From: a virus
IMG/VR virus record: IMGVR_UViG_3300037242_000077
Coordinates: 1-27,990 of that record
Reading direction: 5' to 3' (one strand)
Length of the DNA stretch: 27,990 nucleotides
In this document: positions 1-27,990 of the stretch, piece by piece
How the letters are laid out: every line of letters begins with the position of its first letter
How positions within the stretch are numbered: the first letter of the stretch is position 1
The notes under the pieces: model-generated
Seen by the model: the letters and a program-made list of their open reading frames with translations, nothing else
Databases searched by the model: none
What the model was told of the DNA's origin: nothing
Translations under genes and position numbers: made by a program

Positions 1-225
1 TCCTCATCTGACTGGAAGGCGATCAATGGCCGGCTGAATCGCGAGCGTCCCGCCAAGGAGGTGGGGTGCGGCGGCTGGCACGTCTTCCCGTTGATGTTGC
101 GGCAGATCGCGTTCCATTGCAATGGCGTGTGGAGTGAATACGAGCAACGGATCTACGGAGGAAAGGGCGTCGTGGGCGATTTGCGCCTGATCTTCCGGCA
201 AAGGAGGGACATGGATGGCAACTGA
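1..225 (+). CDS. Hypothetical protein, 5' end outside window
   Basis: Frame 1 is open from the window edge to a TGA at 223-225 (74 codons visible). The peptide is rich in Trp, Cys and aromatics (a GCGGWHVF stretch near residue 42). It overlaps the next gene by 11 nt, in keeping with the tight packing here. I do not recognise the family, and no catalytic motif is visible. The position just before a Rad52-like gene suggests an early recombination or replication accessory protein, which is inference only. Confidence 0.5.
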   Translation, partial: SSSDWKAINGRLNRERPAKEVGCGGWHVFPLMLRQIAFHCNGVWSEYEQRIYGGKGVVGDLRLIFRQRRDMDGN

Positions 226-1231
226 GACAGCGGTCAAGCCGACCGCAACCGGCAATGGCAAAACAGCTGAGCTCACTGTCTGGGACGAGCTCCGCAAGCC
301 CTTCTCGGGCAGCGAGATCGAGCAACGCAAAGGCGCGGGCGGCGCGATGCTCGACTACGTTTCCCACGCCAGAGTCCGCGACCGCCTGCTGAAAGTGGAC
401 CCGACCTGGACCTGGGAGCCGGTGGCCGCAGAGGCGTCGGGCCTTCCTGTCTTTGTCCGCTTCACCGGGGACTATGAGGTCCCGGTGTACGAAAACGGAA
501 GGAAGCGCATGGAGTCGCGCCGTGCCGAGGACGTCCCGATCGGTCTGTGGATCAAACTGACCGTCAACGGGGTGGGCAAGCTCGGATACGGCGACGTGCT
601 ACCGGGAGCCTTCAACCCCGAAAAGCAACTCATCGGTGACGCGATCCGCAACGCCGCGATGAACTTTGGCGTCGCCATCGACCTCTGGATGAAGGACGAA
701 GAGCCGGATGAGCGGACGGTGCAGACCGCTCCATCCCGGCCTTCGGCAGACTGGCAGCCCGTCTCTCCCCCTCCTCCTCCTGCGCCCAGTCGATACAGCG
801 ATGTCCCCTGCACGCAGCCGGGTTGCACGGGCAAGCTGGTGCAGCGCAACGGCACGCGCGGACCCTTCATCTCTTGCACCATGTATCAGAGCTGCGGGCT
901 GAAGCCGATCGACGGGACGATCGAGGAATACGTTGCCCGCGAGGCGGAGTTTGCCGACGCGCATGACGCCCCTCCCCCGCCAGAAATGCCTGATCCCGCA
1001 CTTGGGGATGTGGAATACATCGCCTCTGTCTGGAAGAAGGTCACCTCCAACATCCGGCTAGAGGCGTTTGGGGTCGGGAAGCTGGAAAGCGCCCTTTCTT
1101 TCAACTCAAAGAAGGTCTGGGTCCTTGCCGATACGGGCATCGACACCTTGCGAACCATGCCCGAAGATCGAGTCCACGCGGTCGCTGAATTCTTCAAGCT
1201 CTACCTCGCGCAACAGGCGGCACAGGCATGA
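215..1231 (+). CDS. Rad52-like single-strand annealing protein with C-terminal zinc ribbon
   Basis: 338 aa. Residues about 45-165 have the pattern of phage Rad52/Rad22-type annealing proteins: LDYVSHARVRDRLLKVD with WTWEPV, then a beta-rich stretch, and the terminal helix signature GDAIRNAAMNFGVAIDLW, comparable to the 'AFKRAAMRFG' segment of Rad52/DdrA. These proteins coat single-stranded DNA and pair complementary strands during phage recombination. A Pro-rich linker (about 180-193) leads to a four-Cys zinc ribbon (C199, C204, C221, C227) of the topoisomerase C-terminal type, which probably adds DNA binding. A helical tail follows. The start is ATG at 215 with SD AAGGAGG at 201-207. Family from pattern only; confident about the Rad52-like core, less about the exact subfamily. 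Confidence 0.72.
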   Translation: MATETAVKPTATGNGKTAELTVWDELRKPFSGSEIEQRKGAGGAMLDYVSHARVRDRLLKVDPTWTWEPVAAEASGLPVFVRFTGDYEVPVYENGRKRMESRRAEDVPIGLWIKLTVNGVGKLGYGDVLPGAFNPEKQLIGDAIRNAAMNFGVAIDLWMKDEEPDERTVQTAPSRPSADWQPVSPPPPPAPSRYSDVPCTQPGCTGKLVQRNGTRGPFISCTMYQSCGLKPIDGTIEEYVAREAEFADAHDAPPPPEMPDPALGDVEYIASVWKKVTSNIRLEAFGVGKLESALSFNSKKVWVLADTGIDTLRTMPEDRVHAVAEFFKLYLAQQAAQA

Positions 1232-1446
1232 GAGAAGGGCCACGCAGCCCCGAGCTAGACGCCGCCATAGAGCGTATCGCCCGCGACTACCCGCTAGGGC
1301 GGGCTGCGGTCCAAGCCTTTCCGTGGACCCCGATCTGGACAGACACCCACGGGGAATATGACGGGCAGCTGCGACGTGACGCAGAAGACGAGCTAGAACG
1401 CCAGATGGACGCTGACCGCGAGGCGGAATTTGGTGAGCCGCGGTGA
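1228..1446 (+). CDS. Small hypothetical protein
   Basis: 72 aa, highly charged. It starts with an ATGA overlap on the Rad52-like gene and is probably translationally coupled to it. The C-terminal part (about 45-70) is an acidic/basic helix rich in Asp, Glu and Arg. There is no recognisable domain. Its place between the annealing protein and a replication-organiser-like gene suggests a recombination/replication accessory role (inference). Confidence 0.6.
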   Translation: MREGPRSPELDAAIERIARDYPLGRAAVQAFPWTPIWTDTHGEYDGQLRRDAEDELERQMDADREAEFGEPR

Positions 1447-1514
1447 CAGCCGTCTTTGCCTTTGGGAGTGGACGGCTCCCGGAATTTCAGCAGATAAACA
1501 CTAGGGGGACGGCC

Positions 1515-2321
1515 TTGGCTTGGGCACGCTTCGATGACCAGTACCACAAGAACCCGAAGGTGCTGTCGGTCCCCCCGGCGGCTCGATGGCTTCACGCGGC
1601 CTCTGTCACCCATTCTCGTCTAGGGCGCAGCACGACCGGCTTTCTGACCATCCTGGAGGCCGAGGGCCTGGCGGTCGCGCAGAGCGTCAACCGTCGAGCG
1701 ATCACTCAACTGGCCGACGCGGGACTGTGGGACCGGACCGACGGCGGGTACTTGGTCCACGACTACCCGGATTACCTGCCGGAGTCATCCAAAGAACGGA
1801 CCCAGGCGTGGCGCGATCGCCTGTCGCGTGACGGTCACGGTGACGGAGGCGTGACGGTCACGGAAAGTCACAAGCCCGTCTCTCGCGCGACGGGTATACC
1901 CAATCCCAATCCCAATCCCGTACCCAGAGAAAGGGTAGCTAAAGCTACCCCAAAGATCGACCCTTACGCCGAGGGCGTTGACCGGGTGTTCGCTGCCTTC
2001 TTGAAGGGCACGAAGCGGAGTGCCAGCACGATGCTGACCCCAGAGCGCCGGAAGCACGTTCACGCTCGGTTGGCTCAGGGCTACGAAGAGGCGCGGGTGA
2101 TCCGGGCGGCGGTTGGGATCATGCGCGATCCGTGGTTTGTAGAGCACCACAAGACCGATCTCACGGACAGCTTGCGGAGCGGATCGACGCTAGAGCGGTT
2201 CGCTCAGCTCGAGGAAGAGGCCGCTCCGGTCTACCGGCACCCGACCCCGCTGACGGCTGCAGAACGCGGCGGGGAGCCGGCGCGGGTCACGGCAGCGGAC
2301 TTCGCTGGATTTACGGCGTGA
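1515..2321 (+). CDS. Replication organiser-like protein (helicase loader/initiator type)
   Basis: 268 aa from TTG 1515; an upstream GTG at 1443 overlapping the previous stop would give 292 aa. TTG 1515 is preferred because AGGGGG lies about 6 nt upstream, the typical N-terminal motif LAWARFDDQYHKNPKVL starts right there, and the same SD-TTG module recurs at 4343-4357. The N-terminal ~100 residues look like the winged-helix domain of phage replisome organisers (A.RWLHA, FLT, ITQLADAGLWDRTDGGYLVHDY). A Pro-Asn linker encoded by a CCCAAT repeat and a helical C-terminal domain (about 170-245) follow. Such proteins usually melt the phage origin or load the helicase. Function inferred from architecture and position. 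Confidence 0.55.
   Translation: MAWARFDDQYHKNPKVLSVPPAARWLHAASVTHSRLGRSTTGFLTILEAEGLAVAQSVNRRAITQLADAGLWDRTDGGYLVHDYPDYLPESSKERTQAWRDRLSRDGHGDGGVTVTESHKPVSRATGIPNPNPNPVPRERVAKATPKIDPYAEGVDRVFAAFLKGTKRSASTMLTPERRKHVHARLAQGYEEARVIRAAVGIMRDPWFVEHHKTDLTDSLRSGSTLERFAQLEEEAAPVYRHPTPLTAAERGGEPARVTAADFAGFTA
1899..1919 (+). repeat. CCCAAT hexanucleotide microsatellite
   Basis: Three and a half tandem copies of CCCAAT encode a Pro-Asn alternating linker in the replication organiser-like protein. The 6-nt unit keeps frame, so length changes would vary the linker between the N- and C-terminal domains without breaking the protein. Confidence 0.8.
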
Positions 2322-2479
2322 GCACTCAACTCTTCCCGCCCCTGGCGCCGGAGATTGAGGCTGCGCTTCGGGCCAGCATCGAGCAGTTCGGCGTGATTGT
2401 GCCGGTGGTGCAGGACCAGAACGGCAATCTCATAGATGGGCACAACAGGGCGCCCCGCATTCAAGGCACAAGCCCATAG
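2318..2479 (+). pseudogene. Truncated ParB-like (ParB/Srx N-terminal) ORF
   Basis: 53 aa from GTG 2318, with a GTGA overlap on the previous stop. It reads PPLAPEIEAALRASIEQFG, then VIVPVVQDQNGNLIDGHNR. This is the N-terminal half of the ParB/sulfiredoxin-like fold, ending in the family's D-G-H-x-R motif. ParB-type phage proteins continue for at least another 100 residues, but this frame stops 9 residues after GHNR. Another frame just downstream (about 2441-2529) reads AFKAQAHSYYERVLKPRRAQRR, which could be the residual C-terminal portion after a deletion. It may still be expressed as a mini-protein. A decayed gene is the simpler reading. Confidence 0.5.
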
Positions 2480-2527
2480 CTACTACGAGCGCGTGTTGAA
2501 GCCCAGAAGGGCTCAAAGGAGGACGGC

Positions 2528-2863
2528 ATGACACAGATGAAAGTCGGACAGGCCTTGCGCCAGGGGGACGTTCTCGTCGAGCGGGTGCGCCGGCGCACGT
2601 TGCCTAAGGGAACCTTCCAGGCCCCGCGCCAAGGACGTCTGATCTTGGCCTACGGCGAGGCGACCGGCCACCACCACTCGGTGGCCGTGGCCGACGGAGA
2701 GATGGTCGAGACGGAGGCCCACGAGGTCTTCCTGAGGATCATGCGGGCGACCACGATCGACCACCAGGAGCACGGCTCTCTGGCCCTTGATCGTGGGGTC
2801 TATAAGGTCACCATCCAGCAGGAGTACCAGCCCCGCGAGCTGCCTCGGCGCGTCGTCGACTGA
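2528..2863 (+). CDS. Small His-rich protein paired with DUF6745-like protein
   Basis: 111 aa. SD AAAGGAGGA lies at 2516-2524. The sequence begins with RQGDVLVERV, followed by LILAYGEATGHHHSVAV, then an IDHQEHGSLALDRGVYKV strand and the ending QQEYQPRELPRRVVD. From memory this whole pattern recurs in small proteins located directly upstream of DUF6745 proteins in actinobacterial and other genomes. The stop overlaps the next start by one base (TGATG), so the pair should be translated together. The conserved His cluster (HHH, and H in HQEH) could bind metal, but no reaction is known to me. The function is unknown; I am sure only of the pairing. Confidence 0.65.
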   Translation: MTQMKVGQALRQGDVLVERVRRRTLPKGTFQAPRQGRLILAYGEATGHHHSVAVADGEMVETEAHEVFLRIMRATTIDHQEHGSLALDRGVYKVTIQQEYQPRELPRRVVD

Positions 2864-4287
2864 TGGTCATCGCCAGCTTCCCCAAGCCCGTCTGGGAGGA
2901 CATCACCCGCCTGCGGGATGACTGGATGGCCGTTGGGCTGTCCACCGAGGAGGCGGACCGGTCCACGGCCGAACGGGCCGTGGACCGGCTCTATGCAGCC
3001 CACGGCCTACCGGCCCCGGTGCTGCGAATCTGGATGAGTTCGCCTCTCGGCGGCTGCCTTGGGGCAGCCGCCATCAACCAGCTCGCAAAGAACAAAGGCC
3101 AGCTCCGGGACCAGCTCTGGGACCAGCTCTGGGACCAGCTCTGGGACCAGCTCGGGGGCCAGCTCCGGGACCAGGGCCAGCTCTGGGACCAGCTCCGGGA
3201 CCAGCTCCGGGGCCAGCTCTGGGGCCAGCTCTGGGACCAGCTCGGGGGCCAGCTCCGGGACCAGGGCCAGCTCGGGGGCCAGCTCCGGGGCCAGCTCTGG
3301 GACCAGCTCCGGGGCCAGCTCCGGGACCAGCTCGGGGACCAGCTCCGGGGCCAGCTCTGGGACCAGGGCCGGGACCTGGGCCAGCTCTGGGACCAGCTCC
3401 GGGACCAGCTCTGGGGCCAGCTCTGGGACCAGCTCGGGGACCAGCTCTGGGACCAGCTCGGGGGCCAGCTCCGGGACCAGGGCCAGCTCTGGGACCAGCT
3501 CCGGGGCCAGCTCTGGGACCAGCTCCGGGGCCAGCTCCGGGACCAGCTCCGGGGCCAGCTCTGGGACCAGGGCCAGCTCGGGGGCCAGCTCTGGGACCAG
3601 CTCCGGGACCTCGGGGGCCAGCCCGGGGGCCAGCTCCGGTTTGAGATGTCCTCCTGGTGGGAGGCATACGGACTCGCCTGGTACCGCGCAGCGGTCCTGG
3701 GCGGCGCCAAGCTCGAGGAATCGCTGGCTACCAAGCTGACCGCTACAGAAGACGCCGCCAAGGCCCTCGGCTGGTGGTGGCCGATGCACGGCGCGGTGGT
3801 GCTCACCGACAGGCCGTCACGACTGTTTCGCGACGGCCAGGGGCGCCTGCATGCCGGCGACGGGCCCGCTCTCGGGTACCGGGACGGATATGGCCTCTGG
3901 GCCTGGCACGGGGTCCGCGTGACCCAACAGATCATCGAGTCTCCGGAGACGCTCAAGCCTGCCGAAATCCTCCAGGAGCGAAACGCCGAGATTCGGCGCG
4001 TGATGATCGAACGTTTCGGTCCGGATCGCCTGATGTCGGCTGCGAATCCCGAGGTCCTGCACCAGGACGTCGACGGGGTCGGCAAGCCACGGCGATTGCT
4101 GCGCATCCGGCTCACGGAGGACGAGCCGCTCGTGATGGTTGAGGTCGTCAACTCCTCACCTGAGCCGGATGGGGTGTTCCGCAACTACCTGCTGCGCGTC
4201 CCTCCGGACACGCAGACCTGCCACCAGGCGATCGCCTGGACCTTTCAGAAAACGCCCGACGAGTACGAGGTGATCAAGCAGAGCTAG
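2863..4287 (+). CDS. DUF6745-like protein with 40-copy QLxx tetrapeptide array
   Basis: 474 aa. Residues 1-79 form an N-terminal helical part ([33 protein letters not shown]). Residues 80-260 are a tetrapeptide array QL-[W/R/G]-[D/G]. Residues about 265-474 carry the family core: a Trp-rich [11 protein letters not shown] stretch, [55 protein letters not shown] and LRVPP with a terminal AIAWTF. I recognise these as DUF6745 (PF20530) hallmarks. No catalytic residues are assigned in that family. The array falls between N-terminal and core parts, as in other members I recall with W/R/G-rich repeats. Coupled to the upstream small protein. Biological role unknown; it is cargo, not a known phage structural part. 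Confidence 0.68.
3100..3642 (+). repeat. 12-nt tandem array encoding 40 QLxx tetrapeptides
   Basis: Forty 12-nt units read CAG-CTC-NGG-GRC. In 39 of them only position 7 (T, C or G) and position 11 (A or G) vary, giving WD (14), RD (9), RG (7), GG (5), WG (2) and GD (2); the last unit ends RF. Four 6-nt half units (encoding QG) and two longer irregular inserts (QGRDLG, LGGQPGG) interrupt the array without breaking frame. Higher-order blocks recur; for example [14 protein letters not shown] occurs three times, pointing to unequal exchange or slippage. Because 12 is a multiple of three, every reading frame through the array is itself a tetrapeptide repeat, and all six are open. Confidence 0.95.
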
Positions 4288-4354
4288 CGCGGCGATCGAC
4301 CAGCAGCATTCACCACCTTTTCATCAGCAAACCCAACAAGGGGAAGGGACGGCC

Positions 4355-4432
4355 TTGGTTTGGATCCGGCACAACGACGTCGGCGGCCACATGCCCGACA
4401 AACTGCTGGCACTGCCAGCGGGGAAGGGTTGA
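4355..4432 (+). pseudogene. Remnant of a second replication-organiser N-terminus
   Basis: A 25-codon ORF from TTG 4355 reads LVWIRHNDVGGHMPDKLLALPAG. It aligns with the start of the gene at 1515 (LAWARFDDQYHKNPKVLSVPPA) and shares the DNA string GGGACGGCCTTGG followed by C/T and TTGG across the SD and start codon. It stops where the parent domain continues. Its TGA overlaps the ATG of the next gene (TGATG). It may now act as a leader ORF coupling translation of the next gene, or may be a relic of duplication and deletion. Confidence 0.55.
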
Positions 4433-4638
4433 TGGCCGCTCGACTCCGCCCGGCTGCGAAGGACAAGGAGACGGGCCGCTTCAAGCCGCCCCTGAAGGTC
4501 GAGGACTCGCGCGGGGAGATCAGCCTCTACTTCACCGACCTTGATACCGAGTGGGCTGACAAGACGGAGACGATCCCGGGCTGGCGGGGCTGGCTCGGCA
4601 CGCAGATTTGCCGTGGGCTTGGGGTGGGACCGCTGTGA
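4432..4638 (+). CDS. Small hypothetical protein
   Basis: 68 aa from ATG 4432, overlapping the preceding leader ORF by one base (TGATG), with GGGAAGGG upstream as SD. A basic N-terminus (AARLRPAAKDKETGRFKPP) is followed by an acidic stretch and a Trp-rich segment (GWRGWLGTQICRG). I recognise no family. It overlaps the downstream HNH-like gene by 4 nt. Confidence 0.5.
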   Translation: MAARLRPAAKDKETGRFKPPLKVEDSRGEISLYFTDLDTEWADKTETIPGWRGWLGTQICRGLGVGPL

Positions 4639-5102
4639 GCTTGACTCAGCGCAAGCCCCTACCCAAATTGGGGCCAGTAAAGAAGCGCTGGGCCTCCTGG
4701 CAGCGCAGCCAAGCGGAGATCGTAAAAGCTAGGGCTTGCGGTTTGTGCGAAGGGTGTGGGAAGGACAGTCGGCCGCTGCAGGTCGCCCATCTTCTCGGCA
4801 GACGAAATCTCGTAGCCGAGCCGTGGGCGAGCTGGTCAGGTTTGTGCGCTCATCTCTGTTCTGCCCATCCGAGCTATGGGCTGGGTTGCCACGAACGCCT
4901 GGATGGACGGAAGGATCTTCCGCTCAGGGAACGCCTGCTTTGGACTGCCGCATGGCGGAGCAACTTGGTGTTTGGAGACGAATTGGTGTCGCTGGCGATG
5001 GCTGAAGAGCGACCCGAGGACGCGATACGCGGCCTGATTAGACGCGCCGAAGCCTTGGGTATCACCCCTGATCCATCCAGAGAGCTAGAGGAGAGAGGCT
5101 AG
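4635..5102 (+). CDS. HNH/recombination endonuclease-like Cys-rich protein
   Basis: 155 aa from GTG 4635 (GTGA overlap). C35, C38 and C41 (CGLCEGC) are followed by LQVAHLLGRR (H52), then ASWSGLCAHLC and a later GCHERL. This C-x2-C ... H ... C ... CH pattern resembles phage HNH nucleases of the recombination type, in which the first catalytic His lies in an H-H or A-H pair before a G-R segment. The C-terminus (from about 105) is helical, ending in a charged tail. It may process recombination intermediates next to the Rad52-like protein (inference). The second strictly required catalytic residues cannot be confirmed by eye. Confidence 0.5.
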   Translation: MSLTQRKPLPKLGPVKKRWASWQRSQAEIVKARACGLCEGCGKDSRPLQVAHLLGRRNLVAEPWASWSGLCAHLCSAHPSYGLGCHERLDGRKDLPLRERLLWTAAWRSNLVFGDELVSLAMAEERPEDAIRGLIRRAEALGITPDPSRELEERG

Positions 5103-5317
5103 TGGCAGAGACGATCGCGGAGTACGACCACTGTGACTGGCGCGACTGTCCCGAGCGCGGTGTGGACACAGTTGAAGGGCGGCACTACTGCCAGCCCCAC
5201 CATGCCATCGCTTGGAGCCACGAGATGGAGTTGCGAGGCAAATGGCTGCTCAACGAACTGCTGGAGACGGAGCTACCCGAGACTTTCTCCCCGGTCCCCC
5301 GAGAGGAGAGAGGATGA
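5102..5317 (+). CDS. Small putative zinc-binding protein
   Basis: 71 aa from GTG 5102, one base overlapping the preceding TAG. C-x4-C (CDWRDC), then YCQPHH, could coordinate zinc: VEGRHYCQPH resembles the second half of the small Cys/His knuckles common in actinophage early genes. The rest is an acidic helix (KWLLNELLETELPE). Function unknown. Confidence 0.55.
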   Translation: MAETIAEYDHCDWRDCPERGVDTVEGRHYCQPHHAIAWSHEMELRGKWLLNELLETELPETFSPVPREERG

Positions 5318-5511
5318 CCCGAGCCTTGGTGATGAGCGACTACGCGGACCCCGACACCGAGATCGAGCGGCTGAGCGCGGCGGCGGAGGCGGCGCGAGTC
5401 CTAGACGCCGTGATGGATCGCGGACCCGTCAGGATGCCCCTGGGCGGCCTCACCGCAGCCAACAACCTTCGTAGCGCCCTGGCGGCTCTTGAGGGGAAGC
5501 CCCGTGGGTAG
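5314..5511 (+). CDS. Small hypothetical protein
   Basis: 65 aa from ATG 5314 (ATGA overlap), with GAGAGGAGAG upstream as SD. Acidic N-terminus, then an Ala-rich helix (EIERLSAAAEAARVLDAVMD). The C-terminus ALEGKP is encoded by the first, partial copy of the repeated module also found at 5651 and 6026. No recognised domain. Confidence 0.55.
   Translation: MTRALVMSDYADPDTEIERLSAAAEAARVLDAVMDRGPVRMPLGGLTAANNLRSALAALEGKPRG
5481..5502 (+). repeat. Partial copy (22 nt) of the 41-bp RBS module
   Basis: Identical to the first part of the repeats at 5651 and 6026 (GGCGGCTCTTGAGGGGAAGC and two more C). It places the GAGGGG SD a few bases before GTG 5504. Confidence 0.85.
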
Positions 5512-5704
5512 CTGGCGCTGCTCGAATCCGGTCCATCCCGCGCCCTGCTGGCATGGCAAGTGCCCGATCTGCCGCAAGGGAGTGACGGCCTTCGACTACA
5601 ACCGAGAGGACGCCGAGGCCATCGTCGCCTCGCACATAGCCAAAGCCCATCCCGGGGCGGCTCTTGAGGGGAAGCCCTACAAGGAGGAGAACGGTGCCGA
5701 CTGA
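5504..5704 (+). CDS. Small zinc-finger-like protein
   Basis: 66 aa from GTG 5504, SD GAGGGG at 5491-5496, overlapping the previous gene by 8 nt. It reads WRCSNPVHPAPC, HGKCPICRKG, then AEAIVASHIAKAH. The C-x2-C plus H-x4-H arrangement looks like a C2H2-type finger. The C-terminus AALEGKPYKEEN is encoded by the 41-bp repeat that carries the SD of the next gene. Possible DNA-binding role (inference). Confidence 0.55.
   Translation: MGSWRCSNPVHPAPCWHGKCPICRKGVTAFDYNREDAEAIVASHIAKAHPGAALEGKPYKEENGAD
5651..5691 (+). repeat. 41-bp direct repeat carrying an RBS, copy A
   Basis: Exact 41-bp match to 6026-6066. It ends in CAAGGAGGAGAA, giving a strong SD 6 nt before GTG 5694. The front half is coding for the C-terminus of the upstream gene. 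Confidence 0.92.
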
Positions 5705-6023
5705 GCTTCGGATCATCGACCGCAACGGGCCGGAATGGGCTGCGCTTCCAGACGACTACTGGCGGCGTCCCGAGTTCTGGGGCCTCATGTGGCGGGTGCC
5801 TGACGACGATGTTGACGGGATTGAGTCGTGGTTCATCGTGCTCCCCGATGGCGCGGGCGGGTGGCAGACCACGGATCGGGCGTCGCTTCGGAAAGAGGGC
5901 GGCATTTGGCAGGGCGAGCGTTGGACCGTGACCGGGACTGCGCCTAGGATCACCGTCAACCCATCGATCGACTCATCGCCTGAGTGGCACGGCTGGATCA
6001 AGGACGGAATATGCACACCGTAG
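5694..6023 (+). CDS. DUF6527-like small phage protein
   Basis: 109 aa from GTG 5694, with AAGGAGGAGA from the 41-bp repeat as SD. The last third reads WTVTGTAPRITVNPSID, then WHGWIKDG, matching the PSI ... WHGWI-x-x-G ending of phage proteins I associate with DUF6527. The middle is Trp-rich (YWRRPEFWGLMWRV, ESWFIVLPDG). No enzymatic function is assigned to this group. It is bounded on both sides by the 41-bp repeats. Confidence 0.5.
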   Translation: MPTELRIIDRNGPEWAALPDDYWRRPEFWGLMWRVPDDDVDGIESWFIVLPDGAGGWQTTDRASLRKEGGIWQGERWTVTGTAPRITVNPSIDSSPEWHGWIKDGICTP

Positions 6024-6025
6024 CC

Positions 6026-6066
6026 CCCGGGGCGGCTCTTGAGGGGAAGCCCTACAAGGAGGAGAA
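6026..6066 (+). repeat. 41-bp direct repeat carrying an RBS, copy B
   Basis: Exact match to 5651-5691, 375 bp away. Here the module is non-coding (the upstream gene stops at 6023) and supplies the SD for GTG 6067. The two copies flank the gene at 5694, so recombination between them would delete that gene and leave one intact SD. Confidence 0.92.
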
Positions 6067-6291
6067 GTGAAAGCGACCCCCGCTGAGAACGACCCGCGCA
6101 TTCTCTTGGCCTACGGACGGCCAGAGACGGAACACCGCGAGGTTGACACCTACAGTGTGGCCGAGATAGCCGGGCTGAGGGCCGAGGTCGGGCGGCTGCG
6201 GGCCATAATCGCTTGGGCTGGCAACGAGGAGGCGGTGCGTGTCGCTGGTCTCGTGAAGCCGAGTCCGGAGGAGCCTAGCCATGCCCACTAG
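6067..6291 (+). CDS. Small coiled-coil protein
   Basis: 74 aa from GTG 6067 directly after the repeat-borne SD AGGAGGAGAA. Residues about 32-50 (AEIAGLRAEVGRLRAIIAW) give a short heptad-like coiled coil, suggesting an oligomer. It ends inside the start of the methyltransferase gene (11-nt overlap), within a 22-bp direct repeat. No known family. Confidence 0.5.
   Translation: MKATPAENDPRILLAYGRPETEHREVDTYSVAEIAGLRAEVGRLRAIIAWAGNEEAVRVAGLVKPSPEEPSHAH
6270..6291 (+). repeat. 22-bp start-module direct repeat, copy 1
   Basis: GGAGCCTAGCCATGCCCACT plus AG, identical to 6863-6884. It contains an SD (GGAG), an upstream stop and the ATG-CCC-ACT start of the methyltransferase. Confidence 0.92.
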
Positions 6292-6871
6292 CTGGGAAGG
6301 GTTGAATCCGCCCTACTCAACCATCGTGGCTGATCCACCGTGGCCATACCGCGAGGGCTGGCCCGGATGGGCTGGCGACGAACGGAAGCGGCGCCGTCCG
6401 CTGCCTTATGCATGGATGACGGAGGACGAGATTTCCGATCTGCGGGTGTCCGACTTGGCAAAGCCTGAGGGCTATCTGTTCCTGTGGACGACTAGCCGCT
6501 ATCTTGAATCTGCGTTCGGGATCTGCCGTGAGTGGGCGTTCACACCGCGCCAAGTCCTGACGTGGTGCAAACCCGCTGCAGGGCAAGGCCCGGGAGGGAT
6601 GTTCGCCACCACGACCGAGTTTGTCATCGTGGGCCAGCGGATCGGCCCGGCGAGCCACGCCAGAGGGAAAAGGACGAACGGTGAACGAGTGGAGACGTCG
6701 TGGTTTGAGTGGCCCCGTGGTGCGCACAGCGTCAAACCCCCGGCCTTCTATGACCTAGTAGAGCGCGTCAGCCCCGGCCCCTATGTAGAGCTATTCGCTC
6801 GTCAACCCCGTCTCGGCTGGGACTCCTGGGGCTGGGGCTATGAAGAATCCACGCTTTTGAGGGGAGCCTAG
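6281..6871 (+). CDS. MT-A70 family adenine DNA methyltransferase
   Basis: 196 aa. The catalytic DPPW motif is at residues 18-21, after STIVA, as in MT-A70-type N6-adenine methyltransferases, which transfer a methyl group from S-adenosylmethionine to adenine. Further family signs are YLFLWTTSRYLESAF (about 66-80), TPRQVLTWCKP, the EFVIVGQR strand and the closing YVELFARQPRLGWDSWGWG (about 168-186). No target-recognition domain is obvious. In phages such orphan enzymes commonly protect DNA against host restriction. The gene lies exactly between two 22-bp repeats that duplicate its start site. Identity secure at family level; target sequence unknown. Confidence 0.88.
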   Translation: MPTSWEGLNPPYSTIVADPPWPYREGWPGWAGDERKRRRPLPYAWMTEDEISDLRVSDLAKPEGYLFLWTTSRYLESAFGICREWAFTPRQVLTWCKPAAGQGPGGMFATTTEFVIVGQRIGPASHARGKRTNGERVETSWFEWPRGAHSVKPPAFYDLVERVSPGPYVELFARQPRLGWDSWGWGYEESTLLRGA

Positions 6872-6884
6872 CCATGCCCACTAG
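6863..6884 (+). repeat. 22-bp start-module direct repeat, copy 2
   Basis: Identical to 6270-6291, placed at the 3' end of the methyltransferase gene (whose TAG falls inside it). It recreates the same SD and ATG-CCC-ACT start, which opens an 8-codon ORF. Confidence 0.92.
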
Positions 6885-6900
6885 GGAGGATCGGGAGTGA
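6874..6900 (+). CDS. Eight-residue mini-cistron
   Basis: ATG 6874 opens MPTREDRE and stops at 6898-6900, overlapping the next gene's GTG by 4 nt (GTGA). Its SD and start come from the 22-bp repeat. It probably serves as a leader that couples translation of the next gene, or it is a scar of cassette exchange. Too short to infer a function. Confidence 0.3.
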   Translation: MPTREDRE

Positions 6901-7145
6901 GCGTTCAGGAAGTCACCTACTACCAAGCCGTCTGTGACGACTGCGGAGCCGTAGATGACGACGGCGACTTCTCTGCCTGGGGCGACACCGACTCCGCTGT
7001 TGAGGCGGCTGAGGCCAGCGACTGGACATTGGGCGAAGACGGAAAGCTGCGCTGCCAAGCCTGCTCCGAACCGGATTTCGCCGTAGCGCTTGGCGGGGCG
7101 GCTGGAACGAGTCACCCCACTGGCGAATCACGATCAACGAGATGA
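6897..7145 (+). CDS. Small zinc-ribbon-like protein
   Basis: 82 aa from GTG 6897, SD AGGGAGGA at 6884-6891. A CDDCG pair at residues 13-16 and CQAC near residues 53-56 frame an acidic segment (DDDGDFSAWGDTDSAVEAAEASDW). Two CxxC knuckles about 40 residues apart are typical of small phage zinc-ribbon proteins. Function unknown. Confidence 0.6.
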   Translation: MSVQEVTYYQAVCDDCGAVDDDGDFSAWGDTDSAVEAAEASDWTLGEDGKLRCQACSEPDFAVALGGAAGTSHPTGESRSTR

Positions 7146-7149
7146 GCGA

Positions 7150-7341
7150 GTGACCAAGGCCAAATTCCTCCGCAAGCCAAAGCGGGTGGTCAAGCCGCAG
7201 CTGCCTAAGGGATGGGCGCCTTGTCCCGGTACAGATCCAGCCCTTCCTGAGGGCGAGCGCTGCGGCCACGCAGTCAGGATCCCGCTCTGCGATGGCTGCC
7301 GAGCCGAAATCGACCCACACGGGATCTTCGGCGATGAATGA
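7150..7341 (+). CDS. Small Cys-rich basic protein
   Basis: 63 aa from GTG 7150. A basic N-terminus (TKAKFLRKPKRVVKP) is followed by WAPCPGTDP, GERCGHAVRI and PLCDGCRAEI. Four cysteines plus a His could bind one zinc. The start follows a minimal ATGAGCGAGTGA stretch after the previous stop. Function unknown; possible nucleic-acid binding. Confidence 0.5.
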   Translation: MTKAKFLRKPKRVVKPQLPKGWAPCPGTDPALPEGERCGHAVRIPLCDGCRAEIDPHGIFGDE

Positions 7342-7969
7342 AGACCATCCGCGCAGGTGTAGATGCGCCTTCCACGCCTGCAGATCGTTTCTCCGCTACT
7401 CAGCCGACGTCACTCACCCTCTCAGCGGAGCGACGGTGAAGATCGCCAGCTGGGGTGGTTCCAGGTCAGGCTCAGGTGAGCCCGATCGGCACTACGACAT
7501 CGTGGTCGAGTGGTCGGACTGCGCTCGAGCCTTGGCTGAAGTTAAGAACCCCTTCTGGCGAATGGCCGGGCAGCTGAGGCTAGAGATGGCCGACGGGTAT
7601 GAGGTCGGCAAGAAGCTGAACAGTCAATTCCCGGCGGACTGGAACGAGGCTTACCTGACTCGGCACCGCGAACACAGCCCTCAAACGATAGCCGTCGTCG
7701 TGGCTGAGTCAGAGATGCCCGTCCAGTGGACGGTCAACTGTCCCTGCCAGTGGACGGATGAGGTGTTCTCCGAGATCGATGCAGCCAAATCGGTTCGATC
7801 CCACCTCTCCCCTCTTCGCGAAGCCTTGGAGCAGTGCGCGCTCGCCATGGCTCTTCGACTAGGGGTCGATTTCGGGACTGCCAAGCTCGTCGCCGAGCTG
7901 GTCATTCCGGCTGCGCCGCCGGAGCATCAACGGGTGGTATCTCGGCGCCTGGCGGCCACCACCGCTTGA
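7334..7969 (+). CDS. Hypothetical protein
   Basis: 211 aa from ATG 7334 (8-nt overlap with the preceding gene). The N-terminus is Cys-rich (RRCRCAFHACRSF). A beta-rich middle contains DRHYDIVVEWSDCARALAEVKNPFW, and a later helical part includes SEIDAAKSVRSHLSPLREALEQCALAMALRLG. Two further cysteines occur as CPC. I recognise no family. The length and mixed composition suggest an enzyme or nucleic-acid-binding protein, but nothing seen decides it. Confidence 0.55.
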   Translation: MNEDHPRRCRCAFHACRSFLRYSADVTHPLSGATVKIASWGGSRSGSGEPDRHYDIVVEWSDCARALAEVKNPFWRMAGQLRLEMADGYEVGKKLNSQFPADWNEAYLTRHREHSPQTIAVVVAESEMPVQWTVNCPCQWTDEVFSEIDAAKSVRSHLSPLREALEQCALAMALRLGVDFGTAKLVAELVIPAAPPEHQRVVSRRLAATTA

Positions 7970-8676
7970 CAAGCGAACTTAGTTTGACAGAGGATGGTGC
8001 GGCTAGAATCGTCCCCCGAGCGAAAGTCGCCGTCTACACGGCCATCGTCGGCGGCTACGACGATCTCAAGCCTCATCCCGACGACGAGAGCGTGGACTGG
8101 ATCTGCTTCTCTGACCGCGACCAGCCAGATCTAGGCTGGCAGGTCCGGAAGATCGTTCCCAAGCCCAACATCCACCCGCGGATGGTAGCCAAGCGCTACA
8201 AGGTACTGCCCCACCTGGTCTTGCCCGAATACGACATCACCATTTGGGTCGATGGCTCGCACCTAGTGCGGTCACCCCACTTCGCCCGTGAGGCGGTTGA
8301 ACAGCTGGGTGATTCCTCGTGGGCGCAGTACCGCCATCCTGACCGAGACTGCATCTACGACGAACTCGAGATCAGCCTGACCCTCCAGAAGTACGTCGGC
8401 CAGTCGATGCGAGAGCAGGTCGACAACTATCGGACCGAAGGCCATCCCGCCCACTGGGGCCTTTGGGCAGCTGGCACTCTGGTCAGACGTCGCAACCAGC
8501 GAGTCGCGGATCTCTGCCGTGAGTGGTGGAGCGAGATCATCTGCTGGAGCTACCAAGACCAGCTTAGCCTGCCAGTCGTGTTCAGGCGAACGGGAATTCG
8601 ACCAGTCGAGTTTCACCACTCCCAAACCTTGGGAAATCCGTGGCTGTCGATCATCGCTCACCACTCAGAGGAGTAA
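7966..8676 (+). CDS. DUF616/TOD1-MUCI70-like glycosyltransferase domain protein
   Basis: 236 aa if it starts at TTG 7966 (TTGA overlap); TTG 7984 is an alternative and neither has a strong SD. The N-terminal strand KVAVYTAIVGGYDDLKPH, followed by DWICFSDRDQP and GWQVRKI, then KRYKVLPHLVLPEYDITIWVDGSH, is the signature of the DUF616 (PF04765) glycosyltransferase-like family: the first nucleotide-sugar strand, the CFSD segment and a WVDGS metal-binding-type motif at the end of the core. A C-terminal part with WGLWAAGTLVRRRNQ and WSYQDQLSLPVVFRR also fits. It may glycosylate phage DNA, virion proteins or host envelope; the sugar and acceptor cannot be told. Confidence 0.68.
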   Translation: MTSELSLTEDGAARIVPRAKVAVYTAIVGGYDDLKPHPDDESVDWICFSDRDQPDLGWQVRKIVPKPNIHPRMVAKRYKVLPHLVLPEYDITIWVDGSHLVRSPHFAREAVEQLGDSSWAQYRHPDRDCIYDELEISLTLQKYVGQSMREQVDNYRTEGHPAHWGLWAAGTLVRRRNQRVADLCREWWSEIICWSYQDQLSLPVVFRRTGIRPVEFHHSQTLGNPWLSIIAHHSEE

Positions 8677-8681
8677 GGAAA

Positions 8682-8753
8682 ATGCCCTCGAACGAGACGA
8701 AGAATCTGCCGGCGAGCCATCAACCCAACCTACCACCAGTAACAACCCACTGA
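8682..8753 (+). CDS. Possible small peptide
   Basis: A 23-residue ORF from ATG 8682 with SD AAGGAA 4 nt upstream, just after the glycosyltransferase stop. Polar and Pro-rich with no recognisable feature. It fills most of the gap before the next gene; the rest of the gap (8754-8796) has no clear element. Confidence 0.3.
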   Translation: MPSNETKNLPASHQPNLPPVTTH

Positions 8754-8796
8754 CTTTTGTTGGCTCTAAAGCCGCCCTAAGCGTAAACTTCCGACC

Positions 8797-8961
8797 GTGC
8801 TTGAGATCAACGAAACCAAGCTCATCGGGAGGTGCCGCTACTGCGGACAGCTCTTCGAGGCGATTCGCCGCACGCGGATCTACTGCTCGGACAGCTGCAA
8901 GACCCTGGCCTCTCGGAAACGGAGGAAGGCCAATGTTCGGGAGCAAGTCCAAGGAAGCTGA
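8797..8961 (+). CDS. Small zinc-finger protein (CxxC...CxxxC)
   Basis: 54 aa from GTG 8797. It reads GRCRYCGQLFEAIRR, then RIYCSDSCKTLASRKRRK: a CxxC knuckle, a basic turn and a YCSDSC knuckle followed by a basic helix. This is a common small DNA-binding zinc finger (MYM/FCS-like 'RYCSDAC') in actinophages and actinobacteria. The 3' end overlaps the next gene by 29 nt in another frame. Codon-level coherence of the motif makes it a real gene despite its size. Confidence 0.65.
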   Translation: MLEINETKLIGRCRYCGQLFEAIRRTRIYCSDSCKTLASRKRRKANVREQVQGS

Positions 8962-9136
8962 GGCGATGACGCCTGAGCAAGAGATCGAGTTTCATCTCTC
9001 TCAGGCCGATCACTGGCTGAAGCAGTCGAAGAGTGCCGGCCGCTTGGAGCAAAAGATTCGTGAGGCGTCGATGGCCAGCGCTCACGCCAGCCTCGCAGTC
9101 GCAGGCATTCTGTTGACCAGGATGCCTGAGCGATGA
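8933..9136 (+). CDS. Small helical protein
   Basis: 67 aa from ATG 8933, SD GGAGGAAGG at 8921-8929. It is almost wholly alpha-helical: EQEIEFHLSQADHWLKQSK, then EQKIREASMASAHASLAVAGILL. Similar small 'A-HA-LAVA' proteins occur in actinophage genomes without known function. It overlaps the following secreted-protein gene by 4 nt. Confidence 0.55.
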   Translation: MFGSKSKEAEAMTPEQEIEFHLSQADHWLKQSKSAGRLEQKIREASMASAHASLAVAGILLTRMPER

Positions 9137-9498
9137 GCAGGAAGGTTCTAGCGGCCATAGTTCTTGGGGCGATAGCGTTCCTGGCAATGGTTGCTCCGGT
9201 CGCCGCGAAGTCCAAACATCATCATCCCTCGATCGAAGTCGCTTGGTGCTCGCTCAAGATTGGGCAACCAACTAGCGACGCCAGGGCTAAGTTGGGCAAG
9301 CCCAGCAAGCTCGCGTCGCAGATCAAGGCGATCGTGGCCGACACGGAGGGGACTACTGCTTTGGAGTGGAATAAAGGCGGCGACGTGTTCTTGGTCACGA
9401 TAGGTGGTCATGGGATCGCCAAACTTCAAGCCTACGGCAGCCTGAAGACCTTTGCCCCAGCAACCAACATTGCGTGTAACGCCTTTCGTGATGGATGA
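9133..9498 (+). CDS. Secreted small protein with signal peptide, BamE/SmpA-like pattern
   Basis: 121 aa from ATG 9133 (ATGA overlap). Residues 1-25 are a clear Sec signal: RK, a hydrophobic core (VLAAIVLGAIAFLAMV) and an A-P-V-A-A cleavage region, followed by KSKHHHP. The mature part has WCSLKIGQPTSDARAKLGKPS, ALEWNKGGDVFLVTI and a C-terminal Cys, so C39 and C116 could form a disulfide. The IGQ ... LGKPS ... W-x-x-GGD order recalls the small BamE/SmpA fold, but this is a pattern-level guess. An exported protein among phage early genes could act at the cell surface, for example in superinfection exclusion (inference). Confidence 0.6.
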   Translation: MSRKVLAAIVLGAIAFLAMVAPVAAKSKHHHPSIEVAWCSLKIGQPTSDARAKLGKPSKLASQIKAIVADTEGTTALEWNKGGDVFLVTIGGHGIAKLQAYGSLKTFAPATNIACNAFRDG

Positions 9499-10199
9499 GG
9501 CGCGAGGTGCGGATGTACGCAACCCCGTACCGTCACCCAGCCTGGCGCAAGATTCGCAAGGCAGTCCTAGATCGTGACGCCTGGATATGCCAGGTTCGCG
9601 GACCGAAATGCACGGTCACCGCAACGGACTGTGATCACATCATCCCTTGGCGAATGGGTGGCTCGTGGCTAGATCCATCGAACCTTCGCGCTACCTGCCA
9701 ACCGTGCAACGGCGATCGGGTTGACCACTCAGCGATGAGTCGGTGGTTGCGATCCAAGACTGAAGTCATCCTGGTTGTCGGTCCACCACTTCCCGGACTG
9801 CTGTACGACTACCTGCAAACCAATACCCGAACCACTGACTTCGTGATTGATTACGAGACAATCGCATTGACACACGGACATACGCGAGATCAACTAACCG
9901 CCGGCTTCTACGACGAGGCAGTTCAGGACGAACGCAACCAACTGTTGGTCAGGGCGCGCCGTGGTGAGATCAGGGCGCCTCGAATCTGGATCACCTCGAG
10001 CAATGCCAACGCCGAGGCGATGACCGACACCTTTCCTCGCCACCGTGTGGTTGTGGTTGACCCTGGTGAAGATGAGTGCAAGCGAATCGGCAAACAAGGG
10101 GCCATGTCCGCTAGATTCGTTGGCTTGATCGAAGATTGGTATGACGCTCGGCATGGAACTACTACTAGAGAGCGAGAGAGAAAAGTCATCCGTTGGTAA
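9495..10199 (+). CDS. HNH endonuclease fused to a degenerate P-loop domain
   Basis: 234 aa from ATG 9495 (ATGA overlap); ATG 9513 with GAGGTG upstream is an equally possible start. Residues 13-75 are a classic HNH: WRKIRKAVLDRDAWICQV, C32/C39, DHIIP (47-51) and DPSNLRATCQPCN with C68/C71. The second half begins VILVVGPPLPGLL where related phage proteins have a Walker A GPPGSGKST, continues with FVIDYETIAL, RIWITSS and VVVVDPGEDECKRI, and so looks like a nucleotide-kinase-type fold that has lost its P-loop Lys and Ser/Thr. It sits just before the terminase genes, where HNH proteins are known in cos phages to assist terminase cleavage. Confidence 0.78.
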   Translation: MRREVRMYATPYRHPAWRKIRKAVLDRDAWICQVRGPKCTVTATDCDHIIPWRMGGSWLDPSNLRATCQPCNGDRVDHSAMSRWLRSKTEVILVVGPPLPGLLYDYLQTNTRTTDFVIDYETIALTHGHTRDQLTAGFYDEAVQDERNQLLVRARRGEIRAPRIWITSSNANAEAMTDTFPRHRVVVVDPGEDECKRIGKQGAMSARFVGLIEDWYDARHGTTTRERERKVIRW

Positions 10200-10292
10200 G
10201 GGGGCCAGGTCTAGACGGATCTCGGATGTCCCTAGTCGACCGGGTGGGTCAAATTATTTATAGCTGGAAAAACTCGGGGTGGGCACCATCCA
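10200..10292. promoter_or_regulatory. Intergenic gap before terminase; candidate cos/promoter region
   Basis: 93 bp without a gene, containing the only clearly AT-rich patch nearby (AAATTATTTATAG at about 10251-10263). TATTTA or TTATAG could serve as a -10 element, but no convincing -35 is seen. The position between an HNH gene and terS is where cohesive-end sites commonly lie in HNH-containing cos phages. No exact palindrome marks a cleavage site. A late promoter and a cos site are both only candidates. Confidence 0.3.
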
Positions 10293-10871
10293 TTGAACTC
10301 GCGTGACGCGACGGTGGGCCCCAACCGAGCAGCGGCGGAGGAGACGGTCGCCGCGCTGCGAGCGCAGGGTGCTTTGCGGCCCTCCGACTCGGCCAAGGTC
10401 CAAATCCTGTTGAGCCTGGCCGTCCTGGTCGATGCCGGCGCGGGCCCGGGCATCTGGATGGAGTACCGCGGGGCCGAGATCGAGATTAGGAAGGGGACGG
10501 ATGACCGCGGTATTGACGAGGCGCAAGCCGTCCTCGACCTCGTGCTCGCCAAGGTGGGCGACGGCCAGGTCCCCCATGCGGCCAACTCGCGGGGAAGAGG
10601 TCGCCAACGTCGCGCGACTCCTCGGAAGGCCCTTGACCCCGTGGCAGAGACTGGTCGCGGACGTGTCCCTCGAGCTGCTGCCCGACGGAAGCCTCGCGTA
10701 CAGCAAGGTGATCGTCCTAGTCCCGCGCCAGAACGGAAAGACCACCCTGATCATGGGGGTCGAGTGCTGGCGAGCGACGGCGTGGACGGAGGCCCAGCAC
10801 GTCGGGTACACGGCCCAGGACGGAAACGCCGCCAGGAAGAAGCTGATCCAGGAGCAGGCGCCGATCATTGA
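10293..10871 (+). CDS. Terminase small subunit (probable)
   Basis: 192 aa from TTG 10293. Residues 1-95 resemble actinophage small terminases: GPNRAAAEETVAALRAQGAL, VQILLSLAVLVDA, IWMEYRGAEIEI and EAQAVLDLVLAKVGDG. These proteins recognise phage DNA and recruit the large subunit. After about residue 97 the frame becomes Arg-rich and disordered because it runs 296 nt inside the large-subunit gene; the normal end of such proteins is near VGDG. Either a stop was lost by a frameshift or sequence error, or the long overlap is real. Function from pattern and position. Confidence 0.6.
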   Translation: MNSRDATVGPNRAAAEETVAALRAQGALRPSDSAKVQILLSLAVLVDAGAGPGIWMEYRGAEIEIRKGTDDRGIDEAQAVLDLVLAKVGDGQVPHAANSRGRGRQRRATPRKALDPVAETGRGRVPRAAARRKPRVQQGDRPSPAPERKDHPDHGGRVLASDGVDGGPARRVHGPGRKRRQEEADPGAGADH

Positions 10872-11937
10872 GCGGTCTCGGATGAGGTCGCTCTTGTTCA
10901 ACATCTACCGCGGGGTTGGCGACGAGCGGGTACTGTGGAAGAACGGCAGCCAGATTGATGTAGTTGCCTCGAGCGCCAGCTCTGGCCACGGGCGCACTTA
11001 CGACATGGTCGTCTTCGACGAGGCCTTCGACGATGCCGACGATCGGCGCGAGCAGGCCCTTATCCCATCCCTCATCACCCGACCGTCCACTCAGACCTGG
11101 GTCATCTCCACCGCGGGAGACGAGGGCTCGGTCTATCTGCGCCGTCAGGTCGAGATGGGCCGCGCCGCCGTGGCGGCAGGCGACCGCGAAGGAATCGCCT
11201 ACTTCGAGTGGTCGGCCCCGGACGAGGCCGACATCGACGATCCCAAGACCTGGTGGTCGTGCATGCCGGCGCTCGGGCACACGATCACCGAGAAGAAGAT
11301 CTCCGAGATCCGAGCCACCTCGACGGAGTCGCTCTTCCGACGAATGATGCTCAACCAATGGACCTCATCCGAAGAGGCGGTCATCCCTCCTGGGCTCTGG
11401 AACCTGGTCTGCGTGGACGAGTGGCCCGAGAAGGGCGACCTAGACCGCTCCGCCGTCACCTTCGCGCTCGACGTCAACCCTGAGAGATCCTCAGCGTCGA
11501 TCGCGGTGGCTGACACGACCGGGAAGTGCGAGCTGGTCGAAACTGGCCTCTCCCCCGTAGCGGGATCCAAGCGAGCAATCGAGCTGGCGCTCAAGTGGTC
11601 CAAGGGTGGTTACCCGCGGGTGGTCATCGACGCCAAGGGCCCGGCGGCGCTCTTCAAGTCCGAGATCGAACTCGAAGGCGTGATGTGCATCGAGTACCAG
11701 GCGCCCGACATGGCCAAAGCGTGTGCCCGGATCTATGACGCCGTCGCCGACCGGACGGTGCAGATCCTGCGCTCGACAGCGCTGGACCAGGCGCGGGCGG
11801 CGGCGAGCAAGCGGGTGATCCTCGACACCTGGACCTGGTCCCGGACTGGCGCCGCGGACATCTCCCCTCTCGTCGCTCTAACCATGGCGTTCGACAAGGC
11901 GGCTCAGGCCAAGGACGTCTGGGTGTTTACGGGGTAA
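10576..11937 (+). CDS. terL: Terminase large subunit
   Basis: 453 aa from ATG 10576; the frame is open further upstream but conserved sequence starts near here (VARLLGRPLTPWQRLVADV). Walker A PRQNGKT is at residues 50-56, Walker B VFDEA at 146-150, and TQTWVISTAGDEGS follows as the coupling motif. The nuclease half starts with FALDVNPERSSASIAVAD (RNase H-like first Asp), then VVIDAKGPAALF and the closing RTGAADISPLVALTMAF. It packages DNA into the prohead using ATP and cuts it into units. The PRQNGKT variant is typical of actinobacterial phages. It overlaps terS heavily and is followed by a small membrane ORF and the portal. Confidence 0.93.
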   Translation: MRPTRGEEVANVARLLGRPLTPWQRLVADVSLELLPDGSLAYSKVIVLVPRQNGKTTLIMGVECWRATAWTEAQHVGYTAQDGNAARKKLIQEQAPIIERSRMRSLLFNIYRGVGDERVLWKNGSQIDVVASSASSGHGRTYDMVVFDEAFDDADDRREQALIPSLITRPSTQTWVISTAGDEGSVYLRRQVEMGRAAVAAGDREGIAYFEWSAPDEADIDDPKTWWSCMPALGHTITEKKISEIRATSTESLFRRMMLNQWTSSEEAVIPPGLWNLVCVDEWPEKGDLDRSAVTFALDVNPERSSASIAVADTTGKCELVETGLSPVAGSKRAIELALKWSKGGYPRVVIDAKGPAALFKSEIELEGVMCIEYQAPDMAKACARIYDAVADRTVQILRSTALDQARAAASKRVILDTWTWSRTGAADISPLVALTMAFDKAAQAKDVWVFTG

Positions 11938-11941
11938 CCAG

Positions 11942-12103
11942 ATCAAAAAGCTTCGAGCCCATGCGGCAACTCTGCTGCAGGGACTCGGAGTATTGGTGGT
12001 CTCGGGAGCTCTGGCGTGGTGGCAGCCCTGGGTCGGCTTGCTCTCGCTGGGAATCGGGCTGCTGGCGATCGGCGTGGCCTTGGAGTTGAGACTTGCTGGC
12101 TGA
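11942..12103 (+). CDS. Small two-helix membrane protein without a standard start
   Basis: Open frame of 53 codons reading KKLRAHAATLLQGLGVLVV, ALAWWQPWVGLLSLGIG and LLAIGVALELRLAG: a basic start and two hydrophobic segments, plainly a membrane peptide. It fills the gap between terL and portal, where many actinophages carry a similar small membrane gene, and its TGA overlaps the portal start by 11 nt. No ATG, GTG or TTG precedes the basic segment in frame; ATC 11942 with GGGG 8 nt upstream is the best, though rare, start. The start is unresolved. Confidence 0.45.
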   Translation: MKKLRAHAATLLQGLGVLVVSGALAWWQPWVGLLSLGIGLLAIGVALELRLAG

Positions 12104-13460
12104 TCTGATCCGGCGCCGGTCCGAGGTGAGGGCCACCGGTAACCAACTCTCGATGCCGGACTACCTCCGACTGTGGGAGCAGTTCGGCTACAACGGCGTC
12201 TCCTACGTCATCCCGGGCGGAAACATCGTCGAGATGACGGCGCTGATGGCGCAGCGCAATCCCATCGTCGCCGCCTGCATCATGGCCCGCCAGCTGGTCT
12301 TCTCCGACGTTCGCCTGGCCTATCGCCGCCGACTCAAGGGACAGGTCGGGCCTCTCTACACCGACCAGACCCTCTCGTTGCTCCAGACCCCCTGGCCGCA
12401 GGGCACGACCTCCGACCTCTTCTCTCGGATGGAGGTCGACGGCTCGCTCTTCGGCAATTCGTACTGGGTCAACTCCGGTGAACGCCTGACCCGACTCGAT
12501 CCGCCGTGCGTGAAGATCGTGACCGGCGACGTCGACGACGTCATCACCGGCAAGCCCTATGGCAAGGTGCTGCTGGGGTACATCGTCGAGGACCGCTCCA
12601 AGCACACGGTCGCAACCTTCATGCCGGACGAGGTGGCTCACTACCGGCCGCAGCCGGATCCGAACCACGAGTTCAGGGGACTCTCCTGGCTCGGTAGCCT
12701 GCTCCCGGACGTGGTTGCCGACATGGACCTCAGCGACTACAAGCACGCTTTCCTGGCCAACGCGGCGACACCGAACATCGTCTTCTCCTTCACCCAGCCG
12801 ATCGGCGAGGACGCGCTGCGGCGGTTCATGGAGAAGGTCGAGGGCCGCCACACCGGTCCTCAGTCCGGCTTCAAGAGCCTCTACCTCGGCGCCGGCGTCG
12901 ATGCCAAGGTGGTCGGCTCCAACTTCTCCGACCTGGCCATGGACGCGGTCCAGTCCGCCGGCGAGACGCGGATCGCCGCGGCGGCCGGCGTCCCACCATC
13001 CTTGATGGGAATCTCGGAGGGGCTGAAAGGGTCGGCGCTCAACGCCGGCAACTACGCCTCGGCTCGCAGGAACTTCTCCGACCGGATCATCCGGCCCAAC
13101 TGGCGCTCTGCCTGTGGGGCGCTGCAGACCCTCCTGGGCCCGCTCCAGGCCGGAGTGGAGCTCTGGTACGACGACCGGGAGACATCCTTTCTCCAGGCCG
13201 ACATGCAGGACGCCGCCGAGGTTCGGCAGGCCGACTCAGCGACCCTGCTGAACCTCATCAACTCGGGCTTCGTGCCTGATACCGCTGTGCTGGCGGTGAG
13301 GACCGGCGACTGGTCCTACCTCGAGCACACCGGTCTGATCTCGGTGCAGATGCAGCCCATCAAGGCCAAGGACGCCGAGGACGACACCATACCCATCGCC
13401 CCGGTCCCGATCAAGGGCAAGGGCATCAAAGCTCCCGCTGCCGATGAGGAACCAGTGTGA
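12093..13460 (+). CDS. Portal protein, HK97 family
   Basis: 455 aa from TTG 12093. Typical HK97-like portal signals are ALMAQRNPIVAACIMARQLVFSDV early on, LFSRMEVDGSLFGNSYWV, a DEVAHYRPQPDP segment, and the hallmark crown/stem region IAAAAGVPPSLMGISEG with NYASARRNFSDRIIRPNW. The portal forms the dodecameric gate at one capsid vertex through which terminase pumps DNA. The C-terminal tail is Lys/Ala/Pro-rich and disordered. It overlaps the protease gene by 4 nt. Confidence 0.92.
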   Translation: MLADLIRRRSEVRATGNQLSMPDYLRLWEQFGYNGVSYVIPGGNIVEMTALMAQRNPIVAACIMARQLVFSDVRLAYRRRLKGQVGPLYTDQTLSLLQTPWPQGTTSDLFSRMEVDGSLFGNSYWVNSGERLTRLDPPCVKIVTGDVDDVITGKPYGKVLLGYIVEDRSKHTVATFMPDEVAHYRPQPDPNHEFRGLSWLGSLLPDVVADMDLSDYKHAFLANAATPNIVFSFTQPIGEDALRRFMEKVEGRHTGPQSGFKSLYLGAGVDAKVVGSNFSDLAMDAVQSAGETRIAAAAGVPPSLMGISEGLKGSALNAGNYASARRNFSDRIIRPNWRSACGALQTLLGPLQAGVELWYDDRETSFLQADMQDAAEVRQADSATLLNLINSGFVPDTAVLAVRTGDWSYLEHTGLISVQMQPIKAKDAEDDTIPIAPVPIKGKGIKAPAADEEPV

Positions 13461-14632
13461 AACTCAAACTTCGCTCAGCCATCGCGGTCCACCACACCGC
13501 GACCGACACCGGCTCCTGGGATGGCCCGGCCGCCGAGAAGGCGCTGCCGAACGACGATGGCGAGGCCCTCTACAAGCAGGAGTACGCCTGGGTCGATCCC
13601 AAGGCGGACCCGGATACCAAGTCCGCCTACAAGTTCCCTCACCACGACGTGAGCGATGGGAAGGTGGGCGCCGCCAACACCAGCGCCTGCTCGGCTGGGA
13701 TCGGTGTGCTCAACGGTGGCCGCGGCGGCACGGTGATTCCAGAAGCCGACGTCCAGGGCGTCTACGACCACCTGGCCGCGCACCTCAAGGACGCCAAGAA
13801 GGATGTCCCGGAGCTGAAGTCGGCAGCCCCCGCGCTCGGCCGCGAGATCCGCGATGCCTTCATGCCCTGGGCAGTGGAGCTCCGGGCCCAAGCCGACGGC
13901 GACGGCACCGAGCTTCACGGCCACTTCTCCAAGTACCTGAAGTGGTACCGGGTCGATTCCATGTTCGAGGGCTCGTTCATGGAGCGGATCATGCCCGGGG
14001 CGTTCGACAACACCATCGCCCAGCACCGCTCGCAGATGCGCGTGTGCTTCAACCACGGCTTCGACCCGTCGATCGGCGACAAGCCGCTTGGGCCGATCGA
14101 GACCCTCGATGGGTCTGGCGAGGGAGCCGAATACGGCGTGCCCCTCCTGGACACGGACTACAACCGCGACCAGGTCCTTCCTCTCCTGGAAGGACGCCTG
14201 ATGAATGGCAAGCGGTCCGGGTCGATGCTGGGCGCCTCGATGGCCTTCTCGGCCACCGACGACACCTGGGATATGAAGCCTCGGCCGACCCAGGACAACC
14301 CCGACAGCCTGCCGCGTAGGTCGGTCAATGAGGCCCGCGTCTACGAGTTCGGGCCTGTCACCTTCCCGGCCAGCTCCAGCGCCACGGCAGGAGTCAGGTC
14401 GGGCACCGATGAATTCATCGAGCACTTGCTCAAGGACCCGAGGTTCGCTCTGCAACTCGCAAAGCGGTCGAGCCTCAGCTACGTCGACAAGGCGATTGAG
14501 GCCGCGCGCAGCCGTGCTGGCGCAGCCGACCCGGCGACCGAACCCGATGAGCCGACCAGTGGTGGCTCCAGGGCCGCAGGAATGCTCGCGCGTCAAGCCG
14601 AGCGACACCCGCTTATGGAGTTCAAGCCATGA
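13457..14632 (+). CDS. HK97-type prohead protease with extra N-terminal domain
   Basis: 391 aa from GTG 13457. Residues 1-125 are a separate domain (DGPAAEKALPNDDG, SAYKFPHHDVSDG, CSAGIGVLNGGRGG, VYDHLAAHLKDAK) that I know from other actinobacterial phages, fused to the protease. The protease core runs about 150-305: FEGSFMERIMPGAFDN, CFNHGFDP with the catalytic His, LGASMAF with the nucleophile Ser, and EARVYEFGPVTFPA with the acidic residue. It cleaves capsid scaffold/delta peptides during maturation. The C-terminal tail (Ala/Pro/Ser-rich) may act as scaffold, since no separate scaffold gene is present. Confidence 0.88.
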   Translation: MKLKLRSAIAVHHTATDTGSWDGPAAEKALPNDDGEALYKQEYAWVDPKADPDTKSAYKFPHHDVSDGKVGAANTSACSAGIGVLNGGRGGTVIPEADVQGVYDHLAAHLKDAKKDVPELKSAAPALGREIRDAFMPWAVELRAQADGDGTELHGHFSKYLKWYRVDSMFEGSFMERIMPGAFDNTIAQHRSQMRVCFNHGFDPSIGDKPLGPIETLDGSGEGAEYGVPLLDTDYNRDQVLPLLEGRLMNGKRSGSMLGASMAFSATDDTWDMKPRPTQDNPDSLPRRSVNEARVYEFGPVTFPASSSATAGVRSGTDEFIEHLLKDPRFALQLAKRSSLSYVDKAIEAARSRAGAADPATEPDEPTSGGSRAAGMLARQAERHPLMEFKP

Positions 14633-16146
14633 CTCTCGAGGAGATGAGGAAGCGCGTTCTGGCCCTTCAGGCCGAGATGCGTGGTCTCACCGACAAGCAG
14701 ACCAAGTTCGAGGCGGATGCCGCGGACGACAAGATCGCAGCCGACAAGAAGGCTCCGGCCCTGACCGAGGACGAGGAGAAGCGCTTCAAGGAAGTGCTGG
14801 CCGAGGCCGACACGGCGCTGCCGGAGCTGCGCCAGCTGGAAGAGCGTGCCCAGAAGGTGGCGGCCCTCCAGGGAGCTGCGACCGGACGCACTGACGGGTT
14901 CAGCGCGCCGGCGCAGCACAACAGTCGCAACCCCTTCGAGATCGACCTCAGGGACGCACGCCCCGAGGCTCGCAGCGAACGGCGGGACGCGGCGCTCAAG
15001 ATCGTCGAGGAGTCGGAGAAGCGCTACCGCTTCTCGTCTCGGCAGATGGACGAATTCGACCGGCTGCTCCGAGCGGGCAAGTCGGCCAACCTGGACTCGG
15101 ACTACATCGCCCAGCGGGCGATCATCACTGAGTCCGACGCCTACCACCGGGCCTTCATGAAGGGCCTCGGCGGAGACACGGTCTTCGAGCCTGACGAGGC
15201 CCGAGCCATCTCGGCCTACCGCGAGCTGGAGCGGCGCGCTGCGTCTGAGGGCACCATGTCCGCAGGCGGGTACGGCGTCCCGGTCCTGATCGACCCAACC
15301 ATCGTCCTGACCTCAGGAGCGCTCGACGCTCCGATCATGGCCATCTCAAAGGTGGTCACGATCACGACCGATCAGTGGAAGGGCGTCACTTCCACCGGCC
15401 TGACCTTCGAGATCACCCAGGAAGCGAGCGTTGTCGCTGACAAGACCCCGACCCTGGCCCAGCCCACCATCCCGGTCTACCGGGCGGATGGGTTCATCCC
15501 CTACTCCTTCGAGATCGGGGAGGACTACCCCGGCTTCGCCGAGGAGATGGCCGGCCTTTTGGAGCAGGGGTACATCAACCTGCTCGCCCAGAGCACCATG
15601 ACCGGTTCTGGAAGCAGCTACCCGACCGGGATCTTCACCGCGCTCAAGGCCTCCGGTGGCAACTGCGCCAACGGCACCTCGGGCAAGGAGGTCACGCTGA
15701 CCACCCTGGGGACCCTCGGGGCGATCGACATCCGCGATTGCTGGAGCTCTCTCGGTGAGCTGTTCCGGCAGCGGTCGAGCTGGGTCATGAACGTGACGAC
15801 CGAGTCGGTCATCCGAGCGTTCGGCAACAACCTGGCGCTCTCTGACTTCACCCAGGACCTGACCGCGCAGGGCGTCGACAAGCTGGTGAGCCGGCCAGTG
15901 GTCCTCTCGGACTACGCGCCGACCTACAGCACGGCGACCACCACCGTCACCCAGTACTGCGTGCTCGGAGACTTCTCGAAGTTCCTGATCGTGCAGCGAG
16001 CGGGGATGGTGGTCGAGCAGGTGCAGCACCTGTTCGATCCCACGACCGGCCGTCCCACTGGTCAGCGCGCGTGGCTGGCCTGGAGCCGATACGGCCACAA
16101 CGCCTTGGACAGCAACCCCTTCCGGGTCCTGTCCAACGGAGGCTGA
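14629..16146 (+). CDS. Major capsid protein, HK97 fold
   Basis: 505 aa from ATG 14629 (ATGA overlap with the protease). Residues 1-85 are a long coiled coil (the delta/scaffold region), followed by a disordered charged part to about 200. The mature subunit probably starts near EGTMSAGGYGVPVLID, the usual first segment after protease cleavage. Later family segments are SFEIGEDYPGFAEEMAGLLEQG, SYPTGIFTALKA (E-loop/P-domain area), VMNVTTESVIRAFGNN and the closing WSRYGHNALDSNPFRVL. It builds the icosahedral shell. Larger than HK97 gp5 (385 aa) because of the long N-terminal arm. Confidence 0.93.
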   Translation: MTLEEMRKRVLALQAEMRGLTDKQTKFEADAADDKIAADKKAPALTEDEEKRFKEVLAEADTALPELRQLEERAQKVAALQGAATGRTDGFSAPAQHNSRNPFEIDLRDARPEARSERRDAALKIVEESEKRYRFSSRQMDEFDRLLRAGKSANLDSDYIAQRAIITESDAYHRAFMKGLGGDTVFEPDEARAISAYRELERRAASEGTMSAGGYGVPVLIDPTIVLTSGALDAPIMAISKVVTITTDQWKGVTSTGLTFEITQEASVVADKTPTLAQPTIPVYRADGFIPYSFEIGEDYPGFAEEMAGLLEQGYINLLAQSTMTGSGSSYPTGIFTALKASGGNCANGTSGKEVTLTTLGTLGAIDIRDCWSSLGELFRQRSSWVMNVTTESVIRAFGNNLALSDFTQDLTAQGVDKLVSRPVVLSDYAPTYSTATTTVTQYCVLGDFSKFLIVQRAGMVVEQVQHLFDPTTGRPTGQRAWLAWSRYGHNALDSNPFRVLSNGG

Positions 16147-16182
16147 CCCTCTCGTGGCCAACTTCCCCGCTCCGCTACCAAA

Positions 16183-16208
16183 GCCGCCCTTCCCCCCGGA
16201 CGGGCGGC
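16183..16208 (+). terminator. Upstream hairpin after the capsid gene
   Basis: GCCGCCC (16183-16189) pairs with GGGCGGC (16202-16208) around a 12-nt C-rich loop, 25 nt upstream of the stronger hairpin. There is no U tract. It may add to pausing or stabilise the capsid mRNA 3' end. Confidence 0.4.
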
Positions 16209-16232
16209 CGCCAGTCTAGCCCCCCCCTCTCG

Positions 16233-16260
16233 GGGCGTCCGCCTTCGGGCGGGCGCCCTT
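16233..16260 (+). terminator. Strong UUCG-loop hairpin after the capsid gene
   Basis: An 11-bp stem (GGGCGTCCGCC with GGCGGGCGCCC, one T-G wobble) closes on a TTCG tetraloop, followed by CTTTGGGGG. C(UUCG)G is an exceptionally stable loop. It lies 87 nt after the capsid stop and 29 nt before the next gene. It is probably a (partial) terminator that lets capsid mRNA exceed the downstream head-tail genes. The U tract is short, so termination may be leaky. Confidence 0.7.
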
Positions 16261-16288
16261 TGGGGGACTCTCAGAGGAGGGAATCTCT

Positions 16289-16564
16289 TTGGCGAAAGAC
16301 ATTGTGTTTGCGCGCGACGGCGCCCTGCTCCAACTCGACAATGGACTGCCCTACCGGGTCTTCAAGGGACAGGCGTGGGCAGCAGAGGACCCCTTGGTGA
16401 AGCGGTGGCCCGCGCACTTCGTGGACACGCCAGACGTGTTCCACTCCGACGGACCGCCCACCACACCCGACGATGCACCGGTCGAGCGTGCCGTTGCCGC
16501 ACCCGGGCAGAAGCGTGGGTACATCCGGCGCACCCCTCAGCCGGAGTCGGCCAGCTCGTGGTGA
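16289..16564 (+). CDS. Small head-region structural protein
   Basis: 91 aa from TTG 16289, SD GAGGAGGG at 16274-16281. It reads DIVFARDGALLQLDNG, YRVFKGQAWAAEDPLVKRWPAHF, then a Pro/Asp-rich stretch and a basic tail (PGQKRGYIRRTP). Small proteins with the GQ-WAADDPLV-R segment commonly follow the capsid gene in actinophages; they may be a head decoration or completion protein. Function inferred from position. Confidence 0.6.
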   Translation: MAKDIVFARDGALLQLDNGLPYRVFKGQAWAAEDPLVKRWPAHFVDTPDVFHSDGPPTTPDDAPVERAVAAPGQKRGYIRRTPQPESASSW

Positions 16565-18018
16565 ATGGGCCGAAGCACGACGTCCTGATGGGCTACCTGC
16601 ATGGGAACGACACTGCAGCCACCTTCCAGAAGTCGCTCTTCGACCTCTTCGGCTACGACATGGCCCACGAGGGCCGGATCCGGCACTGGGTGTCTGTCAG
16701 GGCCCCGATCATGGGCATCCCCGACGCGCGGAACTCGCTCTGCCAGCAAGTGCTCAAGAGCGACGCTCAGTGGCTGTTCATGCTCGACGCGGACATGGGG
16801 TTCGAGCCGATCCTGCTCGACCTCCTGCTCTCGGTGGCGGATCCCAAGGAGCGGCCGATCGTCGGGGGCCTGGCTTTCTCACAGCGCGAGGCCGTCCCTG
16901 ATGGGCGCAACGGATTCCGCACCTACCCCACTCCCACCATCTTCGACTGGCGCCCGCATCCCCAGAAGGACGACGGCAGCTACCGATTCATCGGCCGGCT
17001 GCACTACCCGGTGAACACGCTGATTCAGGCCGGGGCCACAGGGGGCGCGGTGCTGGTAATCCACCGGTCTGTGCTGGAGCGGATCCAGACGAGAGATGGC
17101 GACCAGTGGTTCACGAGGATTCCGGACGCCGGCGGCGAGATGCAGGGCGAGGACATCTCCTTCTTCGACCGCTGCCGGCAGCTCGAGATCCCGCTCCACA
17201 TCCACACCGGGATCAGGACGACCCACTTCAAGCATCGCTGGCTGGCCGAGGAGGACTACTGGCAGAGCTTCTTCGCCCCGCCCGCGACCGAAGAAGTGGA
17301 CGTGATCGTGCCAGTGCTCCACCGGCCGCAGAACGTGAAGCCACTCATGGAGTCGCTTCGCGCATCGACCGGACTCGCTAGAGCCTGGTTCGTCACCGAG
17401 CCCGATGACGACGAGGAAGCCGAGGAGGTCCGGAGCCGCGGCGGCCGGCTGATCCCTCACGCCGGGACCTTCTCTGAGAAGGTGAACCATGCCTTCCGCT
17501 ACCTGGCCACGCCTCCGATCGAGGCCGCCCCGTGGGTGCTCCTGGTCGGTGACGACGTCCGCTTCCGGCCCGGGTGGCTCGACCACGCCCAGGACATCGC
17601 TCGCCGCTACAACGCGATGGTGGTCGGGACGAACGACCTGGCCAATGCGCGGGTGATGCGCGGCGAGCACGCCACCCATCCGATGATCTCCCGGGCTTAC
17701 GTCGACGAACTCGGCTCCTCATGGGACGGCCCGGGCGTGGTCTGCCACGAGGGTTACCGGCACTGGTACGTCGACGACGAGATCTGCAAGGTAGCCGTGC
17801 AGCGCGGAGTCTTTCAGGCTGCTCTGGCCTCCGAGGTCGAGCACCTCCACCCGATGGTTGGCAAGTCCGAGATGGACGAGGTCTACCAGCTCGGCCAGGC
17901 GCACACCGTCGAGGATGGCAAGCTCTTCCAGTCCCGCCTGGCCCGGTTCGCCGGTGGACCCAACCGTGACCAGCGTCGGCATCCGGAGAAGCGGCCGCAG
18001 CTGGTCCTGGCTCGGTGA
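16561..18018 (+). CDS. Double-domain family-2-type glycosyltransferase in the head operon
   Basis: 485 aa from GTG 16561 (GTGA overlap; GTG 16558 also possible). The N-terminal GT-A domain (about 1-235) has RAPIMGIPDARNSLCQQVL, the metal-binding LDADMG motif (DAD at 76-78), a GGAVLVIHR segment and GEDISFFDRCRQ with a later TTHFKHRW, a normal set of GT2 features. A second domain (about 242-450) begins VDVIVPVLHRPQNVKPLMESL, has AWVLLVGDDV-like text at about 325-335 (DD), and YVDDEICKVAVQRG near the end. It transfers sugar from nucleotide sugars, most likely to virion proteins made from the same operon. Acceptor unproven. Confidence 0.82.
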   Translation: MNGPKHDVLMGYLHGNDTAATFQKSLFDLFGYDMAHEGRIRHWVSVRAPIMGIPDARNSLCQQVLKSDAQWLFMLDADMGFEPILLDLLLSVADPKERPIVGGLAFSQREAVPDGRNGFRTYPTPTIFDWRPHPQKDDGSYRFIGRLHYPVNTLIQAGATGGAVLVIHRSVLERIQTRDGDQWFTRIPDAGGEMQGEDISFFDRCRQLEIPLHIHTGIRTTHFKHRWLAEEDYWQSFFAPPATEEVDVIVPVLHRPQNVKPLMESLRASTGLARAWFVTEPDDDEEAEEVRSRGGRLIPHAGTFSEKVNHAFRYLATPPIEAAPWVLLVGDDVRFRPGWLDHAQDIARRYNAMVVGTNDLANARVMRGEHATHPMISRAYVDELGSSWDGPGVVCHEGYRHWYVDDEICKVAVQRGVFQAALASEVEHLHPMVGKSEMDEVYQLGQAHTVEDGKLFQSRLARFAGGPNRDQRRHPEKRPQLVLAR

Positions 18019-18368
18019 GCGACGTCTCATCGGCGGCGCTGGACGCTGCCCAGAACGCGATCATCGTCTCGGGCACCTCGTACTACATGAGCCTCCACAA
18101 GGCCGATCCCGGCCAGACGGGCGCCAACGAGGGCTCCGAGGGAAGACAGCTGATCAAGTTCGGCTCTTCCTCCGGCGGTAGCCAGGCATCGACCGATGCT
18201 CAGACCTGGGCCTCGGCCGTGGGCGGGACGTACCCCTACTTCGGCATCTGGACAGCGTCGTCCGGAGGCACGTACCAGCGCGGTGGATCACTCACCAGCA
18301 CGATCGTCGTGCCCGGTGGCGCTGAGATCAACTTCCCGACCGGCGACATCCTCCTGGAGGCCGCATGA
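18015..18368 (+). CDS. Phage structural protein (SLHTADPG/TGANE type)
   Basis: 117 aa from GTG 18015 (GTGA overlap). YYMSLHKADPGQTGANEGSEG, then YPYFGIWTASSGGTYQRGGSL, is the recurring pattern of small beta-rich structural proteins in actinophages that databases often label tail-fibre repeat (Phage_fiber_rpt). The position between head and connector genes argues for a head decoration or neck component rather than a distal fibre. It is translated as part of the head-tail cluster. Confidence 0.6.
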   Translation: MSDVSSAALDAAQNAIIVSGTSYYMSLHKADPGQTGANEGSEGRQLIKFGSSSGGSQASTDAQTWASAVGGTYPYFGIWTASSGGTYQRGGSLTSTIVVPGGAEINFPTGDILLEAA

Positions 18369-18688
18369 CCGCAACGCCGGGCTACGTGGTCCTCTCGACC
18401 CCGCAGTCCAAGTACACGGTCGGCTCGCTGATCCCGCTCACCGCGACCTTCTACGACCTCCAAAACAACCTAGTGGATCCAGGCGCCGTCACCATCGAGT
18501 ACTCGCCGGCCGGGACCACCACGGTCACGGCGCTCGAGGACGTAACGCAGGTCTCGACCGGCGTCTACACCGGCGACCTGGACACGACCGGAATGGCTGT
18601 CGGCGATGTCCTGTGGGAGGCGGCCGGCACTGGAGCTTGCCAGGCCAACGGACAGGACCAGTTCACGCTCGACGAACTCCCCTTCTAG
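18365..18688 (+). CDS. Ig-like small structural protein
   Basis: 107 aa from ATG 18365 (ATGA overlap). An all-beta pattern SKYTVGSLIPLTATFYDLQNN, DPGAVTIEYSPAG, VSTGVYTGDLDTTG and VLWEAAGTG is that of an Ig/BppU-like sandwich seen in phage neck or head-fibre proteins. It has no catalytic features. It probably decorates the head or neck (inference). Confidence 0.55.
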   Translation: MTATPGYVVLSTPQSKYTVGSLIPLTATFYDLQNNLVDPGAVTIEYSPAGTTTVTALEDVTQVSTGVYTGDLDTTGMAVGDVLWEAAGTGACQANGQDQFTLDELPF

Positions 18689-18697
18689 GAGCGCCCC

Positions 18698-19378
18698 TTG
18701 AGCTACAACATCCCGCACCCGTTGTGCTCGCTTACCGACGTCAAGACGGCGATGAGCGTCGATGACACCAGCGACGACTACCAGCTCTCGATGTGCATCG
18801 AGGCGGCAAGTCGAGAGATCGAGCAGTACTGCGGGAGGCATTTCTGGCAGACCTCGACCGTCTACGCCCACATCATGACCGCTCTCAACTCCTGGGAGGT
18901 CCTCTTCCCCGAGGACGTGATGACGCTCAACGGCCTCGAGATCGCCCTGGACATGGCCGGCGACGGCACTTTCTCCACGGTCCTCGAGAACCCAACCCAG
19001 AACGAGGACGGCTCCCTGACCGGTGGAGACTTCCAGCTCGAGCCGCTGAACGGCAGGCTCAATGGCCAGCGGTGGCCCTGGGAGCGCTACCAGATGGTGG
19101 CTTCCCAGTACAACCCGATCTGGGGTGGCATCGCGTATCCCCGGCCCTACGTCCAGGCCCTGGTCAAGATCACCGCCCAGTGGGGCTGGGACTACGTGCC
19201 GGTTCCGGTCAAGCGAGCCTGCATCTACGAGACCATCTCGCTCCTTAAGGCCGGCGACGTGCCCTTCGGCGCCACCGCCTTCGGCGAGTCAGGCGTCCTT
19301 CGACTCCGGCCGACCATGCACCCCACGGCAGAACGGCTGCTGATTCCCTACGGGCGCGACGAGGTGCCAGTCTTTTGA
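18698..19378 (+). CDS. Head-tail connector, gp6-like
   Basis: 226 aa from TTG 18698 with SD AGGAGCGC. CSLTDVKTAM, DDYQLSMCIEAASREIEQYCGRHF and the later VPVPVKRACIYETISLL helix are the signature of gp6/gp15-type head-tail connectors (helical ring under the portal). An inserted beta part between (about 70-150) carries WPWERYQMVASQYNPIWG. It joins the portal to tail-completion proteins. Confidence 0.75.
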   Translation: MSYNIPHPLCSLTDVKTAMSVDDTSDDYQLSMCIEAASREIEQYCGRHFWQTSTVYAHIMTALNSWEVLFPEDVMTLNGLEIALDMAGDGTFSTVLENPTQNEDGSLTGGDFQLEPLNGRLNGQRWPWERYQMVASQYNPIWGGIAYPRPYVQALVKITAQWGWDYVPVPVKRACIYETISLLKAGDVPFGATAFGESGVLRLRPTMHPTAERLLIPYGRDEVPVF

Positions 19379-19821
19379 CTGCGACGGTGACCGCAATCGC
19401 GACGGCGATCGGACAGACCATCTCGGCCAATTGCCAAACCCCGGCGGGTAAACCGATCCGCTATCTCACGGAGCTGAGGGACCCGGTGAACCCGCCCGTC
19501 TTGCTGGTTGGAATCAGCAAGGTTGAGTACCACGCGGCCATGGGTCGCGGCAATGTCCCCCACTCGTTCGACGTGCATCTGATCCTGGCCCGGGCGAGCG
19601 ATCGCGCCGCGCTCCTGGCCATGGAGGCCTACATGTCCGCGGAGGGGCCTTCGTCGATCGCCTCTGCGGTGGAGACCAAGGACGAGAGCCTGGCACGGTC
19701 GCTAGGAGGCGTGGTGCAGGACTGCGTGTGCGTCGAATCGGGTCCTCCTGCGGGACTCAACATCGGAACCTCGGGTGCGGTCTATCTGATGGTGCCGTTC
19801 AAGGTGGAAGTTATCGCATGA
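19375..19821 (+). CDS. Tail terminator/minor tail completion-like protein
   Basis: 148 aa from TTG 19375 (TTGA overlap). A helix at the start (ATVTAIATAIGQTISANC) and the beta pattern PPVLLVGISKVEYHAAMGRG, HSFDVHLILARASD and YLMVPFKVEVIA fit the compact alpha-beta tail-terminator fold of siphophages. The order connector - this gene - tail tube supports the role. Sequence identity alone would not prove it. Confidence 0.5.
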   Translation: MTATVTAIATAIGQTISANCQTPAGKPIRYLTELRDPVNPPVLLVGISKVEYHAAMGRGNVPHSFDVHLILARASDRAALLAMEAYMSAEGPSSIASAVETKDESLARSLGGVVQDCVCVESGPPAGLNIGTSGAVYLMVPFKVEVIA

Positions 19822-19982
19822 AATACCGCGTCCTATCGGCGAATTTCGTCAAGCCCAAGGGCGAGCTGGTCGCCCCCGAGGACCTGCAAGGCCTGAACGT
19901 TCCCGCCCTCATCGAGGCCGGGCATCTAGCGGAAGAGCCGGACCCACCGGCGAAGGACAAGGAGCCGAAACCCAATGGCTAA
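19818..19982 (+). CDS. Small hypothetical tail-region protein
   Basis: 54 aa from ATG 19818 (ATGA overlap). It reads MKYRVLSANFVKPKGELV, APEDLQGLNVPALIEAGHL, then a Pro/Lys/Glu-rich tail. The helix-turn with NV-ALIEAGHL occurs in many small proteins preceding phage tail-tube genes and may assist assembly. It overlaps the tail-tube gene by 8 nt. Confidence 0.55.
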   Translation: MKYRVLSANFVKPKGELVAPEDLQGLNVPALIEAGHLAEEPDPPAKDKEPKPNG

Positions 19983-20391
19983 GATGAACCTGATCGCAGT
20001 CCAGGTGGTGGTCAACTCCGTTGACCTCAGCGCCTGGGTTGACACCGTGGACCTGGAAGAGGCCTACGCCGACACTGACACGACCGCATTCGGCAGCGGG
20101 TCCAAGACTCGCCAGGCGGGGCTTGGCGACCACAAGGTCACCCTCGATTTCCAGCAAGACTGGGCGCTCTCCGCGGTTGAGGCAACCATCTATCCCCTGC
20201 TCGGCACGACCGTGGCCGTCGCAATCGTGCCCGTCTCGGGGACGATGTCGTCGACCAACCCGGGCTACTTGTTCTCGGCGCTCATCAACAGCTGGCATCC
20301 CATCAACGGCAAGGTCGGCGACCTGGCGAAGAGCTCGGTCAGTTGGCCCGTCTCTGGCGGAGTGACCAAGCTCACCTCGGGCACTGTCTGA
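19975..20391 (+). CDS. Major tail (tube) protein
   Basis: 138 aa from ATG 19975. A beta-rich chain reads VVVNSVDLSAWVDTVDLEE, DTTAFGSGSKTRQAGLGDHKVTLDFQQD, ATIYPLLGTTVAVAIVPV and VGDLAKSSVSWPVSGG. The DLS ... V ... T-FG ... GL-D ... F-QD order is typical of compact siphovirus tube proteins. It is followed directly by the tail chaperone genes and the tape measure, the canonical context. It overlaps the chaperone start by one base (TGATG). Confidence 0.78.
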   Translation: MAKMNLIAVQVVVNSVDLSAWVDTVDLEEAYADTDTTAFGSGSKTRQAGLGDHKVTLDFQQDWALSAVEATIYPLLGTTVAVAIVPVSGTMSSTNPGYLFSALINSWHPINGKVGDLAKSSVSWPVSGGVTKLTSGTV

Positions 20392-20756
20392 TGCCAGGTG
20401 TCGAGGGCTGGGAGGGAGAGCCGGGCAAGGACCGGCGGTCGGGCAAGGACCGGCGTCGAGAGCGTCCAAAGAGGACGGGGTTCTTCATCCACAAGATCGG
20501 CGGAACCGTCGTTGAAGTGCCATGCCGCGCGCTGGCCATGGTGAACTTTGAAGAGAAATTCAAGACCTCGATGGGCAAGGCGATCGGAGATCTGCCTGCG
20601 TCCCGAGTGACGTGGCTCGCCTACGAGTGTGAGCGCCTCTATGCCGGTTACCAGGGCACTTACGAGCACTGGCTCGCCGACCTGGACACGGTGGAGGACT
20701 GGGAGGAAGACCTCCCTTTGACCGAAAGAGCGTCGGCTTCTCAATCGCGCGACTGA
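20391..20756 (+). CDS. Tail assembly chaperone, short (G-type) form
   Basis: 121 aa from ATG 20391. The basic N-terminus (GKDRRSGKDRRRERPKR) precedes the folded part FFIHKIGGTVVEVPCRALAMVNFEE, WLAYECERLYAGYQGTYEHWLADLD. Placed between tail tube and tape measure, this is the lambda-gpG-equivalent position. A slippery heptamer near its 3' end yields the long form. The chaperone pair coats the tape measure during tail assembly. Confidence 0.72.
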   Translation: MPGVEGWEGEPGKDRRSGKDRRRERPKRTGFFIHKIGGTVVEVPCRALAMVNFEEKFKTSMGKAIGDLPASRVTWLAYECERLYAGYQGTYEHWLADLDTVEDWEEDLPLTERASASQSRD

Positions 20757-20863
20757 GCGCGATCACAGGGATTCCGCCTCAAACCCTGCTCGACCCGGCG
20801 CTCACGGACCTGATGCTGGCGTACGTATTCATCAACGTGGACGACATCTACGGGAGGCGATGA
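20391..20863 (+). CDS. Tail assembly chaperone, -1 frameshift (GT-type) fusion
   Basis: Ribosomes that slip back one base at 20714-20720 leave the 0 frame after codon 110 and add 47 residues (DRKSVGFSIARLSAITGIPP, QTLLDPALTDLMLAYVFINV, DDIYGRR), stopping at TGA 20861-20863, for 157 aa in total. The second frame has no start codon or SD of its own, yet gives a coherent protein ending just before the next gene, as in lambda gpGT and many siphophages. The span contains the slip; it is not one continuous frame. Confidence 0.72.
20714..20720 (+). other. -1 ribosomal frameshift slippery heptamer CCCTTTG
   Basis: CCCTTTG is read C-CCT-TTG in the chaperone frame and CCC-TTT after slipping, an exact X-XXY-YYZ heptamer. 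It lies 36 nt before the 0-frame stop and at the expected place for G/GT chaperones. Confidence 0.75.
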
Positions 20864-21319
20864 GTGGCCAACACAGCGACGGTACGCAGTGGCGGCCTAA
20901 CGATCGACCTGGCCGATTTTCATAGCCTGGCTCGTGGATTCCGCCGTGTCGAGCCTGAACTCTTTGCGGGCCTGAAGCTGCGCTTGCGTGGCATTGGGCA
21001 GCTCGTCGCCGACTCTGCGAAAGAGCACGCCTCCTTCTCCGAGACCATTCCGCCCTCCATCAAGGTGCGGATGTCCACGTTGTCGGTCTCCGTCGTGGCG
21101 ACCAAGGCTCCCCTCTCGGGCCTAGAGGAGATGGGTAAAAAGGGAAACAGGGGGTCGGGTGTCGCCTGGCGTCACCCAGTGTTCGGGAACAAGGACGTCT
21201 GGGTGACTCAGATCGGCCATCCGTTCCTGCTGCCGGCACTGAAGGACAAAGCCGAAGTGATTGAGGCCTTGGTCGACGAAGCAGTTGGCGAGGCCTTCGA
21301 CGTGGCCCTGGAGGTCTAA
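20864..21319 (+). CDS. HK97 gp10-like head-tail joining/tail-completion protein
   Basis: 151 aa from GTG 20864, directly after the GT stop. The helical start LADFHSLARGFRRVEPELFAG, the LRGIGQLVADSAKEHASF segment and SIKVRMSTLSVSVVATKAPL, with a late HPFLLPALKDKAEVIEALV helix, match the gp10-type family (PF04883). Such proteins normally sit between connector and tail tube; here the gene is between chaperones and tape measure. It may be a tail-completion or tail-tip protein in this phage. Confidence 0.58.
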   Translation: MANTATVRSGGLTIDLADFHSLARGFRRVEPELFAGLKLRLRGIGQLVADSAKEHASFSETIPPSIKVRMSTLSVSVVATKAPLSGLEEMGKKGNRGSGVAWRHPVFGNKDVWVTQIGHPFLLPALKDKAEVIEALVDEAVGEAFDVALEV

Positions 21320-21321
21320 CA

Positions 21322-23457
21322 ATGGCCGATCGCCTCGTGCGCGTCATGGTGACCGCCGACACCGCGGCAGCCATGCGGAATATCGGGGCGCTGGCTGAAG
21401 AGTCGGACGCCGTTGCCGCGGACTCCTCGGCGGTCATGGGCGAGACCGCAGCCAAGACGGGGAACGTCTTCGAGCGTCTCGGTAACTCCATGGCCAACTG
21501 GGGCCTTCCCTTCTCTGGCTCCGTAACCAAGATGGGCCAGAACCTCGAGGAGGCTGACACCAAGGGCCAGAAGTTCGGATCCGCGCTCTCGTCGGTCGGC
21601 AAGGTAGCGCTAATCGGCGTCGCGGTCGCGGCAGCTGGAGCGGCGGCAGAGTCCATGCATCTCGCCGACGAGTTCGACAAGGCGACCAACTCGATTGCGG
21701 CCAACGCCGGGATCTCGCAGAAGGCGGCCAAGACGATCGGAGACAGTTTCCTCAACAGCGCTCAGGGGACGATCTACTCGGGGACACAGGTTGCCCAGGC
21801 CTACGCGGGTGTCGCGGCCCAGCTGGCCACGGTGCAAGGGAAGGCGCTCAATGCCGGGCAGGCGACCAGCGTGATGAAGGCCGCGATGGACCTGGCAGAA
21901 GCGACGGGCGAGGACCTGAACACGACGGCGAGCTCGCTGGGCACGACCATGCAGCTCTACGGCATCAAGGCGGCCGGGGCCACCAACGCCTCGAACATCC
22001 TGTACAACGCCGGCAAGGAGACCGGTGCCGGACTGGAGGCGGTCACCAAGGCTGTGACCAAACTGCATTCTCAGCTGGGCGTCGCCACGCCCCCCCTGGC
22101 CCAGGTTGGTGCGCTGCTCGAGGACCTAGCAAAGCACGGTGAGTCAGGGCGCCAGGGACTGTCTGCTGCATCAACCGCCATGGCGACCTTGATGAAGGCG
22201 TCGGTGGGTGTGACCCAGGCCCAGCAGCAGCAGAGCGCCATCTACAAAGAGATGTCGCCTCAGCTCCAGAGCCTGGTCAGTCAGTACCAGTCGGGGGCAA
22301 TGTCTTACACGACCTTCGACGCCGCCGCCCAGGGGTTGGGTGAGACCCAGTACAACCTGGCTAGTCAGTTCGCCTCGGCTGGTGCTGCCGTGCAGACGGC
22401 TCAGACCAAGCTCGCCACGATGGGGATCACGGTCGACAACGCCAAGGGCAAGTTTGTCGGCATGGCCTCGGTGATCACCCAGCTGCACACCAAGATCCAG
22501 GGGATGAGCCAGGCCCAGGCCTTGGCCACCGTGGGCCAGGTCTTCGGCACGACGGCGGCTCAGAAGATGCTCACGACGATCGAGGCAGGGCCAGCTGCCT
22601 ATGAGAAGTCGGCTGCAGCGATCGCGAAGCACAACTCCACCGCCGCGGCTGCCAGCAAAGCCATGGACAACATGGGCGACCAGTTCAAGATCATCGGCAA
22701 GGACGTGGAAGATGTCGGCGTCAAGGTTGGCGAGGTCCTCCTTCCCCCGATGGAGAAATTCATGGGATTTCTCACTGGGCACATGTGGGTGCTAGGAGCG
22801 CTCGCCGGAGTGATCGGTGGAGCGCTCGTGGTGGCGATGGCGGCCTATACCGTCAACACGATCGCTGCCGCGGCGGCGACCCTCGGACTTACCTGGCCTA
22901 TCGTGGCGATCGTCGCCGGCGTGGCGCTCCTGGTGGCTGGAATCATTCTCCTGGTGACCCACTGGAACCAGGTCTGGGGAGCGATCGTGGCCACAGCTCA
23001 GGGTGTTTGGACAAGCATCAAGACCGGGCTGGTCGACCCCATCGTGAACTTCTTCATCAGCCTCCCCAATACCATCAAGAATGCCTTTGGGACGCTGGCG
23101 AGCGCCATCACATCGCCCTTCCGGGACGCATTCAACCTGGTGGCCACGCTCTGGAACAACACCCTGGGGAAGCTCAGCTTCTCCATCCCCGGGTGGGTGC
23201 CCATGATTGGTGGAGACAAGTTCTCGCTGCCCAAGATCCCCACGCTCGCCACGGGCGGGATGGTGACCGGCGATGGCCTGGCATATCTCCATGCGGGTGA
23301 GGTCGTGGTCAACCAGCAGCAGCAGGTAGCTGCAGCAGGTGGCGGGGGTTCCCAGGTGAACATCAACGTCACCTCGAATGACGGCCAGGCGGTTGTAAAC
23401 GCCCTCAAGCTCTACATGCAATCCCACGGAAGCGTGCCGATCCGCACGACGGGGTAA
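21322..23457 (+). CDS. Tape measure protein
   Basis: 711 aa from ATG 21322. Residues about 85-430 contain the conserved helical TP901/PhageMin_Tail region (ADEFDKATNSIAANAGISQKAA, GEDLNTTASSLGTTMQLYGIK, LEDLAKHGESGRQGLSAAS). Residues about 488-548 form a long hydrophobic block (VLGALAGVIGGALVVAMAAY, IVAIVAGVALLVAGIILLV) that may insert in the host membrane on DNA ejection. The C-terminus has GGMVTGDGLAYLHAGEVVVN and Gly-rich text typical of these proteins. It sets tail length; at the usual ~0.15 nm per residue the tail would be roughly 105 nm. Confidence 0.92.
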   Translation: MADRLVRVMVTADTAAAMRNIGALAEESDAVAADSSAVMGETAAKTGNVFERLGNSMANWGLPFSGSVTKMGQNLEEADTKGQKFGSALSSVGKVALIGVAVAAAGAAAESMHLADEFDKATNSIAANAGISQKAAKTIGDSFLNSAQGTIYSGTQVAQAYAGVAAQLATVQGKALNAGQATSVMKAAMDLAEATGEDLNTTASSLGTTMQLYGIKAAGATNASNILYNAGKETGAGLEAVTKAVTKLHSQLGVATPPLAQVGALLEDLAKHGESGRQGLSAASTAMATLMKASVGVTQAQQQQSAIYKEMSPQLQSLVSQYQSGAMSYTTFDAAAQGLGETQYNLASQFASAGAAVQTAQTKLATMGITVDNAKGKFVGMASVITQLHTKIQGMSQAQALATVGQVFGTTAAQKMLTTIEAGPAAYEKSAAAIAKHNSTAAAASKAMDNMGDQFKIIGKDVEDVGVKVGEVLLPPMEKFMGFLTGHMWVLGALAGVIGGALVVAMAAYTVNTIAAAAATLGLTWPIVAIVAGVALLVAGIILLVTHWNQVWGAIVATAQGVWTSIKTGLVDPIVNFFISLPNTIKNAFGTLASAITSPFRDAFNLVATLWNNTLGKLSFSIPGWVPMIGGDKFSLPKIPTLATGGMVTGDGLAYLHAGEVVVNQQQQVAAAGGGGSQVNINVTSNDGQAVVNALKLYMQSHGSVPIRTTG

Positions 23458-23463
23458 CCTCGG

Positions 23464-25890
23464 GTGGCCACGTACGGGTCCCAGCCGACCTTCAGCGACT
23501 GGTACCTGAGTGAAGAGAACACCCAAACGCAGGTCGCATTCCTCGGGGAGATGCCCGAGGACGGCTACATCACCGCCGTCAACTTCTACGCGGGAGGGTA
23601 TGGCGGCACGGTCCCTGGCGTGGGCTGCGTCTGGGCCGGCGATGGTGCGCTGCTCTTTGAGGGCAACGGGGTCACGATCCCAGCGGCCTCGGAAGGTGTC
23701 GGCTCTCAGGACTGGAACACCGACACCGGTGATGGGGTATTCGTCGCTGCCGGCACGCCGATCTACATCGGCTGGTGGCGCAAGCCCGCTGACTCGGTGG
23801 TCTGGAGCTGCGCCGGCTACGGCACCGAGTACGTCCAGAGCACGGAGTCGAGCTCTCCCACAACCCTCTCCCCGGGGACTCAAGCCGGTGCCATCGGCGC
23901 GACCATCACCTTCACCCCGGCCGACGCTCCCACGGTCAATACCGACCCGGCCACGAGCGTCACCGGCACGACTGCCACCCTTGAGGGGGATGCGGTCCCG
24001 AACGGCCTTGACACCCAGGGCTTCTTCGAGTGGGGGACAACCGAGAGCTACGGCAACACCACCGCTAACCAGGATCTAGGCAGCGGGACGTCCGATGCGG
24101 ACTTCAGCCAAGCCATCACCGGGCTCTCGCCCAACACGCTCTACCACTTCCGAGCCTGTGCCAGCAACGAGGTCGGCACCAGCTACGGGCCGGACCAGAG
24201 CTTCGAGCAGGTCATTGTCACCGCGAGCGGCACCGGGCACCTGGCGCTCACTGGCCAGGGCGTCGTTCCGACCCCGACAGTCACGGTCACTGCGCCATCT
24301 GGTGCAAACACCGAGGCGAATCCCACCGTCGAGTGGACGGTCACAGTCCCGACCGGGCAGACGATCGCCTCGACCCAGGTCATCATCTACTCGGCCGCGC
24401 AGGTGGCGGCCGGCGGCTTCTCCCCGGGCAGCGGTCCGAACATCTGGAACAGCGGAGCCCTCGCCGGATCCGCTCGGTCGGCCGCTCCTGTTGGCGTGCC
24501 GAACTTCGGCAACTTCATCGCTTACGTCCAGGCCACGACCAACCTCGGGGTGGTCTCGCAGTGGGCCCTCATTGAGTGGACCCAGGCGGTCGGCATCGTC
24601 GCGGTGGAGATCGGCTTCCCCTCGACGCCGAACGGCAACAACTTTGTGCTCGGCGACCCGGTCAAGGGAGTGCTCGGAAGCGCCACGTACACCCTCGGCG
24701 GCACCGACTGGGTCGATGTCACCCAGTGGTGCAGCGGACAGATCTCGGTATCTCGCGGCCGCTCGCGGGAGACCGATCAGTACACGACTGGATCGGCGAG
24801 CTTCTCGCTCCGCAACGAGGACCGCCGCTTCGACCCGCTGAATATTGACTCGCCCTACTACCCGGGCATTGTGCCGCGGGCCCCGGTCAACATCTACGTC
24901 GGCGGGATCCAGGTCTTCGGCGGTTACGTCAGCGACTACAACCCCGGCTATGAGAAGCCGAGCACGGCGACGGTCCCCGTCAAGGCCCAGGACGCCTTCT
25001 GCATCCTGGCCAACGCCTACATCAACAACTGGACCGCATCAGAGGAGCTGACCGGCCAGCGGATCCTCGACCTGATCAACGACAACGTCCCCGGCTTCCC
25101 GGCGGACATGAACATCGCGGCCGGGAACACCCTGCTCCAAGCCAATCTGTTCGGCGCCAACTCTGCCGGATCCGACGGCGACGTCGCCCTCGACGACCTG
25201 CAGACGGTCGCTGACTCCGAGTGGGGATTCCTCTTCGTCGACCGGACAGGCACTCTCACCTTCCTTGATCGGTACGCGATCATCCGCCAGCTGGCCGCTG
25301 GCACCGTCTACGCGACCTTCTCCGACCTCGCCGCGGACATCGAGGAGGGGGCGTTCGGTTACTTCGGAATCAGCCTCGTCTCGGCCGTGCTGCTCCTCTA
25401 CAACCAGGTCCAGGGGACTAGGAACAGCGACCAGCTCGACTCCGACGACGAGCCGATCACCCAGATCGCCAACAACGCCGAGAGCCAGGAGGCTTACCTC
25501 CTGCGGGCCTTGCAGCTCCCGTCGATCGAGAACAACTCCGACGCGGACGTGCTCGCGCTCTGCAACTGGGTCCTCTCGCTCTACTGCCAGCCCGAGGTGC
25601 GATTCGACGCGCTGACCTTGGAGTTGACCGGGATGGACATCGCGCAGCTGCAGCAGCTGGCGGCGCTGGACATCCCGCAGGTATGCGTCGTCAAGCGCAC
25701 TCCCCCCGGATCCGGCAGCCCGACCACGATCGAGCTCCTCTCCTACATCGACCAGATCGGCTGGGACTTCGATGTCTCGGGTTCGACCTATCGCATGAAC
25801 CTCTCGTTCGGCTCGGCGGAAGACCTCAATTACTTCGTCCTCGGAAGCCCGGTCTACGGGGTCCTGGGGACGTCAGAGCTCGCGTACTAG
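23464..25890 (+). CDS. Minor tail/hub protein with fused N-terminal FN3 module
   Basis: 808 aa from GTG 23464. Residues about 1-150 form a beta-sandwich-like part. Residues about 155-265 are a fibronectin-III-like domain (VTGTTATLEGDAVPNG, FFEWGTTESYGNTT, ITGLSPNTLYHFRACASNEVG). A second beta module runs to about 390. From residue about 394 the canonical actinophage minor tail protein starts with FVLGDPVKGVLG, YTLGGTDWVDVTQW and SRGRSRETDQYTTGSASFSL, and it ends with a second FVLGSPVYGVLG. It probably forms the tail tip hub, with FN3 parts binding host surface sugars (inference). Confidence 0.78.
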   Translation: MATYGSQPTFSDWYLSEENTQTQVAFLGEMPEDGYITAVNFYAGGYGGTVPGVGCVWAGDGALLFEGNGVTIPAASEGVGSQDWNTDTGDGVFVAAGTPIYIGWWRKPADSVVWSCAGYGTEYVQSTESSSPTTLSPGTQAGAIGATITFTPADAPTVNTDPATSVTGTTATLEGDAVPNGLDTQGFFEWGTTESYGNTTANQDLGSGTSDADFSQAITGLSPNTLYHFRACASNEVGTSYGPDQSFEQVIVTASGTGHLALTGQGVVPTPTVTVTAPSGANTEANPTVEWTVTVPTGQTIASTQVIIYSAAQVAAGGFSPGSGPNIWNSGALAGSARSAAPVGVPNFGNFIAYVQATTNLGVVSQWALIEWTQAVGIVAVEIGFPSTPNGNNFVLGDPVKGVLGSATYTLGGTDWVDVTQWCSGQISVSRGRSRETDQYTTGSASFSLRNEDRRFDPLNIDSPYYPGIVPRAPVNIYVGGIQVFGGYVSDYNPGYEKPSTATVPVKAQDAFCILANAYINNWTASEELTGQRILDLINDNVPGFPADMNIAAGNTLLQANLFGANSAGSDGDVALDDLQTVADSEWGFLFVDRTGTLTFLDRYAIIRQLAAGTVYATFSDLAADIEEGAFGYFGISLVSAVLLLYNQVQGTRNSDQLDSDDEPITQIANNAESQEAYLLRALQLPSIENNSDADVLALCNWVLSLYCQPEVRFDALTLELTGMDIAQLQQLAALDIPQVCVVKRTPPGSGSPTTIELLSYIDQIGWDFDVSGSTYRMNLSFGSAEDLNYFVLGSPVYGVLGTSELAY

Positions 25891-25898
25891 GAGTCTGA

Positions 25899-26594
25899 AT
25901 GGCCGCTCCCTCCTTCACCAACGGCCAGGTCCTCACTGGGACCGAGCTGGACCAGCTGGCGGACATGGTGACCTATCCAGATGCTGTCGCTGCCGGGGTC
26001 AACCCGTGCGTGGCCGGCACCCTCTACCTGATCACCAACGGGTCGTCGAACTTCACATTCGACCTCCCCTCCCCCACGGCCGGGATCTGCATCGCCTTCA
26101 AGAAGGTGGACTCCGGAGCAGGCGGCAACACGATCACCGCCAGTTCGGGCGTCATCCTTGGGCCAGGTTGCGGATCCGGGGGCGCCTCGTCCATCCCGGT
26201 GAGCGCACTCGGCGCCAACGTCGAGCTGATGGCGGACGGCACCAACTGGCACATCATCGGGGGTGCCCAGGATTCCGGATGGCTGGCCTTCTCCTACTCC
26301 AACTCCTGGGTCAGCAATAGTGGACCTGGGGCTGCCGGCACTGTCGCTGGGTACCGGATAACGGGGAATATCGTGAGGCTGGGGGGGTCTATCAAGACAG
26401 GTGCGAGCGGGTCCGCGCCCTGTACCGCGCTCCCAGTTGGGTACCGCCCTCTAGCTGCCGTGGCCATGACGGTCAACCCCTACGGAGCGGCCGGCAGCGC
26501 ATCGTTCACCGTCTCCACCGCCGGCGTCACGGCAGCCTTCTACAGCGCGGGAACGGGCGTGAACCTCGACGGAGCCACGTACACAGTCGATTAG
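25899..26594 (+). CDS. Tail fibre/receptor-binding protein with switchable C-terminal tip
   Basis: 231 aa from ATG 25899. The N-terminus (FTNGQVLTGTELDQLADM) may attach to the tail tip. A beta-rich shaft follows (NTITASSGVILGPG, NVELMADGTNWHIIGG), then WLAFSYSNSWVSN. Residues 153-163 (RITGNIVRLGG) are identical to the start of the silent cassette on the opposite strand. The tip, residues 164-231 (IKTGASGSAPCTALPVGYRP ... VNLDGATYTVD), has a diverged alternative on that cassette. The tip probably touches the host receptor. The TAG is embedded in a palindrome shared with the opposing frame's stop. Confidence 0.72.
   Translation: MAAPSFTNGQVLTGTELDQLADMVTYPDAVAAGVNPCVAGTLYLITNGSSNFTFDLPSPTAGICIAFKKVDSGAGGNTITASSGVILGPGCGSGGASSIPVSALGANVELMADGTNWHIIGGAQDSGWLAFSYSNSWVSNSGPGAAGTVAGYRITGNIVRLGGSIKTGASGSAPCTALPVGYRPLAAVAMTVNPYGAAGSASFTVSTAGVTAAFYSAGTGVNLDGATYTVD
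26354..26386 (+). repeat. Left inverted repeat of the fibre-tip switch
   Basis: 33 bp inside the fibre gene, inverted at 26805-26837 with three mismatches. It begins CCGGATAACGGG and contains AATATCGTGAG. All three mismatches are synonymous in the fibre reading frame (ACG-GGG/GGA, GTG-AGG/AGA, CTG-GGG/GGC), so exchange here keeps the protein RITGNIVRLGG unchanged. Confidence 0.88.
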
Positions 26595-26599
26595 TCGAC
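26586..26599. other. Central palindrome with overlapping opposite stops
   Basis: GTCGA-TTAG-TCGAC: the + fibre gene ends VD-TAG and the - cassette ends VD-TAA on the same bases. It lies at the midpoint between the inverted repeats, so either orientation ends the fibre in frame with the same last residues. Confidence 0.8.
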
Positions 26600-26836
26600 C
26601 GTGAAGGTCATCCCATCGAGCACCACCACTGACCAGCCAGAGGCGGCGATCGCGTTTGCCACCCCGGCTGTGGTGATGGAGACTTGGGCTACATTCGGCG
26701 CGTTGCTCACGTCTGACGCGCTGGTGAGATAGACCTGCGCCGCCGGGCGGTACCCGGCGGCCAGCGTGAAGGGGGATGTGTTGCTCGCGCCGCTCTTGAT
26801 GTTGCCGCCCAGTCTCACGATATTTCCCGTTATCCG
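26591..26836 (-). pseudogene. Silent alternative fibre C-terminus in reverse orientation
   Basis: On the - strand the frame reads RITGNIVRLGG, then NIKSGASNTSPFTLAAGYRP ... VSITTAGVANAI ... VVVLDGMTFTVD and stops at 26591-26593. It parallels the expressed fibre tip (IKTGAS, GYRP, V-STAGV, LDGATYTVD) with clear divergence in between; the tips are 70 and 68 residues. The cassette lacks an SD and N-terminal region, and a TAG precedes it, so it is expressed only if the segment inverts. Its GTG at 26818 is a codon of the repeat, not a likely start. Its identity as a fibre-tip cassette is strong; activity is unproven. Confidence 0.8.
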
Positions 26837-26837
26837 G
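26805..26837 (-). repeat. Right inverted repeat of the fibre-tip switch
   Basis: Reverse complement of the repeat at 26354-26386 (30 of 33 bases). It lies at the beginning of the silent cassette, 5 nt before the first ATG of the next gene. Beyond it the cassette frame meets a TAG, so the cassette cannot be a complete gene by itself. Confidence 0.88.
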
Positions 26838-26859
26838 AGCTATGCACTTTGGAGATTTC

Positions 26860-27267
26860 ATGCTTCTAACGACGGTCGCGCCGTCGCTAGGCTCATCTCC
26901 TAGCTACGTTTCACTGATCTTTTACGCGCTGGCCATTCTCGGCGTCCTGGGCGGCGCCGTTTCGTACTTCCGAGGGAGTCTCGGCCAAGCGACGATCGCG
27001 CAGCTGGAGACCAACAACAAGGTCCTCAAGCAGACAGTCGATCTCCAGACAGAGCAGATCACCGAGCTAAAGGCCCAGAACCAAGAGCAGGCCGGCCAGC
27101 TCACCGTCCTCCGCGAGCAGGTAACCCAGAAGGCTGCGGTCGCGGAACTGGCCAAGCTGTCGAGTAGTCATCACAGCGAGTTGATGGAAGCCATTGGGGC
27201 ACTAACAAAGGCTCTCTCAAACAACATCCAGAAGCCTGCTTCGAGGGCTCGACGTGCCGGATCTTAA
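26860..27267 (+). CDS. Membrane protein with coiled coil (possible holin/spanin-type)
   Basis: 135 aa from ATG 26860, chosen because GGAG lies 5 nt upstream; ATG 26842 is only 2 nt from a GGAG. One transmembrane segment (YVSLIFYALAILGVLGGAVSYF) is followed by a long heptad-rich coiled coil (TIAQLETNNKVLKQTVDLQT, EQITELKAQNQEQAGQL) and a basic end. The position after the fibre gene suits a lysis-cassette or superinfection protein. The architecture also resembles small minor-tail-associated membrane proteins. No endolysin is visible to support lysis. Confidence 0.55.
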   Translation: MLLTTVAPSLGSSPSYVSLIFYALAILGVLGGAVSYFRGSLGQATIAQLETNNKVLKQTVDLQTEQITELKAQNQEQAGQLTVLREQVTQKAAVAELAKLSSSHHSELMEAIGALTKALSNNIQKPASRARRAGS

Positions 27268-27694
27268 GGGTGCCGTCAGGCATGATCGCCTAACTTTCCG
27301 GATCGCCGCTGTCGCCTTCGCTTGCTCGCTCCTGGCCATAGGCTTGTTGTTCGGTCAGTCAATTGCTGTGTCCGATTATGGCGTGGAGTTGGCGCGCGCC
27401 AACCACCAACTGATCGAGCTCCACAAGGCCGAGATACTCCGGGACGGCGAGACCATCCAGGATCTCCAGCATCGGGTTCTAGCGATTGATGCCGTGCTGG
27501 ATCGCTACTGCAAGGCGCTTGAAGTGCCGTGCCCGCCTCCGCTGACCGTGCCTAGGGCATCGGGCAGTAACTCCACAGCGACGCCCGCGCCCAGTGAGAG
27601 CCGCGCCAGTCCTTCGGGTGAGCCAACGGCCACGCCGAGCCCCAAGCCGCTGCCGACGCCAGTCCTCTGTATCGGGAGTTTCTGCATTGGATGA
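27254..27694 (+). CDS. Single-pass membrane protein with Pro/Ser/Thr-rich tail
   Basis: 146 aa from GTG 27254, overlapping the previous gene by 14 nt. A basic N-terminus (DLKGAVRHDRLTFR) leads into a transmembrane segment (IAAVAFACSLLAIGLLFG). A helical part follows (ELARANHQLIELHKAEILRD, IQDLQHRVLAIDAVLDRYC), then a low-complexity tail of Ala, Pro, Ser and Thr ending CIGSFCIG. Together with the upstream membrane protein it forms a pair, as in two-component holin or spanin systems (inference). Cysteines at both ends of the tail may bridge. Confidence 0.5.
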   Translation: MPDLKGAVRHDRLTFRIAAVAFACSLLAIGLLFGQSIAVSDYGVELARANHQLIELHKAEILRDGETIQDLQHRVLAIDAVLDRYCKALEVPCPPPLTVPRASGSNSTATPAPSESRASPSGEPTATPSPKPLPTPVLCIGSFCIG

Positions 27695-27990
27695 CCTGGT
27701 CCTCGAGCGCATCACGGCTCCCAAGCCGGTCGGCGCGTACCTGCACTCGCTCCCCTGGCCTGACGGACTTGCGCCCAGACCGTCGACCGTGACCTACCCC
27801 GCGAACGCATCGCTGCCCAAGGCCGAGGTGCTCATCGTCACCTACACCACGGCCGAGAGCCACGCTCTCGCGGACACCCTGACGCCCGGCCACCAGGCCG
27901 AGGACTGGAACCGGTACACCAAGAACTGGGCGCAGTTCGAGAAGCACCTGACCGAGCGCTCGCCGGCCAAGTTCTCGCGCTGCCTAGCCT
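27687..27990 (+). CDS. Nucleoside-phosphorylase-like protein, 3' end outside window
   Basis: 101 codons to the window edge, from TTG 27687 with GGGAG 8 nt upstream, overlapping the previous gene by 8 nt. PKAEVLIVTYTTAESHALAD, then TPGH ... WNRYTKNWAQFEKHL ... RSPAKFSRCLA, matches from memory the N-terminal part of actinobacterial proteins annotated as nucleoside-phosphorylase-like (VVTWTTDEGHALSRVLTPG pattern). The active-site region would be beyond the edge. It looks like accessory cargo after the tail genes rather than a virion part. Confidence 0.5.
   Translation, partial: MDDLVLERITAPKPVGAYLHSLPWPDGLAPRPSTVTYPANASLPKAEVLIVTYTTAESHALADTLTPGHQAEDWNRYTKNWAQFEKHLTERSPAKFSRCLA

Follow-up and report, generated by a model that had tools for sequence, protein, structure and literature searches.

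The locus studied here raises the question of whether two adjacent phage genes, encoding a small protein with conserved histidines and a larger repeat protein, form a unit and, if so, what such a unit could do. The sequence analysed (below referred to as the window) is a 27,990-base IMG/VR virus record, in which the gene pair lies directly downstream of the genes for single-strand annealing and replication initiation (table 1). The coordinates and lengths initially given for the two genes, as well as their overlap by one nucleotide, are borne out by reading the sequence, with the small-gene TGA at 2861–2863 running into the large-gene ATG at 2863–2865. As had also been stated, neither protein has a known function: the family entry for DUF6745 (PF20530) gives none, and the small protein only matches phrog_27831, where no function is assigned. 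No functional paper on DUF6745, DUF7666, the repeat strings or STM4011–STM4015 emerged from the literature searched. Just upstream of the pair, a short ORF at 2318–2479 seems to resemble the start of a ParB-type domain and then stops; a Pfam search with this ORF gave no match. Accessory genes 3′ of the pair include those for a DNA methyltransferase (phrog_359, 6281–6871) and a glycosyltransferase (phrog_26101, 7903–8676).

Table 1. Position of the gene pair, its parts and its upstream neighbours in the window.
Feature	Position	Strand	Basis and remarks
ERF-type single-strand annealing protein (SSAP)	215–1231	+	phrog_3290, E 5e-33
Replication initiation protein	1443–2321	+	phrog_2447, E 3e-10
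Strong ribosome-binding-type sequence AAAGGAGGA	2515–2523	+	read directly; precedes small gene, 4 bases from its ATG
Small partner protein, 111 aa, predicted beta protein	2528–2863	+	ORF; AlphaFold2; conserved QGD, ExTGHxH, HxEH, terminal D
TGATG overlap of small-gene stop and large-gene start	2861–2865	+	one base (A) in common
Large partner protein, 474 aa, DUF6745 (PF20530)	2863–4287	+	ORF and profile match
N-terminal part of large protein, conserved, mainly helical, residues 1–77	2863–3093	+	alignments; AlphaFold2
Tetrapeptide array, 12-bp unit, residues ~80–259	3099–3639	+	TRF and in-frame unit scoring
DUF6745 C-terminal domain, residues 284–473	3712–4281	+	profile; AlphaFold2 pLDDT mostly above 85

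Co-occurrence of the two genes

In viruses, the two genes are found together whichever of them serves as the starting point. Starting from the small gene in IMG/VR, a database in which contigs are frequently incomplete and some could be cellular DNA labelled as viral, a DUF6745 gene or its cut remnant lies alongside in 35 of 35 viral loci. In 30 of these, DUF6745 is recognized by profile, in three the DUF6745 N-terminus and repeats are present and cut by the contig end, and in the remaining two (L257 and L258, with the same protein type) there is an adjacent ORF, the C-terminal half of which, as judged by eye for L258, is DUF6745-like, divergent and with no profile confirmation. Small genes seemingly without DUF6745 (L225, L233 and L245) are accompanied by a DUF6745 gene cut at the contig end. 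Starting from DUF6745, for which 80 of 345 relatives were kept, the contig start cuts off 21 loci; of the 59 with the upstream side on the contig, 57 have the small gene within about 0.6 kb and two do not. The order is small gene first in 48 of the 57 viral pairs and DUF6745 first in nine, always on the same strand. The two loci without a small gene are L191 and L154; the latter (3559–5618) consists of two tandem DUF6745 genes with different arrays, no small partner nearby and a complete pair (L149) elsewhere on the same contig. The viral scans rest on short conserved patterns with at most 80 loci each, so these are counts of sampled relatives; several loci are near-duplicates, and clustered counts were used where relevant. 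That homologues might rarely co-occur, which the preliminary description had singled out as speaking against a unit, is the opposite of what these numbers show.

Co-occurrence is also the rule in bacteria, where the pair had been stated to recur and where, as in viruses, it is indeed found far above chance. The small protein as a query yielded 13 loci in GTDB genomes, with DUF6745 in 11 and a contig end in two (the match in L050 is weak). DUF6745 as a query gave nine hits in 296 Actinomycetota genomes; eight come with the small gene and one is at a contig end, i.e. the partner is present in all eight genomes with the neighbour on the contig. Matches occur in 60 of 121 Micromonosporaceae genomes; there, the partner was found in 8/8 strong loci examined and in 6/7 middle-scoring loci. 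The partner in the latter mostly belongs to a divergent type (GGNPH...HPEHG) that had escaped the first profile, and the same applies to five DUF6745 genes that seemed to be without a partner (L117, L118, L119, L121 and L123). By profile, L105, L106 and L120 still have no partner, L136 is at a contig end, and L135 and L124–L126 are weak or partial matches that are perhaps not true DUF6745. The L124, L125 and L126 products are chromosomal Micromonosporaceae proteins of ~300 aa with a match confined to the N-terminal portion of the DUF6745 profile; they have no detected partner and perhaps represent a separate family.

Microcystis phages have relatives of both proteins, and further relatives of the DUF6745 protein are found in an environmental phage and in a prophage of Mycobacterium abscessus; in each case the genes are adjacent, in either order. 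Moreover, the distances of the two proteins correlate, with r 0.67 over 83 distinct viral pairs (computed on distinct sequences, with some loci having been fetched twice by different scans), the highest value in 1000 permutations being 0.29. The gene pair is obligate, conserved and co-evolving, and there is little room for doubt that it is an obligate pair in functional terms, too.

The two proteins

Profile searches placed the small protein in no Pfam, NCBIfam or PADLOC family. A UreE_N fold was rejected, since the match over 14 residues (16.3 bits) is below the curated cut-off of 26.9 bits. Among 83 distinct viral copies, Q12-G13-D14, E44, T46, G47, H48, H50, H79, E81, H82 and D111 (window numbering) are conserved at 93–100% and make up the four strictly conserved motifs given in table 1. 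Of the ‘conserved HHH cluster’ proposed previously, the outer histidines are retained as H-x-H, but the middle one is not conserved across these 83 copies, and in divergent relatives of the small protein the GHxH part is lost. The AlphaFold2 model of the small protein is all-beta (mean pLDDT 83.8), and a profile search of PDB sequences returned zero matches. Its pattern of histidine, glutamate and aspartate residues suggests a putative metal site; this is a guess from residue conservation, because the sequence and fold searches made here revealed no solved structure similar to either partner.

PF20530 is matched by the large protein with E 4e-59 and 199.7 bits; as this exceeds the curated cut-off of 27 and spans most of the profile (positions 21–205 of 206), the protein qualifies as a member of DUF6745. 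Its AlphaFold2 model has pLDDT values mostly between 83 and 96 at residues 11–70, but below 50 for most of the array, which appears as long low-confidence helices. The regions flanking the array are under purifying selection (dN/dS 0.04–0.38 in close pairs). A profile search of PDB sequences with DUF6745 gave only matches with E above 0.3, and when the AlphaFold2 models of both proteins were compared with PDB folds, no usable match emerged (best VIA Z 3.5 and 3.9, Foldseek E above 0.7), which is no proof of new folds.

A tetrapeptide array with two hypervariable residues

Between its conserved parts, the large protein carries a 12-bp tandem array of about 48 copies (TRF), which in frame reads as a tetrapeptide x1-x2-Q-L. 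The 36 in-register units that were scored in the window have mostly W, R or G at x1, D or G at x2 and the core QL (WDQL 11, RGQL 7, RDQL 5, GGQL 4, QGQL 3, GDQL 2, WGQL 2, LGQL 1 and KGQL 1), with core codons CAG CTC that are invariant across these units. With a run of at least six tetrapeptide units as the criterion, 99 of 128 viral DUF6745 proteins have such an array, compared with 4 of 25 other bacterial copies and none of the 22 bacterial copies linked to the STM4011–STM4015 genes (see below); some of the 29 viral proteins without an array by this criterion are cut at a contig end. Depending on the phage, the core is QL, SV, QV, AV, AT, SL, NL or QI, x1 is mainly R, G or W, followed by D, and x2 is mainly D, A, S or G, with a unit composition that differs among loci. 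Some DUF6745-family arrays consist of 9-bp or 18-bp units (L213:31–265, L250:4141–4292 and L226:5530–5908).

Variation within the 12-bp unit is concentrated in two bases. Over 85 distinct arrays, entropy per base is 1.41, 0.64, 0.17 / 0.23, 0.84, 0.22 / 0.12, 0.08, 0.10 / 0.12, 0.03, 0.16 bits, i.e. it peaks at the first base of codon 1 and at the second base of codon 2, with a mean of 0.16 bits for the wobble bases; dropping the residue criterion that had defined the units left these entropies almost unchanged. In 84 of the 85 arrays, no wobble base is as variable as the first base of codon 1, and the same is true of each of the 47 clusters formed at 60% C-terminal identity. The bases found are T, C, A and G at the variable position of codon 1 and A, C and G at that of codon 2, and the same two positions are variable whatever the core sequence. 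pN/pS within arrays has a median of 4.4 and is above 1 in 81 of 85, being only 1.08 in the AT-richer array of L002.

Arrays turn over fast. Two DUF6745 proteins that are 95.8% identical in their C-terminal 190 residues (L206/L210) have different arrays, as do two others with 95.3% identity in the C-terminal region (L189/L190), and even at 100% identity in this region (L174/L176) there are 26 units in one and 29 in the other. The ‘interchangeable repeat spacer’ of the preliminary description is a tandem array of 12-bp units with hypervariable positions locked to the reading frame, and it provides the strongest functional signal of the locus.

The array is also found outside of the DUF6745 family. 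A DNA pattern scan for SV-type arrays revealed 36 loci in which the array is part of a different protein, with an N-terminus of the MCxFFS type, of the YKLARPDGFDFYTG type or with DUF7666 (PF24703 was matched by two of the seven examined) and with a tail of the form W-x-Y-x-G-S-x-F ... GLVPSFDGKTWRLHxG. The small partner is present in none of these 36 loci. The variable bases are the same, with the maximum at base 1 in 29 of 33 cases and at the second base of codon 2 in four. The RLH motif in the tail recalls the GRLHxxxGPA motif of DUF6745, and the regions following the array in the two architectures may be distantly related. All 36 loci of this second group, which lie between L262 and L338 in our collection, are viral and combine a [WRG][DA]SV array with a conserved WAYxGSxF...GLVPSFDGKTWRLH tail (e.g. 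L318:3028–3759, L326:7054–7878 and L304:730–1494). Of 76 stretches with QL-type arrays, 52 belong to DUF6745 proteins and 7 more are cut but DUF6745-like; one contig (L357/L389) has a QL-type array in another architecture.

Selection for residue diversity at x1 and x2 is the simplest explanation for this pattern, because repeat homogenization should affect all twelve bases alike, yet it is mainly two non-synonymous positions, the same ones for different cores, that vary. We therefore regard diversifying selection at the protein level as likely. Low wobble variation could in part result from extreme codon bias together with recent array expansion, and codon bias may explain single arrays such as that of L002. 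A diversity-generating retroelement was set aside provisionally, as an RVT_1 search found no reverse transcriptase match in the window record, which may be a fragment.

Alternatively, the array could just be an elastic spacer or oligomerization stalk that changes by tandem slippage, with x1 and x2 being unconstrained and the constant domains doing the job. This would be in line with an array length that varies widely, with its absence in some phages and in 22 of 22 STM-linked bacterial copies, with the long low-confidence helices in the model and with the differences in unit composition among loci. In a neutral spacer, however, wobble variation should equal or exceed that at x1 and x2, whereas the wobble bases have on average only some 10% of the entropy of base 1, which itself surpasses every wobble base in all but one array. 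Moreover, the same two positions vary across different cores and in a second protein architecture. On balance, we consider a mere spacer unlikely, and return to x1 and x2 as residues that are probably kept diverse by selection.

With respect to known repeat proteins, the array follows the logic of the repeat-variable di-residues in TAL effectors, i.e. a constant core is repeated in tandem, each time with two adjacent residues that are hypervariable, and the units are reshuffled by repeat turnover. Within arrays, two hypervariable neighbouring residues per repeat and a conserved remainder are indeed what is found. TAL effector repeats, however, are units of 33–35 residues, and we rejected membership, as the array unit is 12 bp or four residues and no sequence relation was found. 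Pentapeptide repeat proteins share with the array short tandem peptide units and a regularly spaced aliphatic residue, but were likewise rejected, as their A(D/N)LXX units have five residues and the array has a period of four; in a control of only four pentapeptide arrays, wobble and non-wobble variation were 0.63 and 0.64 bits, unlike in the tetrapeptide array. Since membership fails in both cases, we place the array outside of these known kinds. DUF6745 and STM4011–STM4015 are already known as families that have a name but no assigned function; the literature searched contained no description of the pairing, of the partner family or of the hypervariable tetrapeptide array.

Possible functions and genomic surroundings

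The hypervariable array suggests a putative fast-changing recognition surface. In the mechanism that we propose, the two proteins would act together, probably as a complex, in which the small beta protein would contribute the putative metal site of His, Glu and Asp residues, and the DUF6745 protein would supply a constant scaffold, made of its N- and C-terminal parts, that in most phage copies holds the tetrapeptide array. While the two core residues would be homogenized within each array, x1 and x2 would be kept diverse and quickly reshuffled by repeat turnover. The array is thus predicted, from a region modelled at low confidence, to be a modular and diversifying recognition surface, which may allow a phage to keep up with a partner that changes, whether this is a factor or defence protein of its host or a rival phage. 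Defence, counter-defence and superinfection exclusion are all compatible with such a module. That the best overall explanation is a two-component module whose phage form bears a diversifying recognition array seems to us an evenly balanced proposition, and that the purpose of the array is recognition directed at a host or rival is one that we advance somewhat more tentatively still. A more far-reaching version, which we think is doubtful, is a portable, programmable module of four-residue repeats with two hypervariable residues each that would read a target element by element, occur in at least two architectures, be kept diverse by selection and fast turnover, and in the DUF6745 architecture have a dedicated small partner. 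Should the array serve as a recognition surface, then phages possess a compact, modular code for binding that evolves more rapidly than the remainder of the gene; it would be a tractable subject in phage–host or phage–phage conflict, and designable binding proteins could perhaps be derived from it.

When could such a module act? In ten other phages, the long neighbours of the pair include RecE-like, ParB-like, Sak4-like, DnaB-like, Bet-like and integrase proteins. A full ParB-like gene is found near the pair in L170. In Mycobacterium prophage prophiGD102-1 (gp37/gp38) and Microcystis phage Ma-LMM01 (gp175/gp174), the pair is adjacent in a replication-type region as well, all four proteins being annotated as hypothetical; gp174 differs from the window protein in having no tetrapeptide array. 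The Ma-LMM01 pair adjoins the gene for uracil-DNA glycosylase gp173 and is near that for DNA polymerase gp178, which both belong to the middle (replication) class (PMC5780444). This location beside recombination and replication genes suggests that the pair acts early or during replication, and we infer a role in conflict or host interaction in the early or replicative phase of infection.

In bacteria, the pair has different company. In 22 loci of Streptomyces, Nonomuraea, Micromonosporaceae, Deinococcus and Methylobacterium, it adjoins genes of the STM4011–STM4015 cluster (NCBIfam NF038073, NF006067, NF038075, NF038074 and NF038076), with STM4011–STM4012 being radical SAM proteins, STM4013 sulfatase-like, STM4014 a sub-threshold ATP-grasp match and STM4015 an LRR protein. 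In actinomycetes, these STM-linked copies form one clade (19 sequences, support 0.918), which is not monophyletic with the Methylobacterium copy; because the deep node of the tree is without support, we do not claim a direction of transfer. As the STM-linked version is array-less, the core job of the pair does not seem to need the array.

The pair might be a partner or substrate-carrier of an STM4011–4015-type modification pathway, which phages would borrow or block. Besides the 22 loci, a weak LRR-effector similarity that precedes DUF6745 in the Methylobacterium protein, just where the array would be, fits this idea, given that STM4015 is an LRR protein. Related phage copies of the pair, however, are never beside the cluster: none of 115 related viral loci has an STM4011–4015 gene, nor is there one among the window ORFs examined, and bacterial pairs also occur without the cluster nearby. 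We consider this reading rather improbable.

That the pair is an ordinary toxin–antitoxin or phage-defence unit, with one protein being toxic and the other neutralizing it, is suggested by two adjacent genes with translational overlap and by their mobile distribution. Yet neither protein matches a PADLOC family up to E 1, gene order varies, the pair sits within the replication region of Microcystis phages and bacterial copies adjoin a biosynthetic-looking cluster that is not a known defence system, such that we give this reading little credence. Of the mobile two-protein module for defence, counter-defence or stress that had been envisaged for this locus, what stands is a unit that recurs in many phages and bacteria and, in this phage, directly follows the genes for single-strand annealing and replication initiation; the defence role finds no match in PADLOC. 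Least probable of all is that the DNA of the array rather than the protein is functional, e.g. as an iteron-like origin or recombination site inside an early gene, since, although the 12-bp repeats adjoin replication genes and origins inside replication genes occur in other phages, the variable bases are locked to the reading frame, the core DNA is completely different between arrays, and arrays also occur in other genes without the pair and are absent from many pair carriers.

For the proposed recognition module as for its array-less bacterial relatives, near-perfect pairing provides a handle for finding the function of DUF6745 and of the uncharacterised STM4011–STM4015 cluster. In a series of bacterial loci (L100, L101, L102, L103, L108, L109–L116 and L127–L129), from actinomycetes, Deinococcus and Methylobacterium, the STM4011–STM4015 cluster regularly comes with the DUF6745 pair, sometimes with two or three STM4015 genes in tandem.
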